A DNA stretch of 64,000 nt, taken from NCBI GenBank assembly GCA_026003335.1, contig BPHB01000003.1:193013-257012 (forward strand), written 5' to 3'. This document shows positions 1 to 64,000 of the stretch, one piece after another; position 1 is the stretch's first letter, and each line of letters opens with the position of its first letter. The notes under the pieces are model-generated. The model had not been told where the DNA came from, did no database searches, and saw nothing but the letters and a program-made list of their open reading frames with translations. The position numbers and the translations under genes are program-made. Source of the stretch: Chitinophagales bacterium. Lineage in GTDB: Bacteria > Bacteroidota > Bacteroidia > Chitinophagales > CAIOSU01.

Positions 1-989
1 GCGTCAAAATATTTTTGCCATCGGATATTTCCATTTGCATCAGTTTGTATCAATACTGACTGGCATTTGCCGTCTTCATTTTTTGCGGTTCCCAGAAAAA
101 CAATTGCCGAAGGAAAGGCTTTGACTTTAAAGTAGCGGCCACCGCAGGCATCGGCCAAACGTTTCGTCCAAATCACATTCCCGGCAGAGTCCAGCTTTAT
201 TGCATCCATACCGCTGGAATAACCGTTCAAAAAGATATTTCCTTCTGCAGTAATGTCTAATCCGTAGCCGAAATTGTTTTCAGTGCCACCGTAGGTTTTT
301 GACCAAAGCAGCTGCCCCTGCCCGTTTAATTTTACCAGAAAATAATCCGCATCATTAGCCGTGGTTTTGGGTTCTACCCATCCGAAAGCAATCACACTGC
401 CGTCAGGGAAGGGTTTGGCGGCATGGAACTGTTCATTACCATCATTTTCTTCCCGGTATATCCATATCATTTTACCGGAGGTATCCAGTCTGGCTATGTA
501 GCTGTCCCGGGGTCCGGGAGCCGGGGTGGGAGTGTAAATACCCATAATCAGAAACCCGTCCGCAACTGGTTCAATAGCGGTAATCATATGGTTGAATAAT
601 GAATCAAACAGGGTACGTTTCCACAGCATATCTCCCCCTGGGGTAACCTTGAATAGAAAAGCTGTATCATACACGAAACCGGCATGGTTGCCACCCCCGA
701 AAATCAGGTTTCCGTCTCCACATGGTTTCATGATTCCGTTAAAAGGCTGGTTTTTCAGATATGCAATGGAATCACCTCTTTCTGTTAGGAAAAGTAATCC
801 GCCTTGCCATCCCTCCGCATGACCGCTGCAGTTGTAAGCAGAAGAAATTACCCATTGGCCTGAAGGCAGCGGGCTCAGCGACACCGCTTCCTCATAACAG
901 TCTGTATTTCCGATACTTTTCTCAAAAGGTGTGTAGCCACATAGAATCAATCCCCCCATCATAGCCATTCCCCGCAAAATCTTTTTCAT
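1..989 (-). CDS. Secreted beta-propeller-like repeat protein, N-terminal part (runs off left edge)
   Basis: The reverse strand stays open from an ATG at 989 to the window edge, giving about 329 residues without a stop; the C-terminus is missing. It begins with a short hydrophobic export signal (MKKILRGMAMMGG). The body repeats a pattern of Asp-x-x-Gly followed by a Trp-Lys pair and Tyr-Gly-Gly (for example LNGQGQLLWSKTYGG and LDSAGNVIWTKRL), as in Bacteroidota secreted proteins built of propeller-like repeats and often ending in a T9SS sorting domain. Any such domain would lie outside the window. No catalytic motif is visible. Export is well supported; the molecular role is unknown. The 272 bases between it and the next gene hold no ORF that I can support. 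Confidence 0.75.
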   Translation of the reverse strand, partial: MKKILRGMAMMGGLILCGYTPFEKSIGNTDCYEEAVSLSPLPSGQWVISSAYNCSGHAEGWQGGLLFLTERGDSIAYLKNQPFNGIMKPCGDGNLIFGGGNHAGFVYDTAFLFKVTPGGDMLWKRTLFDSLFNHMITAIEPVADGFLIMGIYTPTPAPGPRDSYIARLDTSGKMIWIYREENDGNEQFHAAKPFPDGSVIAFGWVEPKTTANDADYFLVKLNGQGQLLWSKTYGGTENNFGYGLDITAEGNIFLNGYSSGMDAIKLDSAGNVIWTKRLADACGGRYFKVKAFPSAIVFLGTAKNEDGKCQSVLIQTDANGNIRWQKYFD

Positions 990-1261
990 TTGTATCTCGT
1001 TTTTCTGAAACATAGTTATCTCTCTGATCGTAACAGAGGGTGCAGAGTGGGACGGTGCAGGCGTGCTGAGTGTTGTTAGATAAACTTGCTTTCCCGGAAA
1101 GTCAAGTTTTTGTGGGGTTAGGATACAGTACGCCTGCATTTTTTTTTTTGCCCTGCGAGCAATAATATTTTCTGCTGTACTCTGAATATTCGTTTTTATC
1201 TTGCTTTCGTCTCACAACAACCACTTAGCTTCACCCTGATATAACTAGTTTTTCTTGAGGA

Positions 1262-3130
1262 ATGACTGCAAGGACTGATATCCGGCTTTCCCTGCGAATG
1301 AAATATTGCCTCCTTTTTGCAGTGCCGTTTCTGATATATCTGCAGGTGGTCAGCTTTGATTTTTCATTTCATGATGACGACATTATGATCCTTGAGTCGG
1401 CCGACAAGCTGCGCACTTTTGGAATAGATGATTTTTTGTTCACCGATGCATGGATGCGCAAAGCGGAAATTGAGCTGTATCGTCCCCTTCAAAGCATGAC
1501 CTATGCACTGGATTATCGCATAGCGGGTATAAAGCCGGGCATATACCACCTGCATAATCTGGTGGTGTTTTGTTTTTCTGTTCTTTTGATTTTTACTCTT
1601 CTTCTTCGGATAGGCTTTCAGGAAACATTAGCCTTTTGGCTTTCGCTCTTTTATGCCGTGCATCATCTGATGGTGCATGTGGTATGCTGGATACCTGCAC
1701 GCGGAGATGTGTATCTGGTGTTTTGGGGCATGTCCGGTCTGCTAGCTTTTCACCATGGATGGAAGCATGGGAAAATCACCTGGATTATTGTAGCGGTGCT
1801 CTGCTATTTCTTTGCGCTGCTGTCTAAGGAAAGCGCTGTTACTTTACCCTTGTTGATGCTCCTTTGGGGATGGTATGAAGGGCAGTGGAAGCGCAGACAT
1901 CGGGTTATAGTGTTTGCTATTTTGCTGCTGGGATTGGTTACTGCCGCTTATTTTATGCTCAGGCACGATGCTGTTCTTCGGACAGAGTTTGTGGGGTTGT
2001 CTTCTTTAAAGTATAATGCGCCCACCCTGCCTGAAGAAGTTTTTAAGTTTTATATACCGGCTTTTTTCAGCGTGATGCCCGGGTTCAAAACACCTGTAAC
2101 CCTGATAGGTGTGGGAATAATTGGAGGCCTTGCCCTTCTGACCTGGTGGCTACGAAAAAAAATCTACCTCGGGCGCATCATGCTGGGAATAGCTTTCTTT
2201 CTCATTACCCTGTTACCTTCGGTCATGTATAAGCCGGTTTTTGCCGGATATGCCTATGATTATATTGACCACCGCATGTTCATGAATGGTATCGGGCTAT
2301 TGATTTTTACCGGAGAATGGGTTCGTTTTTCCATCGGTGCTTTTGGCCTGAGAGCCTGGACTGCCTTTCTTGCAATGATTATTCTGCAAGCTGCCATGAC
2401 TGTGCATTATGCCGGTGTGTATAAGGATTTTGAAACCTATTATCAGAATGCAGTCACAACCAATCCTCGGTCGGGCTTTGCATTGTACAATTATGCCATT
2501 CTGCTATCCGCACGAAAGCAGCAATATGATGAGGCAATGTATTGGCTGGATAAAGCAGCTGCACTATATCCGCGTGAGTATATGTATCAAAAAGGCAAGG
2601 CGACCGTAGCTTACCAGATGGGAGATTTTGAGAGCATGGCCAGAATCGCGGAAAACATGATATCCTCTTGGCCTCACGTACATTTTGGGTATTTGTTTAT
2701 GGGGATGTATCATCTGCACCACAGTAATTATGAAGATGCTGTCCATTTTCTGTCTCGGGCTATTGAACGCAACCCTAATGATGCAGACGGGTATGCCAAT
2801 AGGGCCAAGGCCTTTCAGGCACTGGGCAATCATGCGGCTGCAATTAAAGACTGGGACAAGGTCATTGAAATGAATCCACACTATGCAGAAGCTTATTATG
2901 AACGTGGTAACCTGTATGGTAATTTGCAGGATTATAAGAAGGCTCTATCCGATTATGACAGGTACGTGAGTCTACGCCCGCAGGACCCAAGAGGATACTT
3001 TTATCGCGGACAGGCTTATTGCCTTATCGGCAAGAAGGATTGGGGCTATCGGGATTTGCAAAAAGCTGCTCTGCTGAATGCAGGCGATGATGCGCAGATT
3101 ATGCGGGTTGCCCGTCAGCTCTGCCGCTAA
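1262..3130 (+). CDS. Polytopic GT-C-type glycosyltransferase with C-terminal TPR repeats (TMTC-like)
   Basis: The N-terminal two thirds carry about ten or more hydrophobic helices. The first loop holds an acidic HDDD motif near residues 37-40, where GT-C transferases (PMT/TMTC type) keep their catalytic Asp pair. Roughly residues 400-610 are tetratricopeptide repeats with the usual A/G-Y-x-x-A and P-pattern ends (DADGYANRAKAFQALGNH, AEAYYERGNLYGNLQDY). This layout matches the eukaryotic TMTC O-mannosyltransferases and their bacterial relatives. The likely role is transfer of a sugar from a polyprenyl-phosphate donor to protein or glycan at the periplasmic face; donor and acceptor cannot be read from the sequence. 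The ATG at 1262 is used; a second Met at residue 13 is an alternative. It converges on the methyltransferase gene. Confidence 0.75.
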   Translation: MTARTDIRLSLRMKYCLLFAVPFLIYLQVVSFDFSFHDDDIMILESADKLRTFGIDDFLFTDAWMRKAEIELYRPLQSMTYALDYRIAGIKPGIYHLHNLVVFCFSVLLIFTLLLRIGFQETLAFWLSLFYAVHHLMVHVVCWIPARGDVYLVFWGMSGLLAFHHGWKHGKITWIIVAVLCYFFALLSKESAVTLPLLMLLWGWYEGQWKRRHRVIVFAILLLGLVTAAYFMLRHDAVLRTEFVGLSSLKYNAPTLPEEVFKFYIPAFFSVMPGFKTPVTLIGVGIIGGLALLTWWLRKKIYLGRIMLGIAFFLITLLPSVMYKPVFAGYAYDYIDHRMFMNGIGLLIFTGEWVRFSIGAFGLRAWTAFLAMIILQAAMTVHYAGVYKDFETYYQNAVTTNPRSGFALYNYAILLSARKQQYDEAMYWLDKAAALYPREYMYQKGKATVAYQMGDFESMARIAENMISSWPHVHFGYLFMGMYHLHHSNYEDAVHFLSRAIERNPNDADGYANRAKAFQALGNHAAAIKDWDKVIEMNPHYAEAYYERGNLYGNLQDYKKALSDYDRYVSLRPQDPRGYFYRGQAYCLIGKKDWGYRDLQKAALLNAGDDAQIMRVARQLCR

Positions 3131-3135
3131 ACATT

Positions 3136-3154
3136 ATAGCATGTGCTATGCTAT
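3136..3154. terminator. Small hairpin between convergent genes
   Basis: Perfect 7-bp arms ATAGCAT / ATGCTAT enclose a 5-nt loop, just after the stop of the glycosyltransferase gene and over the stop codon of the opposing methyltransferase gene. There is no clear T-run, so terminator function is only a guess from position. Confidence 0.3.
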
Positions 3155-3762
3155 CGCAATTTAGCTGAGCCCAGGTAGTTAAAGCATGCCGGTCTCCATC
3201 CGGAAATATAGCCGGCAGTGAGCCGTTCCATATGAAATCCTGACTGTTTTAAGAGGGTAGGGATATCCTTATTCAGATGACAGCCCCCGCTAAGGCGTTT
3301 CCAGACAGGATTAATCAGATGCTGGAGGCGGCTTACATTCCTGTCGGGGGCAAGTCCATGTTCGCAAAATAATAGCCTTCCTCCCGGTTTGAGTATCCTT
3401 CTTATTTCATTTAATGAAGCAAGGTCATTTTTAATAGAACATAAGCTGTAGGTTATTACAACTGTATCCGCACATTGGTCATCCAGCGGAAGGCAATCCG
3501 CATTGGCTTGAATCAGCTCCGGCTTAACCTGAGCAGGCTGCTTTTCTGCCAGACGAAGCATCTCAGCAGAGCTGTCAAGAGCCCAAAGATGACTAACCGC
3601 AGCGGGATTGTAATAGCGGAAGTTTAATCCAGAACCTGCAGCAATTTCCACTACACGTCCTCTTGCCTGAGGGATGAGTTTTTCTCGTTGTTGCATGGCA
3701 GGCTTCAGAGAGCACACAAAATGCACCAACCGGGGTAATACATATTTATCATAGAGCCGCAT
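3151..3762 (-). CDS. Class I SAM-dependent methyltransferase, METTL7/PmtA-like
   Basis: This 203-residue protein has SAM motif I (VVEIAAGSGLN) near residue 36, an acidic end of strand 2 (ALDSS), and the post-motif strand with YSLCSI. The later signature LKPGGRLLFCEHG, followed by a conserved Trp-Lys and Gly-Gly-Cys, is typical of METTL7/TMT1-like and phospholipid N-methyltransferase-like enzymes (Methyltransf_11). The substrate could be a lipid or a small thiol; the sequence does not decide. It lies divergent from the alkylglycerol-monooxygenase-like gene with under 100 bases between, so a shared promoter region is possible. The ATG at 3762 is a natural start. Confidence 0.8.
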   Translation of the reverse strand: MRLYDKYVLPRLVHFVCSLKPAMQQREKLIPQARGRVVEIAAGSGLNFRYYNPAAVSHLWALDSSAEMLRLAEKQPAQVKPELIQANADCLPLDDQCADTVVITYSLCSIKNDLASLNEIRRILKPGGRLLFCEHGLAPDRNVSRLQHLINPVWKRLSGGCHLNKDIPTLLKQSGFHMERLTAGYISGWRPACFNYLGSAKLR

Positions 3763-3850
3763 AAAATCATAAAATTAAGGGGTCCATAGTGCCGGAGTTT
3801 TGAAGCATGCAGCTTGGACACCTATATTTTTTTTAGATAACTTTGAGAGC

Positions 3851-5149
3851 ATGGAAGCTTACGCTCAGGCGTTGAATATTGCCATACCAGTGTTTTTGGT
3901 GCTGATTCTTCTGGAATTTGCCTACAGCCGCATCAAGGGCCTGAAAACATCCAATTCCATGGATACTATATCCAGCCTGAGCTCTGGTATTACAAATGTA
4001 ACCAAAGATGTTCTTGGGCTGAGTATTGCGGTAGTGTCTTACTCATGGCTGGAACAACGCATAGGTATATTTGATATAAAAAGTGGAGTACTGGCATACG
4101 TTCTGGCCTTTATCGGAAAAGACTTTGCCGGCTATTGGATTCATCGTATGGAGCACCGGGTGAATTTTTTCTGGAACCGCCATATTATTCATCATAGCAG
4201 CGAAGAGTTCAACCTGCCTTGTGCGTTACGGCAATCGGTGTCAGAGATATTTTCATTTTCTGCTTTTTTTCTTTTCCCGATGGCCTTGATTGGAGTGCCT
4301 GCTGAGGTTTTTGCGGTGGTAGCACCCATACATCTGTTTTTACAGTTCTGGTATCATACCCGGCATATCGGGCGTTTAGGTTTTCTGGAATACTTTCTTG
4401 TTACGCCTTCTCACCATCGTGTACATCATGCTATTAATCCGGAATATCTGGATAAAAATTTCTCTCAGATCTTTATTATCTGGGATAAGTTATTTGGTAC
4501 TTTCCAGGAGGAAAAAAAGGATATTCCTCCTGTGTATGGAGTAAAACGGCCTGTACGCACATGGAATCCGCTGATTATAAATTTTCAGCATGCCTGGCTG
4601 GTCATCCGGGATGCATGCAGAACGAGAAGCTGGTGGGATAAAGCACGTATCTGGTTTATGCCTACAGGCTGGCGCCCCCCGGATGTGGCTGAAAAATATC
4701 CTGTAGAAACCCTTGAAGACGTATACAGCCTGAAAAAATATGCCCCCAAGGCTTCAAAGTTTTTAATTGCATGGTCATACCTCCAGCTAATCGTAACGTT
4801 GCTACTCAGTTTGTACCTTTTCAACCGTATTGCATACATTCCCTACGAACAGGTTTTATTGTACGGAGGCTTCATCTTTTATTCAGTTTTCTCCTATACC
4901 ACTTTGATGGACAGAAAATCCTATGCATGGGTGCTGGAAGGTATAAGAGCACTATTGGGGATATCCGTTATTGTTGCCACCGGAGATTGGTTTTACCTTT
5001 CTGAGATAATTCCCGCGGGGGATCTGCTCGTGGCGGGCTACTTTGTTCTGTCATGGGCCGTGGTGGGTGCTCTGGTGAAGTGGGATATAAACAGAGAAGA
5101 GCACGGGCACACATCCCATGCTTTAGCCACATCAAGTGTCAATGCATAA
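3851..5149 (+). CDS. Fatty acid hydroxylase superfamily membrane di-iron enzyme, alkylglycerol monooxygenase-like
   Basis: Membrane helices flank three histidine clusters: HRMEH, then HIIHHSSEEFN with ALRQS, and later HTRH followed by PSHHRVHH and an IIWDKLFGTF element. This spacing, particularly the HHSSEEFN...ALRQS and SHHRVHH...WDxxFGTF pattern, fits alkylglycerol monooxygenase (TMEM195/AGMO) better than sterol C5 desaturase. AGMO cleaves ether lipids using a pterin cofactor; pterin dependence here is inference from the family. The last ~110 residues form an extra bundle of hydrophobic helices. The reading frame is open from a TTG at 3800, but the ATG at 3851 (residue 18) is the better start. 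The end overlaps the next small gene. Confidence 0.8.
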   Translation: MEAYAQALNIAIPVFLVLILLEFAYSRIKGLKTSNSMDTISSLSSGITNVTKDVLGLSIAVVSYSWLEQRIGIFDIKSGVLAYVLAFIGKDFAGYWIHRMEHRVNFFWNRHIIHHSSEEFNLPCALRQSVSEIFSFSAFFLFPMALIGVPAEVFAVVAPIHLFLQFWYHTRHIGRLGFLEYFLVTPSHHRVHHAINPEYLDKNFSQIFIIWDKLFGTFQEEKKDIPPVYGVKRPVRTWNPLIINFQHAWLVIRDACRTRSWWDKARIWFMPTGWRPPDVAEKYPVETLEDVYSLKKYAPKASKFLIAWSYLQLIVTLLLSLYLFNRIAYIPYEQVLLYGGFIFYSVFSYTTLMDRKSYAWVLEGIRALLGISVIVATGDWFYLSEIIPAGDLLVAGYFVLSWAVVGALVKWDINREEHGHTSHALATSSVNA

Positions 5150-5495
5150 GTATAAAACACATAAACTATTCACCTGCTGCAATGCAGCTGTAAAAGGAGG
5201 AGTAGCTCTATTACTGCTGATTGCATTTTTGCTGCCCCAGGCGGAAAAGATTATACATGATTTTCATCACCTTAATGATTACAGGTGCACCGAAAAGTCT
5301 GCTGCTCATTATCATGAAGAAGCACATCATTGTGCCTTTTGTCATGCTCTTATCTTTCCCGGAGACCAGGGGTTTTATACAGATAAGCTTGCTCAGATTT
5401 CAGGGTGTTTTTTGTTTACTCATCTAAATAATCCTTTTACACCACGTTGTAATAACAGCACCGTTTCTCTGCGCGGGCCGCCTTTCTGCATTTAG
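5142..5495 (+). CDS. Small His/Cys-rich membrane-anchored protein ahead of a TonB receptor
   Basis: This roughly 117-residue protein has one hydrophobic N-terminal segment (VALLLLIAFLLPQ) and then a stretch dense in His and Cys (FHHLNDYRC, HYHEEAHHCAFCH), which looks like a metal-binding tail exposed to the periplasm. It overlaps the oxygenase gene by 8 bases (ATG at 5142; a GTG at 5136 is also in frame) and precedes the TonB receptor by about 100 bases. Bacteroidota metal-uptake loci often begin with small proteins like this. I do not recognise a named family. A role in metal binding or sensing for the downstream receptor is inferred from composition and position only. Confidence 0.6.
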   Translation: MHKYKTHKLFTCCNAAVKGGVALLLLIAFLLPQAEKIIHDFHHLNDYRCTEKSAAHYHEEAHHCAFCHALIFPGDQGFYTDKLAQISGCFLFTHLNNPFTPRCNNSTVSLRGPPFCI

Positions 5496-5501
5496 TCTCC
5501 T

Positions 5502-5571
5502 GAGCGGATTATCCGCTCCACTTTTCCCCGTTTTTTCATGAGTTCCGTTTTATTTCTCTCCGTGAGAGAGA
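5502..5571 (+). promoter_or_regulatory. Two inverted repeats upstream of the TonB receptor gene
   Basis: Two palindromes sit in the leader: GAGCGGA-TTA-TCCGCTC (5502-5518, perfect 7-bp arms) and TCTCTC-CGT-GAGAGA (5555-5569, extendable by one or two pairs). They lie 25-95 bases before the receptor ATG. They could be a metal-repressor operator or an RNA attenuator. Neither matches a consensus I can name. Confidence 0.35.
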
Positions 5572-5595
5572 GTTTGGTTTTAGTAAGCCCGTGTT

Positions 5596-7899
5596 ATGTT
5601 TAGAATAATCCTATTGTTTATTGTTGTCTTACCTATGGGGGTACTGGCTCAGGATCCGGTGTGTAGTCTTACCCTTTCGGGGTATGTACTGGATGCCCAT
5701 GACGGCACCCCGCTGGCTTATGCCTCTATCCAGATTAAGGAAACCGGACAGGGCACCATTGGGGATAGCACAGGCTTTTATAGACTTACCGGGCTGTGTC
5801 CCGGCGAATATACGGTTGTATGCACGCACGTGGGATGTAAGCCGGTTGAATTAAAAATCCTAATTCGGAATCATACTAGCCGCAACTTCTATCCCGAGCA
5901 TCATGAAGAGGAGCTAAAAGCAGTGGAGGTTAAATCTGCACGCGGAGAAAAGACTACAGCCACTGTTGAACACATGGAGGAAACCACAGTGATGGCAAAT
6001 GCCGGCAAAACCTTTGCTGATGCCATTAGCACGATGACAGGCGTAAACCTGTTACAGACAGGCCCCACCATTGCAAAACCCGTTATTCACGGACTGCATA
6101 GCAGCCGGCTACTGATTATCAATAACGGAGTGCGGCAGGAAGATCAGCAATGGGGTACGGAGCATGCACCTGAAGTGGATTTGCTTACTGCTGAGAGCGT
6201 TAAGGTGATAAAAGGAGCAGGAGGCCTGCGCTATGGCTCCGATGGCATCGGAGGAGTGATTTTATCAGAACCTCCGGCTTTGAAACATGACAGATTAAGC
6301 GGTGACCTGCATACGGCCTTTATGTCCAATAATTGCGGGACGCTGCTTGCTGGAAGAGTACAGGGAGGCATTCCTAAATGGAAGAGTGTTGGCTGGCGCA
6401 TACAAGGCAGCGTAAAAATTGCCGGAGACAGCAAGGCTCCGGAATACAATCTTTCCAATACCGGCCTGCGCGAATATGGGGTATCCGTTGCTACCGGATT
6501 CAGCAGGAAGCAGTATCAGACAGAGCTCTACTACAGTTTTTTGTTAAAACAGCTGGCAATTCTGCGTGCTTCACATATTGGCAATCTTACTGACCTGCAG
6601 AATGCTCTTGGCAGCAGCCGACCCTGGTATGTGGATGATTTTACTTTTCGCATTCAGAATCCATGGCAGGCTTCAGCCCATCATTTGCTGACATGGAAAG
6701 CGCATAGCAAATTAACTGAAAAATGGAAGCTCTTCTCTCAGTTGGGTTTTCAGTTTAACCACCGCAGAGAATTTGACATCAGAAGAGGAGGTAAATCAGA
6801 TATTCCGGTAATCAACCTCCATCTCCAAACCTATACTATTGATTTAGCGGTTGAGCATCATCAAGGTCAATGGCATATCACCGCGGGCGCTGCAGCGATG
6901 TATCAGAACAACCATAATGTGCCAGGCACAGGGGTTTTCCCTTTGATTCCGGATTATAACCTCGCATCAGCCGGGGCTTTTGTTATTAGCCGTTATGTAA
7001 CAAATAAAGCTGAAGCGGAAGCGGGCATACGGTATGACTTTAAACACTTTCTTGCCAAACGCTTCAATACAAGCAATACACTCACCGAAAGTGTCCGTGT
7101 GTTTCATAATATGGCAGCCGTACTGGGCGGGTTATTCAGATTGCCCTATCATATGTCCTTACGCGTCAATACCGGAATCAGTGAGCGGCCTCCGGCAATA
7201 CATGAGCTTTATAGCCAGGGGCTGCATCATGGTGCTGCTGCTATTGAAGAGGGAGATGAAACCCTGAAAACGGAACGAGCATTCAAAATAGGCGCCTCGC
7301 TGGAGTATCAGCTGCGTAACCGGATAGAGACATCCATCTATGGTTACTACTACTACTTTCTTGGCTATATCTATCTGGCTCCGCAGGAAGAGCTTCGTCT
7401 GACCATAAGAGGAGCCTTTCCTGTTTTTCAATATGCACAGACACGTGCTTCTCTCGGAGGTATTGATTTTTACGCCAAAGCCGAAACATTTAGAAATCTA
7501 TATTTCCGCTCCAAATTCACTCTTCTGCGGGGCAGGGATATTTCCGCAGGCGGTTATCTGTACGGCCTCCCGGCAGACCGTTTTGAAAACAGAATTTCCT
7601 ACGAGAGGGCAAAATGGGGAAGGCTGGAGAAAGTAAGCTTTTCCCTTGGGGTAATTCATGTGCTGAAACAAAAGCGTGTCCTTGAGGGAGCTGATTTTGC
7701 ACCGCCTCCTGATAGCTACTGGCTGCTAGGTGCTGCTGTAGGTGCAACTCTTCCGCTGCAGAAATATAAGAGCATTTCCTTTTTACTGGAAGGAGATAAC
7801 CTACTGAACAAAACCTATCGGGATTATATGAACCGTTTTCGGTACTATGCCGATGAACCCGGAGTGAACGTTAGTCTGCGCATACATCTTAAGTTTTGA
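5596..7899 (+). CDS. TonB-dependent outer-membrane receptor, probable metal uptake
   Basis: A signal peptide (cut near VLAQ) is followed by a carboxypeptidase-regulatory-like beta domain (about residues 28-95; GYVLDAHDGTPLAYASI), then a plug domain (about 110-220: TMTGVNLLQTG, INNGVRQEDQQWGTEHAPEVD, GAGGLRYGSDGIGGVI) and a long beta-barrel ending in a terminal aromatic (LRIHLKF). At 767 residues the length is normal. The EHAPEVD plug element resembles the DHxxxVD signature of ZnuD-type receptors, so zinc or another metal is a reasonable guess, strengthened by the His/Cys-rich small protein before it and the acidic lipoprotein after it. The substrate remains inference. The gene appears intact. 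Confidence 0.85.
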   Translation: MFRIILLFIVVLPMGVLAQDPVCSLTLSGYVLDAHDGTPLAYASIQIKETGQGTIGDSTGFYRLTGLCPGEYTVVCTHVGCKPVELKILIRNHTSRNFYPEHHEEELKAVEVKSARGEKTTATVEHMEETTVMANAGKTFADAISTMTGVNLLQTGPTIAKPVIHGLHSSRLLIINNGVRQEDQQWGTEHAPEVDLLTAESVKVIKGAGGLRYGSDGIGGVILSEPPALKHDRLSGDLHTAFMSNNCGTLLAGRVQGGIPKWKSVGWRIQGSVKIAGDSKAPEYNLSNTGLREYGVSVATGFSRKQYQTELYYSFLLKQLAILRASHIGNLTDLQNALGSSRPWYVDDFTFRIQNPWQASAHHLLTWKAHSKLTEKWKLFSQLGFQFNHRREFDIRRGGKSDIPVINLHLQTYTIDLAVEHHQGQWHITAGAAAMYQNNHNVPGTGVFPLIPDYNLASAGAFVISRYVTNKAEAEAGIRYDFKHFLAKRFNTSNTLTESVRVFHNMAAVLGGLFRLPYHMSLRVNTGISERPPAIHELYSQGLHHGAAAIEEGDETLKTERAFKIGASLEYQLRNRIETSIYGYYYYFLGYIYLAPQEELRLTIRGAFPVFQYAQTRASLGGIDFYAKAETFRNLYFRSKFTLLRGRDISAGGYLYGLPADRFENRISYERAKWGRLEKVSFSLGVIHVLKQKRVLEGADFAPPPDSYWLLGAAVGATLPLQKYKSISFLLEGDNLLNKTYRDYMNRFRYYADEPGVNVSLRIHLKF

Positions 7900-7924
7900 T
7901 TTTTAAACCTTAAATATTTTAATT

Positions 7925-8497
7925 ATGATTAACAAAAATGCAATCTGTTTTACACTTGTGATATTGGTCATTGCCTGTATCTGGTGTTTCCCTGCATGCA
8001 ATGACCCGGAGCCCGTTAATCCGGAAGAGCTTATTACTAACCTTGAAATAACTTTTATTCCCGATGGAAGCGGTGACGCCAAAGTGTTCCGCTTTATAGA
8101 CCCGGATGGTGATGGCGGCAATACTCCGCAAATTACTGCTGACACCTTATCGCCCAACACGTGGTATTCTGTGCAGCTGGAAGTATTGAACACATCTTTG
8201 TCGCCACCAGATACCATAACGCAGGAAATTAAAGCTGAGGCTGAAGCTCATCAGTTTTTTTATCAGGTTTCTGCCGGGCTGCATATTTCGTTCACATATG
8301 CTGATGCCGATGCTGACGGCAAGCCTATTGGAGTTTCCATGCGCGCACAAACCGGAGCTCCCAGTACCGGACAGCTAATCGTTACCCTGCGCCATGAGCC
8401 AGATAAGAATGCCCCGGGCGTAGCAAATGGAGATATCACGAATGCCGGAGGAGATACTGATATTGAAGTGGTTTTTAGTGTAGTGATTCAAAACTGA
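7925..8497 (+). CDS. Secreted/lipoprotein partner of the TonB receptor ("type 1 periplasmic binding fold"-annotated family)
   Basis: The 190-residue protein starts with a hydrophobic signal ending in a lipobox-like Cys (FPACND). The mature part carries acidic runs (DPDGDGG, DADADGK) and the block ADTLSPNTWYSVQLEVLN...EIKAEAEAHQFFY. This block recurs in short Bacteroidota lipoproteins encoded directly after TonB receptors and labelled in databases as type 1 periplasmic binding fold superfamily; that label is weakly founded. The gene starts 25 bases after the receptor stop, so the two are almost surely one transcript. A surface or periplasmic accessory role in capture of the same substrate is likely but unproven. 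Confidence 0.7.
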   Translation: MINKNAICFTLVILVIACIWCFPACNDPEPVNPEELITNLEITFIPDGSGDAKVFRFIDPDGDGGNTPQITADTLSPNTWYSVQLEVLNTSLSPPDTITQEIKAEAEAHQFFYQVSAGLHISFTYADADADGKPIGVSMRAQTGAPSTGQLIVTLRHEPDKNAPGVANGDITNAGGDTDIEVVFSVVIQN

Positions 8498-8512
8498 TTG
8501 GGCGGAGAAACC

Positions 8513-11500
8513 CTAACGAATAAGGGTTAAACTGCCTTTGAAATACCGCGGGTTTATGGTGTGAGAGGTGTTATCATTAAAATCCGCCTCCACATGATAC
8601 ACATAAACACCCGGATTACACTCCTTGCCGCGATAGGTGCCATCCCAGCCTACAGTGGGATCAGTAGTTTCAAAGAGTTTTTCGCCCCATCGGTTGAAGA
8701 TGCGCAAACGGAAATGGGTAAAATTGCGGATCTCTACCTTAAACTCGTCATTGATCCCATCCCGATTGGGACTGAACGCATTTGGCACGTAAAGCAGGGG
8801 TAGCTGAGCAGATTCAACATGCACCGAAACCTCAAGGGTATCAGTGCAGTTAATGCTGTCTGTAACGATTAGAGTATATGTTATGCTTTCCTGCGGAGCA
8901 GCCGTTACGGTTGAGCATGTCGTGCAGTTTAAACCAGTAGAAGGGGTCCAGTTATACTGCAGATTACTGCTTCCACCGGTTACCATGAGCTGTACACTTT
9001 CTCCCGGATAAATGGAGGCAGAATCGGGGGTGATTGCAACCGGGATGCTTGACTCCCGTATTTCATACACTGCCCTTGCCAAGCATCCGTTTGTATCACT
9101 TACTTCCAGCTGATAGGTTCCGGGAGCTGCATTCAGAAAAGGAGAGTGTACATTTACGGGTTGCCAGGTGTAGTTTTGAAAACCTGCGGGAGCTGCAAGA
9201 AAAGCACTATCACCTGCACACACCATAATTATCGTATCCGCAAGAGCTATGCCTTTCACGGAAAGAATAGTTGTATGCACACTATCACATCCACCCGATG
9301 CCGACAGAGTATCATGATACATGCCGGGAAGTGTCTGGAAGCTTCCTCCTGCATAAAAACTATCGCCAGCGCAGATGGTAACAGACGCCTGACTGTTGAT
9401 CACATTACTGACATGAAGGGTAGTAACAATAATACTATCACAACCATTTATACCTATGTAATGATCTGTAAACACACCGGGGGCAGTTTGCCAGGCACCT
9501 TGCAGGAAAATGGAATCACCGGCACAAATAGTTCGGGATGTATTTAGTAATGTGGAATCCAATACGCTGAGTATGGTAGTCAAAATGCTGTCACATCCTC
9601 CACTCGCGATAAAAGTGTCCCTGTAAATCCCTGAAGCAGTTTGCCATCCCATACCGGCATAGATACTATCACCCCGGCATATTGAGCTGAACACCGTATC
9701 CTCAATAGTGTTTTCTACTGCCAGAATGAGCTCAATGATGCTGTCGCAGCCCTGCGTGCCGGCAATTGTATCGCTATAAGTGCCCCCCAGGTTGAGCCAC
9801 CTGCCGTTGAAAAGAAAAGAATCTCCGCTGCATATGGTAGCGTAAAGGATAGAAATACTGGTATCTGCCCAATATAGTTGTGTCTGTAACACACTGTCGC
9901 AGCCGGAGGAGGCCGTAAGGGTGTCGTAAAAAGTGCCGGGAGCCGATTGCCAGGCGCCACCGGCAAAGAAGCTGTCACCGGGACAGATGGTTACGTCACG
10001 GGAAGCCGTCAGGGTGGTATTGATAAACAGATGGGTGATGAGCACACTGTCGCAGCCGGAGGAGGCCGTAAGGGTGTCGTAAAAAGTGCCGGGAGCCGAT
10101 TGCCAGGCGCCACCGGCAAAGAAGCTGTCACCGGGACAGATAGTTACGTCACGGGAAGCCGTCAGGGTGGTATTGATAAACAGATGGGTGATGAGCACAC
10201 TGTCGCAGCCGGAGGAGGCCGTAAGGGTGTCGTAAAAAGTGCCGGGAGCCGATTGCCAGGCGCCACCGGCAAAGAAGCTGTCACCGGGGCAGATGGTTAC
10301 GTCACGGGAAGCCGCCAGGGTGGTATTGATAAACAGATGGGTGATGAGCACACTGTCGCAGCCGGAGGAGGCCGTAAGGGTGTCGTAAAAAGTGCCGGGA
10401 GCCGATTGCCAGGCGCCACCGGCAAAGAAGCTGTCTCCGGGACAGATGGTTACGTCACGGGCTATCATAAAGGTATCAAAGACCATAACCTGCAGACTCG
10501 CAGAATCTGAGCAATTACCCTCAGTAATAATTAACCGAACGGTGTAGGTTCCGGGCAGCGAATAGGAATAGCCAGCAACATCTTCCGTTGTGAGCACAGT
10601 ACCATCGCCCATTTCCCACCTGAAGGTAGCAGCAGGTCCGTAAATGCCTGTGTTATTAAAGTCAAAGCTGTTTTGGGAAATACATTGCGGAGTATTGACC
10701 GCAAAGCTTGCAATAGCCGTAGAAACCGTAATGCTTTTTGATGCCACTGCACTTTGTCCCCGGCACTTGTCGGTAATAGTGACGGAATATATGCCACTGA
10801 CTAACGGGGTATATGCGACAGAAGAAGCATGCGAGCCGGTGCTCCATAAATAAGTGTATGGCAGAGATAAGCTGCCCGATCCTGCAGCAGACAGGCTGAC
10901 GGCTGTACCTGCGCAAACCGAATCCGGTCCGATAATGGTTGCGCTGAGGGGCTGGTTGTCTGTAATAAAAAGGGTATCCCGTTTAAACACATTACAGGCG
11001 CATACATCCTGATAGGTAAGCATGATACTTTCTGTGCCTTCATTTATACCATCCACGATTGTCCGTATGTGCACAATGGCTGACATCTGGGTGGGGAGAA
11101 TGACCACGCTGTCAGGAATGGTTTGATAGTCTGTGCCGTTGATAGCCGTGCCGGAGATGGCATAGTGGATGATCAAAGTATCTGCTATGGCACTGCTATC
11201 ACTTCGGGTAAAGACAAAGGCCCCATCCTGGCAACCTTCGTAGATATTTTTTGTGCCGGAGCTATCGGTAGCCAACAGGGATACATTACTTCCGGAAGTA
11301 AAGCTTTTCGCTTTCAGAAAAACTCCGGAATCATATAAATCATCACCCACATCTGCAATGACTATTTTGATATGGTAAGTATCACAGGGCACCACTACCA
11401 TGGTGGCGGTCAGCGTCACTGTGTAACCATCATATTCGGTAACTGTACCAAAGGTATTGGAAACGTAATAGGCTGAATTCGCCAGCGAAATACAACCTGA

Positions 11501-12457
11501 GGGCAACTGATTGGGAGCGGGGGAACCGCTGTTGACCGAGTTAATGGCCACGGGGATGGAGGTGCCCGGTATTAAAGCAATATTGGTATTAGGGCTATAG
11601 CCAGGACCGGTAACTAGGAATGCAAAGGCATCATTATAAATATCGCAGACAAACTCCGGGTATTCTTCAGAGGCAAAAATATATTCAAAGGTAACGGTAT
11701 CATTGAATGCAACAAAGTCAAATTCAAGAACGGCAGCATCTTCGGATGGATTTTGTGATAATCCAAACAGCTGATCCAGGTCGGCATCCCCAGGCATTCC
11801 CCACCCTTCGGTGGCATCACTGACCGTATTAGGGCCCGGAGCTAAATCAATGTTGCCGGAAGTGAGTAGTACTCCGTTTTTTATCCCTAGTGCATCAGCG
11901 TTGTAGAAGTATCCTATGGCCTGTGGCATGCCGGTATAAGTAATGTTAAATGCCTCCACACAGGAGCCCAATAGCACATCCTTTACCAACTGATCATAGG
12001 TATATAGAGTATCGTTCGTTATGAGTGGCGGAGCCGGAGGAGGGCAGTTGATGCCTATAGAGGGGACAACATCCTGTGTAGCAAAAACGCCTCCACTGCG
12101 CACTAACATGCCGTTGTAGAACACCTGGTAGGAACCATTGCCATATAAGCAACACATGCCATCACCGATTGCATCATAAATAACAAAAGCATAACAGCCG
12201 GATGCACTGACGCATACCTGCTGTGTATAGGTTGCCTGAAGAAAGGCAGGATAAGGACCTCCGGAAGTAATGACTGTATTGGTGTTCAAATCATATAGCT
12301 CCCATGTAGTTTCATCACCATAAAGATCAGTTTGAATGACAATAGTTACAGTAGCCTGCGGGCATTGGCTATTTCCCTCAATACCCCAACTCACCCAGAA
12401 CAAAACGAAAATTGCAATAACAAATCGTTTGCTTAAAAGGATATAGTTCATCACCAT
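8513..12457 (-). CDS. Large T9SS type B secreted protein: choice-of-anchor L, PKD, eight 50-residue repeats, CHU_C domain
   Basis: The order from the N-terminus is: signal peptide; a beta-sandwich segment with GDGMCCLYGNGSY; a choice-of-anchor L domain (about residues 150-390, with FIFASEEY-like IFASEEYPEF and NDAFAFLVTGPG); a Calx-beta-like segment (INGTDYQTIPDSV); Ig-like and PKD domains (FRWEMGDGT); eight repeats of the form TICxGDSFxxxGxWQxxPGxYxDTLxxxxGCDS; another Ig-like domain; and the gliding-motility-associated C-terminal domain (PNAFSPNRDGIND, FNRWGEKLFE), the type B T9SS signal. It is probably exported by T9SS and surface-bound or released, with an adhesin-like role as inference. 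Four central repeats are nearly identical in DNA. Start at 12457, with a second ATG at 12451. Confidence 0.85.
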   Translation of the reverse strand: MVMNYILLSKRFVIAIFVLFWVSWGIEGNSQCPQATVTIVIQTDLYGDETTWELYDLNTNTVITSGGPYPAFLQATYTQQVCVSASGCYAFVIYDAIGDGMCCLYGNGSYQVFYNGMLVRSGGVFATQDVVPSIGINCPPPAPPLITNDTLYTYDQLVKDVLLGSCVEAFNITYTGMPQAIGYFYNADALGIKNGVLLTSGNIDLAPGPNTVSDATEGWGMPGDADLDQLFGLSQNPSEDAAVLEFDFVAFNDTVTFEYIFASEEYPEFVCDIYNDAFAFLVTGPGYSPNTNIALIPGTSIPVAINSVNSGSPAPNQLPSGCISLANSAYYVSNTFGTVTEYDGYTVTLTATMVVVPCDTYHIKIVIADVGDDLYDSGVFLKAKSFTSGSNVSLLATDSSGTKNIYEGCQDGAFVFTRSDSSAIADTLIIHYAISGTAINGTDYQTIPDSVVILPTQMSAIVHIRTIVDGINEGTESIMLTYQDVCACNVFKRDTLFITDNQPLSATIIGPDSVCAGTAVSLSAAGSGSLSLPYTYLWSTGSHASSVAYTPLVSGIYSVTITDKCRGQSAVASKSITVSTAIASFAVNTPQCISQNSFDFNNTGIYGPAATFRWEMGDGTVLTTEDVAGYSYSLPGTYTVRLIITEGNCSDSASLQVMVFDTFMIARDVTICPGDSFFAGGAWQSAPGTFYDTLTASSGCDSVLITHLFINTTLAASRDVTICPGDSFFAGGAWQSAPGTFYDTLTASSGCDSVLITHLFINTTLTASRDVTICPGDSFFAGGAWQSAPGTFYDTLTASSGCDSVLITHLFINTTLTASRDVTICPGDSFFAGGAWQSAPGTFYDTLTASSGCDSVLQTQLYWADTSISILYATICSGDSFLFNGRWLNLGGTYSDTIAGTQGCDSIIELILAVENTIEDTVFSSICRGDSIYAGMGWQTASGIYRDTFIASGGCDSILTTILSVLDSTLLNTSRTICAGDSIFLQGAWQTAPGVFTDHYIGINGCDSIIVTTLHVSNVINSQASVTICAGDSFYAGGSFQTLPGMYHDTLSASGGCDSVHTTILSVKGIALADTIIMVCAGDSAFLAAPAGFQNYTWQPVNVHSPFLNAAPGTYQLEVSDTNGCLARAVYEIRESSIPVAITPDSASIYPGESVQLMVTGGSSNLQYNWTPSTGLNCTTCSTVTAAPQESITYTLIVTDSINCTDTLEVSVHVESAQLPLLYVPNAFSPNRDGINDEFKVEIRNFTHFRLRIFNRWGEKLFETTDPTVGWDGTYRGKECNPGVYVYHVEADFNDNTSHTINPRYFKGSLTLIR
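9890..10461. repeat. 153-bp tandem repeat, about 3.7 near-identical copies, inside the type B adhesin gene
   Basis: The string ACACTGTCGC recurs at 9891, 10044, 10197 and 10350, an exact 153-base period (51 codons). The copies differ by only a few bases and the last breaks off at about 10461. Flanking repeats in the same protein keep the amino-acid pattern but have diverged in DNA. This points to recent in-frame amplification or gene conversion of the central copies. Confidence 0.95.
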
Positions 12458-12585
12458 TAAATTTCATAAATCTGAAGTGAAAAAGAAAAAAAAGCGTTAA
12501 AGTGCACGTGCGAAAGATTTAGCAGCTTAAGATATTCGGTAAGTAAGATTGATAGTAATTTTAAAAAGGGTATTAAGGGGATTAC

Positions 12586-14700
12586 ATGCAAATATGGTTT
12601 CTGATAGGATTGCTTTTGGCAGGGCTTATGAGTGCTGCGGGTTCTAACCTGCAAAATCATAAGCACTCTCCTGCATCCTATCTGCCGGATCTGAATGCAC
12701 AGCGGCTGTGCCGGTCGTATTTTCCTAACGAGCAGTTGCCGGGCGAAGGAAATGCAATCGTTGAGGAGGTAGTTTCTTTTCTGAAAAAAAATTATTCCTC
12801 GTTTCAGATAAAATATTCGGAGCCGGTACTTCTTTTTGACATCACGAGTCCCGGAGGCAGACATCTTACCTTTGAGCAGTATTTTGCGGGTGTGCCGGTA
12901 TTTGATTCGCAGGTAAAAGTCAATCTGGATAAACAAAACCGTATTCGCTCAGTGTTTGATAATGCCTGGCCCGCTCACTCCTGGAATCCAGATGCACTGA
13001 AAGCGTCTTATGCTGCCATGGATGAATCACATATTGTTACTTTTTCCCGGAAAAACTATGGGATAGATACCCCTTTTGTACGGAGCCGAAAAGGCATTGC
13101 AGTTGTAAACGACACACCCCGCATATTAGTAGAAATAGAATGGTGGGATATGGAAGCAAATACACACTTTTTAATGTGGACAGACGAAACGTTACAGGTT
13201 TATATGAAACGTGACCTCAATGTGTACTTTAGCGACTCTCTGGTGACGGCTCAAGCCATGGTGTTTATCCCCGACCCACTTACTTCAGCGCAAAGGTTTT
13301 ACGGCCCTCCCTATATAGACGCAGAAGATGCGGATGTACCCGAGCTCAATGCAGAACGCAAACCGGTCTCTGTCCTCGTGACCTATGACGGGACTGCCTA
13401 CAGGCTGGAAAACCCCTGGGTGTTGATTTACAATCTGAGCCCTCCGGATTCAGCCCCGGTCGTGTCCCAGAGTCCTTACTTTGACTTTACACGTTCCAGG
13501 TCGGGATTTGAAGATGCAAATGCGTTTTATCATCTTGCTGAATTTAACCGCTATGTGCACTCTCTGGGTTTTGATAGCCTGGCCAATTTTCAGGTTATTG
13601 CAGACCCGCATGCAGGCACACAGGACAATTCAGCCTTTACACCCGGGGCTTTCGGCCCGCAATTGACTTTCGGCACTGGAGGGGTGGATGATGCCGAAGA
13701 TGCCGATGTCATTATACACGAATATGCACATGCCCTCTCTCATCGGGCTGCTCCTTTTACCAATAATGGTCACGAACGCAAATCGGTGGATGAAGGCATT
13801 GGCGACTATTTTGCAACGTCCTATTCAAGAAATATCAGTGCGTTTCGCTGGGCAGATATGTTTACCTGGGACGGACATAATGAGAGCGAACCGTGGGGAT
13901 GGCCCGGGAGAACTGCACTAACTCACCGTGTGTATGCCCTGCCCGATACAATGCTGAATTACAGCATTCATGACAATGGTCAGATTTTGAATCATGCATT
14001 GATGCTCATCTGGGAACAGATTGGCAAGGAGAAAACCGATAAGCTGGTGCTGCAAATGCTCTATAGTCTTGCTTCAAACATGAGAATGGGAGATGCTGCT
14101 TTGTTGCTGTTTGATGCGGACTCTGCTTTGTTTCAGGGTGCTAATTACTGTGTTATTTTTCATGCTTTGATGCAGAAAGGCTTTATAGATTCATTTGGCG
14201 TACAGGCATGTAAAGTACTGGATACACGTATTCTTGCCGATGCGGGTGAAGACCGGGTTTTGTGTTTTGGAGAACAAACTGAAATAGGTAAAAATACGAT
14301 GGCGGAGCCCGGTTATAGTTATCAGTGGAAGCCAGCTGTCGGACTGAGTGATGCTTTTGCTCCGATGACTAAAGCTGCACCAGAGGCCACCACGCGCTAC
14401 ATACTCACCGTCACGGCTTTTGACGGCAGGTATAACACCGATACCGTTGAGGTGCGTATAGAATCCTGTGAGGTGCAGCTCACGGTGCTTCCGGAAACAG
14501 CAATTCTTACCTTTCCACCTCAATCGGCCGATAATGCCATTGCATTATATGATGTGAGCGGCAAGCGGTTGTTGCAGGTTGAGGGGATTAGCGACAATCA
14601 ATATGCTTTCAGCATACGCATGCTGCCTGCAGGCATCTATCTTTTGCGGGCAAAAACCAACCGGGGTACGCAAACGCTAAAGTTGAAAAAATTACGTTGA
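12586..14700 (+). CDS. Secreted M36 (fungalysin)-like zinc metalloprotease with T9SS type A sorting domain
   Basis: After a signal peptide (MQIWFLIGLLLAGLMSAAG) comes an FTP-like propeptide (about residues 30-190; LTFEQYFAGVPVFDSQVKV). The catalytic domain holds HEYAH near residue 380 as the zinc-binding HExxH, followed by DEGIGDYFA, whose Glu is the likely third ligand, in the arrangement seen in M36 and related gluzincins. An Ig-like segment (DAGEDRVLCFGE) and a C-terminal type A sorting domain (YDVSGKRLLQVEG, LPAGIYLLRA, ending KLKKLR) follow. It is a probable extracellular protease exported through T9SS. It is divergent from the type B adhesin gene, with about 130 bases between them. Confidence 0.82.
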   Translation: MQIWFLIGLLLAGLMSAAGSNLQNHKHSPASYLPDLNAQRLCRSYFPNEQLPGEGNAIVEEVVSFLKKNYSSFQIKYSEPVLLFDITSPGGRHLTFEQYFAGVPVFDSQVKVNLDKQNRIRSVFDNAWPAHSWNPDALKASYAAMDESHIVTFSRKNYGIDTPFVRSRKGIAVVNDTPRILVEIEWWDMEANTHFLMWTDETLQVYMKRDLNVYFSDSLVTAQAMVFIPDPLTSAQRFYGPPYIDAEDADVPELNAERKPVSVLVTYDGTAYRLENPWVLIYNLSPPDSAPVVSQSPYFDFTRSRSGFEDANAFYHLAEFNRYVHSLGFDSLANFQVIADPHAGTQDNSAFTPGAFGPQLTFGTGGVDDAEDADVIIHEYAHALSHRAAPFTNNGHERKSVDEGIGDYFATSYSRNISAFRWADMFTWDGHNESEPWGWPGRTALTHRVYALPDTMLNYSIHDNGQILNHALMLIWEQIGKEKTDKLVLQMLYSLASNMRMGDAALLLFDADSALFQGANYCVIFHALMQKGFIDSFGVQACKVLDTRILADAGEDRVLCFGEQTEIGKNTMAEPGYSYQWKPAVGLSDAFAPMTKAAPEATTRYILTVTAFDGRYNTDTVEVRIESCEVQLTVLPETAILTFPPQSADNAIALYDVSGKRLLQVEGISDNQYAFSIRMLPAGIYLLRAKTNRGTQTLKLKKLR

Positions 14701-14708
14701 TGTTTGCA

Positions 14709-15569
14709 TTATTTTGCTTTCGCCGGACGTAATGACAACACAGGTATTGAGCTGCGGGTAATAATTTTTTTAGCCCGCGACCCCAGGATGGCTTCATTGA
14801 TGGACTCTTCTCTGACCATGATGATGATTAAATCTGCTTTTACCTTCCGGGCGTATTCCATCACCGAATCGGCTACGTCTTCATGACGGATCATTTGGGT
14901 TTTTACATCAATGTTTTCTTTTATTAATTGGTCGGTCACCTTATTGAGCTGCAGTTTCAGCTCGCTGAGATTATAACGAAATTCCTCAAAGAATGTAGAC
15001 ACCGAGATAACATGCACTGTGGAGGCAAACAATTTTGCAAAGCCCATGGCATATTTTACCTTCTGGGTTGTTTCTTTTGTGGTGTCCAGAGGCAGAACAA
15101 TTGTTTTAAACTGAGGTTTTTTCTGTGGTTCACGAATAGTAATTACCGGGCATTCCGACAGATGCACCAGGCGGTAAGCCGTTGAGCCCAACAGATAGCG
15201 GTTCACTTCCGTGATGCCCCGCACACCGTGTGTCCCCATGACGATAAGGTCAGTTTTTTGCTCTTTGGCAAATTTTTGAATTTCTTCAGTGACATTGCCG
15301 CTGACAACATGCGCCTTGATTTTCACACCAAGGAGAGAAGCGTTTTCTTTCTGAATCTGTGTGAGTTTTTCGCTTACTGCTTTTTCCACTACCTTTTTCA
15401 TATCCAGAATTTCACTCAGGTGTGAGTGTAGCTCATACAGTTCCAGCACATGGAGCAAACTAATCTCTGCTTCGGTAAGCCGTGCCAGCGTGCCGGCATA
15501 ATTTAGCGCATTCAGTGATAGCTGGGAAAAATCTGTGGGTACAAGAATCTTTTTGAATTTAAGGCGCAT
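14709..15569 (-). CDS. Tandem universal stress protein (two UspA domains)
   Basis: Two UspA folds lie in tandem: residues about 1-147 (KILVPTDFSQLSLNAL ... VMGTHGVRGI ... LLGSTAYRLVHLSECPVITI) and 150-286 (KTIVLPLDTT ... ILGSRAKKIITRSSIPVLSL). The first half keeps the ATP-binding G-x2-G-x9-GS pattern. The second has lost the first glycines (IIMVREESINEAILGS), so only one nucleotide site may be functional. It is cytoplasmic and presumably helps stress or starvation responses; the specific role is unknown. It converges on the metalloprotease gene with an 8-base gap, and stands alone on its strand. Confidence 0.88.
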   Translation of the reverse strand: MRLKFKKILVPTDFSQLSLNALNYAGTLARLTEAEISLLHVLELYELHSHLSEILDMKKVVEKAVSEKLTQIQKENASLLGVKIKAHVVSGNVTEEIQKFAKEQKTDLIVMGTHGVRGITEVNRYLLGSTAYRLVHLSECPVITIREPQKKPQFKTIVLPLDTTKETTQKVKYAMGFAKLFASTVHVISVSTFFEEFRYNLSELKLQLNKVTDQLIKENIDVKTQMIRHEDVADSVMEYARKVKADLIIIMVREESINEAILGSRAKKIITRSSIPVLSLRPAKAK

Positions 15570-15622
15570 GCTAATTAGATTTATTCAGGCAAATATACAG
15601 GCAAGGCGTCAATTTTCAATAT

Positions 15623-18160
15623 TTATTGACCGGGATTGAATCCCTGCAAATCAATTCCAAAGCGTACACCCCACTTATTTTCATGTACACTGCTGAAGCC
15701 AAAAATAAAATCTACCCGCAGTATGCGAAGAATATTTTCAATGCCTGCGTTTACTTCAAAGTAGTCACGATAGTCGGCAGAATACAGAAAATGTATTCCA
15801 GCCACAGCCTGCAATTTGAGTTTGCGTATGCCAGGAATTTTATTGAAAAGGAATCCATCAAAATTATGTTCAAAATGGACTTCTACAAACGGACGTGTTG
15901 TGCTGACTTTGAAATAACGGGCTGTGGAATCCGAGGCGTAATAGTCAAGCAGCTGAAATCCCTCGCGGTAGTGAATGCCAAACCAGGTTTTGTTGCCATA
16001 AAAATGTTTGTAATCCATCAGGTAGAGTGTATTGCTGTTGATAAAGGTCCCAGCTTTCACACTGTAAGTGGTATTGCCTGCAATACCCAAAGAGACACGG
16101 TCGGCAAGTTCCAGCTCCAGGAAATCGAAATTCAGGTCGCTGGACAAAATTCCCGGGATGGATTTTTTATAAGTCAGGCTAATGCGCGGATATTTAGACC
16201 CCAGGATAACTTTCTGATAGGGGCGGGATAAGTACCGCTGTCCTGGCCGATATTGAAGAGTTACAGCAAGAATAAAGGCTTCATGCTGCTTAAATTCGGG
16301 TACGTTGGCGGTAAATTCGGTATCTGCGGCTTTTCGCACAGTGAGGGAGGATGTATTTTCCAGAGGCCATCGGAAGGCAAACCACAGGGAGGTGCGCAAC
16401 ACTAAACCGTTAACCAACTCATAGCGGTGCCTGAAAGTAATAAAGCCTTCCTCAAAAATTTTCATGTAGTTTCTTCCTATCAGCAGTGTGTAAAAGGAAT
16501 TGATGGGTTCCGAGATAGGTGTATTTCTGTTAAACTGGAAGACATAGCGGCCTCCTTCTGCTTCTACATAGGCAAGCTTTTCGGGTTTGTATTCGTAACG
16601 TATTCGCAGCTTGCCGTTCACATGGCGATTGGAAAATCCATATCGGGCCGCAGGTTCAAGAATCAGCATCCTTTTTTTGTCCAGTTCCTTGCGGATGGTT
16701 GCGCTTAAGGAAAGATTAAATCCCTCTACTGTGTTATACTGCACTCCGGCAAGATAGGGGGCAAAAGTGACATCCACTTTTCTGTAACTATTACGGTAGT
16801 TGTATCCCAGCAACAAATCCCACGCATTAAATTGGTTGGCCTCCTTATCCAGTTTTCGCCTGAATTCCCTGGAATTGCGAAGCTGTTCAAGGCTGTCTTT
16901 TTTTGCATAATCTTCGGCTTCTTCCTGTGTGAGCGGTACCGGACGGTTGGCAGCCCAATAGGCAGAGTCTTTTGTATTGGCTTCTTCGTCAACCCTGAGA
17001 ACTTCATTGCTGAAGTCCTTTTTTGAAACAGGTACATTCACTTCGCAATCGCGGTAAACAAGAGCGTAATTGCCGGAGCCATGAATGCCCAGGATTTTAA
17101 AGCTGAATTCAAGGGTGAGTGAAAGAGTCATCCAGATGGAGTCCTGTACAAGAGTGTTCACCTGTCTGATGCGCAGGGAGTCCAGAAATTTCATCTGATT
17201 GTCGCGGGTAAGCAGGAGGTCCAGACTGTGGATGCTCCATTCATCTTCTACGATGTAAATGCTTCCGGTGAACACCGGATCATTTGTTCTTTTCGGGATA
17301 ACCTGTATTTTATTGATCAGTCGGCCGTTATCTTCAAATACACCGGTGAGCTTGTAGCGGTAGTGCAGCAGCGCATTATCGGCAATCGGAGAGATAAAAC
17401 CGCGGTCAGTCAGAAACTCGGGCTGAATGAGATTTTTATAAAAGTCAAACCGGTAAAAATCGCCTGCGCGATTCCAGCTGAATCCTTGGCTGTCGCCGCT
17501 GACTTTGGATGAAATTACAGTTTCGCTTACTCGGTCGGGTTTTTTAAAAGTCAATTCAGAAATAGATTCAGACAAATAAAGGATGCCTGCATTGTTGGAG
17601 TCCAGGGAGCCGTCAAAGTTTACCGGTTGCCCGAATATTTTATCCGGTGCACTGACAATTCGTTGCAGTCCCTTGGCATAAGCCATGCATTGGTAGCTTT
17701 GTACCTGCGCGTAATGGGATGACCTTTTTTCAATAGCCTTTCGGATTACGGCATAGGCCGGATCTTCGGAGGCGCTGACTACTACTTCGCTGAGCAGAAT
17801 ATCCTCAGGTGTGAGCGAAACATTCAGTTCTATATCTGCATGGGCTATATCTACTGCAATGGATTTTTTGGTAAAGCCGATATAGTGAAAAACAATGGTG
17901 TACGTGCCTTCGGCAAGTGCTAACTGATAGCGCCCTTCCTGATTGGTAGTAGTGCCTTTTGTTGTGCCCAGCACATATACGTTGGCAAAGGGTAGGGGTT
18001 TCCCGCTGTCATCGCTTACCCGGCCATAAAGGGTATAAGCGAATGCAGCGTTTGAGAAAAGCACACAAAAAAATATGAGTTGCAAAGGCAAATTGCACCG
18101 GGTTGTAACAGAAACAATGTTAGTAAAGGTTTTAAATAAAAATTCAGGAAGCCCACGCAA
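15623..18160 (-). CDS. DUF5686 family outer-membrane protein with N-terminal carboxypeptidase-like beta domain
   Basis: An N-terminal signal segment (LIFFCVLFSNAAFA) precedes a CarboxypepD_reg-like domain (GRVSDDSGKPLPFANVYV, about residues 45-120). The DUF5686 region follows (ASEDPAYAVIRKAIEKR, then YQCMAYAKGLQRI) and runs into a long predicted beta-barrel ending in alternating aromatic strands. The 845-residue length is usual for the family. Its role is unknown, though it is outer-membrane located by architecture. It starts only 5 bases after the stop of the preceding barrel gene (18166-19404), so both are probably translated together. The frame opens with TTG at 18160; no ATG lies upstream of the signal segment, so the exact start is uncertain. 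Confidence 0.8.
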   Translation of the reverse strand: MRGLPEFLFKTFTNIVSVTTRCNLPLQLIFFCVLFSNAAFAYTLYGRVSDDSGKPLPFANVYVLGTTKGTTTNQEGRYQLALAEGTYTIVFHYIGFTKKSIAVDIAHADIELNVSLTPEDILLSEVVVSASEDPAYAVIRKAIEKRSSHYAQVQSYQCMAYAKGLQRIVSAPDKIFGQPVNFDGSLDSNNAGILYLSESISELTFKKPDRVSETVISSKVSGDSQGFSWNRAGDFYRFDFYKNLIQPEFLTDRGFISPIADNALLHYRYKLTGVFEDNGRLINKIQVIPKRTNDPVFTGSIYIVEDEWSIHSLDLLLTRDNQMKFLDSLRIRQVNTLVQDSIWMTLSLTLEFSFKILGIHGSGNYALVYRDCEVNVPVSKKDFSNEVLRVDEEANTKDSAYWAANRPVPLTQEEAEDYAKKDSLEQLRNSREFRRKLDKEANQFNAWDLLLGYNYRNSYRKVDVTFAPYLAGVQYNTVEGFNLSLSATIRKELDKKRMLILEPAARYGFSNRHVNGKLRIRYEYKPEKLAYVEAEGGRYVFQFNRNTPISEPINSFYTLLIGRNYMKIFEEGFITFRHRYELVNGLVLRTSLWFAFRWPLENTSSLTVRKAADTEFTANVPEFKQHEAFILAVTLQYRPGQRYLSRPYQKVILGSKYPRISLTYKKSIPGILSSDLNFDFLELELADRVSLGIAGNTTYSVKAGTFINSNTLYLMDYKHFYGNKTWFGIHYREGFQLLDYYASDSTARYFKVSTTRPFVEVHFEHNFDGFLFNKIPGIRKLKLQAVAGIHFLYSADYRDYFEVNAGIENILRILRVDFIFGFSSVHENKWGVRFGIDLQGFNPGQ

Positions 18161-18165
18161 GGAGG

Positions 18166-19404
18166 TTAACGTTCTGGGACGGAGGTTCCCTTCTGTTGAA
18201 CAGGGCGTTTTTTAGGTTTCATCAGGTAATGAAAGCTGCCGGTGATGCCGATCAAAAAACTGTTGGGGCGATTATCCCAGTCTTGGAAGGTCGTATAGTA
18301 ATTTACATCCTTGGAATAGGAGGCACGAGCTCCCAGCGAAACGAAGTAATTTTTGCTGAGGTAAAAATCATATTCTACACCCAGTAAAAAGCCCAGCTCG
18401 TTACGGTTGAACTGGTCTTCAACGTTCTGTGAGTCGTTTTCATAGAGTGTGTGGTTGTCAAAAGTGTAGATGGCTTTTGTGAGGCGGCTGTATTGAACTC
18501 CTGCCAATACATTGAAAATTCCTGGACGTGCACCCTGGAGCTTATTGTGAAAAAGCTTATACTTAATCATCATGGGCACGTGCATGTAATCCAGATTGAT
18601 TTCCCCGTCTATGAAAATCTTATTATGCCGGTTCTCTGAGTAACGATAACCTTGAACCGATTTGATGATATATTCCACTTCAATGCCCAGGCGGTCAGAA
18701 AAGTCATATCCAGCAGAAATACCGAAAGCAGGGCCGTAATCAAATTTCGTTTTGCTTTCTCCAGTAATCAATGCAGGATAGCTGTTCAGCTTGGGCAGCA
18801 TTAAATTGCTGTTTAGCCCGCCTTCAATGCCAAAATGAAACCCTCTGGCAGAGAACTTTTCAGATTGCGCCAGAGGAAAAGATGGGTCTGGGGAGGAATT
18901 GATTATCGCTTTGGGTGAAAACGGATTGGATATGGTTGTGGGTGTATGGGTGCCTGGAATGAAGTCAGAAAGGTGACCTGCAAAACGCATCGTTTCCAGG
19001 GTTTCTGTTACCTTGGGGGCCTCTGCTGAGAAAACAACAGAGGCAGAGGTATGAAGCACCTCATTTGTTACCGTATGGCTGACAGATGCCTTAGGAAAGT
19101 CAATTGGCTTGTTATTCGTTTCAGTCGCTGCAAGTTGCTGTGGAACTTTGGGCATAATGCCCGCCAGATACTTTTGCAGGTCAGCTCGGTAGGAAACCCA
19201 CAAATTAGTCATCGTCAGCGGAAGGAGAAAAAGAAGAATGGCTTTATACCAGTGATCATGCCGCAACTGATTGCGCTCTTCGTCAAGGCGAGAAGCAATT
19301 TTATCCCACAGCTCCGGATCAGGCATCTCGCTGTGTTTAAGAAACTTCTCGCGAAAGTGTCTGTCAAACTCGCTTCCGTAATGTGAATCTCTTATAATTC
19401 TCAT
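18166..19404 (-). CDS. Membrane-anchored hybrid: cytoplasmic N-terminus, one TM helix, outer-membrane-type beta-barrel domain
   Basis: The first ~65 residues are charged and cytoplasmic-looking (FREKFLKHSEMPDPELWDKI, DEERNQLRHDHW). One helix (AILLFLLPLTMTNLWV) follows, then a low-complexity linker, and the last ~215 residues read as a PorT-like eight-stranded barrel (FHFGIEGGLNSNL, YDFSDRLGIEVEYI, LGVEYDFYLSKNYFVSLGA). The N-terminal WDKIxxRLDEE element recurs in Bacteroidota proteins encoded beside ECF sigma factors, where it sits in the anti-sigma position. The gene follows the sigma factor gene by 112 bases. Regulation of that sigma factor is inference. How a barrel domain can follow an inner-membrane helix is not resolved. 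Confidence 0.72.
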   Translation of the reverse strand: MRIIRDSHYGSEFDRHFREKFLKHSEMPDPELWDKIASRLDEERNQLRHDHWYKAILLFLLPLTMTNLWVSYRADLQKYLAGIMPKVPQQLAATETNNKPIDFPKASVSHTVTNEVLHTSASVVFSAEAPKVTETLETMRFAGHLSDFIPGTHTPTTISNPFSPKAIINSSPDPSFPLAQSEKFSARGFHFGIEGGLNSNLMLPKLNSYPALITGESKTKFDYGPAFGISAGYDFSDRLGIEVEYIIKSVQGYRYSENRHNKIFIDGEINLDYMHVPMMIKYKLFHNKLQGARPGIFNVLAGVQYSRLTKAIYTFDNHTLYENDSQNVEDQFNRNELGFLLGVEYDFYLSKNYFVSLGARASYSKDVNYYTTFQDWDNRPNSFLIGITGSFHYLMKPKKRPVQQKGTSVPER

Positions 19405-19515
19405 ATCCGATTTTTAGTCAGCCCCAAACCCTTCCCCCCCTATGAATTTGTGCCTCCTATCAGATGTTGCGGGCACAAGGATAGTTGCATGCATTTTGTG
19501 CGTAAGAACTTTTGC

Positions 19516-20088
19516 TTATGAAATACTTTTGGCAGCAGTACGGGTACTTTCGGCTAGTTTTTTCTGAATAATCATGCGAGCCCGTGCGAGCTGCGACTTG
19601 GAAGTACCTTCATTTATTCCAAGAATTTTGGCTATTTCTTTATGCGAATATCCTTCAATAACGTAAAGGTTAAATACTGTTCTGTAGCCCGGTGATAAGC
19701 TTTGAACCATAGCAATCAGATCCTGATGATCCAGCTCATCAAATACTGATTCGTCAACAATATCCATCGGCTTGTCTTCTTCATCTACGATAGGATAGAG
19801 GGAGATGCTTTTTCTGAGAAACTCAATGGAGGTATTGATGAATATTCTCCTTAACCATCCCTCAAACGAACCCTCGTGCCTGAAGTTGCCTATATATTTA
19901 AAAACTTTTATAAAGCCTTCCTGCAGCACATCTTCAGCACTGTGGTAATCCTTTGCATAGCGCAGGCAAATGGCGAACATCTTTGCCGCGTACTTATCAT
20001 AAAGCGCTTTTTGGGCATTGCGATCTCCGATGAGGCAACCGTTGATTAACTCTTTTTCGTTGAAATCCTGAGGAGAAAAAGCACGCAT
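19516..20088 (-). CDS. ECF-type RNA polymerase sigma factor (sigma-70 family)
   Basis: Region 2 is clear (LYDKYAAKMFAICLRYAKD, then AEDVLQEGFIKVFKYI and the WLRRIFINTSIEFLRK segment). Region 4 contains the helix-turn-helix GYSHKEIAKILGINEGTSKS. There is no region 3, as usual for group 4 sigma factors. The frame is open to a TTG at 20127, but the ATG at 20088 directly before SPQDFNEKELI fits family length better. It leads a probable operon with the barrel hybrid and the DUF5686 protein, so those two are candidates for its partner and target. The regulon cannot be read from this window. Confidence 0.88.
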   Translation of the reverse strand: MRAFSPQDFNEKELINGCLIGDRNAQKALYDKYAAKMFAICLRYAKDYHSAEDVLQEGFIKVFKYIGNFRHEGSFEGWLRRIFINTSIEFLRKSISLYPIVDEEDKPMDIVDESVFDELDHQDLIAMVQSLSPGYRTVFNLYVIEGYSHKEIAKILGINEGTSKSQLARARMIIQKKLAESTRTAAKSIS

Positions 20089-20162
20089 GAGCCGGAATAA
20101 AATCGGCCTCAATTTAGTGCTTTGCAAATGGACAAGCCAGAAACTGCTGATAATTTTTTGTT

Positions 20163-20198
20163 AAAAAAGCAAAGGCAGTCCCTGAGGCTGCCTTTGCT
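20163..20198 (-). terminator. Rho-independent terminator after the 1369-residue surface protein gene
   Basis: A perfect 11-bp stem (AGCAAAGGCAG at 20168-20178 with CTGCCTTTGCT at 20188-20198) closes a 9-nt loop. Reading the reverse strand, it is followed by six U's. It lies 38 bases past the stop of the surface protein gene and before the sigma factor gene. Confidence 0.8.
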
Positions 20199-20235
20199 GA
20201 GTTTAAAGCAATTTTTACTGGTGGGAAAGGCGATT

Positions 20236-23200
20236 TTATTGCTTACCGATGATGAACCATTGCGTGCCGTCTGAAACAATCTGCAGGAAGTCGTATTGGA
20301 CGTTCAGTGTAGGGGTAAGAACCCCGTCAATGGTTTCCACTCCATCCGGATTAATGGTAATCGCATTTGCCGAGCTGTCAGTTTTCTTGATGGTGTAAAT
20401 CCGGCCGGTAACTGTTGCTGCCGGAGGAAGTTTTACCTGCATTGCTCCATTCGTGGCATCGGCAAGAATGATTATTTCTTCCCCGGCGGTGTAAGGATCG
20501 TCCAGACTGTTAATGGTTTTTACTTTTAGAGCAAATGCTCCGTTCAGAGTGGTTTGGCCGATTAAAGTCAGGCTGGTGTCCAGCTTTTCGGAAGTCACGT
20601 CCCGGTCTCTGATTTTAGCCGTGGTAACGGCATTATTCTGAATCTTGCTTTCAGTTACTGCGTCAGTAGCCAGCTTGGTGTTGGTCACCGCTCCATTGGC
20701 CAGTTTGCTTGAGGTAATATTAAAATCGGCAATTTTGGCTTCGGTTATGGCATTGTCTGCTATCTTGGAGGTAGTTACTGCATTGTTGGCTATGTTCGGG
20801 TTAGGATAAGAGCCTGTCAAATCCCCGCCGGCCTCGGTTCCTGAAAGAATAAATCTGCCCACGGTGAAGGTGCCACCTGCATCCGTGATTTTTAGCGAAT
20901 CATTGGTTATGGTTACATTGGTAAGCAATTCGTTTGACGCATTGTTGTCGCTGAGGGTAACTGAGTTGCCTCCGCTGATGGATAAGGTATTGCCGGTCAA
21001 ACTGATTGTTTGCGGAGCGGCTGCTGCATCAACATAGGCTTTGTTGGCGGCATCTGTGCCTGCTGTGGGTGTTGCAACATTGGTCAGCTTGTTGGAATTC
21101 ATATTAATATCTCCGGTAAAGCTGGAGGTTCCGGTTACTGAAATTCCTCCCGCTGAAACTGTTATTCCTCCATCTGAAACCACCAATCCTTTTCCGATCA
21201 ATACGCTGTCCAGGCGGCTTCTGAAGTTGGGATCCACATAATAGCTGCTGTTATCCCAGTCAATGACTTTGGCTGAAATCCACAGATCGCGGTTGGAGGC
21301 AGCGGTATTGCCCACAAAGAAATCACCGGTAGAATTGACGTTTCCGTTGGTCAATACCATGATGCCTTCGTTATCTCCGTCATTGGAGAGGTAAAAGCCG
21401 TTCATCCGGATGTTCTGTGTAGCAGTGTGGTTGCCCATATTATCTGCATCCAGATAGCTGCTGAGGTCCACGGCATTGCCGCCCGAGATAGCCAGGGTAT
21501 TGCCGGTGAGGCTCAGCGTCTGGGCATCGGTGTTGACGGAGGCGATGTCAATGGTGTTGCCACCGGAGATGCTCAGGTTGGTGCCTGAGAGGGCAAGGGT
21601 TTGCGCATCGGTATTATCCAGATACCCGCTGAGGTCCACGGCATTGCCGCCTGAGATGAGCAGCGAATCGTTGCTTATGGAAAGAATCTGGCTGTCAGTA
21701 TTATCCAGAAAGCTGCTGAGGTCCACGGCATTGCCGCCCGAGATAGCCAGGGTATTGCCGGTGAGGCTCAGCGTCTGGGCATCGGTGTTGACGGAGGCGA
21801 TGTCAATGGTGTTGCCACCGGAGATGCTCAGGTTGGTGCCTGAGAGGGCAAGGGTTTGCGCATCGGTATTATCCAGATACCCGCTGAGGTCCACGGCATT
21901 GCCGCCTGAGATGAGCAGCGAATCGTTGCTTATGGAAAGAATCTGGCTGTCAGTATTATCCAGAAAGCTGCTGAGGTCCACGGTATTGCCGCCCGAGATG
22001 GCCAGGGTATTGCCGGTGAGGCTTAGGGTCTGGGCATCGGTGTTGACGGAGGCGATGTCAATGGTGTTGCCACCGGAGATGCTCAGGTTGGTGCCTGAGA
22101 GGGCAAGGGTTTGCGCATCGGTATTATCCAGATACCCGCTGAGGTCCACGGCATTGCCGCCTGAGATGAGCAGCGAATCGTTGCTTATGGAAAGAATCTG
22201 GCTGTCAGTATTATCCAGAAAGCTGCTGAGGTCCACGGTATTGCCGCCCGAGATGGCCAGGGTATTGCCGGTGAGGCTCAGGGTCTGTGCATCGGTGTTG
22301 ACAGAGGCGATGTCAATGGTGTTGCCACCGGAGATGCTCAGGTTGGTGCCTGAGAGGGCAAGGGTTTGCGCATCGGTATTATCCAGATACCCGCTGAGGT
22401 CCACGGCATTGCCGCCTGAGATGAGCAGCGAATCGTTGCTTATGGAAAGAATCTGGCTGTCAGTATTATCCAGAAAGCTGCTGAGGTCCACGGTATTGCC
22501 GCCCGAGATGGCCAGGGTATTGCCGGTGAGGCTCAGGGTCTGTGCATCGGTGTTGACAGAGGCAATGTCAATGGTGTTGCCACCGGAGATGCTCAGGTTG
22601 GTGCCTGAGAGGGCAAGGGTTTGCGCATCGGTGTTATCCAGAAAGCTGCTGAGGTCAATGGCATTGCCGTTGGAGATATACAAAGAATCATTGCTGATAT
22701 GGAGAGTTTGCAGTTCATTAGTGGAGTCTCCGTCAGCATCTATAAATCCTGATAAGTCCACACTGAGAGTGCCCGCTGCATCTGTAATTTCCAGTACCGT
22801 GCCATTCAGGGTAAATGCTGTATTTATTTCATTGGCCGGATCGTAGTCGGCATCATTCACCAGGGCGCTCAAATCCACAGAGAGAGTACCACCGGCATCT
22901 GTAATGTGCAGTGTTGCACCCGATAAATAGGCACCGGTGTTCAGCTCGTTGGCGGGGTCGTTATCGGAAAGCGTGATAGAGTTGCCCTGAGAAATAGAAA
23001 TGGTATTTCCGGAAATAGAAAGGTTTTGCAGTTCATTGGTCGTGCTATTATCTGAAAGGACGACAAAGTTTGCTTTGCTAAGGAACAGGGTGTCTGTGGA
23101 GATGGATAAAAATTGTATTTCGTTGGTGGTGTCTGCATCTGCATCTTGCTGGAGGCTGCTGAGGTTAACCGTTTTTTGTCCTCCGGCATCGGAAATACTC

Positions 23201-24345
23201 AGGAAGGATCCGTCAAAAGAGAAGCCGGTGTTCAGCTCGTTGGCAGGGTCGTTATCGGAAAGTGTGATAGAGTTGCCCTGAGAAATGGAAATAGTATTTC
23301 CGGAAATAGAAAGGTTTTGTAACTCGTTCACAGGACTATTATCACCCAGGATAATGTAATTGCCCTTACTCAGATAGATGGTATCATGAGAAAGGGTAAG
23401 CATTTGTATTTCGTTCGTAGCATCGGTGTCTCCGTCTTTTCCGGACCCCTGCAGGCTCACGGTCAAAGTGCCTGAACCATCAGTTAGTGTAAGCATATTT
23501 GTAATGGAGTCATAAGTGAGGGAAATGTTTTTCCCCTTGTATACAAGAGGAGAAAAGTCTACCCATCCACCATTCTGGAGGGTAAGTATATTAGTGGAGG
23601 GATTAAAAGACAACTGCTGGTTGTCTGTATTATCCAGATAAGGGGTCAGGTCAACGCTATTGCCGTCAGAGATAGAAAGGATGTTGTTAATAATGGAAAT
23701 GTTTTGATTGTTTACCTCATCGCCAGCGGCAGTCCATTTGGAGCCGTTCCATTTCAGTACCTGTCCGGTAGTGGGGTGTGCATCTACATCACCCAAATCA
23801 TTTAAACTGTTATCAGACAGGTTGTCGGCTTCTTTGTCAATCTGTAGGCTGAAGGTGTTTCCGGCTTCGGTAATAGTTAAGGTATTGGTAGTGCCGTTAA
23901 AATCCACACTGGTAATTAACTCATTTTCATTGCTGGGGTCACTGAGTGCAACATTAGACACTTTGGAAAAAGGTACTGCAAGTAAACGGGAGACTCCCAT
24001 AATAATATAATTGTTGCCACCTTCGGGGTCCATTTCAATTTTCAGCCACTTGTTGCCACTGGCCCAGTCAATGTTTTCATAATCTCCGGTCACTCCGGAG
24101 CCGGAGCCTATCACCAGGCTGAATAGACCATATTCATTCGTGGTTACCTTATGTTTTTCTACATATACTTCCGAGCCTGCGTTGGCGCTGTCAATAACCG
24201 TTATCCTGAAGTTTACGGTTTTGTTGCTGAATAATTCTCCGCTACTGGTTCTGGCTACGCCTTGATATTTTATGCCATCGGAGAATTGTGCATGCACCTG
24301 CAGCATGAGCATGCATACAAAAACAATAGGGGTTAGGGTTTTCAT
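20236..24345 (-). CDS. 1369-residue secreted repeat protein with tail-fibre-like C-terminus
   Basis: A signal peptide (cut near VHAQ) precedes a Bacteroidota N-terminal domain with GIKYQGVARTSSGELFSNKT. The body consists of repeats of 27-29 residues, roughly NTDAQTLSLTGNTLAISGGN-TVDLSSFLD, including five copies of an 85-residue triple unit. The C-terminal third changes to tail-fibre-like sequence: AGGDLTGSYPNPNI, a ten-residue ladder (NNAVTTSKIA, DNAITEAKIA), and a trimer-like cap with GRIYTIKKTDSS. Such beta-helical proteins are usually surface or extracellular adhesins. No type A or B sorting domain is visible, so the export route is unclear. There are no phage genes nearby. A hairpin terminator follows the stop. 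Confidence 0.75.
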   Translation of the reverse strand: MKTLTPIVFVCMLMLQVHAQFSDGIKYQGVARTSSGELFSNKTVNFRITVIDSANAGSEVYVEKHKVTTNEYGLFSLVIGSGSGVTGDYENIDWASGNKWLKIEMDPEGGNNYIIMGVSRLLAVPFSKVSNVALSDPSNENELITSVDFNGTTNTLTITEAGNTFSLQIDKEADNLSDNSLNDLGDVDAHPTTGQVLKWNGSKWTAAGDEVNNQNISIINNILSISDGNSVDLTPYLDNTDNQQLSFNPSTNILTLQNGGWVDFSPLVYKGKNISLTYDSITNMLTLTDGSGTLTVSLQGSGKDGDTDATNEIQMLTLSHDTIYLSKGNYIILGDNSPVNELQNLSISGNTISISQGNSITLSDNDPANELNTGFSFDGSFLSISDAGGQKTVNLSSLQQDADADTTNEIQFLSISTDTLFLSKANFVVLSDNSTTNELQNLSISGNTISISQGNSITLSDNDPANELNTGAYLSGATLHITDAGGTLSVDLSALVNDADYDPANEINTAFTLNGTVLEITDAAGTLSVDLSGFIDADGDSTNELQTLHISNDSLYISNGNAIDLSSFLDNTDAQTLALSGTNLSISGGNTIDIASVNTDAQTLSLTGNTLAISGGNTVDLSSFLDNTDSQILSISNDSLLISGGNAVDLSGYLDNTDAQTLALSGTNLSISGGNTIDIASVNTDAQTLSLTGNTLAISGGNTVDLSSFLDNTDSQILSISNDSLLISGGNAVDLSGYLDNTDAQTLALSGTNLSISGGNTIDIASVNTDAQTLSLTGNTLAISGGNTVDLSSFLDNTDSQILSISNDSLLISGGNAVDLSGYLDNTDAQTLALSGTNLSISGGNTIDIASVNTDAQTLSLTGNTLAISGGNAVDLSSFLDNTDSQILSISNDSLLISGGNAVDLSGYLDNTDAQTLALSGTNLSISGGNTIDIASVNTDAQTLSLTGNTLAISGGNAVDLSSYLDADNMGNHTATQNIRMNGFYLSNDGDNEGIMVLTNGNVNSTGDFFVGNTAASNRDLWISAKVIDWDNSSYYVDPNFRSRLDSVLIGKGLVVSDGGITVSAGGISVTGTSSFTGDINMNSNKLTNVATPTAGTDAANKAYVDAAAAPQTISLTGNTLSISGGNSVTLSDNNASNELLTNVTITNDSLKITDAGGTFTVGRFILSGTEAGGDLTGSYPNPNIANNAVTTSKIADNAITEAKIADFNITSSKLANGAVTNTKLATDAVTESKIQNNAVTTAKIRDRDVTSEKLDTSLTLIGQTTLNGAFALKVKTINSLDDPYTAGEEIIILADATNGAMQVKLPPAATVTGRIYTIKKTDSSANAITINPDGVETIDGVLTPTLNVQYDFLQIVSDGTQWFIIGKQ
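21448..22650. repeat. 255-bp tandem repeat, five copies (last partly diverged)
   Basis: The marker TGTTGACGGA (or TGTTGACAGA) recurs at 21531, 21786, 22041, 22296 and 22551, exactly 255 bases apart, encoding an 85-residue unit of three related strands. The copies are almost identical; a few substitutions are shared by neighbouring copies (for example GACGGA to GACAGA in the last two), which suggests stepwise duplication. Homology fades after about 22650. Confidence 0.95.
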
Positions 24346-24517
24346 GTTTATACGGGTTAGATAAACAATTGCCTCTGTTTACGTTAAGGAACTGAATAAT
24401 GTTTCACTGCGGAGCTAAATAGTTCCGCGGGGTTTAGCCTATGGGAGCATACAAACTGTGCATGGACAAAGTGACCTATTTGCATGATTTTTGCCTTAAG
24501 CTTATAAAGGAGGGATT
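24346..24517. other. Divergent intergenic region with hairpin and an unusual Shine-Dalgarno
   Basis: This 172-base gap separates the surface protein gene from the CTD mini-protein gene. It holds a hairpin at 24409-24428 (GCGGAGCT-AAAT-AGTTCCGC, one G-U pair). On the forward side AAAGGAGGG (24506-24514) sits 3 bases before the ATG at 24518, a strong Shine-Dalgarno match, which is uncommon in Bacteroidota. I could not assign promoters with confidence. Confidence 0.5.
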
Positions 24518-24871
24518 ATGAAAAAAAGCATTATAGTGGTATTATTTGCTTTGACTGTTGGTGCAAGTGTGGCGCAGCAGGGCGCTGCAGAAGCGACAAA
24601 TGTTCTTTCAGGGGGCTCCGCACCGGAGATATTGACAGCCCACTTCAGTAACGGGATACTACAATTTGCTTTCAAGGAAAGCGCTGACCTTCCGGTTACG
24701 GTTGACCTATACTCTCCGCTTGGAGTGAAGATAAAAACGGTGTATCAAGGTGCAGTTGCTGGCGGGATAATCATAAGCGCTGAGATCGGGCATCTGGATA
24801 AAGGGATTTATTTTCTCCAAGTGCTCAGCGGAAATAATTCGCATGTAAGGCGATTCTCGGTGACAAAATAG
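24518..24871 (+). CDS. Mini secreted protein: signal peptide plus a stand-alone T9SS type A-like sorting domain
   Basis: The 117-residue product has a signal peptide (MKKSIIVVLFALTVGASVAQ), about 20 linker residues, and then a fold typical of T9SS type A C-terminal domains: PVTVDLYSPLGVKIKTVYQG, a GHLDKGIYFLQV core and a short basic last strand (HVRRFSVTK). There is no room for a passenger domain. It may be a decoy or regulator of the secretion machinery, a remnant of a larger cargo, or a small surface protein in its own right. It has an unusually good Shine-Dalgarno sequence. The SDR gene starts 33 bases downstream on the same strand. Confidence 0.7.
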   Translation: MKKSIIVVLFALTVGASVAQQGAAEATNVLSGGSAPEILTAHFSNGILQFAFKESADLPVTVDLYSPLGVKIKTVYQGAVAGGIIISAEIGHLDKGIYFLQVLSGNNSHVRRFSVTK

Positions 24872-24904
24872 TTACTTTTCTTCCCGCATTCAATTTGCTT
24901 ACAT

Positions 24905-25774
24905 ATGGAGAAAACAATGGAGGGCCTTACCGTAGTTATTACGGGGGGCAATGATGGTATTGGGTTAGAAACTTCACGCGTGCTTGCGCGTAAGGGGGCA
25001 CGGTTGATTCTGGTGGGGCGTAATGCCCAGCGGGTAACACAGGCTACCGGGTATATCCGGCAAACAACAGGCAACAAGCAAGTGGAATACGTGCTGGCCG
25101 ATCTTTCCCGACAGCGTGATATCCGGCAGGCGGCTTCTGAAATCATAAAACGTACCAATCAGATTGATGTATTGATCAACAATGCCGGAGGAACCTTTGG
25201 GGATTTTCACCTCAGTGAAGACGGGCTGGAAATGACCTTTGCCACCAACCATCTTGCCTATTTCTTGTTGACCGGCTTGCTGCTGGATCCTATCATGCGA
25301 TCAGATTACGCACGCATTATTAATGTGGCTTCGGATTCTCATTTCCGTGGCAGAATTGATTTTGAATCCTTCCGCAGCAACCGGAATTACTTTGTGATGA
25401 AAGCCTATGCCCAGAGTAAGCTGGCTAATGTCCTGTTTACTTTTGAGCTGGCCGATCGCCTGAAAAACACGCATGTCACCGTGAACTGCCTGCATCCGGG
25501 AACGATACAGACCGGTATTGCGCGCAAAGCCGGTTTGAAATGGTATATAGCTTTGGCATGGAAGATATTTTCTTCTTTTGTTTCGGTTAGTCTGGAGAAA
25601 GGTGCCGAAACCAGTGTGTATCTGGCTACTTCAGAAGAGGTGAAAGGCATTACGGGGAAATATTTTTCCCGCTGCCGACAGCAGCAGGCGGCTCCGCTGG
25701 CTTATGATGTTGCCTTGCGCAAAAAACTCTGGCAAGTATCAGAAGAGCTGACCGGTTTTACCTATCCGGTGTAA
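24905..25774 (+). CDS. Short-chain dehydrogenase/reductase, retinol-dehydrogenase-like
   Basis: The 289-residue protein shows the classical SDR elements: the cofactor motif TGGNDGIG near residue 15, NNAGG near residue 95, a catalytic Ser in NVASDSH, and the YAQSK active-site pair. The Arg in LVGRNAQR after strand 2 favours NADP(H). The overall pattern is closest to RDH11-14/WWOX-type oxidoreductases, whose substrates range from retinoids to lipids; the real substrate is unknown. The start is the ATG at 24905; Met-5 is an alternative. Its 3' end overlaps the convergent valS gene by 13 bases. Confidence 0.88.
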   Translation: MEKTMEGLTVVITGGNDGIGLETSRVLARKGARLILVGRNAQRVTQATGYIRQTTGNKQVEYVLADLSRQRDIRQAASEIIKRTNQIDVLINNAGGTFGDFHLSEDGLEMTFATNHLAYFLLTGLLLDPIMRSDYARIINVASDSHFRGRIDFESFRSNRNYFVMKAYAQSKLANVLFTFELADRLKNTHVTVNCLHPGTIQTGIARKAGLKWYIALAWKIFSSFVSVSLEKGAETSVYLATSEEVKGITGKYFSRCRQQQAAPLAYDVALRKKLWQVSEELTGFTYPV

Positions 25775-28440
25775 TGCAGGCGGGCGAGGCTTTCTTCCAG
25801 GGCCTTGAGTTTTGCCTGCCCATCCTGTAACTTTTTCCGCTCTTTTTCCACAACTTCTGGTGGTGCGTTCTGGGTAAAGCGGGCATTATTCAGCTTAGAC
25901 TCTACCGAGCGAATGAATCCACGAATATAGTCCATTTCCTGCATCAGCCTTTTGCGTTCCTCTTCGGCATTAACGGCAACTGGAGTTTCTATAAAGAATT
26001 TGCAGGTGCCAACCAGAAAGGTTTTGACTCCCTCCGGCTCTTTATCCATGCCTGACAGTGATTTCAGGTTAGCCAGTTTGAGTATGATGTCTTTGAAGTC
26101 TCCGAATTCAGGGGCACATCCTTTGAGGTAAGAGAGGTTCAAGGGCTCATTTTGGGCAATATGCAGCTGGTTGCGGGCATCCCGCACACAAGTGATAATT
26201 TCCTTAGCTACCTCTGCCTGTTGCAAAATCTGCTCGTCATGGAAACCGACAACCGGATAAGCGCTTGTCATTATAAATTCCTTTTGATCCCTTTCCCGCA
26301 ACAGATGCCATATTTCTTCGGTGATAAAGGGGAGGAAGGGATGTGCCAGTTGCAGTATTTTTTCAAAGAACTGTATTGTTTTTTCGTACGTGTTACGGTC
26401 AAGCGGCTGACCATAAGGGGGTTTTATCATTTCCAGATACCACGAGCAGAAGTCGTCCCAGATGAAGCTGTACACAATTTGCAGCGCTTCTGAGATACGG
26501 TAGCCCGAAAAAGCATATTCTATTTGGGCAGTCACCTGATGGAGTCGGTTTTCAAACCAAAGAAGTGCGGCAGCCTGAGAGGAACCGCCATTGTCAGATA
26601 ATTTCCAGCCTTTGACCAGGCGCAGAGCATTCCAGATTTTATTGCAGAAATTGCGTCCCTGTTCGCATAGCTTTTCATCAAACAACAGGTCGTTGCCGGC
26701 AGGAGAGGAGAATAGCATGCCAATACGGACGCCATCTGCCCCATACCGCTTTATCAGCTCCAGGGGCTCAGGCGAATTCCCCAATGACTTGGACATTTTT
26801 CTGCGCTGCTTGTCCCGTACTATGCCTGTAAGATATACTTCTTCAAAGGGCTTCTCATCCAGATAGGTATAACCGGCAATGATCATGCGGGCTACCCAGA
26901 AAAACAGAATTTCAGGCGCGGTGACCAGAATTTTTGTCGGATAGTAGTAGTTCAGCTCCGGGTTTGCCTCTTTGCGGATTTTGCCGGTGTGCTTGTCAAA
27001 GCAGGGGTCATTAAAACCGTCAAAAACAGCAATGGGCCATAGCCACGAAGAGGCCCAGGTGTCCAGCACATCTTCATCCTGCCGCAGGGCGGATGTACTG
27101 GCTGACGCCCTGGGATATTTTTCTTTGTATTGCTGCAATGCCTCCTCAAAGGTTTCGGCAACATAGATGTTGTCCTCTTCGTCATACCATGCCGGAATGC
27201 GATGTCCCCACCAGAGCTGGCGGCTGATGCACCAGTCACGCACGTTCTCCATCCAGTGTCGGTAAGTGTTTTTAAATTTTTCGGGAATCAGTTTTACTTC
27301 ATTTTTTTCTACGGCATCCAGTGCGCGCTGCGATAGTTCTTTCATCTTTATAAACCATTGCATGGACAGCATGGGCTCCACGATAGAGTGGGTACGCTCG
27401 CTTCGTCCTATTCTGGTGATAAATTCTTCTTCCTTAACCATCAGACCTTCGCTGCGCAGGCGGTCAACAACCAGCTTCCTTACCTCAAAACGATCTTTAC
27501 CTACATATTCAGGCAATCCACAATTTGCGTTCAGCGTACCATCGGGGTTTATAGTATTGATGACAGGCAGGTTATGACGCAGTCCAATTTCGTAGTCATT
27601 GGGATCATGTGCTGGTGTTACTTTCAGGCAGCCGGTTCCGAAAGTTTTATCCACGTAAGCATCTGCAATAATCGGTACGGGTCGGTTTACCAGCGGTACG
27701 AGGACGGTTTTTCCAACGAGTGTCCGGTATCGCTCATCTTCCGGATTCACGGCTACGGCCGTATCGCCCATAATGGTTTCCGGACGTTGAGTGGCTATGA
27801 CCAGGTAAGCATCTGAGTCCTGGAGCCGGTAGCGCACATGATAGAGCACGCCTTTTTCACCCTCCTCGGCATAAATGACTTCTTCGTTGGAAATGGCAGT
27901 TTGCGCCTCGCAGTCCCAGTTAATCATTCTAAGTCCACGATAGATAAAGCCTTTGCGATATAGGTCTACAAAAACCCGGATAACCGCTTTATAGTAGCCT
28001 TCATCCATGGTGAAATGCACCCGTTCCCAGTCAGCCGAGGCGCCCAGTTTTTTTAGTTGCTCCAGGATGATGCCGCCATACTTTTCTTTCCACTCCCATG
28101 CATATTGCAGAAATTCTTCCCGTGAAAGGTCAGACTTTCTGATGTTCTTCTCCCGCAAAAAAGCAACCACTTTAGCCTCCGTTGCAATGGAGGCATGATC
28201 AGTGCCCGGCACCCAGCAGGCATTCTTTCCCTGCATGCGTGCCTTGCGTATGAGCACGTCCTGAATAGTATTGTTGAGCATGTGCCCCATGTGCAATACA
28301 CCGGTCACATTAGGCGGGGGCATGACAATGCAGTAGGGTTCCCGCTCATCGGGTATGGAGCGGAAAAGGTTATATTCCTGCCAGCGCTGATACCATTTCT
28401 CCTCTACAGCAGCCGGATTATATCGCTTGGGTATCTCCAT
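25762..28440 (-). CDS. valS: Valine--tRNA ligase
   Basis: This class I aminoacyl-tRNA synthetase of 892 residues charges tRNA-Val. The HIGH motif appears as HMGHM inside PPPNVTGVLHMGHML near residue 40, and KMSKS as RKMSKSLGN near residue 555. The connective peptide editing domain that hydrolyses mischarged Thr-tRNA lies between them (ATQRPETIMGDTAVAV). The C-terminus has the ValS coiled-coil tRNA-binding arm (about 830-892, rich in Glu/Lys/Arg heptads). Length and motif order are normal for bacterial ValS. The ATG at 28440 is the family start (MEIPKRYNPAAVEEKW). It appears to stand alone, convergent with the SDR gene. Confidence 0.97.
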   Translation of the reverse strand: MEIPKRYNPAAVEEKWYQRWQEYNLFRSIPDEREPYCIVMPPPNVTGVLHMGHMLNNTIQDVLIRKARMQGKNACWVPGTDHASIATEAKVVAFLREKNIRKSDLSREEFLQYAWEWKEKYGGIILEQLKKLGASADWERVHFTMDEGYYKAVIRVFVDLYRKGFIYRGLRMINWDCEAQTAISNEEVIYAEEGEKGVLYHVRYRLQDSDAYLVIATQRPETIMGDTAVAVNPEDERYRTLVGKTVLVPLVNRPVPIIADAYVDKTFGTGCLKVTPAHDPNDYEIGLRHNLPVINTINPDGTLNANCGLPEYVGKDRFEVRKLVVDRLRSEGLMVKEEEFITRIGRSERTHSIVEPMLSMQWFIKMKELSQRALDAVEKNEVKLIPEKFKNTYRHWMENVRDWCISRQLWWGHRIPAWYDEEDNIYVAETFEEALQQYKEKYPRASASTSALRQDEDVLDTWASSWLWPIAVFDGFNDPCFDKHTGKIRKEANPELNYYYPTKILVTAPEILFFWVARMIIAGYTYLDEKPFEEVYLTGIVRDKQRRKMSKSLGNSPEPLELIKRYGADGVRIGMLFSSPAGNDLLFDEKLCEQGRNFCNKIWNALRLVKGWKLSDNGGSSQAAALLWFENRLHQVTAQIEYAFSGYRISEALQIVYSFIWDDFCSWYLEMIKPPYGQPLDRNTYEKTIQFFEKILQLAHPFLPFITEEIWHLLRERDQKEFIMTSAYPVVGFHDEQILQQAEVAKEIITCVRDARNQLHIAQNEPLNLSYLKGCAPEFGDFKDIILKLANLKSLSGMDKEPEGVKTFLVGTCKFFIETPVAVNAEEERKRLMQEMDYIRGFIRSVESKLNNARFTQNAPPEVVEKERKKLQDGQAKLKALEESLARLHYTG

Positions 28441-28524
28441 AAGATTAAAACGGCAAAGTTATAATTCGATTTATAGTTGCGCTGCATTACATTTGCCCAT
28501 GTATTTTCCTCTTCATTCAGGCAA

Positions 28525-29094
28525 ATGTGTATAAAATCTAAATCCCAAAAACTTTCTGTTCTCATCTGCATACTGAGCCTGATATTACCTTTTGGGGCAA
28601 CTTATGGCATACTGCAAATAGAGAAATACCGGGTGAAAGAAAATATAAAATATCAACTTCTGAAAGGTATAGAACGCGAGCAGTTGGTTTTGCTGAAGTT
28701 TACTTCCGATGAAGCTGCCCGGATGTTGCATTGGGAACATGATTATGAATTTGAGTATAATGGCAACTGGTATGATGTAGTTGACCGAATAGATTCTGCC
28801 GGAGTGATTTTGTTTTACTGCTGGCCTGACTATAAAGAAACTATCATCAGGCGGCAGCTTACCGAACTCATCCGCTCAGTTATGGGGCAAAATCCGCTTA
28901 ATAAAGAAAGGCAGGAGCGGCTATTTTCCTTTCTAAGCAATCTCTTTGCTGAAGAAGGATTATCTGAAATTTCTCTTTTCCATGCAGCGCAGCTCTGCCT
29001 TTTGGGAAATATTGCTTTTGTTTTACCTGCCGGAGTGACCTCTCAAACAGAGCCCCCGCCTGAATTTACCTTTTGTCTCTTCAGGCAGCCTTAA
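28525..29094 (+). CDS. Small conserved exported/membrane protein preceding a TonB receptor
   Basis: The 189-residue protein has a hydrophobic N-terminal helix (LSVLICILSLILPFGATYG) and a soluble domain with the element LHWEHDYEFEYNGNWYDVV, which I recall in many Bacteroidota proteins of unknown function encoded beside TonB receptors. The frame opens with TTG at 28477, but the ATG at 28525, just before the basic-hydrophobic signal, is the better start. It lies 67 bases before the receptor gene on the same strand. An accessory role in uptake or sensing of the receptor's ligand is inference. The C-terminal end (PPPEFTFCLFRQP) is hydrophobic. Confidence 0.65.
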   Translation: MCIKSKSQKLSVLICILSLILPFGATYGILQIEKYRVKENIKYQLLKGIEREQLVLLKFTSDEAARMLHWEHDYEFEYNGNWYDVVDRIDSAGVILFYCWPDYKETIIRRQLTELIRSVMGQNPLNKERQERLFSFLSNLFAEEGLSEISLFHAAQLCLLGNIAFVLPAGVTSQTEPPPEFTFCLFRQP

Positions 29095-29161
29095 AGTCTT
29101 TGATTTAGCAGGCTGTCTTCTGGTTTGTGCATGTGTTTATTTTTTTACTAAAAAAATTATC

Positions 29162-30565
29162 ATGAAAAACGGAATTTTTTCATGGTGGTGTCTGCTTGTT
29201 TCCATTTCAAGCTACGGGCAGATCGTCACCGTACGCGACAGCCTTACCGGCAAGCCCCTGGATCTGGTTGTGCTGGTGAGTGAAAATCCTTACGCCTTTA
29301 CCACCACCAATGCGCTTGGAAAGGCTGATGTTTCTACATTTCAGGATGCGCAACAAATCTGGATACGCAGGCTCGGTTATCAGATGCGGCAAATAAGTTA
29401 TGCTGATCTGATTAATGCCGGATTGGAACTTTCGCTTGCACCTTCGGGAATAAAGCTGCGCCAGATTGAGATTTCCTCAAGCAGGTGGAATCTGGCCGGT
29501 CAACGCGCCCCCAATAAGGTAGCCCTGATAGAGCCGGACGAGGTATTCTTCTATCATCCACAAACCTCAGCCGATATGCTCGGTACAACGGGGGAGGTGT
29601 TTATTCAGAAAAGTCAGCAGGGTGGGGGTAGTCCCATGATCAGAGGTTTTGCCGCCAACCGGCTGCTGTATAGTGTAGATGGGGTGCGCATGAATACAGC
29701 AATTTTCCGCAGTGGCAATTTGCAGAATGTCATTTCGCTGGATCCTCTGGCTATGGAGCGCACCGAAGTACTTTTTGGCCCCGGATCGGTTATCTACGGA
29801 AGTGATGCTATTGGTGGGGTAATGGTTTTTCATACGCTTAGACCACAATTATCCCTTACCGAAAACACCCTTGTAGCTGGAAACGCTCTTATGCGTTTTG
29901 CTTCGGCCAATACCGAGCTCACGGGCCATTTCGATGTGAACGTGGGATGGAAGAGATGGGCCATTCGCACGAGTCTCTCTTACAATCACTTTGGGGATTT
30001 GCGCATGGGGCGCTATGGACCTGACGATTATCTGAGGACTTTTTACGTTCAGCGGCATGATTCTGCAGATGTGGTTATCAGCAATGATGATCCGCTGGTA
30101 CAGAAACCCACAGGCTACTCGCAGATCAATCTGATGCAGAAGCTGCGCTTCAAACCCTCAGATGCATGGAATATGGAGTATGCCTTTCATTACTCCACCA
30201 CTACCAATTATGCGCGCTATGACCGCCTTATACGCACGCGTGATGGTTTGCCCCGTAGTGCCCAATGGTATTACGGGCCGCAGGTGTGGATGATGAATCA
30301 TCTGAAGATTGCGCATCACGGGCGTAACGCTGCGTACGATGAGGCGGTCTTTCACTTGGCATACCAGCGGTTTGAGGAAAGCCGTCATGACCGGGATTTT
30401 AATGATATTCAACTGCGTCACAGAATGGAAAAAGTGGATGCATATTCGGTGAATCTGGATTTTATCAAATCTATTCGCAAACGGCATCATTTGTTTTATG
30501 GGGTTGAAGTGGTAGTAGATGCAGTCCACTCCTCCGGTAGGGATGAAGACATTACCTCCGGGTGA
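29162..30565 (+). pseudogene. TonB-dependent heme-type receptor, 5' part (frameshifted)
   Basis: This part holds the signal peptide, the carboxypeptidase-like beta domain (VRDSLTGKPLDLVVLV), the plug (MLGTTGEVFIQKSQQGGGS, MIRGFAANRLLYSVDGVRMN, LFGPGSVIYGSDAIGGVM) and the first barrel strands. The RGFAANR and DGVRMNxAIFRSGNLQN pattern is that of TonB-dependent hemoglobin/transferrin-type receptors, so heme or a protein-bound iron source is likely. The frame ends at TGA 30563-30565 in mid-barrel. Reading continues in another frame in the next entry; one extra G in the GGG at 30560-30562 would join both parts into a normal receptor of about 800 residues. It may be a sequencing error, a true mutation or phase variation. 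Confidence 0.82.
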
Positions 30566-31566
30566 TTTCAATCGGGCCGGCTCGCTACCCTCAGGCACGC
30601 TGGGGATCGTATGCCGCCTATCTGAGTTATGAGTTTAAATGGAATGAAAAGCTTATCCTACAGGCTGGCTTCAGGTATAATTATTTTCATCTGCAGGCAG
30701 AGTTTGACACGGCTTTCTATCCATTTCCTTTTACCGAAGCTCGCCTGAATAAAGGTGCTCCGATCGGTAATGTCGGATTGATTTACCACCCTGCAGCGCG
30801 TTGGACGCTGCGGGCATCGCTGGCTTCCGGCTTCCGTGCTCCCAATGTAGATGACGCAGGAAAAGTGTTTGATTCATCTCCGGGCTCTGTAATCGTGCCT
30901 AATCCGGAACTGAAACCCGAATATGCATGGAACTTTGAAGCTGGTGTTGCGAGAGCCTTTGGTGATGTTGCACGCATAGAACTGACCGGTTTTTACACTC
31001 TGTTGCAGCAAGCTATGGTAAGGCGAAACTTTCAGCTCAATGGCATGGACAGCATCATCTATGACGGGGAGCTGAGTCAGGTTCAGGCCATACAAAACGC
31101 CTCTTCCGCCTATGTTTACGGAGTGCAGGCGGCTCTGGAAATTACGTTTCCCAAAGGTTTGGGATTACAATCTTCTTTCAACTGGCAAAGGGGAAGGGAG
31201 GAGTTGGATGATGGCACTGTAAGCCCCTTGCGGCATGCCGCCCCGCTGTTTGGTATTACCCATTTTACCTATGCTGTCGGCAGGTTAAAGATGGATTTGT
31301 ATGCGGTTTACAGCGGCCGTATTGCTTATGAAAATCTGTCTGAAGAAAGCCGAAGTACTCCCTATCTTTTTGCTGCCGACAAAAACGGCAATCCGTATTC
31401 TCCGGCCTGGTACACGCTCAACTTCAAGGCACGCTATGAGGTAACAGATTTTTTTGCCTGCAGTGCGGGAGTTGAGAATATAACAGACCAGCGTTATCGC
31501 ACCTATAGTTCAGGGGTAGCTGCTGCGGGACGAAATTTTATTCTGAGCCTGCAGGTAAAATTCTGA
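30562..31566 (+). pseudogene. TonB-dependent heme-type receptor, 3' part (frameshifted)
   Basis: This 334-residue segment continues the barrel directly: WGSYAAYLSYEFKWNEKL, then LRASLASGFRAPNVDDAGK and the terminal strand RNFILSLQVKF with the final Phe. SGFRAPNVDD is the conserved barrel motif of this receptor class. It has no signal peptide or plug of its own, so it cannot act as a separate receptor. The apparent GTG start at 30562 overlaps the upstream TGA (GTGA) by chance or as a result of the frameshift. The frame relation is consistent with loss of a single base in the G-run at 30560-30562. A strong terminator hairpin follows. Confidence 0.82.
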
Positions 31567-31595
31567 ACTGGCGGGTCACTAACACAGGAGGCACG

Positions 31596-31630
31596 AAAAC
31601 GGGAAACGGCTGCAGGCTGTTTCCCGTTTT
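31596..31630. terminator. Bidirectional rho-independent terminator
   Basis: Perfect 12-bp arms AAAACGGGAAAC (31596-31607) and GTTTCCCGTTTT (31619-31630) enclose an 11-nt loop whose ends can pair further (GGC / GCT). A-rich and T-rich flanks on either side make it usable by both convergent genes; it overlaps the stop codon of the hydrolase-like gene. Confidence 0.85.
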
Positions 31631-32921
31631 ATTTTTTCACTTTAATCTTTTTTGTTTCCACCTTATCACCTATGGAGAGGCGATAAAAATACACACCGGG
31701 CGGGAGCAATGCCGTGTTGATAGGCACCATGTAGGCCCCGGCTTTCGTAGGGCCGTTTATCAGCACCTGCAGTTCATTGCCCAGCAGATCAAACAGGCGC
31801 AGGCTCACCGGGGCATCTTCCTCCACCTGCACGAGCACATGCACCAGATGTGGCGAATCGGTGAGCTCTTCTATTCTGGAAAATGGACGCGGAGCCGGCT
31901 CGGTGTCAGCACAATCTTTATCGGTGATTGCATCCACAATCACTTTGGCTTCGCGGATTATTGGCTCGGCAAGGCTCATGTCTGAGTCAAAACCCAGAAC
32001 GCCTCCGGTTTGTGTGCAAAGATTAATCCACGCTGTAAAACCGTTTCCGCCCCGGCAGCTCACTTCCGTGGTAGTGCTGTCTGTAATGCTGATGCGATTG
32101 ATCCATACACCCAGCCCGTAATAGTCAGATAATTTAGCTGCCTTAAAGTGGTAAGGGGTATAACCCACTTCAAGCGAGCGGATGTAGTCGCGCAGCATTG
32201 CATCCACTGCATTTTCGGATAATATCTGCCGCCCGTTGAATTGACCTTTATTCAATATCATGCGGAGAAAGTTCACAAAGTCGGCTGCGGTGGAAATGGC
32301 TCCTTCCGCCACGTGCACTGAACGACCACTGCCGAAAGTGGTATGGGTCATACCGCAGGGGATGGCGATTTTTTCCTGAAATATTGTTTCCCAATCCTTG
32401 CCTGTAATAACTTCGGCCAGCCTGCCGGCTACCTGGTAAGAGATATGACCGTAAATAAATTGGGTGCCGGGTAGAGCAACAAGCCGGGCATGGCGCAAGG
32501 CTTTCGTTACGGAGCGCTGCAGAGAAAGAGTCGTATCCATAATGTAGATGGAGTTGGCCGGCAGACCGCTGGTGTGGGTTAACAGCTGGCGAAGTGTAAT
32601 TTGGTCTCTTTCATTTTTTAATTGTTTGATGTGGCGGCTCACGGGCTCATCCAGACTTATACGTCCTTCATCAACCAAAGTCAGTAAAGTGGCCGCGGCA
32701 AGCCATTGAGATGCGGCATAGATGCGCTGAGGGTGAGCCTCACTAGCCGATTTTCCGAATGACTCCAGGTACCGTATACTATCTCTATTCACCAAAGCTA
32801 CCTCAACAGGCCCCGTAGTGTTTACGGCTTTTCTCATAAGGGCTTCCAACTGCTGCAGGCTTGCCTGCTGGGCAATGGCCACGGAAGGCCAGGTAAGGCT
32901 CAGCAATAGTAACTTCCACAT
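31629..32921 (-). CDS. Beta-lactamase/serine-hydrolase-fold protein without catalytic SxxK, with T9SS type A sorting domain
   Basis: The signal peptide (cut near AIAQ) leads into a class C beta-lactamase/esterase-type fold: LTLVDEGRISLDEPVSRHI, LRQLLTHTSGLPAN, YGHISYQVAGRLAEVITGKDW. At the place where active relatives have S-x-x-K followed by Trp, this protein has residues 69-72 Ala-Ala-Ser-Gln before Trp-73, so both the nucleophile and the general-base Lys are absent. I checked these codons at 32706-32717 on the DNA. The C-terminus has a type A sorting domain (SLRLFDLLGNELQVLING, LLPPGVYFYRLS, ending KIKVKK). It is probably an exported pseudoenzyme, binding rather than cleaving a ligand. The gene is otherwise intact. 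Confidence 0.82.
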   Translation of the reverse strand: MWKLLLLSLTWPSVAIAQQASLQQLEALMRKAVNTTGPVEVALVNRDSIRYLESFGKSASEAHPQRIYAASQWLAAATLLTLVDEGRISLDEPVSRHIKQLKNERDQITLRQLLTHTSGLPANSIYIMDTTLSLQRSVTKALRHARLVALPGTQFIYGHISYQVAGRLAEVITGKDWETIFQEKIAIPCGMTHTTFGSGRSVHVAEGAISTAADFVNFLRMILNKGQFNGRQILSENAVDAMLRDYIRSLEVGYTPYHFKAAKLSDYYGLGVWINRISITDSTTTEVSCRGGNGFTAWINLCTQTGGVLGFDSDMSLAEPIIREAKVIVDAITDKDCADTEPAPRPFSRIEELTDSPHLVHVLVQVEEDAPVSLRLFDLLGNELQVLINGPTKAGAYMVPINTALLPPGVYFYRLSIGDKVETKKIKVKK

Positions 32922-32983
32922 GATGTTTAAGGAGTAAAGTTATTCTATTGTATCAGAGTGCGGGGCATTTACCTCTATGCTGG

Positions 32984-33400
32984 TTAAGCCTCTTTGTATG
33001 TAAAGCGAATATCCTGGATGATTTCCGGGTGCAGACTTTTGGCCACCGGACAATTGCGGGCAATAAATTCCAGTCTGGGTCTTTCCGGATGCGGTATGGA
33101 AGCAGGAAGTGTCATCTCAATGATGATGGAAGCTATCCGTCTTGGATGATCAGCCATCTTTTTAAATACCTGGGCTGTTGATCCTTCCAGACTGATGGTC
33201 TGTCGTTCGGCATATATGCCCATCACCGTGAGCATGCAGGAGGCAAGAGATGTGGCTGTTAAATCCGTGGGTGAAAAGGCCTGCCCCTGCCCGTGATTGT
33301 CGGTAGGTGCATCGGTAGAAATAGTTTGCCCCGACTTTACATGCACACAGGAAGTGCTTAACCTGGTATGATAGGTTACAATAGCAGTAGGGCTCATCAA
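32984..33400 (-). CDS. OsmC family peroxiredoxin-like protein
   Basis: The 138-residue protein has the two conserved cysteines of the OsmC/Ohr fold: one in SLASCMLTVMGIYAE near residue 54 and one in ARNCPVAKSLHPEI near residue 114. The family reduces organic hydroperoxides with these cysteines; the short form and the FSPTDLTATSLASCM pattern fit the OsmC/YhfA branch more than Ohr. It is cytoplasmic and likely part of oxidative defence. The start is the ATG at 33400 (MMSPTAIVTYHTRL). It is divergent from the following gene with under 100 bases between. Confidence 0.9.
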   Translation of the reverse strand: MMSPTAIVTYHTRLSTSCVHVKSGQTISTDAPTDNHGQGQAFSPTDLTATSLASCMLTVMGIYAERQTISLEGSTAQVFKKMADHPRRIASIIIEMTLPASIPHPERPRLEFIARNCPVAKSLHPEIIQDIRFTYKEA

Positions 33401-33492
33401 TAGAGTTTCCCTAAATTTAAAGCCTTATGCCGAAGCAAAAAATAAGAAAAAGCCTGTCCGAAGGACTATAAATTTATCAAATCATTGTGCTA

Positions 33493-34311
33493 ATGTTGCT
33501 GAAACAGTCACCTGTGGTGTATTGGGTAAAAGTATCGGTTTTTACGCTGTGCTTGATTGCCGTTTCCAGGTCCTCTTTAGGTCAGCGCAGCAAGCTGGTT
33601 GCCGGCACAGATGAAGAAAAGCTACTCTATACCCGCGAATGGAGTATCGGGGGCCGCCTGCTTTCAAACGGATGGGAGATTTTCGGAGAAACCGCTAAGA
33701 TCAAAAACATCTATAAAACCCGTGTTATTCAGTTTGGTTTTTCACAAATCAGGCACTGGAAAGAGAAAAAGCGTGATCCGGTGCAGCAGTTTCGGGTATC
33801 CCGTGCACAAAAAGGCTTTTTCTACGGCTTACAAAATCAGTTTTTCACCTTGCGCGGGGGATATGGCTTCAGAAAAAACATTGCCGATAAGGCCGAGCGC
33901 AACGGAGTACGACTGGCCTTGACCTACATGGGTGGCATCTCTATAGGTATGCTGAAACCTTACTATCTGGAGCTGGCTTACCGCGATGCGAACAATGAAA
34001 ACGTGCCGGTCATTGTCAGCCAGCGGTATTCTTCAGAAAACCATGCAAAGTTTCTTCAGGTAGATTCTATTGTTGGGGCATCCGGTTTTGGAAAAGGCAT
34101 CACGGAAATTGAATTTGTGCCGGGTATTTACGGGAAGTTTGGGCTTAATTTTGACTGGGCCAGCAGGGAGAAGATGGTCAAAGCGCTGGAAGCAGGTATT
34201 ATGATTGACTTATACTATAAAAATATCCCGCTCATGGTTACAAAAAATAATCGCTTTTATTTCATAGCCGCCTATATCGGATTTCAGATGGGAGGGCGGT
34301 TGCTGAAATGA
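33493..34311 (+). CDS. Conserved exported protein of unknown function upstream of lipA, probable outer-membrane barrel
   Basis: An N-terminal signal ([18 protein letters not shown]) precedes about 245 residues with alternating aromatic/hydrophobic patterns and many glycines ([49 protein letters not shown]), which suggest an outer-membrane beta-barrel of eight to ten strands. I do not recognise a named family. The frame opens with GTG at 33487; the ATG at 33493 is chosen. It lies 28 bases before lipA on the same strand, so cotranscription is likely, but I see no functional link to lipoate synthesis. Confidence 0.65.
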
Positions 34312-34339
34312 GGACTATACATCACAAAGCAGCTTTGAT

Positions 34340-35212
34340 ATGTCAGAACACACAGCAGCCCTGAAAGAGCCACGACCAGCCAAGCCTCCCTGGTTGCGGG
34401 TGAAGCTGCCCATTGGAGAAAACTATAAGAAAGTAAGAAAGCTGGTAGATACACACCGGCTGCATACTATTTGCGAGAGCGGCAACTGCCCTAACATGGG
34501 GGAATGCTGGGGAGCAGGAACGGCCACTTTCATGATTCTGGGCAATATATGCACGCGTGCGTGTTCGTTTTGTGCGGTAGCTACCGGCCGTCCCGGAACG
34601 GTGGACTGGGAAGAACCCATGCGTGTGGCACAAGCTGTGAAGCTGATGGGGGTGAAACATTGCGTGATAACCTCAGTAGATCGGGATGATCTCAAAAACG
34701 GAGGATCAAAGGTCTGGGCTGCCACCATCAGAGCTATCCGCGAAGTATCGCCCGGCACTACCATTGAAACTCTCATCCCGGATTTCAAAGGAAATACCGA
34801 TAGTATAGACGACATAGCAAGGGAGGTACCTGAAGTGGTTTCTCATAATATGGAAACGGTGAAAAGACTCTATCGTGCGGTGCGGCCGCAGGCAAATTAT
34901 GCACGCAGTCTGTCGGTAATACGCAGGCTGAAGGAAAAAGGCATGCGCACCAAATCAGGTATTATGGTAGGCCTGGGAGAAACACATGAAGAAGTGTTTC
35001 AGATCATGGATGATCTGCTGGAAGCCGGATGCGATGTGCTTACAATCGGTCAATATTTGCAACCTACTAAAAAACACATTGCAGTGCATGAATTTGTCCA
35101 CCCGGAAGTTTTTCTTCTTTACAAAGAAACCGGCCTTGCAAAAGGATTTAAATACGTGGAAAGCGGTCCGCTGGTGCGCTCTTCCTATCATGCCGAACGA
35201 CATATCGTTTGA
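34340..35212 (+). CDS. lipA: Lipoyl synthase
   Basis: This radical SAM enzyme inserts two sulfurs into protein-bound octanoyl groups of 2-oxoacid dehydrogenases and the glycine cleavage H protein. The auxiliary cluster site is seen as [12 protein letters not shown] (near residues 36-47) and the radical SAM cluster as CTRACSFC (near 71-78). The C-terminal Ser that ligates the auxiliary cluster is in RSSYHAERH. The length of 290 residues is normal. The start is the ATG at 34340. No lipB or lipoate-protein ligase is seen beside it. Confidence 0.97.
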
Positions 35213-35301
35213 AAGACAGAAAGCCCACATGTGCTTACAATCATACAGGGGAACGCAAGTCAGCTTTCTTTACTGTAATTTGACAATACTCGTTAACACA
35301 A

Positions 35302-35330
35302 TTGTTTTATCTTAGTACCACATAGTTTAT
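35302..35330 (+). promoter_or_regulatory. Possible Bacteroidota-type promoter for the BNR-repeat gene
   Basis: A TTG at 35302-35304 and TAGTTTAT at 35323-35330 are separated by 18 bases, close to the phylum's -33 TTTG / -7 TAnnTTTG consensus with one mismatch in the -7 box. The ATG of the next gene follows 24 bases on. The match is imperfect and unsupported otherwise. Confidence 0.3.
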
Positions 35331-35353
35331 AGTAAAAAAACACCCTTAAAGAG

Positions 35354-38263
35354 ATGAAGAAATATCTTTTGCTGCCGGTAGTGCTGATTGCCGTAGTATG
35401 CGGTTCTGTTGTGTATCAAACCCGGCATGCATGTATCCCTCAGGTTGATAACGAAAGCCAGCGGATGATAAGTCCGGCTTATACAATTTCCCGTTTGTTT
35501 ACTTCTGCCGAACAAGAGCATGAAAGAGAGAGATATAAGGAAAGTGATGGTAAAATCATCAAGCCTGCCCTTGAATATCTGGGGATGATGCGCAACAACC
35601 AGATTACCGGCACCATTGATTTCAAAGATGTGTATCAGGCACGTCAGCAGGCTCTCGCTTTACGTAACAATGCCTCTGTGCAGAAACGGTCGTTGGGCCT
35701 CCAATGGGAGGAACTGGGTCCCGACAATGTTGGTGGCCGCACACGTGGCTTTCTCATCAACCGCAACAATCCCCAGCATATTCTTGCCGGCAGCGTAAGT
35801 GGAGGACTGTTTGTTTCCTATGATGGCGGATTATCGTGGGCACCGCATCCTTCAAATGCAACTATGGGCAATCTGAGCATTTCAACCATTCGTCAAGCCT
35901 CCAATGGAGACATTTATGTAGGGACAGGAGAATATTTCGCTCCGCATACTTCAGGCATACCTACCAATTTTGGTGCACCGGGTTTCATCGGGGGCGGAAT
36001 CTTCAAATCCACCGATGGTGGACAAACGTTCACCGTGTTGCCTTCCACCCAGCCCCTACCTAACTCCAACAACGAAACATGGGCCTTTGTCAATGAAATA
36101 GCCATAGACCCCAACAACCCCTTTCGCATCTTTGCCGCCACCGGACAGGGATTAAAAATCAGCAATGATGGCGGACTCACATGGACTGACCCTACGGGAA
36201 TTGATCCGCCCGTGAATGCCGCCTCTCAGGAAGTAGTTATCAGTTCGGCCGGTGCGGTGTATGCCGAAATCAACCGCAAGTACTATTTATCGGGCAATGG
36301 CACCAATTTTCAAAACCGAACCGGACTAGGCGGCTTTCCCGGCAACAATATTGGAAGGATTGAATTTGCCGTGTCGCCTCAGGACCCCAACTACGTGTAT
36401 GCCGTAGTCGCTACAGGAGGTGCCCAGAGCAAGCTGCGCGGCATCTATCGGTCAGTAAATGGGGGACTGGACTGGACCACCCTTATCGGTAGCGCATCCG
36501 AAACATTTGATGTGCTTGGTTTTCAGGGAACCTGGAATATTGCGCTCGGAGTAGATCCCAACGATAAAAACCGCTTCTGGGTAGGCGGTCAGACCCAACT
36601 ATGGAGTTGGTCGCAGGAGAAAGGCTGGGATCAGATTGCTTCCTCTTCAGGAGAATCTTTCACCAATCCCTATTATGTACATGCGGACATGCATGTCATT
36701 CAGTTTGACCCGACCAATCCTAACCGAGTGTTTGTTGCCAATGATGGAGGCATTTATCGCTCTATAGATGCCCTGCAACAATTTCCAAAATTTTCCATGC
36801 GAAACAAGGGGTACAATGTTACTCAGTTCTACAGCATGGCTGCCAATCGCTTTGGACATATAATGGGGGGGTCGCAAGACAATGGAACCCAACTGATTGA
36901 TTTCACAGGCAACACCCGTATGAGCGCACGGGAGGTTTATGGAGGTGACGGAGGCGATTGTGAAATGTCAGACATTAACCCGAAGGTGTTATTTGCCTCT
37001 ACCTATAGCGGCAGAGTTTATCGTTCTTCAAACGGAGGCGACTCCTTCAGTGGTTTTTATGATGACAATATTGACCGCGATCTGAACGGGGAGATGGATC
37101 GTCAGACGCTTTTTATGGCTGCTACCTTTTTATGGGAACAGGATAACTCATTTGACACCATTATCGGCATAGATACCTTTAATGTAATAGACCAGCGTTC
37201 AATTTATTTCTTAGGCGCATTGAATCAGTTGTGGTTTACTCCCGAAGCACTGAATTTTAGCACGCAGCCTTACTGGTATGAAGTGGAGCTTACCGGCATG
37301 GTCTCCGAAATTGAGGTTTCTCCCTCTGGAACGGTCTTCTGCGGAACCACGCAGGGCACAGCCTATCGGATTGAAGGTATTCAGCACCGCTACTATGCCG
37401 ATACTACCGAAGTGGGCCCTCACCGCTACACTGTAAGATACATACCTGATTACCCGCGCCCCTCCAGACCCAACACCCAAACCAACTATCCGGGATGGGA
37501 CTGGCCGGGTAATGCTACTTCTTATCAGAATATTACCCGAACCACTTTATTTACCTTGAGCGGTCGCTATCTTACCGGCATAGCTGTTGACCCCAACAAC
37601 AACAACCACATTGTACTTACCTTCGGCAACTACGGAAATACCAATTATGTATATCGCTCCGTAAACGGCACCAACTTTACTTCCATTCAAAACAACCTGC
37701 CGGCCATGCCCGTCTATGATGCGGTGATTGATTATTACAATGCCGATAACCTTATTCTTGCTACCGAAATGGGAATATACGCTTCTTCCGATGCGGGAGC
37801 TACATGGACAGAAGAAAACAATGGTGCTGCTACTGTGCCGGCTTTCAAAATGTTTCAGAAAGCCCTTTATGAAGATGGTTGCAAAATTCTTTATGTAAGC
37901 ACCCATGGCCGAGGCATGTTCAGAAGCACATCTCTCACCCCCTCCGGTTGTACGCTGGAGCCGGGCCTTACGGTGGGCGTAAAGGATGTTTTCACGGCAA
38001 AAGTTGCTTCTTCTTTGCAGGTGTATCCCAATCCTGCCAGTGATAAGGTTGTGGCCGAATTCCATGTGGTAAAGCCTCAAAAGGTTTCCCTGCTGTTTGC
38101 AGATATTGCCGGCCGCATTGTAAAAACCATGGAGCTGGGCACACTACCTGCCGGCCCTATCCGCCAGCAAATAGAGCTGGATAATGTGCCGACAGGGTCA
38201 TATCTGATTATTCTTAGGCTGGGGGAAACGACTGAAGCCAAAAGGATTTCGGTTACCCGGTAA
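35354..38263 (+). CDS. Secreted BNR/sortilin-like beta-propeller protein with T9SS type A sorting domain
   Basis: A 969-residue protein with an N-terminal signal/anchor (LLPVVLIAVVCGSVV). The body has at least five Asp-box (BNR) motifs of the S-x-D-G-G-x-T/S-W type: SYDGGLSWAP, STDGGQTFTV, SNDGGLTWTD, SVNGGLDWTT, SSDAGATWTE. These mark a propeller like that of VPS10/sortilin and WD40/YVTN/BNR-like proteins (also sialidases and xyloglucanases), but no sialidase catalytic Arg triad or hydrolase motif can be identified. The C-terminus is a type A sorting domain (LQVYPNPASDKVVAEF, LFADIAGRIVKTMELG, ending RISVTR). It is exported by T9SS; the function is probably binding or enzymatic on glycans, unproven. 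Confidence 0.82.
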   Translation: MKKYLLLPVVLIAVVCGSVVYQTRHACIPQVDNESQRMISPAYTISRLFTSAEQEHERERYKESDGKIIKPALEYLGMMRNNQITGTIDFKDVYQARQQALALRNNASVQKRSLGLQWEELGPDNVGGRTRGFLINRNNPQHILAGSVSGGLFVSYDGGLSWAPHPSNATMGNLSISTIRQASNGDIYVGTGEYFAPHTSGIPTNFGAPGFIGGGIFKSTDGGQTFTVLPSTQPLPNSNNETWAFVNEIAIDPNNPFRIFAATGQGLKISNDGGLTWTDPTGIDPPVNAASQEVVISSAGAVYAEINRKYYLSGNGTNFQNRTGLGGFPGNNIGRIEFAVSPQDPNYVYAVVATGGAQSKLRGIYRSVNGGLDWTTLIGSASETFDVLGFQGTWNIALGVDPNDKNRFWVGGQTQLWSWSQEKGWDQIASSSGESFTNPYYVHADMHVIQFDPTNPNRVFVANDGGIYRSIDALQQFPKFSMRNKGYNVTQFYSMAANRFGHIMGGSQDNGTQLIDFTGNTRMSAREVYGGDGGDCEMSDINPKVLFASTYSGRVYRSSNGGDSFSGFYDDNIDRDLNGEMDRQTLFMAATFLWEQDNSFDTIIGIDTFNVIDQRSIYFLGALNQLWFTPEALNFSTQPYWYEVELTGMVSEIEVSPSGTVFCGTTQGTAYRIEGIQHRYYADTTEVGPHRYTVRYIPDYPRPSRPNTQTNYPGWDWPGNATSYQNITRTTLFTLSGRYLTGIAVDPNNNNHIVLTFGNYGNTNYVYRSVNGTNFTSIQNNLPAMPVYDAVIDYYNADNLILATEMGIYASSDAGATWTEENNGAATVPAFKMFQKALYEDGCKILYVSTHGRGMFRSTSLTPSGCTLEPGLTVGVKDVFTAKVASSLQVYPNPASDKVVAEFHVVKPQKVSLLFADIAGRIVKTMELGTLPAGPIRQQIELDNVPTGSYLIILRLGETTEAKRISVTR

Positions 38264-38345
38264 TGTGGCTCATACAGCGCATTTTAGGTGAGCATTTTGT
38301 GGCAACAAAGATGTAAACCCTTATTTTAGCGCAGCCATACAATCC

Positions 38346-39944
38346 ATGAAAGCATCACCCTACTTCACTGAAGACCATGAGCTGTTTCGCCAGAGTGTCA
38401 GGCAGTTTGTGCGTGCCGAAGTTCTGCCCCATATAGAAAAATGGGAAGAGGAAGAGCGCATACCTGCTGAGACATGGAAAAAAATGGGCGATTTGGGTTT
38501 TCTGGGCATCAACATGCCTGAGGAATATGGGGGAACGAACAATGACTTTTTTTACTCGGTAGTACTCCTGGAAGAAATAGCTAAAAGCGGCTGTGCCGGG
38601 CTGGCCGCAGCTCATGGGGTACATCAGTTCATGTCAACGGCACATTTGGTAAAAGCCGGCAGCCCGGAACTGAAAAAGAAATATCTGCCCGGTGCTATAA
38701 ACGGATCTCTTTTGGGAGCACTGGCCATATCTGAACCCGGAGCCGGATCGGATGTGGCTTCCATACGCACTACCGCTGTGAAGCAAGGAGATCACTATGT
38801 GCTCAACGGTCAAAAAACTTTCATTACTAATGGCGTTTATAGTGACTTTGTCACGGTGGCCTGTAAAACGCGTCCGGATGCCGGCACTGCCGGTATCAGC
38901 CTTCTGATTGTTGACCGTAATACTGCGGGCTTTACCGCCCGTAAACTGAAAAAAATCGGGTGGCGGAGTTCTGACACCGCTGAATTGTTTTTTGAAAATG
39001 TACACGTGCCGGCAGAAAATCTCATCGGAGAGGAAAATCAGGGCTTTTATTACATTATGGAGAGCTTTCAGCTGGAGCGGCTGGTTGCAGCAATCTCGGC
39101 TGTGGCTGGTGCTGAGCTGGGCGTGGAAACAACGCTCAAGTACATAGGCGAACGGGAAGCATTCGGGAGACCAATTAGCAAATTTCAGGCTATCCGGCAT
39201 CGTCTCGTTGATCTTATCACCGAACTGGAAGCTGCCCGTCAGCTTACTCTGTATACGGCATGGCTTTTTGACCGTGGTGAATTTGCGGTGAAGGAATGCA
39301 CCATGGCAAAGCTGCTGGCTACAGAGCTGGGTAAAAAGGCTGCAGATATCTGCCTGCAGTGCTTCGGTGGCTATGGTTATATGGAAGAATACCCTATAGC
39401 CAGAATGTACCGCGATGCACGGGTGGGAACCATTGTAGGAGGTACTTCGGAAATCATGCGCGAAATTTTATCCAAAATAATCATTGACGACGCGCAATAC
39501 CAGCCGGCTTATGGTACACAAAAGCCAGATGTTCAAAAAACGGACACGTCATCTGAACCGGCTGTCTCTTCGGATAAATCCATTTTTAACTTAAATAAAT
39601 CTGCAACTATGAATGGTAAACCAGAAAAAGCTTCGGATATCATTAAAGGGCTTCCCGCAAGGTTTAAAGCAGACAAGGCAGAAGGCTTTGATGCCGTGTT
39701 CCATTTTGACATTGCCGGGAGCAACGGAGGACAATTTACTGTAACTGTAAAAGACAAAACCTGCACCGTAACCGAAGGCTTTCAGGGAGAGCCTACCTGT
39801 AAGGTGACTACTCAGGACACCGTTTACGAAGACGTGGAACTGGGACGCACCAACGCGCAAATGGCCGTAATGACGGGTAAAATTAAAATCAACAACATCG
39901 GTGCTATGATGCGCTTTGTAGGCCTGTTTGACCGGTTGGCGTAA
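38346..39944 (+). CDS. Acyl-CoA dehydrogenase fused to a C-terminal SCP2 sterol-carrier domain
   Basis: Residues 1-385 form a full FAD acyl-CoA dehydrogenase (LGALAISEPGAGSDVASI, then KTFITNGVYSDFVTV, and CFGGYGYMEEYPIARMYRDA). The MCAD-type catalytic Glu position is Gly (VGGTSEI), while Glu-244 in QLERL matches the base of isovaleryl-CoA and long-chain dehydrogenases. A Ser/Thr/Lys-rich linker (about 390-420) joins a domain at about 421-532 with GLPARFKADKAEGFDAVF and VMTGKIKINN, an SCP2 fold that binds lipids or acyl-CoA. The linker DNA around 39570-39608 looks like spacer sequence and an ATG at 39609 begins the SCP2 part, as if two genes had fused. The next gene has a related SCP2 domain. 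Confidence 0.87.
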   Translation: MKASPYFTEDHELFRQSVRQFVRAEVLPHIEKWEEEERIPAETWKKMGDLGFLGINMPEEYGGTNNDFFYSVVLLEEIAKSGCAGLAAAHGVHQFMSTAHLVKAGSPELKKKYLPGAINGSLLGALAISEPGAGSDVASIRTTAVKQGDHYVLNGQKTFITNGVYSDFVTVACKTRPDAGTAGISLLIVDRNTAGFTARKLKKIGWRSSDTAELFFENVHVPAENLIGEENQGFYYIMESFQLERLVAAISAVAGAELGVETTLKYIGEREAFGRPISKFQAIRHRLVDLITELEAARQLTLYTAWLFDRGEFAVKECTMAKLLATELGKKAADICLQCFGGYGYMEEYPIARMYRDARVGTIVGGTSEIMREILSKIIIDDAQYQPAYGTQKPDVQKTDTSSEPAVSSDKSIFNLNKSATMNGKPEKASDIIKGLPARFKADKAEGFDAVFHFDIAGSNGGQFTVTVKDKTCTVTEGFQGEPTCKVTTQDTVYEDVELGRTNAQMAVMTGKIKINNIGAMMRFVGLFDRLA

Positions 39945-40023
39945 TGGACCTCTCGGGGGTCCGAGGGCCTGTCTTAACTTTCTGTCCGGCATGTAGTTCC
40001 CCACAAAGTAAATTCTTTGCCTT

Positions 40024-41556
40024 TTGAGCCCCGAATTTCCGGAAATTGTTTCTTCCCTGCCTGCGCGTTTTCGTGCGGAGAAAGCAGAAGGAGTTTCCGC
40101 TGTGATACATTTTGACTTAAGCGGAGAAGGGTGGCCGTTTACCGTAATCATTGAAGGAGGCAGATGTACGGTAGAAAAGGGACTTGTCGGCACGGCAACC
40201 TGCATCATCCGGACAGATGCCGACAGCTACGTGCAACTGGAAAAGGGGGAGCTCAACCCTCAGGCTGCTTTGCTAAGCGGGCGGGTGGAGGTAAGCAACC
40301 TGATGGAAGTGATGCGTTTCACGCGCCTTTTTCGCAGATATGAAGAGTCTGACGCACCTGGTACAGCCACCATGCGTCCTGAAAAAGAGGGCCCGCTGAA
40401 AGGATTGAAAATTGTGGATTTTACCCGCTTGTTACCCGGTCCTCTTGCTACCATGCTCATGGCAGACTTGGGCGCTGAAGTAATTAAAATTGAAGATCCA
40501 GATGCCCCGGACTACATACGCAGCTTTCCCCCGTTTATAGGCAATGATTCAGCTTACTACATCAGCTTAAATCGTGGCAAACGCAGTGTAGCTGTCAATT
40601 ACAGCGTGGAGGAAGGGAAGGAAATTGTCAGGCGTTTGATCCGCGAAGCAGATGTGGTGATTGAACAATTTCGGCCGGGCGTGATGGATGCTCTGGGTTT
40701 GGGATATGCTGCATGTGCCCAACAGCATCCTCGTCTGATTTATGTATCGTTGACCGGTTATGGCCAAACAGGACCCTATGCTGCCTGTGCCGGGCACGAC
40801 CTGAATTATATTGGTTACAGCGGATTGCTTGAAACTACGGGTACAAAAGAAGCCCCTGTTATTCCGGGTGGTCAGATTGCCGATGTCGCTGCCGGCTCCT
40901 ATATGACTGTCAATGCGGTACTTGCTGCCTTGTATGCCCGGGAACGCACTGGCAAGGGTCAGCACCTAGATGTGTCCATGCTGGATTGTGTTATACCTAT
41001 GATGGCATTGCAGATTGCCAGCTATTATGGGTCAAGGAAGGAGCCCTCAAGGGGAGATTTCAGCCTCTCAGGGGCAATAGCCAATTACAATGTTTACCGC
41101 TGTGCCGATGGGAGGTTCGTTGCTTTAGGAGCCCTTGAACCGAAGTTTTGGGAAAATTTTTGTGATCTGGTAGGGAAGCCTGAATGGAAAACCCGCATGT
41201 TGAATTCCGGAGCTGATATGCACGCACTGAAGGAGGAAGTAGCCGCCCTGTTTCTATCCAAAACCCGGGATCAATGGATACAGTTGTGTGAGGGTAAAGA
41301 TGTGTGTCTCACACCCGTATTGTCGATTGCAGAATTAGAACAAGATCCACACATCAGGGCAAGGCAGATGCTGGTGCCTGATGAGCGCTATCCGCAGATG
41401 AAGCTCTTAGGCAGGCCGCTTAAATTTTCCGCCTCGGGAGGAAGTGTTTCCTGGAGTGCTCCTGCTCTGGGAGCTGACACAACAGAGGTTTTGAGGGCTG
41501 CCGGCTACACACCCGAACAGATTGCTGCATTCAGAAAGCGGAATATAATCCGCTGA
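40024..41556 (+). CDS. SCP2 domain fused to class III CoA-transferase fold, alpha-methylacyl-CoA racemase-like
   Basis: The N-terminal ~110 residues form an SCP2 domain (SLPARFRAEKAEGVSAVIHF, LLSGRVEVSN) clearly related to the C-terminus of the preceding gene. Residues about 120-510 form a CaiB/BaiF fold (FTRLLPGPLATMLMADLGAE). AGHDLNY with His-258 and IADVAAGSY with Asp-287 match the catalytic His/Asp pair of alpha-methylacyl-CoA racemase rather than the Asp of formyl-CoA transferase. It probably epimerises 2-methyl-branched acyl-CoAs. No ATG precedes the SCP2 part: an in-frame stop lies at 40009 and TTG at 40024 is the first usual start (ATT at 40012 is possible). It lies 79 bases after the dehydrogenase gene, likely the same operon. 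Confidence 0.85.
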   Translation: MSPEFPEIVSSLPARFRAEKAEGVSAVIHFDLSGEGWPFTVIIEGGRCTVEKGLVGTATCIIRTDADSYVQLEKGELNPQAALLSGRVEVSNLMEVMRFTRLFRRYEESDAPGTATMRPEKEGPLKGLKIVDFTRLLPGPLATMLMADLGAEVIKIEDPDAPDYIRSFPPFIGNDSAYYISLNRGKRSVAVNYSVEEGKEIVRRLIREADVVIEQFRPGVMDALGLGYAACAQQHPRLIYVSLTGYGQTGPYAACAGHDLNYIGYSGLLETTGTKEAPVIPGGQIADVAAGSYMTVNAVLAALYARERTGKGQHLDVSMLDCVIPMMALQIASYYGSRKEPSRGDFSLSGAIANYNVYRCADGRFVALGALEPKFWENFCDLVGKPEWKTRMLNSGADMHALKEEVAALFLSKTRDQWIQLCEGKDVCLTPVLSIAELEQDPHIRARQMLVPDERYPQMKLLGRPLKFSASGGSVSWSAPALGADTTEVLRAAGYTPEQIAAFRKRNIIR

Positions 41557-41627
41557 GTCTTCTTAAGCGGTATTTAAAGATAAGAATCGCTTAGGTTAAT
41601 TCTGGTCTTTGCGCAAGCAGCCGGCTT

Positions 41628-44600
41628 TCAGTTTAAGCTTCTGAAATCCACCGGCACCACTTTTGAAACACCCGCCTCCGGCATGGTAACTCCATAAATA
41701 ACATCTACCGCAGACATGGTTTGTTTGTTATGTGTTACCAGAATAAACTGGGAGTCTTTTGAGAAATGACGGATTGTTTTATTGAACTTCTCAATGTTGG
41801 CATCATCCAGTGGAGCATCCACCTCATCCAGAATGCAGAAAGGGGCTGGCTTAAGCAGATACAGGGCAAACAGAATGGCCAGAGCAGTCAATGATTTCTC
41901 ACCTCCGGAGAGCTGATTGATGGTTTGGGGGCGTTTCCCTTTGGGTTTGGCAATGATATCAATGTCTGATTCCAGAGGATTTTGCGGATCAAGCAGAATC
42001 ATGTCGCAGGTATCTTCTTCAGAAAAGAGCGTGCGGAAGATATTCTGAAAATTTTCCCGCACCTTTTCAAAGGCATCCATAAATTGCTGCTTGGCCGTTT
42101 CTTCAATTTCGTTGATGGTGTCCATCAGAGACTTTTTGGCTTCGGTGAGATCGTTTTTCTGGGAATTGATAAATGCATAGCGTTTTTGCATTTCCTCGTA
42201 GGCTTCCACAGCCATAGGGTTTATTTCCCCGAAGTTTTCCAGACGGGTTTTTATTTTCAGTGCTTTTTCACGGACTTCTTCCTCTACAAGTGCGGGGTCG
42301 GCCGGCTGATCGGTAATATCCTCCAGATTTACATGAAATTCAGCGGCAAGGCGTTCGCGGATCGTGTTGATTTCAATGCGCAGGTCTGTTTCTTTTTCTT
42401 TGATTTCGTTGAGGAGCATGTCTAGCTGTGCGCGGTTTTTCTGGAGTGTTTTAATCTGCTCCTCGTGTTCGTTGAGATTGCCGCGTGTTTCGTAGTACTG
42501 CGTTTCAGCCTGACTTAGCGTTTTTTCAAAATTTTCCTTTTCGGTGTAGGCGGCTATCAGCTCAGCAGTGAGCTGCTCGGCTTGTTGCTGATGGATTTTA
42601 CATTTTTCCTCATCCAGAATAATTTCCTGGCGCGCCTGTTCTATGCGGGCTTTAAGTTCGCCAATTTGTCGTTCGGCAAAGCCGGCTTCCTGCTCCAGGG
42701 AGTTGAGCAGATTCTGCTGCCGGTGGAATTCAATGTTTTTTTCATTGTATGCTCCGGCAGAAGCAGCCAGGGTTTCACTGGCTTTGTTATAACGCTGCGA
42801 AAGCTGGTCAAAGTCAGAGCCTGCTTTTGCGCGCATGGCTAGCAGCTGGCTGAGCTGACTCTGTAGTTGATGGTTTTCTGTTTCCAGACTATCAATGCGA
42901 TTTTGAATATTTTGGTTTTTGGTAGAGTTTTCCGTGATAAAGCCCTGAAAGTTTTCAATGCGGGTGAGCAGGGAAACCAGCTTTTGTCCGGTGTTGGCCA
43001 GTTCCTCTCTTATGGATTGAATCATATTCTGTTTGGAGGAAGCCTTCAGGGCAGCTAACGTATTCCGGATTTCCTGGCTGTTGGCTTCCAGCTCTTTTAC
43101 ACGAGACTCCAGCTTTTGAATTTCTTCCTTGAGCTTTTCCAGGTTCTTGATGCGTCCCAGCCGCATTCCCTCAAAGAGACCCAATGACCCACCGGATAGG
43201 GAAAACCAGGTGCGTGCGTATTTACCGCTGTAAGAAAGGATAACCACTTTCTCATCTTCCACTGCAATATTGTGAAAATCCGATTCGGGGATCAGATATA
43301 CATTGTCCAGCAGGAAGGCGGCCAGGTTGAGGTATTTGCTCTCAATTTCAATGACCTCCATGGCCGGAATGGCATGAGGAATATTGAGCCTTGGATGGTG
43401 CTGATAGTTGTCAAACTTGCTTAGGATAAAAAAGTTAGCTCTGCCCATGGAAGCTTCCGAGAGAAGGTCAATAGATTCTCTGGCGGCCTCCGGATTGTCC
43501 AGTATGAAATAATTCAGAAAGGGCTCCAGATAGTTTTCAATGGCAGCGCGATATTTTTCATCGCAGTATAAGATGTCGGAGAGGAGGGGAGCCTGCTTTG
43601 CTTTATCAGATTTCTTTTTCAGGAATTTGATAGATTCGGGGAAGCCTTCCAGATTGTCTACGAGGCTTTTGTTGAGGTTGTATTCATTTTTTTTGGAGTC
43701 CAGCTTGCGGCTTTCTGCCGAGAGGGTTTGCTGGGCTTCCTGCAATGCATTTTCCATGCGGACAATTTCTTCCTGCAGGAGGGTTTCTTCATGCTGCAGT
43801 TGATCCAGCTCGGCCTTTTTATGATCAATATAGGCTTTCAGTTCATCGGCTTCCTGCTGCAGGCGGGCAGTTTGAGACTGTAGTTCCTCGTTTTTCCCTT
43901 TGTTCTGTGCAATGGCGCTAAGCAGATTGTTCTTTTCGGCTTCATTGATGGCTATCTTTTTTTCCAGGTCATGCACTTGCTTATCCAATTGCTGGTTGGA
44001 CTGGCGAAGCGCATCCAGTTCGGCTTTGAGCTGGTCATTTTGCTGACGGGCTCCGGACACTTCCTTTTGCTTTTCCTCCAGTTCACGGACAAATGCTTCC
44101 AGAAGCGCTTTTTGAGCGAGCCGTTTTTCGTTGAGTTGCTCCAGCCGTGCAGTGTGATTGGCAATCTGAGCTTCGGCATCGGCAATTTGCTTCCGGAGTT
44201 GGGTCATGCGTTCCTGGAGGAAGCGCGTCTGTTCAAGTGTAAGGTTCTTATCACTTTCCTTGCGGGTGATGGAGTTAATGAGGTCGTTGAGTTCTTTCTG
44301 GCGTGCAGTGAGGTGTTTTTCTTTCTCCAGGAGTGCATTTTTAAGAGCTGCAATTTCGGCTTCCAGTTTCTGGATGTGGGTTTCCAGGGCGAGTTTCTGG
44401 TCGCTGAGTCGGGTTTTTTCCTGCTCGAGGGAGGCTGTACTTTCGCGGTGGCGGGCAACCTGCATGCGTGCCAGTTCCAGACTGAGTGTTTTGTATTCTT
44501 CTTTCAGTGCCTGGTAGCGTTTGGTTTTTCTGGCCTGTGCTTCCAGTTGTTTGAGGTTGTTTTCTATTTCAAACAGCAGGTCTTCTACACGGGCAAGGTC

Positions 44601-45158
44601 AGCATCAGTAAGGGCAAGCTTGTTGAGGGTTTCTTTTTTGCGGATTTTGTATTTTGAGATTCCGGCAGCTTGTTCAAACAATCTTCTGCGGGAATTGTCA
44701 CGATCATTAAGTATTTCATCAATCATTTTCAGCTCAATGATGGCATAGGAGTCACTGGCTATGCCGGTGTCTATAAACAGGTTGGTGATATCTTTCAGGC
44801 GGCAGGAGACATTGTTGAGTTTGTATTCGCTTTCGCCATTGCGATGCAGAATGCGGGTAATGGTAATTTCTTTAAATTCAGAAGGGATGAGTCCTTTGTT
44901 GTTTTCAAAAGTAAGGGACACTTCAGCCATTCCGGATGGTTTGCGCTGTTTGGCTCCGTTGAAGATGAGGTTGTCCATCTTTTCGGATCGGAGGCTGCTG
45001 GTTTTTTGTTCACCGAGGACCCAGCGTATGGCATCCACAATGTTGGATTTGCCGCTTCCGTTGGGGCCCACCACACCGGTGATGTTCTGGTTGAAGTGGA
45101 TGGATGTTTTTTCCGCAAAGCTTTTAAATCCCTTTATGCTCAGTGTTGTAAGTCGCAC
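41628..45158 (-). CDS. smc: Chromosome segregation protein SMC
   Basis: 1176 residues with the full SMC layout: N-terminal Walker A (GPNGSGKSN) near residue 32 and the Q-loop region (LGEQ), a long coiled coil (about 165-500), a hinge (about 505-680, including FLNYFILDN and LSGGSLG), the return coiled coil (about 680-1000), and the C-terminal ABC signature LSGGEKSLTALA with Walker B FCILDEVDAPLDD. It forms the ATP-driven clamp that organises and segregates chromosomes, normally with ScpA/ScpB, which are not in this window. The start at 45158 (MRLTTLSIKGFKSF) is the usual family start. It is followed by a convergent end with the racemase gene. Confidence 0.97.
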   Translation of the reverse strand: MRLTTLSIKGFKSFAEKTSIHFNQNITGVVGPNGSGKSNIVDAIRWVLGEQKTSSLRSEKMDNLIFNGAKQRKPSGMAEVSLTFENNKGLIPSEFKEITITRILHRNGESEYKLNNVSCRLKDITNLFIDTGIASDSYAIIELKMIDEILNDRDNSRRRLFEQAAGISKYKIRKKETLNKLALTDADLARVEDLLFEIENNLKQLEAQARKTKRYQALKEEYKTLSLELARMQVARHRESTASLEQEKTRLSDQKLALETHIQKLEAEIAALKNALLEKEKHLTARQKELNDLINSITRKESDKNLTLEQTRFLQERMTQLRKQIADAEAQIANHTARLEQLNEKRLAQKALLEAFVRELEEKQKEVSGARQQNDQLKAELDALRQSNQQLDKQVHDLEKKIAINEAEKNNLLSAIAQNKGKNEELQSQTARLQQEADELKAYIDHKKAELDQLQHEETLLQEEIVRMENALQEAQQTLSAESRKLDSKKNEYNLNKSLVDNLEGFPESIKFLKKKSDKAKQAPLLSDILYCDEKYRAAIENYLEPFLNYFILDNPEAARESIDLLSEASMGRANFFILSKFDNYQHHPRLNIPHAIPAMEVIEIESKYLNLAAFLLDNVYLIPESDFHNIAVEDEKVVILSYSGKYARTWFSLSGGSLGLFEGMRLGRIKNLEKLKEEIQKLESRVKELEANSQEIRNTLAALKASSKQNMIQSIREELANTGQKLVSLLTRIENFQGFITENSTKNQNIQNRIDSLETENHQLQSQLSQLLAMRAKAGSDFDQLSQRYNKASETLAASAGAYNEKNIEFHRQQNLLNSLEQEAGFAERQIGELKARIEQARQEIILDEEKCKIHQQQAEQLTAELIAAYTEKENFEKTLSQAETQYYETRGNLNEHEEQIKTLQKNRAQLDMLLNEIKEKETDLRIEINTIRERLAAEFHVNLEDITDQPADPALVEEEVREKALKIKTRLENFGEINPMAVEAYEEMQKRYAFINSQKNDLTEAKKSLMDTINEIEETAKQQFMDAFEKVRENFQNIFRTLFSEEDTCDMILLDPQNPLESDIDIIAKPKGKRPQTINQLSGGEKSLTALAILFALYLLKPAPFCILDEVDAPLDDANIEKFNKTIRHFSKDSQFILVTHNKQTMSAVDVIYGVTMPEAGVSKVVPVDFRSLN

Positions 45159-45394
45159 GCGTTCTCAGGTTTTGTTTTCAAAAATTAAGAATTAGAGTTC
45201 CAAAATAGGGTAAACTCCTTCCTCCACTTTTGAGGAATTTTCCACAGTGTTGGAAAATTTTCCGGGAAGAGAGACAGAAAAATGATTAAGGTGCAAATAT
45301 AGTTCTCTGCAAGGTGGTCAGACAAAGGCTGCCTCGGGGTACACATCAGATTGAGCAGGGTTTGAGGGGGGGCTGCGGCAATGAAGCAGGCCGG
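45159..45394. other. Intergenic region between ald and smc with an inverted repeat
   Basis: This 236-base gap holds a perfect 9-bp inverted repeat AATTTTCCA-CAGTGT-TGGAAAATT (45236-45259). It lacks a T-run in the direction of the minus-strand genes, so it may be a protein-binding site in the smc leader rather than a terminator. No ORF here is convincing. Confidence 0.35.
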
Positions 45395-46627
45395 CTACAT
45401 GGAGGCGGTGAACAGCAGATCTATATCAGTGTATTTCAGGTTGAATTTCTCGCTGAGGTATTTGTTTGTCAAGCTGCCATGATAGATGTACACGCCATGA
45501 CGTGAGCCGGCATCATGGTAAAGGAATTTTTCAAAGCCGCCATATTCGCTGGATTTAAGCAGCCTGGAATACAGAATGTTGCTGATAGCATAAGAGGCAA
45601 CCTTGGCTACACGGCTTGCCACATTGGGTACGCAGTAGTGAATGACGTCATATTTTGTGAACACAGGGTTTTCATGAGAGGTTACTTCAGAAGTTTCAAA
45701 GACGCCCCCCTGATCAATGCTGACATCGATAATCACGGCTCCCCGTTTCATTTGAGAAACCATTTCTTCAGTGACTATGATGGGGGAGCGACCGGATTCG
45801 GAATGAATGGCTCCAATCACCACATCGGCTGTACTGATTTCCCGCAGCAGTACATCGGGATAAATAGCTGAGGTGTAGAGTTTTCTTCCGATGTTGTTCT
45901 GCAGGCGCATCAGCTTGTATATGTTGTTGTCAAAAATTTTTACTTCAGCACCCAGGCCGATAGCTGCTCTGGTGGCTGATTCGCCTACTACACCGGCTCC
46001 CAGAATAATCACCTTTGCAGGAGGAACTCCCGAAATGCCACCCAGCAGAATGCCCTGTCCGTTGTTGGTATTGCTCAGATATTCTGCAGCGATGGCAATA
46101 ACCACGTTTCCGGCAATTTCACTGATAGAGCGCACAAAGGGAAAAGTGCCGGATTCGTCTTTCATATATTCCAGTGCCAGAGCTGTGATTTTTTTGTTCA
46201 TTAACTTAAGCAGGTAATCGTCTTTAATGGTGGGCAGGTGAATTGGCGAAATCAGAATCTGGCGCATCTTCAGCAGGGATATTTCTTCCTCCGAGAGAGG
46301 GGCTACCTTCAGAATGATTTCTGCGTCAAACACTTTTTTAGGGTCATAGGCAATCTCCGCTCCGGCTTCAGCATAATCACGATCTTTGAAATGGGCCCCT
46401 TCTCCGGCCTTTGTTTCAATAACGATACGATGGCCGTGAGCCACCAATATGCTTACTGATTCGGGTGTAAGAGGTACTCGTTGTTCCTGAAAACGCTTCT
46501 CTTTGGGGATGCCGATAAAGAGTTTGCTGGTTTGTTTTTTCAACTGAGCAGGTGCTTCCTGGGGAGAGAGCCCATAAGCAACCTGATGGCCTGAAGGAAT
46601 AGAACCTGAAACCGGTTTGTGTGTCAT
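45395..46627 (-). CDS. ald: Alanine dehydrogenase / transhydrogenase alpha-like NAD-dependent oxidoreductase
   Basis: The AlaDH/PNT N-terminal domain (GIPKEKRFQEQRVPLTPESV, then YAEAGAEIAYDP, ISPIHLP with the catalytic His) is followed by a Rossmann domain with GAGVVG (VIILGAGVVGESATRAAIGL) and a closing segment. This fits the Bacteroidota clade annotated as alanine dehydrogenase, which interconverts L-alanine and pyruvate plus ammonia. It differs from the Bacillus enzyme in several places (LALEYMKDESGTFP in place of the usual YETV stretch), so substrate assignment has some doubt. There are about 40 extra N-terminal residues before GIPKEK. It starts 3 bases after the tsaE stop, so porX-tsaE-ald probably form one transcript. 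Confidence 0.8.
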   Translation of the reverse strand: MTHKPVSGSIPSGHQVAYGLSPQEAPAQLKKQTSKLFIGIPKEKRFQEQRVPLTPESVSILVAHGHRIVIETKAGEGAHFKDRDYAEAGAEIAYDPKKVFDAEIILKVAPLSEEEISLLKMRQILISPIHLPTIKDDYLLKLMNKKITALALEYMKDESGTFPFVRSISEIAGNVVIAIAAEYLSNTNNGQGILLGGISGVPPAKVIILGAGVVGESATRAAIGLGAEVKIFDNNIYKLMRLQNNIGRKLYTSAIYPDVLLREISTADVVIGAIHSESGRSPIIVTEEMVSQMKRGAVIIDVSIDQGGVFETSEVTSHENPVFTKYDVIHYCVPNVASRVAKVASYAISNILYSRLLKSSEYGGFEKFLYHDAGSRHGVYIYHGSLTNKYLSEKFNLKYTDIDLLFTASM

Positions 46628-46630
46628 GTT

Positions 46631-47068
46631 TTATAAACAGATTCTAATAGTTCTGGAATTATCTGCATTGATAGAAAGATAAATCCTGACAGCAGTGTCA
46701 GGGAAAAATGTTTCAGCCACCTGTGGCCATTCCACGAAACAATATTGGCTGGAATGAAAGATTTCCTGCAACCCGATATCCAAGGCTTCCCGAATGCTTT
46801 CAAGGCGATAGAGATCAATATGATAAATACGTTCCGGAGTTAAACCGGGCTGGAGGTGATATTCATTAATCAAAGAAAATGAAGGACTTGATATAGCATC
46901 CTTGCAGCCGAGAGCTAAGCATATTGCTTTTATCAATGTAGTCTTCCCGGCTCCAATTTCACCGTAAAATGCAAAAAAAATCCGATTCTTACAATATTCC
47001 AAAATCTGCCGCGCGGCCTCTTGCAGTTGATTTTCCTGTACCTGGTGCAGACTAAGCTCTTTACTCAT
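46631..47068 (-). CDS. tsaE: tRNA threonylcarbamoyladenosine biosynthesis ATPase TsaE
   Basis: The 145-residue P-loop protein has Walker A GEIGAGKTTLIKAI near residue 36, ISSPSFSLINEY (switch-like element) and YHIDLYRLES with the conserved Asp and Arg, ending near the FVEWPQ motif. It works with TsaB and TsaD to make t6A at position 37 of ANN-decoding tRNAs. The length is typical. Its ATG overlaps the porX stop by 4 bases (ATGA), and ald follows directly, so it sits in a compact operon with unrelated functions; this layout with porX recurs in Bacteroidota. Confidence 0.93.
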   Translation of the reverse strand: MSKELSLHQVQENQLQEAARQILEYCKNRIFFAFYGEIGAGKTTLIKAICLALGCKDAISSPSFSLINEYHLQPGLTPERIYHIDLYRLESIREALDIGLQEIFHSSQYCFVEWPQVAETFFPDTAVRIYLSINADNSRTIRICL

Positions 47069-48621
47069 CGGTTAGTGTAAACGGCAAAGGGAATTATAAT
47101 TTCTTCCAGGGAGATGCCTCCATGTTGAAAAGTGTTTTTGAAGTAATTTACAAAGTGGTTGTAGTTGTTGGGATAAACGAAAAACTTATCTTCTTTGGCG
47201 AAAATATACGTGGAGCTCACAAAGGAGCGGGGTAGGCCTGCGTCCTGCGGATTTTTGATTTCAAAAACGTCTTTGGGTTCAAAATTCAGGTTTTTGCCGG
47301 TCTTATAGCGGATGTTGGTGGTGGTGGTTCTGTCAGCGATGCATTTGCTGGGTTCATTGACACGAATGGAGCCATGATCGGTGGTGAATATAAGCGTGAC
47401 TTCTTTTTTTTGTGCCAGTTTTTTCAGGGCATTATGCAGCGGTGAATGTTCAAACCACGACAAGGTCAGTGAACGATAGGCGGCTTCATCGTTTGCCAGT
47501 TCTTTAAGTACCTCCAGCTCAGTGCGCGCATGAGAGAGCATGTCAATGAAGTTATAAACAATAGACACTATGTTGTTATTCAGGTAGTTAATGATGTTGC
47601 TCTCAAGTAATTTTGCATCTTGATGCTGCGTGATTTTGATATATTGTGCTTTAATGTCATTGCGGAATTTACGTTTAAGCAAGTCTTTAAAGAAGTCCTC
47701 TTCATGCAGATTTTTACCGCCCTCTTCTTCATCATTTTTCCATAGTGCAGGAAACCTCTCGGCAATTTCAGATGGCATCATGCCTGCAAAGAAGGCATTT
47801 CTGCAGTAATGCGTGGCGGTGGGCAGAATAGCGTAGTAGGTACTTTCTTCCACCAGACGGAAGGAATCTGCTATTACCGGTTGAATGACTTTCCATTGAT
47901 CAAGCCGCAGGTTGTCAATAAGAATAATGAAAACCGGTTTAGTGGCTTTGAGGTAGGGGAAAATTTTCTTTTCCATCACGGTGTGCGACATAACCGGAGC
48001 GTCATCGCTATTTTTCAGCCATCGCAGATAATTTTTCATAATAAACTTATTGAACTCCACATTTGCTTCCTGCTTTTGTAAGGCAAAAACTTCGCGCATA
48101 TCCTGGGTTTGTGAGCGCTCTAACGCCAGCTCCCAATAGACAAGCTGCTGGTACAACTCGGACCATTCTTCGTGGCTCTGGCTGGATTGGATGGATGAAA
48201 ATATCTTCTGAAACTCCCGCTGATAATCGGCTGTGGTTTTCTGGCTGACCAGTTTTTTGTTTTCGATGAGCTTTTTAAGTGTCAGGAGTATCTGATTGGT
48301 TTTCACGGGTTTAATAAGGTAATCAGCTATTTGTCCGCCAATAGCTTCTTCCATGATGTTTTCCTCTTCGTTTTTTGTAACCATCACGATAGGCAGGCTG
48401 GCATGAATAGCTTTGATACGTGCCAGCGTCTCCAGGCCTGATATGCCGGGCATATGTTCATCCAGAAAAACAATGTCTACCGGTTGGCTTTTGCATTTTT
48501 CAATGGCATCCTGTCCATTGGTGACTGCTATAACCGAATAGCCCTTCTGTTCCAGAAAAAGGATTTGAGGCTTCAGCATTTCAATTTCATCATCGGCCCA
48601 AAGGATATTCACCGTGTGCAT
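47065..48621 (-). CDS. porX: PorX: response regulator with PglZ phosphatase domain, controller of type IX secretion
   Basis: An N-terminal receiver domain (acidic pair Asp-10/Asp-11, phosphoacceptor Asp-54 in IVFLDEHMPG, Thr in VMVTKNE, Lys in LIKPVK) is joined by a helical linker (about 125-200) to a PglZ/alkaline-phosphatase domain: FIILIDNLRLDQW, YYAILPTATHYCRNA, and FTTDHGSIRVNEPS as metal ligands. In Porphyromonas and Flavobacterium, PorX with histidine kinase PorY controls T9SS, and its PglZ part cleaves cyclic and linear oligonucleotides; that is literature knowledge of the family. porY is not in this window. The frame opens with TTG at 48645; ATG at 48621 (MHTVNILWADDE) is chosen. It is divergent from the HD-domain gene. 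Confidence 0.93.
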   Translation of the reverse strand: MHTVNILWADDEIEMLKPQILFLEQKGYSVIAVTNGQDAIEKCKSQPVDIVFLDEHMPGISGLETLARIKAIHASLPIVMVTKNEEENIMEEAIGGQIADYLIKPVKTNQILLTLKKLIENKKLVSQKTTADYQREFQKIFSSIQSSQSHEEWSELYQQLVYWELALERSQTQDMREVFALQKQEANVEFNKFIMKNYLRWLKNSDDAPVMSHTVMEKKIFPYLKATKPVFIILIDNLRLDQWKVIQPVIADSFRLVEESTYYAILPTATHYCRNAFFAGMMPSEIAERFPALWKNDEEEGGKNLHEEDFFKDLLKRKFRNDIKAQYIKITQHQDAKLLESNIINYLNNNIVSIVYNFIDMLSHARTELEVLKELANDEAAYRSLTLSWFEHSPLHNALKKLAQKKEVTLIFTTDHGSIRVNEPSKCIADRTTTTNIRYKTGKNLNFEPKDVFEIKNPQDAGLPRSFVSSTYIFAKEDKFFVYPNNYNHFVNYFKNTFQHGGISLEEIIIPFAVYTNR

Positions 48622-48668
48622 AGATTGTCTATTTTTGAGCATCAAAGTTAATCACTACAAGTCGCCCA

Positions 48669-49928
48669 TTGTTGAAGGACAGTTTCCTGCCTGTAGTTAA
48701 TAAGCGTAAGATTTTCAATGATCCTGTTTATGGATTTATCAGCATTCCCTTTGAGCTGATTTTTGACCTAATTGAACATCCCTACTTTCAGCGTCTTAGG
48801 CGTATAACTCAGCTGGGTCTGAGTTATTACGTATATCCGGGTGCCTACCATACACGATTTCATCATGCTCTTGGAGCTCTTCATTTGATGACCTTGGCTT
48901 TAGATGTGCTTCAATACAAAGGACACAAAGTCACCCGTAAAGAGGCCGAAGCTGCCTGTGCAGCTATCTTGCTGCATGATATCGGGCATGGCCCCTTTTC
49001 GCATACATTGGAAAACTGCCTGATTCCGGGGGTATCCCATGAATTTCTCTCATCCCGGTTCATGGAAGCGCTGAATGCGGATTTCCGGGGCCGTCTTTCC
49101 CTTGCTATAGACATATTCCGCGACAATTACAAGAAGCGCTTTTTGCATCAGCTCATATCCAGCCAGCTGGATGTTGACCGGTTAGACTATCTCAAAAGAG
49201 ATAGTTTTTTTACAGGTGTTCAAGAGGGCGTCATCGGGCATGATCGCATTATTAAAATGCTGGAGGTGAAAGATGACCGCCTGGTGGTAGAGGAGAAGGG
49301 CATCTACTCTATAGAGAAATTTCTCGTAGCCCGCAGATTAATGTACTGGCAGGTTTATCTGCACAAAACCGTTCTGGCTGCTGAAAGCCTGTTGGTGAAA
49401 ATTATGCAGCGGGCCAAAGAGCTTGCCTTAAACAATGTTTCGTTAGACGCCAGTCCTCCTTTAAAATATTTTCTCTATAATAACGTTTCTCGCAAAAGTT
49501 TTATGGATGCTGAAGAGCCATTAGAACAGTTTGCCCGCCTGGATGATGTGGATGTGTTGGCAGCAGTAAAACTCTGGACCCGGCACCCGGATACGGTATT
49601 GTCTCTGCTTTGCAAAGCCCTAATTGAACGCAAATTGCCTAAAATAGAGCTCCGCAACGAGCCATTTCCTCCGGCTCGTATAGAACGAATAAAAAAAGCC
49701 GTTAAATTGCATTACGAACTTAGTCAGAGGGAGGAAGATTACTTCGTCTATACTTCCTCTACCAGTAATTTTGCCTATGACCCTGAAAAGGGGAATATCA
49801 ACATCTTGTATAAAGACGGTCGGCTTATGGACATCACAAGGGCGTCTGATCAGTTAAATATATCGGTGCTTTCCAGGCCCGTAGTCAAATATTATCTATG
49901 CTACCCCAAATTCATTGCTTTAAAATAA
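48669..49928 (+). CDS. HD-domain phosphohydrolase, dNTPase/SAMHD1-like
   Basis: The catalytic residues of an HD hydrolase are all present: His in TRFHHALGALHLM, the His-Asp pair in ILLHDIGHGPFSHTLE and the final Asp in SQLDVDRLDYLKRD. The start of the protein (KRKIFNDPVYGFISIPFELI) and the YFQRLRRITQLGLSYYVYPGA segment match the Bacteroidota family related to YwfO and SAMHD1, which removes triphosphate from dNTPs; exact substrate unknown. No ATG precedes the conserved part, so the TTG at 48669 (or 48672) is the likely start. It ends 3 bases before lpxD, so it may be cotranscribed with the lipid A genes. Confidence 0.85.
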   Translation: MLKDSFLPVVNKRKIFNDPVYGFISIPFELIFDLIEHPYFQRLRRITQLGLSYYVYPGAYHTRFHHALGALHLMTLALDVLQYKGHKVTRKEAEAACAAILLHDIGHGPFSHTLENCLIPGVSHEFLSSRFMEALNADFRGRLSLAIDIFRDNYKKRFLHQLISSQLDVDRLDYLKRDSFFTGVQEGVIGHDRIIKMLEVKDDRLVVEEKGIYSIEKFLVARRLMYWQVYLHKTVLAAESLLVKIMQRAKELALNNVSLDASPPLKYFLYNNVSRKSFMDAEEPLEQFARLDDVDVLAAVKLWTRHPDTVLSLLCKALIERKLPKIELRNEPFPPARIERIKKAVKLHYELSQREEDYFVYTSSTSNFAYDPEKGNINILYKDGRLMDITRASDQLNISVLSRPVVKYYLCYPKFIALK

Positions 49929-49931
49929 CCT

Positions 49932-50981
49932 ATGTCACTGACAGTTCAGGAAATCTGTGATTTGCTTAACGGCAGGCTGGAAGGTGATGGCAGCCGGCTT
50001 ATTGAGGCGCCCGCCAGAATTGAAGAAGCCACTCCCTACCAAATCAGCTTTATCGGGCATCCGAAATATGAACAGTTTGCTGCTACTAGCCAGGCCGGGG
50101 CTCTCATCGTTGCTCCGAACTTCAAAATACCTTCGGGGGCGCAAAGTGCTTTCATTCGGGTGGACGATCCTTATGAAGCCTTCAGACGTGTATTGGAATT
50201 GTTCAGCTCAGGCCTTGCAGCCGTCAGAACCAAAAGCGGAATTGAACAGCCAGCCTGGATCAGCAACACAGCAAAGCTGGGAAACCGCGTGTACGTGGGA
50301 GCTTTTAGCTATGTGGGTGATAAGGTAGTTATAGGTCATCGGGTAAAAATATTTCCCGGGGTATTCGTAGGCGACAACGTAATGATTGGTGACGATACCA
50401 TCGTGTATGCAGGAGTAAAAATATACAGCGGCTGTGTAATCGGGCAGCATTGCATTATCCATGCCGGTGCCGTTATCGGTAGTGATGGCTTTGGATTTGT
50501 ACCTGGTAAAGACGGCTCTTTCACAAAAATTCCTCAAACCGGCAATGTGGTTATTGAAGACCATGTGGAAATCGGGGCAAATACCACCATTGATAGAGCC
50601 ACGGTGGGTTCTACCATTATCCGTAAAGGAGTCAAGCTGGACAACCTTATTCAGATCGGCCATAATGTAGAGATAGGACAGCATTCAGCTATGGCAGCCC
50701 AGTCAGGCGTATCCGGTAGTACCAAAATCGGTAAAAACTGTCTTATTGCCGGACAGGTGGGTTTTGCCGGTCATCTGAAAATTGCTGATTGTACGCGCAT
50801 AGGCGCCAAAAGCGGCGTTTCTAACAGTGTATCTACACCTGGAGGAACATGGCAGGGCATTCCGCTGATGGAACATCGTCAGAGTCTGAAAGCCCACGTG
50901 ATTTACCGAAATTTGCCCGAACTGGAAAAACGTGTTTCCCGGCTGGAAAAACGTTTACAAGAGCTTTCTTCAGATGATTGA
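49932..50981 (+). CDS. lpxD: UDP-3-O-(3-hydroxyacyl)glucosamine N-acyltransferase
   Basis: The N-terminal uridine-binding domain ([20 protein letters not shown]) leads into a left-handed parallel beta-helix of hexapeptide repeats ([20 protein letters not shown] and onward). The catalytic His is in [13 protein letters not shown]. It adds the second acyl chain to UDP-GlcN in lipid A synthesis. The 349-residue length is normal. The C-terminal helix ([18 protein letters not shown]) trimerises as in other LpxD. It overlaps the next gene by 8 bases (50974-50981), a sign of translational coupling in the lpx operon. Confidence 0.96.
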
Positions 50982-52380
50982 ATATCAGAAAACCATTAAA
51001 GAGCCTATTACCATTCGTGGAACAGGCCTGCACACAGGTGAAGAAGCCTCTCTCACCTTTAGGCCCGCACCGGTTAATCATGGGTATAAGTTTAAAAGAA
51101 TTGACCTCCCGGGTCAGCCGGTCATCAATGCAGACGTGGATTTGGTGGTGGATGTGCAGCGTGGGACAACGCTTGAGCAAAATGGTACGCGTGTAAGCAC
51201 GATAGAGCATGCCCTGGCCGCCCTTTCAGGCTTGGGTATTGATAATGTATTGATTGAGCTAAACCGCCAGGAAGTGCCCATCATGGATGGTAGTGCTAAG
51301 CCATTTGTAGAGGCCCTCTTAAAAGCAGGGTTGGAAGAGCAAGATGCCGAGCGCAACTATTTTGAGCTTACCGAAACCATTGAATATTCTGACCCCTCTC
51401 CGGACAAGCGGGTGGATATCATTGCCACACCCAGTGAACAATTCAGGATCACGGTGATGATTGATTATAACTCTCCGGTGTTGGGTAGTCAGCTGGCTGC
51501 ATTGGAATATCCTGAACAATTCAAAGAGGAGATTGCTCCCGCACGTACCTTTTGTTTTATCCATGAACTGGAGCAGCTGTTGGCTGCTAACCTTATCAAA
51601 GGAGGAGATTTAAACAACGCCATTGTTATAGTAGATAAACCTCTCTCAGATGACCAGCTGGATCATCTTGCACGGCTTTTCAACAAACCTCGTATGGAGG
51701 TCAAAAAAGAGGGCATCCTGAACAATGTAGAGCTGCATTTTCCCAATGAACCCGCCCGCCATAAGTTACTGGATGTGATGGGCGACCTGGCTCTGGTTGG
51801 CAGACCGCTAAAGGCAAAAATAACGGCCACCCGGCCGGGCCATGCGGCCAATATAGCATTTGCCAAAAAAATAAAGGCATATATTAAAAAGAACAGAATT
51901 AAAGAAGAAATACCCAAATATAACCCAGCTGCTCCCCCCATCATGGATATCAAAACCATTGCCCGCAGCCTACCTCATCAATATCCGTTTCTGCTGGTAG
52001 ATAAAATCATTGAGCTGTCTGATTCGCATGTGGTGGGAGTTAAAAATGTTACCTTCAACGAGCCTTTTTTTATGGGACATTTTCCCGGAAATCCGGTTAT
52101 GCCAGGCGTGCTGCAACTGGAAGCCCTTGCCCAAACCGGGGGTATCCTTGTGATGAATACGGTTGATGACCCCCAGCTTTACGATACTTACATGCTGATG
52201 ATTGACAAGGCCAAGTTTAAGAACAAGGTAGTGCCCGGCGATACGCTTATTCTGAAGCTGGAATTGCTCAGTCCCATCCGCAGAGGAATTTGCGAAATGA
52301 AAGGCATCGCTTATGTGGGAGACAAAATAGCTTCGGAAGCCATTTTGGTAGCAAAAATATTTCGCAAGGAAGAAGCTTAA
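50974..52380 (+). CDS. lpxC/fabZ: Bifunctional LpxC deacetylase / FabZ dehydratase
   Basis: The N-terminal ~300 residues are the zinc deacetylase LpxC ([18 protein letters not shown]; zinc ligands in TIEHALAAL and [13 protein letters not shown]; catalytic His in [13 protein letters not shown]). The C-terminal ~150 residues are FabZ, the hot-dog-fold (3R)-hydroxyacyl-ACP dehydratase ([28 protein letters not shown] with the catalytic His and Glu). This fusion is a known hallmark of Bacteroidota; it links the committed step of lipid A synthesis to fatty acid elongation. The frame is open further upstream, but the ATG at 50974 ([14 protein letters not shown]) fits the family and overlaps the lpxD stop. 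Confidence 0.97.
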
Positions 52381-52400
52381 AAACAAATAGCATTTAATGC

Positions 52401-53252
52401 ATGATACATGGAATCAATGAGGGGCCTTATCCCTACTATAAAACTACAAATGCTTTGAACCATTCTTTATCACATATCCATCCTGAGGCACGCATTGCCA
52501 ACAACGTGGTGATTGAACCTTTTGTAACCATTGGTAAAAATGTTGAAATTGGTGAAGGTACCTGGATAGGTCCTTATGTTACAATTATGGAGGGCGTGCG
52601 CATCGGAAAAAATTGCCGCGTCTTTCCCGGAGCTGTTATTGGAGCCATTCCACAAGACCTGAAATTCAATGGGGAAGAAACCACCGTGGAAATAGGAGAT
52701 AACGTAACTATCCGGGAGTATGTGACTGTACATCGTGGCACCAAACAAAGCAACAGAACGGTCATCATGGATAATGTGCTGCTGATGGCCTATGTGCATG
52801 TTGCACATGACTGTGTGATCGGTAGGAATGCCATTCTTTCCAACGGGGTGAACCTGGCCGGACATATAGAGGTAGGCAACTTTGCCATAGTAGGGGGCAT
52901 GTCGGGCATTCATCAGTTTATTAAAATCGGGCAGCATGCTTTTATTGCAGGCGGATCTCTCGTAGGCAAAGACGTACCCCCTTATGTGAAGGCGGCACGG
53001 TATCCTTTATCTTATGCAGGAGTAAACTCCATAGGTCTCAGACGAAGAGGTTTCACTTCTGAAAAAATCAATCATATCCTGGACATTTACCGCATTTTAT
53101 TTGTTAAACAGCGCAATGTCTCCATTGCCCTCAACATCATTGAGTCCGAGATGCCGGCCAGTGATGAGCGGGATGAAATTATCCGCTTCATTCGTGCATC
53201 AGAGCGCGGTATTATCAAAGGCTATAATCCCCACCATGACAATAACTCTTGA
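52401..53252 (+). CDS. lpxA: Acyl-ACP--UDP-N-acetylglucosamine O-acyltransferase
   Basis: A hexapeptide-repeat beta-helix (HIHPEARIANNVVIEPFVTI onward) holds the catalytic His in LMAYVHVAHDCVIG and the acyl-chain ruler region AGHIEVGNFAIVGGMSGIHQ. The C-terminal helical part includes GLRRRGFTSEKINHI, the LpxA signature. It performs the first acylation of UDP-GlcNAc in lipid A synthesis. The ATG at 52401 adds about 20 residues before the usual family start, so translation might begin at a later TTG. It lies 20 bases after lpxC/fabZ and overlaps the ABC ATPase gene by 17 bases. Confidence 0.95.
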   Translation: MIHGINEGPYPYYKTTNALNHSLSHIHPEARIANNVVIEPFVTIGKNVEIGEGTWIGPYVTIMEGVRIGKNCRVFPGAVIGAIPQDLKFNGEETTVEIGDNVTIREYVTVHRGTKQSNRTVIMDNVLLMAYVHVAHDCVIGRNAILSNGVNLAGHIEVGNFAIVGGMSGIHQFIKIGQHAFIAGGSLVGKDVPPYVKAARYPLSYAGVNSIGLRRRGFTSEKINHILDIYRILFVKQRNVSIALNIIESEMPASDERDEIIRFIRASERGIIKGYNPHHDNNS

Positions 53253-53898
53253 AAACTGTGGCAAACGCTATGAACGGGATTGGGTTTTCAGAAACCTCAA
53301 TTACCAGTTTATAGCCGGCAACAAATATGCAATTCTGGGACCCAACGGATCGGGTAAAAGCACACTCATCCTGATACTCTCCGGCTACCTTACCCCCACG
53401 GAAGGACAGGTTAAAATGACATCGGGGCTTCATACGGTGCAACCTGACAGGTTTAGTCGCTACATCAGTCTCTGTGCTCCCTACCTGCAACTGATTGAAG
53501 AATTTACGCTGGCTGAACTGGTGCGTTTTCATCTCCGCTTCAAACCTGCCGTGAACGGATTGAAACCAGAACGTATCGTGCATCTTACCGGACTTGAACC
53601 CTATGCCGGAAGGCAGCTCCGTTACTTCTCTTCGGGTATGAAGCAAAGGGTAAAGGTAGCCCTGAGCGTGCTGTCAGATGTACCGCTAATCTTGCTCGAT
53701 GAGCCTGCTACCAATCTGGATAAAGAGGGTGTATTGTGGTATAAGTGTCTGCTTGAAGAATATATCGGTAACCGCCTCCTTATCATCAGCTCTAATAGGG
53801 AAGAGGAATACGAGATGTGCAGCAACCGTATCTGTATTTCTGATTTCTCCCCTTACAACCAGCTTGCCGCTACGGTTAGTCATGCCGCTGAAACATAG
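53236..53898 (+). CDS. Single-domain ABC ATPase at the end of the lpx operon
   Basis: The 220-residue protein has Walker A (GPNGSGKS) near residue 36, a Q-loop region, the signature YFSSGMKQRVKVAL, Walker B LILLDEPATNLDK and a switch-like Ser-Asn at SSNREEEYEMC, where most ABC proteins have a His-containing switch. No permease gene follows; a terminator and an opposing gene come next, so its membrane partner is encoded elsewhere. A role in lipid or envelope transport is suggested by its overlap with lpxA but not shown. The frame extends back to 53101, but that part lies inside lpxA; the ATG at 53236 is the true start. Confidence 0.88.
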   Translation: MTITLENCGKRYERDWVFRNLNYQFIAGNKYAILGPNGSGKSTLILILSGYLTPTEGQVKMTSGLHTVQPDRFSRYISLCAPYLQLIEEFTLAELVRFHLRFKPAVNGLKPERIVHLTGLEPYAGRQLRYFSSGMKQRVKVALSVLSDVPLILLDEPATNLDKEGVLWYKCLLEEYIGNRLLIISSNREEEYEMCSNRICISDFSPYNQLAATVSHAAET

Positions 53899-53950
53899 CT
53901 CTTCGCCTAGAGCCTGATGTGAAGTTTTTCCGATATTTTGTGATAATATA

Positions 53951-53993
53951 AATGCCCGTAGAGGATTAAAGCAATACAATCTCTACGGGCATT
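53951..53993. terminator. Bidirectional terminator hairpin
   Basis: Perfect 13-bp arms AATGCCCGTAGAG (53951-53963) and CTCTACGGGCATT (53981-53993) flank a 17-nt loop, followed by TTTT. It lies between the lpx operon end and the end of the convergent 1644-residue gene, and can serve both. Confidence 0.85.
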
Positions 53994-54016
53994 TTAAGAA
54001 ATGATTATGCCCTCTT

Positions 54017-57000
54017 TTAGCGCGCCAGAGTTACCTTTCCGGTAATCAGGTTTTGATCCGACCTAAGCTTGTACACATAGATTCCATCGCTCAGTTCTTT
54101 TCCTGAAAACTCAATTTTTCTCAGCTCTTCCTTTTGTACGTCTCCTTCAAACAGCGTGGCTACTTTTGAGCCCGTAATGGTAAATAGTTCCAGAGCTACC
54201 CTTGCGTCTTCATCCGTACTGAATTCAAAATATACCACGTCATTAAACGGATTCGGGTACACATTCAGCCCGGCATTAGCTGGAGCGTAGGCTGACGGCA
54301 ACGTGGTTTTAGGACTGCTGCAGGGGGCAGCCGGAATCAGCTCGGCAAACAGCGCGCTTCCTGAACCGCTTTGCCCATCGTGATAGTTGTCTGTTTTCGT
54401 ATCACCAAACCAAAGGAAGGGAGAGGCGCCTCCCGAGAACTCAATTCGCTGAATGTGTATTTCAAACGGATCTGCACCGTTGCTATAGGGGAGTTCCAAA
54501 AATCTGAGTTTAGTAAAGTCAAATCCCGGGAAGTCCGATAATGGTATGCACACGGTGAACCAGTTTGTTCCCGCATTAACCGGAACGTAATTACTCAGAG
54601 CTGGTCCGCTGCTGGATGCCGTTTGCGGCCTTATCTGTATGCGGTTCCACTGGGCATTGCCCATAGCATCTCGCAGAGTGATACATACCTGATTGTTTCC
54701 TCCGGCAATCACATTTTGATTTATCCAGAGTGTATTTGGATCATAGCCCAGTTTCAGTTTACGCCAGCTCTTTTGGCTGTTGACCACTCTCAGATAGGGC
54801 GGAGTCTGCGTGGAATTGCCAAAGCAGATGCCCGCACAATCCATATCACCGGGTACGCAACACGTGCCGTTTACATCCTGAATTGCCGGCCCATACACTG
54901 TACCCTGGCAGTCAAGCGGACAATTTCCAAAATTGGTCGTTTCACTGTCTGCAAAGTTTCCTCCAAAAGCTACCAAACTTCCATCCAGAGTGATACTGTA
55001 TGATCCGTTTCCGAATGCACAGCAAATACCATCTCCGAATGCATCCAGAATCCTGAATTCAAAGCAGTGATTCGGGTCAACACAGAAGTTGCGCGTAAAG
55101 GTCATATTATTACCGTATGTGCCCTCTGCCACACTACCCAGGATGGTACCGGTGGTAAGATCTTCCAACTCCCAGGAAGTTTCATTGCCAAAAGCGTCTG
55201 TTGTAACGGAAACGGTGAGAATGACACAGTCGTCATCCACAATGGTGAAGTGAATGACGTCCGGCTGACCAGCTAACCCTCCGCTGCGATGGGGCCCATT
55301 GAAGGGAGTAGTCAGCATTTGATAATCACCCGGAACGGCATACCAGGTTTGATAGTTGCCCGTAGGCACATCACCGGCAACCGCATAAGGCGCAAAGTTT
55401 TCTGTACGGAAAGGCGCACCGTTCAGGTCAAAGCCTACGCTGCCCACATTACGACATACGTCAGCCCGGATGTTGAACGGAGGCATCGTGCGCTTGTTGA
55501 TGATATCTCCGTCCTGCAGTGGCCTGATGTCGGTATCGGTAACTGCATTTACTATGGTATATCCTGTGATGATATCTCCCGGGCCCGCATCAACAACAGT
55601 GATCGTTCCGGTACCGATTTCTCCGTCAAAGCCATCCAGTTGCACATAATAGGTGGCACCGGGCATCAGGCAGTGCAGTTCCACAAGCGGACAGAACAGG
55701 CAAGCGGGGTTACCGTCATCATTGGCACCTATTTCGGTGTAGGTGCTGAAGTCTCCGCAATCTGTTACGGAGTAAACGGCCAGCTGACCATCCAGGGGTT
55801 CAGAGCTGATGATTACATGTCCGCTTGGAGGAGCTACAAAAGTATACCACAGGGAATTTTGTACATCGGGGTCCAGTGAACACCAGCCATCCGGTGAGTT
55901 GCAGGTAGACCCGGGAATGGAGCCTACACCCGGAGAAATTTCTCCGGGCAGAGCTGTGGCAAAAGTGTTGTCAAAGGGAGCAGGGGTTCCCAGTGTAAGG
56001 GGCTCAGCATTGCATGGGTCGTCATTGGCAGGCAATTCTACAGGATTGCAATTCAGAGTAAGCTCAAAGCTTCCGGTGTTGCTTCCGAAACCATGCACAA
56101 GAATGAAATAGTCCGTTCCTGCTGTAGATAACCATTCTACGGACGATGACAAACTGCTGAACGAACATCCGGAATCATCGTCATTGCCGACTTCGCAGAG
56201 CAGCGATGTACAATCTCCGGTGTAAACCGACAATTTGGTGTCATAGTTAGTGCCCGCATTGCACAGAGAAGCGGTTACAAAACTGCCATCCCCCGTGTAG
56301 CGATACCATACGCCCGGTGCAGTGTTGGAAGTAGAACAGAAAGGTGCCGCATCGGGAGTTGCATCGGCTGTAGAGCCGGTTATGGTGTCACCACATCCAA
56401 TGGGAATAGCGGATGTGCAAAGATCATTGGTGGCAGTGACAGGCTCGCAATTCACTGATAAAGTGAACGAGCCGGACTCATTCTGGAAACCATGGACAAG
56501 GATTAAATATTGTACTCCCGGAGTAGAAAGGAACCCTACCTCAGAGGTAAAGCCGCTACATCCCGTGAAATCATCGTTGCCTCCTACACAGGTGAGTGTA
56601 CCACAGCCATCGGTAAATACGCTGATCTTTGTGTCATAGTTGGCTGCATTACACGTACTTACAGTGACAAAGTCACCCGTACCTGTAAAAGAATACCAGA
56701 CTCCCGGAGCTGAATTGGAGGTGCCGCAGAAAGACACACTATCTGCTGTTGCACTTTGTGTAGTTCCTGATACGGATTCTCCACAGAATATTGCAAGAGC
56801 ATCAGCGCAAAGGTCATTTGCCGGGGCAGGAGGACAGTCGTTTGCCGTGATGGTTACGGTATAGGGCCCTAATGGGTCAAGGAAGGCGCCATCTGCAAAT
56901 ACGGGTATCAGATACGTCCCTGCAGGCAGATTGCTGAAAGTATAGATCAGATTGCCGTCACCGCAGGTGGTTTCGTCCGCTTGCCCGTCATCATCGGTGA

Positions 57001-58951
57001 CAAAATCACCCGGAGTGCAGGAGCGATACAGGCGGGCAAACGTATTGAAAGTGGGAGAGAATGAACCGCAGTAAGCTATATCCACATTGCTGCAGGGTGC
57101 TGTCAGCGTGAAAGCTTCCCAGACCACTGCCAGCGAAGTACCGTTGAAAACAAATTCTGAGCTTTCAAATGCATCAGCAGTGGCTCCAAGGGTTGTGCCA
57201 TTCAGCACAAGAGAAGACCCATTAGGAATCGTGTCCGCATCGGCTTCCGAGCAGTTGTCATTAGACGGTGCCGGTGCGGGAGGTGCGCAAGATACAGAGA
57301 GCGTGAATGAACCAATCTGTGAAGCAAAACCGTGTACCAGCACCAGATAAGGAATGCCGGGAAGAGAAGTAAAAGTAAATTCCGAAGTAAAGCCGGAACA
57401 GCCGGTGGCATCATCATTCCCGCCAATGCAGGTCAGAGTGCCGCAACCGTCTGTAAAAACACTGATTTTTGTATCAAAACTGGCGGCATCGCATGTGCTA
57501 AGGGTTATATTGTCTCCCGTGCCTAATATCGTGTACCACACGCCCGGAGCTGTATTATCTCCTCCGCAGGGTGCTACTCCATCAATAGTTGCACCCTGAG
57601 TATATCCTGCAACGGTATCACCGCAACCGATGGCAAGAGCATCAGCGCAAAGGTCATTTGCCGGGGCCGGAGGACAGTCGTTTGCCGTGATGGTTACGGT
57701 GTAAGGTCCTAATGTGTCAAGAAATGCGGGGTCAGCAAATATTGGTATCAGATACGTGCCTGCCGGAAGATTGCTGAAAGTATAGGTAAAATTACCATCC
57801 CCGCAGGTGGTTTCATCCGCTTGCCCGTCATCATCGGTGACAAAATCACCCGGAGTGCAGGAGCGATATAGCGTGGCAAATACATTAAATGTTTGTGATA
57901 CAGATCCACAGTAAGAGATAGTCACATTATTACAATTTCCGGTTAGGGTAAAGCTCTCCCATACTACAGCAAATCCAAACTCAGAAGCCTCAAAGGCATC
58001 CATCGTAGCACCGGCATTCGTGCCACTAATCACTGCAGGAGTACCAGTATTCACCGCAGTTACCGTGGCATCCAGACAATCATCATTGGCAGGAGCGGGG
58101 AGCACGGGCTGGCAGTTAAGGGTGAGGTCAAAATCTCCGGTACCGCTGCCGAAACCGTGTACCAGCACCAGATAGGGAATGCCTGGCTGAGTGTTGAAAG
58201 AAAATTCAGAGGTAAGACCGCATCCGCTGGCATCGTCATTTCCTCCAATACAGGTCAGGGTGCCGCAGCCGTCCGTAAACACACTGATCTTGGTGTCATA
58301 AGTGGCATTATTGCAAAGACTCAGCGTAACACTACTCCCGGTTCCCGTAAAGGTATACCATACTCCCGGGGCAGTAATAGACGTACCACAGCTGGAAAGT
58401 GACTCCTGGGTGGCCTCATTGGTAGAACCGCTAATTGTCTGCCCGCACTGAATAGAAATTGCATCCAGACAATCATCATTAGCAGGAGCGGGGACCACGG
58501 GCTGGCAGTTAAGGGTGAGGTCAAAATCCCCGGTACTGCTGCCGAAACCATGTACCAGCACCAGATAAGGAATGCCGGGAAGAGAAGTAAAAGTAAATTC
58601 CGAAGTAAAGCCGGAACAGCCGCTGGCATCGTCATTTCCTCCAATACAGGTCAGGGTGCCGCAACCGTCCGTAAACACACTGATCTTTGTGTCATAAGTG
58701 GCATTATTGCAAAGACTCAGCGTAACGCTTCCCCCGGTTCCCGTAAAGGTATACCATACTCCCGGGGCAGTAATAGCCGTACCACAGCTGGAAAGTGACT
58801 CCTGGGTGGCCTCAGTGGTAGAGCCGCTGATTGTCTGCCCGCAGGTAATAGTAACTGCATTGGCGCATTCATCATTCGCTGGCGGCACAGCAAATGCAAA
58901 ATGTGTTGCTAAAAGAATCAGGCAGTTTAATAAAATAATTATCCTTTTCAT
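54017..58951 (-). CDS. 1644-residue secreted PPC-like repeat protein with T9SS type A sorting domain
   Basis: After a signal peptide (LNCLILLATHFAFA) come eight beta-sandwich repeats of 120-150 residues, each starting PANDxCxxA. Two kinds occur: one with WYTFTGTGxxVTLSLCNxAxYDTKISVFTDGC (repeats 1, 2, 4, 6, 7) and one with YRSCTPGDFVTDDDGQADE (3, 5), plus a distinct eighth (WCSLDPDVQNSLWYTF). They resemble PPC/lectin-like domains of exported Bacteroidota proteins. A GDGICCAFGNGSY segment, a DUF-like beta domain and the type A sorting domain (LNVYPNPFNDVVYFEF, LFTITGSKVATLFEG) follow. Paired cysteines and acidic GGNDDASGC-type loops suggest disulfides and Ca2+ sites. Adhesin or structural role is inferred. 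Tracts of identical DNA occur between repeats. Confidence 0.85.
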   Translation of the reverse strand: MKRIIILLNCLILLATHFAFAVPPANDECANAVTITCGQTISGSTTEATQESLSSCGTAITAPGVWYTFTGTGGSVTLSLCNNATYDTKISVFTDGCGTLTCIGGNDDASGCSGFTSEFTFTSLPGIPYLVLVHGFGSSTGDFDLTLNCQPVVPAPANDDCLDAISIQCGQTISGSTNEATQESLSSCGTSITAPGVWYTFTGTGSSVTLSLCNNATYDTKISVFTDGCGTLTCIGGNDDASGCGLTSEFSFNTQPGIPYLVLVHGFGSGTGDFDLTLNCQPVLPAPANDDCLDATVTAVNTGTPAVISGTNAGATMDAFEASEFGFAVVWESFTLTGNCNNVTISYCGSVSQTFNVFATLYRSCTPGDFVTDDDGQADETTCGDGNFTYTFSNLPAGTYLIPIFADPAFLDTLGPYTVTITANDCPPAPANDLCADALAIGCGDTVAGYTQGATIDGVAPCGGDNTAPGVWYTILGTGDNITLSTCDAASFDTKISVFTDGCGTLTCIGGNDDATGCSGFTSEFTFTSLPGIPYLVLVHGFASQIGSFTLSVSCAPPAPAPSNDNCSEADADTIPNGSSLVLNGTTLGATADAFESSEFVFNGTSLAVVWEAFTLTAPCSNVDIAYCGSFSPTFNTFARLYRSCTPGDFVTDDDGQADETTCGDGNLIYTFSNLPAGTYLIPVFADGAFLDPLGPYTVTITANDCPPAPANDLCADALAIFCGESVSGTTQSATADSVSFCGTSNSAPGVWYSFTGTGDFVTVSTCNAANYDTKISVFTDGCGTLTCVGGNDDFTGCSGFTSEVGFLSTPGVQYLILVHGFQNESGSFTLSVNCEPVTATNDLCTSAIPIGCGDTITGSTADATPDAAPFCSTSNTAPGVWYRYTGDGSFVTASLCNAGTNYDTKLSVYTGDCTSLLCEVGNDDDSGCSFSSLSSSVEWLSTAGTDYFILVHGFGSNTGSFELTLNCNPVELPANDDPCNAEPLTLGTPAPFDNTFATALPGEISPGVGSIPGSTCNSPDGWCSLDPDVQNSLWYTFVAPPSGHVIISSEPLDGQLAVYSVTDCGDFSTYTEIGANDDGNPACLFCPLVELHCLMPGATYYVQLDGFDGEIGTGTITVVDAGPGDIITGYTIVNAVTDTDIRPLQDGDIINKRTMPPFNIRADVCRNVGSVGFDLNGAPFRTENFAPYAVAGDVPTGNYQTWYAVPGDYQMLTTPFNGPHRSGGLAGQPDVIHFTIVDDDCVILTVSVTTDAFGNETSWELEDLTTGTILGSVAEGTYGNNMTFTRNFCVDPNHCFEFRILDAFGDGICCAFGNGSYSITLDGSLVAFGGNFADSETTNFGNCPLDCQGTVYGPAIQDVNGTCCVPGDMDCAGICFGNSTQTPPYLRVVNSQKSWRKLKLGYDPNTLWINQNVIAGGNNQVCITLRDAMGNAQWNRIQIRPQTASSSGPALSNYVPVNAGTNWFTVCIPLSDFPGFDFTKLRFLELPYSNGADPFEIHIQRIEFSGGASPFLWFGDTKTDNYHDGQSGSGSALFAELIPAAPCSSPKTTLPSAYAPANAGLNVYPNPFNDVVYFEFSTDEDARVALELFTITGSKVATLFEGDVQKEELRKIEFSGKELSDGIYVYKLRSDQNLITGKVTLAR

Positions 58952-59227
58952 GATTTTTTTTATTTAATTAATAAACTTGTTTTTTTGAAATCTCTGATGG
59001 TTAAGATAAGGAGGTAAACCGTAAATTCATTGCAATAGCACGAAAAAAGCTTCAATTTCTTGTTGTATTTCAAGCCGATATAAGGAATCTCCGGGAATAG
59101 ATTCTCTTTTCTCCGAAAAAAGTCAGACTGTATCTGGTATTTGTTCCTCTTGAGCTTAAGGCTGGCCTAATAAACGAGCTGTGTTTTGAGCGAATTTTTT
59201 ATTTTAGTCATTGCCTTTTTAAGTAAC
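58952..59227. other. Intergenic region upstream of the CRISPR-Cas operon
   Basis: This 276-base divergent gap separates the PPC-repeat gene from cas6. It shows no direct repeats of CRISPR size, no tRNA-like fold and no ORF that I can support. The frame of cas6 remains open here to a TTG-type start at 59186, but the ATG at 59228 is preferred. Promoters for both directions must lie here; I could not match a consensus with confidence. Confidence 0.5.
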
Positions 59228-59923
59228 ATGAAGCGTATCAGAACCCTTCTGGTAATCTTTGATGAAGAAATAAGGCCGTTTGAAATTGAAGCTTTCCGCG
59301 GAGCAGTTATCCAAAAGGCTGGCCTTGAAAATACTGTGTTTCATAACCACTATGCCGATGGCCGCTATGTGTATCAGTACCCCCTCATTCAGTATAAAGC
59401 TGCACGCGGTAAACCCGTGTTGTTTTGCGTTGACCAGGGAGTGGACGAAGTACATCATTTTTTTACCAACAAAAACTGGGATGTGCACATTTCCGGCAGA
59501 ACCCTGCATCTGAAAATAAGCCGTCTAGACCTTAAAAGCTGCAATCTGAACGTATGGAACCAGCATTTCAATTACCGCATCAGCCATTGGCTGGCGCTTA
59601 ACCAGGAGAATTATAAAAAATATCTGGGCCTGCACACCGATGACGATAGAAGGCAGATGCTGGCCCGCATACTTACCGGTAATGTCATCTCATTTGCCAA
59701 AAGTGTTAAGTGGGAAGTGGACAAGCCCGTTGAAACGCGCATTACAGAAATGGTACGGCAAAAAACCATGCTGTACAAAAACAACAAGCTTCTGGCATTT
59801 GATGTTATTTTTTCGGCCAATGTATCGCTGCCCGACTGGCTTAGCCTGGGCAAAGGAGCCAGCCATGGGTTTGGCGTAATCAGAAGAATGAAAATGTATA
59901 AAACCGTAGCAACAATATCATGA
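59228..59923 (+). CDS. cas6: CRISPR repeat endoribonuclease Cas6
   Basis: The ~231-residue protein has two ferredoxin-like halves and the C-terminal glycine-rich loop of Cas6 (SLGKGASHGFGVIRRMKMY), which contacts the repeat RNA. It cuts precursor crRNA to give 5'-tagged crRNAs. Several His residues in the N-terminal half (FHNHYADG, VHHFF) are candidates for the general acid/base, but family Cas6 enzymes vary here. The ATG at 59228 (MKRIRTLLVIFDEE) is chosen over the upstream in-frame start. Its end overlaps cas10 by 4 bases (ATGA). It leads the type III operon, which is a common layout. Confidence 0.88.
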   Translation: MKRIRTLLVIFDEEIRPFEIEAFRGAVIQKAGLENTVFHNHYADGRYVYQYPLIQYKAARGKPVLFCVDQGVDEVHHFFTNKNWDVHISGRTLHLKISRLDLKSCNLNVWNQHFNYRISHWLALNQENYKKYLGLHTDDDRRQMLARILTGNVISFAKSVKWEVDKPVETRITEMVRQKTMLYKNNKLLAFDVIFSANVSLPDWLSLGKGASHGFGVIRRMKMYKTVATIS

Positions 59924-62535
59924 AGGTAACCAGAGATCAGATTTATCTTGCCGCTTTGCTGCATGATATTGGTAAGTTCTTTCAGCGGGCTGACAGCGCT
60001 GGTGCAGCCAGATCAGCTTTACTAAAAAAAGAGATCAAAAATCTGGAAAGCCGGCTCTGCCCGCAGCGCAATAATGTTTATTCCCATAAGCATGTACTCT
60101 GGACGGCACAGTTTCTGGATAATTATGCTTCCTATTTTAAAAAAATGCTGAACCTGAACGAATCAGCATTTGATGAACTGCTTTTGCTCGCGGCTGCACA
60201 CCATAAACCCTCTAGCTTTTCGGAACTAATCATTCAAAAAGCAGATCATTACTCATCCGGGGCCGACCGTGTGAATGAAGAAGCGGCATGGAAAGATGCT
60301 GAGCAGGAAAATGACAACAAATGGGATGCCTTTAAGCGCATCCCGATGAAATCCATATTTGAAGGAGTTAAACTGGACGAAGGGACTGCTATAACCTACC
60401 ATCACAATCTACCCGTTAAGGCAATAGAATTTTCTGAGAACTATTTTCCTTCCAAAAACAATGTGGAAACTGGTTATGGCGCATTGTGGGAAAGATTTAA
60501 TCAGGAATTTCAACAACTCAATACCCAATCATTTCGTGCATTTACAGGGTCTTTATTGTTTTTACTTGAAAAATTTGCAACGCGGATACCTTCCAGTACC
60601 GAACACTTGCCCGATGTATCGCTTTACGACCACCTGAAGACTACAGCAGCTTTTGCTGTTTGCCTGTACGACTACATACAAGATGAAATTAAAGAAGAAA
60701 AACTACCCGGAAAGTCTGACAAACCGTTTGTATTAATCGGGGGCGATTTAAGCGGTATCCAACAATATATCTATGGTATTGCCATGCGTAATGCCGCTAA
60801 AAATCTTAAGGGACGTTCGTTTTATCTGCACTTGCTCTGCGATAATATTGTGTGCTACATTTTAGATAAGCTTTCGCTATTTGATGCCAATGTTATTTAT
60901 TCCAGCGGTGGAGGGTTTTATATCCTTGCCCCCCATACTAAACAAATAACAGAGACCATAAAAAAACTGCATGAGGAGATAAGCGAAAAAATACTAAACA
61001 GGCATCACAACGATTTATTCCTCTCTTTGCATTATGAACCCTTCGGGGAGGCTGAGCTATTCAGCGAATATAAAGAAAACCACATCGGGCAAATCTGGAC
61101 AAAACTGGCCGAGAGCCTCAATAAAATAAAATTACAACGCAATAAGCACCTTTTAAAAAGACAATACGAAAAGTTTTTTGTGCCGTTTAATGTGGGTGGT
61201 GAAAAAAAAACCGATGCTTTTGACGGCCAGGAGTTAGACGATAACGACCGAAAACAACTGGACGGAGGAGATAATTATGTAAGCGCTTATAATTATGCAT
61301 TGATTCAATTAGGTAAAAGACTGAAGTCTGCCGGCTACTGGATAATCTCAAACCAGGAGTTGCCTTATTTAGGCAATATGCATTTCCGGCCCGTAAACCT
61401 GCCTTATTATAACTATTTTCTCAATGCTAAGGAAATTGAAGAACAACGTACGCAACTTGCCGCATCGGCCGATGATGTGCGGGTTTATGCCTTTGACCCT
61501 GCAAACTACCTGAATAATCCTGTTAAGGGAAACCGGAATATATACGGATTTCAGTTTTATGGTGGAAACGATTACCCCAAAAATTTATGGCTTATTCCTA
61601 AAACCTTTGAGGAACTGGCCGGTGTGGAATTTGAAGATAAAAGACTGGAAAAAAGAAAAAAGGCACCACAACTGGTACGCCTGGGCTTTTTACGGATGGA
61701 CGTAGACAATTTAGGTCAAATCTTCCGCACAGGTATCTCAGAAAAAAAGCGCTCCTTCAGCCGCTATTGCACCCTAAGCAGGAGTTTAGATTACTTCTTT
61801 AAGGGTTATGTGAATAGAATTTGGGAAAGCCATGAGGAATATAAAAATTTTACTCAAATTATTTATGCAGGGGGTGATGACCTGTTCATTGTGGGCAAGT
61901 GGGATATTCTGCTCAACATGGCTTATGATATTTACCAGTGGTTCCGGAAGTGGACCTGTTACTCCAATGCCTTTACCCTAAGCGGAGGAATGGCAATTCT
62001 TCCACCTAAATTTCCTTTGTTAAAGGCAGCCGCTATTGCAGAAAAACTGGAAAAAGCTGCTAAAAGCCACCGTTTCAATCAACAAAGTAAAAATGCCTTT
62101 GCATTTTTCAATTTTACTGAATACCACCAGGGCAACCATGAAGAAATTATCTTCAGCTTTAACTGGGAAAAGGAATTTCCGTACATCTACAATCTTAAAA
62201 ATGAGTTAAAAAAACATCTCAGTGCCCAAAACGCCTTGCCCGCAGGGTTTGTAACAACCGTTTATACACTTATGCAAATGGCCAGGTTTCGCTACCAGGC
62301 TGCAAAAGACATATATGAGCCCACGCAGCGCCAGTTTATCTGGATTACGGCCTACCAGTTTAAGCGTAGCGCTGCCGGATTCAAACCGAATGATCCCGTG
62401 CATACATTTTTAATGCAATGGGTACAACATATTGCTACCGGACGGGTGGAAAACGGACAACTGCCCACCCGATACCATGCCCTGCAACTATTGGCCGTGG
62501 CCGCACGCTGGGCAGCTTATGAATTAAGGAAATAA
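59920..62535 (+). CDS. cas10: Type III-A CRISPR effector large subunit Cas10/Csm1
   Basis: At 871 residues it has an HD nuclease domain (His-15/Asp-16 in LLHDIGKFFQRAD), a first palm region (VLIGGDLSGIQQYIYGI near 270), a middle region where a zinc ribbon is usual, and the cyclase palm with GGDD at residues 651-654 (QIIYAGGDDLFIVGKW), followed by the helical D4 domain. It should cut ssDNA and make cyclic oligoadenylates upon target RNA binding. The zinc-ribbon cysteines are missing: the segment reads VPFNVGGEKKTDAF where CxxCG motifs normally lie. Both catalytic sites look intact. No CARF-domain effector is in the window. Confidence 0.93.
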   Translation: MKVTRDQIYLAALLHDIGKFFQRADSAGAARSALLKKEIKNLESRLCPQRNNVYSHKHVLWTAQFLDNYASYFKKMLNLNESAFDELLLLAAAHHKPSSFSELIIQKADHYSSGADRVNEEAAWKDAEQENDNKWDAFKRIPMKSIFEGVKLDEGTAITYHHNLPVKAIEFSENYFPSKNNVETGYGALWERFNQEFQQLNTQSFRAFTGSLLFLLEKFATRIPSSTEHLPDVSLYDHLKTTAAFAVCLYDYIQDEIKEEKLPGKSDKPFVLIGGDLSGIQQYIYGIAMRNAAKNLKGRSFYLHLLCDNIVCYILDKLSLFDANVIYSSGGGFYILAPHTKQITETIKKLHEEISEKILNRHHNDLFLSLHYEPFGEAELFSEYKENHIGQIWTKLAESLNKIKLQRNKHLLKRQYEKFFVPFNVGGEKKTDAFDGQELDDNDRKQLDGGDNYVSAYNYALIQLGKRLKSAGYWIISNQELPYLGNMHFRPVNLPYYNYFLNAKEIEEQRTQLAASADDVRVYAFDPANYLNNPVKGNRNIYGFQFYGGNDYPKNLWLIPKTFEELAGVEFEDKRLEKRKKAPQLVRLGFLRMDVDNLGQIFRTGISEKKRSFSRYCTLSRSLDYFFKGYVNRIWESHEEYKNFTQIIYAGGDDLFIVGKWDILLNMAYDIYQWFRKWTCYSNAFTLSGGMAILPPKFPLLKAAAIAEKLEKAAKSHRFNQQSKNAFAFFNFTEYHQGNHEEIIFSFNWEKEFPYIYNLKNELKKHLSAQNALPAGFVTTVYTLMQMARFRYQAAKDIYEPTQRQFIWITAYQFKRSAAGFKPNDPVHTFLMQWVQHIATGRVENGQLPTRYHALQLLAVAARWAAYELRK

Positions 62536-62561
62536 ATTGTTAACCAATTAAACCCCTCATT

Positions 62562-63047
62562 ATGGCAAACGGACATCAACCACGCAAACCTCATCAAAGG
62601 TACGAAAGGAATGATTCCCAACATGCTCAGGTAAAAGAAATAATCGATTTAAATAAAGATAATATCAAAAAATGGACTCAAAACGGCATCAATGATGAAG
62701 CTATTAAGTTTGCAGACCAGTTTGGAGATTCTTTAAAAAAAGGCGGACTTACTACTTCACAAATACGAAATTTCTTCGGTGAGCTCAGGCGTATCCAGAT
62801 GAACGGATACATTACCCCGGATGGCCGCTCAGAAAAAACGGCTTTTCTTATGGTAAAGCCCAAGTTGGCCTATGCTGTAAAAAGACACGACAATAAAGGC
62901 TTAAAGGACTTTTATGATTTTTTCTCAATAGCGTACGATGCTGTAAATAAGAATGACGACAAGGAAGGCGCCAAACATTTTGAGCACCTGATGACACTCA
63001 TGGAGGCTATACTGGCTTATCACAAGTACCACGGTGGAAAAGATTAA
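62562..63047 (+). CDS. csm2: Type III-A CRISPR small subunit Csm2
   Basis: The 161-residue, highly charged alpha-helical protein fits Csm2, which forms the inner filament of the Csm complex along the crRNA-target duplex. The family-like segment is TTSQIRNFFGELRRIQ with a later FLMVKPKLAYAVKRHD, and the protein ends in a long helix (EHLMTLMEAILAYHKYH). The first ~25 residues are basic and likely disordered. It starts 26 bases after cas10 and ends 24 bases before csm3, which with the order cas10-csm2-csm3-csm4 identifies subtype III-A. Confidence 0.9.
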   Translation: MANGHQPRKPHQRYERNDSQHAQVKEIIDLNKDNIKKWTQNGINDEAIKFADQFGDSLKKGGLTTSQIRNFFGELRRIQMNGYITPDGRSEKTAFLMVKPKLAYAVKRHDNKGLKDFYDFFSIAYDAVNKNDDKEGAKHFEHLMTLMEAILAYHKYHGGKD

Positions 63048-63071
63048 ATGACAATATAAAAACCTTTTACC

Positions 63072-63815
63072 ATGGCAAACAGGCTTATTGAAAAAATTGA
63101 AATATCCGGCAGTATTATCCTGAAAACCGGATTGCACATTGGCGGCACCAACAGCAGCATGAGCATTGGCGGCATTGACAAGTCGGTGATTCGCAACCCC
63201 ATCAACAACCAGCCCTACATTCCAGGAAGCTCGCTAAAGGGTAAAATGCGCTCGCTTTTTGAAATCGCTATCGGGGAAATTAAATATGACCAGAATGCAA
63301 AAATAGTAAAAAATGCCCCTGCCGACAGTGGCCCCTCGGCAGATTTATTTGGCAACCCTTCAGGCGACAATCAGAAACCCTCCCGCCTTATTGTGCGCGA
63401 TGGCTATCTGATTAACCATGAGGAAATATTGCAGAAAACGGATATGCCCTACACCGAAGGGAAAACCGAAGTGGTTATTGATCGTATCACCTCAGCCGCA
63501 AATCCCCGTCAAATGGAACGGGTGCCTGCCGGAGCAAAGTTTTCGCTTAACCTCATTCTGAATATATGGGAAAATGACGGCAACCGCGAGGAGCTTATTA
63601 AAAATCTGTTTGAGTCCTTGATGCTCTTGAAAGACGATTACCTGGGGGGTAACGGTTCGCGTGGTTATGGACAGATAGGTTTTATGATTAAAAAAATGGT
63701 GTCGCGAAAAACAGAAGGCTACTACAATGTGCCCGATGGTAAAGAGGAAGACATCCTCAGCCAATATCAGGATTACATTAAACGTATTAATGAACCGGAA
63801 GCTGCATCGGTATGA
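63072..63815 (+). CDS. csm3: Type III-A RAMP protein Csm3 (target RNA nuclease subunit)
   Basis: This Cas7-family protein begins with TGLHIGGT, followed by SIGGIDKSVIRNP, where Asp-36 is the expected catalytic residue for target RNA cleavage at 6-nt intervals (Asp-33 in Streptococcus thermophilus Csm3). PYIPGSSLKGKMRSLFE and the C-terminal glycine-rich loop (GGNGSRGYGQIGF) are typical. The length of 247 residues is slightly longer than usual. Several copies make the backbone of the effector. The stop overlaps the csm4 start by 4 bases (ATGA). Confidence 0.95.
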   Translation: MANRLIEKIEISGSIILKTGLHIGGTNSSMSIGGIDKSVIRNPINNQPYIPGSSLKGKMRSLFEIAIGEIKYDQNAKIVKNAPADSGPSADLFGNPSGDNQKPSRLIVRDGYLINHEEILQKTDMPYTEGKTEVVIDRITSAANPRQMERVPAGAKFSLNLILNIWENDGNREELIKNLFESLMLLKDDYLGGNGSRGYGQIGFMIKKMVSRKTEGYYNVPDGKEEDILSQYQDYIKRINEPEAASV

Positions 63816-64000
63816 CCCTAACCGCCATTAAGCTACGCTTTACTGCCCCCTTGCACATTGGTGGAGGAATTGACCTGGATAAAACCGAAATCATTTACCG
63901 TTCCGATGCCCTTAAAGCAGCCCTCTATGCCGTTGGGCTGCCCTGGTTTGATGCCTGGAAAGATGCAAGCTACTTTTTCAGCAGCTTTTGCATTTCCTCT
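63812..64000 (+). CDS. csm4: Type III-A RAMP protein Csm4, N-terminal part (runs off right edge)
   Basis: The frame from the ATG at 63812 is open to the window end (63 residues). The start reads as a Cas5-group RAMP: an initial beta-strand (AIKLRFTAPLHIGGG) and then EIIYRSDALKAALYAVGLPW, which corresponds to the SDTLFSAL-like element of Csm4. Csm4 caps the 5' tag of the crRNA and binds Cas10. The assignment rests on this segment and on its position after csm3; the rest of the gene is outside the window. Confidence 0.85.
   Translation, partial: MTLTAIKLRFTAPLHIGGGIDLDKTEIIYRSDALKAALYAVGLPWFDAWKDASYFFSSFCISS

Follow-up and report, generated by a model that had tools for sequence, protein, structure and literature searches.

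Organization of the two-gene locus

The window, a 64,000-nucleotide stretch of contig BPHB01000003.1 from a Chitinophagales bacterium, contains two neighboring genes that each join a lipid enzyme to an SCP2 domain, at opposite ends of the two proteins. The genes and their parts are:

38346..39944, + strand: ACAD–SCP2 fusion, LCAD-like, 532 aa (Pfam; PDB relatives 2pg0 and human LCAD 8w0t)
38346..39500, + strand: dehydrogenase core, about aa 1–385 (alignment)
39666..39932, + strand: SCP2 domain of the dehydrogenase, aa 441–529 (PF02036, 40.5 bits)
40024..41556, + strand: SCP2–AMACR-like fusion (CaiB/CoA transferase III family), 510 aa (Pfam; start TTG, or ATT at 40012)
40075..40332, + strand: SCP2 domain of the racemase-like protein, aa 18–103 (PF02036, 43.0 bits)
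40396..41481, + strand: AMACR-like catalytic part, aa 125–486 (PF02515; fold match to MCR 1x74 and SUGCT 9br6)

Both SCP2 domains score above the PF02036 cut-off of 21.3 bits, in agreement with the preliminary description of an ACAD that ends in SCP2 beside an AMACR-like racemase that begins with one. The two domains also align as described: over 100 residues they are 43% identical (E = 5e-31 in a single comparison), and the peptides cited for them match the sequence. No further SCP2 domain was detected in the whole 3.9 Mb genome. The N-terminal part of the racemase ORF lacks an ATG, and its in-frame candidate starts are TTG at 40024, the first, or ATT at 40012.

A stable G+C-rich hairpin (GGACCTCTCGGGGGTCC) lies directly 3' of the dehydrogenase stop (39945-40011). 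Elsewhere in the window, ORFs at 59186-63815 resemble by eye a CRISPR type III cluster (Cas6-, Cas10-, Csm2-, and Csm3-like), and a large protein encoded at 20236-24345 on the minus strand contains numerous near-identical internal repeats (VDLSSFLDNTDAQTLALSGTNLSISGGN).

An LCAD-like dehydrogenase and an AMACR-like partner

The N, M, and C domains of the dehydrogenase (Acyl-CoA_dh_N, _M, and _1) all score above the Pfam cut-off, and its nearest PDB relatives are 2pg0 and human LCAD. Glu244 (39075-39077) occupies, by alignment, the place of the catalytic Glu on helix G, where QLERL stands opposite PQERL of LCAD, and is invariant in 14 relatives; from knowledge of the family, we take it to be the catalytic base. 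At the position of MCAD Glu376, the protein has a Gly (GGTSEIM), as expected of the LCAD/IVD type. LCAD-type dehydrogenases take branched chains. The window dehydrogenase shares the core fold family and catalytic Glu position with LCAD (8w0t; 2pg0) and differs by an additional C-terminal linker and SCP2 domain. This SCP2 tail is of low confidence in the AlphaFold model because the input alignment held almost no SCP2 rows.

The second enzyme matches CoA_transf_3 (PF02515) over aa 125-486 with 383.8 bits. Its residues His258 (40795-40797), Asp287 (40882-40884), and Glu372 (41137-41139) align with His126, Asp156, and Glu241 of Mycobacterium tuberculosis MCR (1x74, 9i2z; fold similarity TMt 0.93), and all three are invariant across ten relatives. 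The corresponding MCR residues have been studied, as the mutants H126A, D156A, and E241A have PDB entries. Judged from these aligned residues, the active site is AMACR-like, which agrees with the first reading of the enzyme, and the protein is predicted from its family to be a 2-methylacyl-CoA epimerase that differs from MCR by its N-terminal SCP2 domain.

By score and by fold, the enzyme is about equidistant from AMACR and human SUGCT, and it might instead be a class III CoA-transferase of the succinyl/glutarate type. SUGCT is its best PDB match by profile, sequence, and fold, and in many bacteria unfused CaiB relatives adjoin ACADs. We nevertheless regard a transferase as unlikely: the His and Glu of AMACR (His258 and Glu372) are invariant here and substituted in SUGCT. 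Among the NCBIfam equivalogs of class III CoA-transferase subfamilies, the best score is 236 bits, against a cut-off of 750.

An ATG with a translation-start-like leader at the linker/SCP2 boundary

The dehydrogenase core and its SCP2 domain are joined by a linker that ends at an in-frame ATG:

39501..39608, + strand: linker, of which the last 30 nt (39579-39608) form an AT-rich leader
39609..39611, + strand: in-frame ATG inside the gene (Met422), where linker meets SCP2; proposed second start
39609..39944, + strand: proposed free SCP2 product, 111 aa, predicted from sequence

About half of the ACAD–SCP2 proteins (47/99) have an ATG at this boundary, and Met is otherwise very rare in the linkers (4 of 1468 residues). 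The boundary Met lies either where free SCP2 genes natively start or about five residues ahead of that point. The window leader contains one G in 30 nt and has A at -3, -12, and -14; with 45% A in -20..-1, it is among the weaker ones by A content.

A leader profile was built from the 44 boundary sites with at least 40% A. G accounts for 0–2% in -20..-10, and A reaches 84% at -14, 75% at -12, and 86% at -3. The starts of free SCP2 genes resemble this leader, and 1262 other in-frame Met codons differ from it (MWU p 6e-26). RNA structure near the boundary ATG is weak (-2.2 versus -9.0 kcal/mol). In Flavobacterium johnsoniae, A at -3, -6, -12, and -13 tunes initiation, and Bacteroidetes initiate without a Shine-Dalgarno sequence (PMC6847099). 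By composition, the A-rich and nearly G-free boundary leader matches this Bacteroidota translation-start signature. As A content was the criterion for picking these sites, cleaner evidence comes from the absence of G, a positional synonymous control, and gene content.

For the synonymous control, the peptide was kept fixed and synonymous codons were redrawn. In 44/44 genes, the 7 codons that precede the ATG contain more adenine than synonymous choice predicts (p 1e-13), and the family means point in the same direction in all six families. The excess is small at codons -21..-15 and absent at -14..-8 and -60..-31. ACAD–SCP2 linkers without a Met lack the leader signature and exceed the expectation only slightly in adenine (0.39 vs 0.37, p 0.01). 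These comparisons show that the boundary ATG is conserved and that the leader before it resembles a translation start and is under selection at the DNA level.

The promoter motif TAnnTTTG does not occur within 120 nt upstream in any of the 44 genes (23 of 818 control windows contain it), a weak test that covers exact matches; the route to the proposed second product appears translational rather than transcriptional. A fusion of a thioredoxin-reductase-like protein to SCP2 (L005, 463-1761, genome G034) likewise has a Met at the boundary, preceded by an A-rich leader (45% A). The leader signature was not found in SCP2–racemase linkers, and an internal start before the racemase core was rejected as a candidate, these linkers having few Met residues and no A-rich leader.

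The boundary ATG and a separate SCP2 gene are complementary

Across the 72 genomes of the order with an ACAD–SCP2 gene, those with a boundary ATG have a free SCP2 gene in 11 cases and lack one in 30, versus 29 with and 2 without among those that have no boundary ATG (p 8e-9). Fresh data from 16 genomes of other orders gave the same pattern (ATG, 0 with a free gene and 10 without; no ATG, 4 with and 2 without; p 0.008). Both p-values treat related genomes as independent, and the kinship of the genomes therefore lessens the weight of the gene-content pattern. On the ACAD tree, six well-supported independent contrasts are available, of which a mean of 3.8 agree and 0 oppose (median sign-test p 0.125, not significant). 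Neither a boundary ATG nor a free SCP2 gene is present in G339, G344, G034, and G112, the last two being the exceptions within the order; the boundary Met in G034 lies in its thioredoxin-reductase–SCP2 fusion, and the G112 genome is 85% complete.

Could the boundary be a fossil of a stop-codon loss that joined an ACAD gene to the SCP2 gene behind it, so that the old start and its A-rich leader now serve as mere linker? The position of the Met at or near the native SCP2 start would fit such an origin. So would genome G103, whose free SCP2 gene shares 72% identity with the SCP2 part of the dehydrogenase in G178. This G103 gene lies directly upstream of a racemase without SCP2, at a locus where no ACAD was found, an arrangement that shows SCP2 to be modular. 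However, the fusion is of old date, with proteins 53-67% identical to that of the window, and their linkers are otherwise little alike, adenine is enriched beyond the synonymous expectation, and loss of the ATG accompanies a separate free gene, in other orders too. A relic of fusion is thus quite unlikely, and a start site still in use would account better for the boundary.

SCP2 domains travel with their own enzyme types

In 61 genomes of the order, the SCP2–ACAD fusion occurs in many families. Within the order, families f1, f9, and f13 contain SCP2–racemase fusions, and five genomes from other orders have them as well. Among the matches of a wider contig scan, which was swamped by ordinary CaiB relatives, the fusion was seen only in the uncultured Bacteroidetes bin L112. 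Fused and unfused versions are mixed within a single clade of racemase cores. In the SCP2 tree, the racemase domains stand apart from the ACAD domains and free SCP2s with 91/95 support, from a short alignment of 114 columns. The two window domains are of one subfamily but branch separately, each among the SCP2s of its own enzyme type, so the pair reflects an old paralogy in which each copy moved with its enzyme. The two domains thus do not group together as the preliminary description anticipated, and a local SCP2 duplication between the two genes was rejected on the trees. The racemase SCP2 domains of the window and of G001 are long-branched, and in the window no ATG is available as the start of the ORF; this suggests faster evolution or decay of the racemase SCP2 in part of family f1.

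Among about 30 racemase loci, the fused dehydrogenase and racemase genes are immediately adjacent only in G000, G001, and G178 and lie within about 3 kb of each other in G109, G121, and G141, which led us to reject a conserved operon as the rule. Adjacency is well above chance, yet confined to a minority of loci. Because unfused ACAD and CaiB neighbors are common across bacteria, adjacency alone is little informative.

These distributions bear on the idea that the SCP2 domains are docking modules that unite dehydrogenase and racemase and hand over acyl-CoA. ACAD–SCP2 is present wherever an SCP2–racemase is (32/32 sampled genomes, and 5/5 in other orders), the adjacency recurs in the three genomes above, and in G020 the ACAD–SCP2 gene adjoins an unfused racemase. 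Many genomes, however, have ACAD–SCP2 without an SCP2–racemase, the ACAD and racemase SCP2 types separate in the tree, and SCP2 is fused as well to wax-ester synthase, alkylsulfatase-type metallo-hydrolases, and a thioredoxin-reductase-like protein. Docking is accordingly a very improbable role. What survives of the two-enzyme module proposed earlier is the constant presence of ACAD–SCP2 in genomes that have an SCP2–racemase, without a local duplication or a fixed gene pair.

Several unusual arrangements were seen among the ACAD–SCP2 genes. Locus L053 (G013, 3-2708) has one ORF of ~900 aa, open at the locus edge, with two ACAD cores followed by SCP2, and G138 has an open frame of 903 aa with SCP2 at its end. 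In family f20, two different ACAD–SCP2 genes stand in tandem (L059 and L060, from G050 and G025), as if encoding a heteromeric dehydrogenase; these genes lack a strong boundary start, and the genomes contain a free SCP2 gene. In L232 (G121; 2789-3232 and 4303-4584), the dehydrogenase SCP2 tail is out of frame with its core through a frameshift or an assembly error, about 1 kb before the SCP2–racemase, and the boundary ATG is intact.

A proposed dual-product gene

We consider it likely that the first gene of the window encodes both ACAD–SCP2 and a free SCP2, with the racemase-like protein as a 2-methylacyl-CoA epimerase partner. Initiation at 38346 would produce an LCAD-like acyl-CoA dehydrogenase with a lipid-binding SCP2 domain on a flexible tail, and initiation at the internal ATG (39609) would yield a free carrier consisting of just the SCP2 domain. 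When tethered, the domain may present long or branched acyl-CoA to the dehydrogenase active site, while the free form would shuttle the same kind of lipid. Dehydrogenases require the 2S epimer, which AMACR provides. The AMACR-like enzyme of the window carries a separate, older SCP2 at its N terminus and would turn 2R-methylacyl-CoA into the 2S form accepted by dehydrogenases. We infer actual internal initiation from the boundary and its leader, and the lipid ligands, the substrates, and the cooperation with the racemase are predicted from the protein families.

It is hardly credible that the leader is a by-product of a disordered linker rich in Asn, Gln, Lys, and Thr: amino-acid choice alone predicts as much as 52% A, but 62% is observed, limited to the 7 codons before the ATG, and Met-less linkers have 40% A and 22% G at the same position.

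Nearly as likely as the dual product of the window gene is its generalization, that Bacteroidota ACAD–SCP2 genes are a widespread gene-within-gene in which an internal translation start would provide free SCP2, that lineages switch between this start and a separate SCP2 gene, and that the arrangement is convergent to animal SCPx/SCP2. If so, a single codon change would remove the free SCP2 only, and a class of start sites within fused genes has been overlooked by gene finders.

Comparison with known SCP2 systems

A literature search found no AMACR–SCP2 or ACAD–SCP2 counterpart, and we know of none. In animals, an enzyme-tethered and a free SCP2 come from one gene, and the need for both is still debated. 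The animal SCPx/SCP2 gene gives rise to a 58 kDa thiolase–SCP2 and a 15 kDa pro-SCP2 (PMC4762939). The system proposed here has in common with it a β-oxidation enzyme with a C-terminal SCP2 and a putative free SCP2, both from one gene. The two differ in the enzyme part (ACAD here, thiolase in animals) and in the route to free SCP2, with apparent internal translation initiation here versus a second promoter in animals. The SCP2 subfamilies are only distant relatives, and the best PDB SCP2 match to the subfamily described here has an E-value of 0.003. MFE-2 (HSD17B4) and other SCP2-tailed enzymes likewise combine a β-oxidation enzyme with SCP2, the enzyme itself being different. If the proposal is correct, an independent bacterial lineage obtains both SCP2 forms, free and tethered, with a different β-oxidation enzyme, which suggests that the pair is functional.
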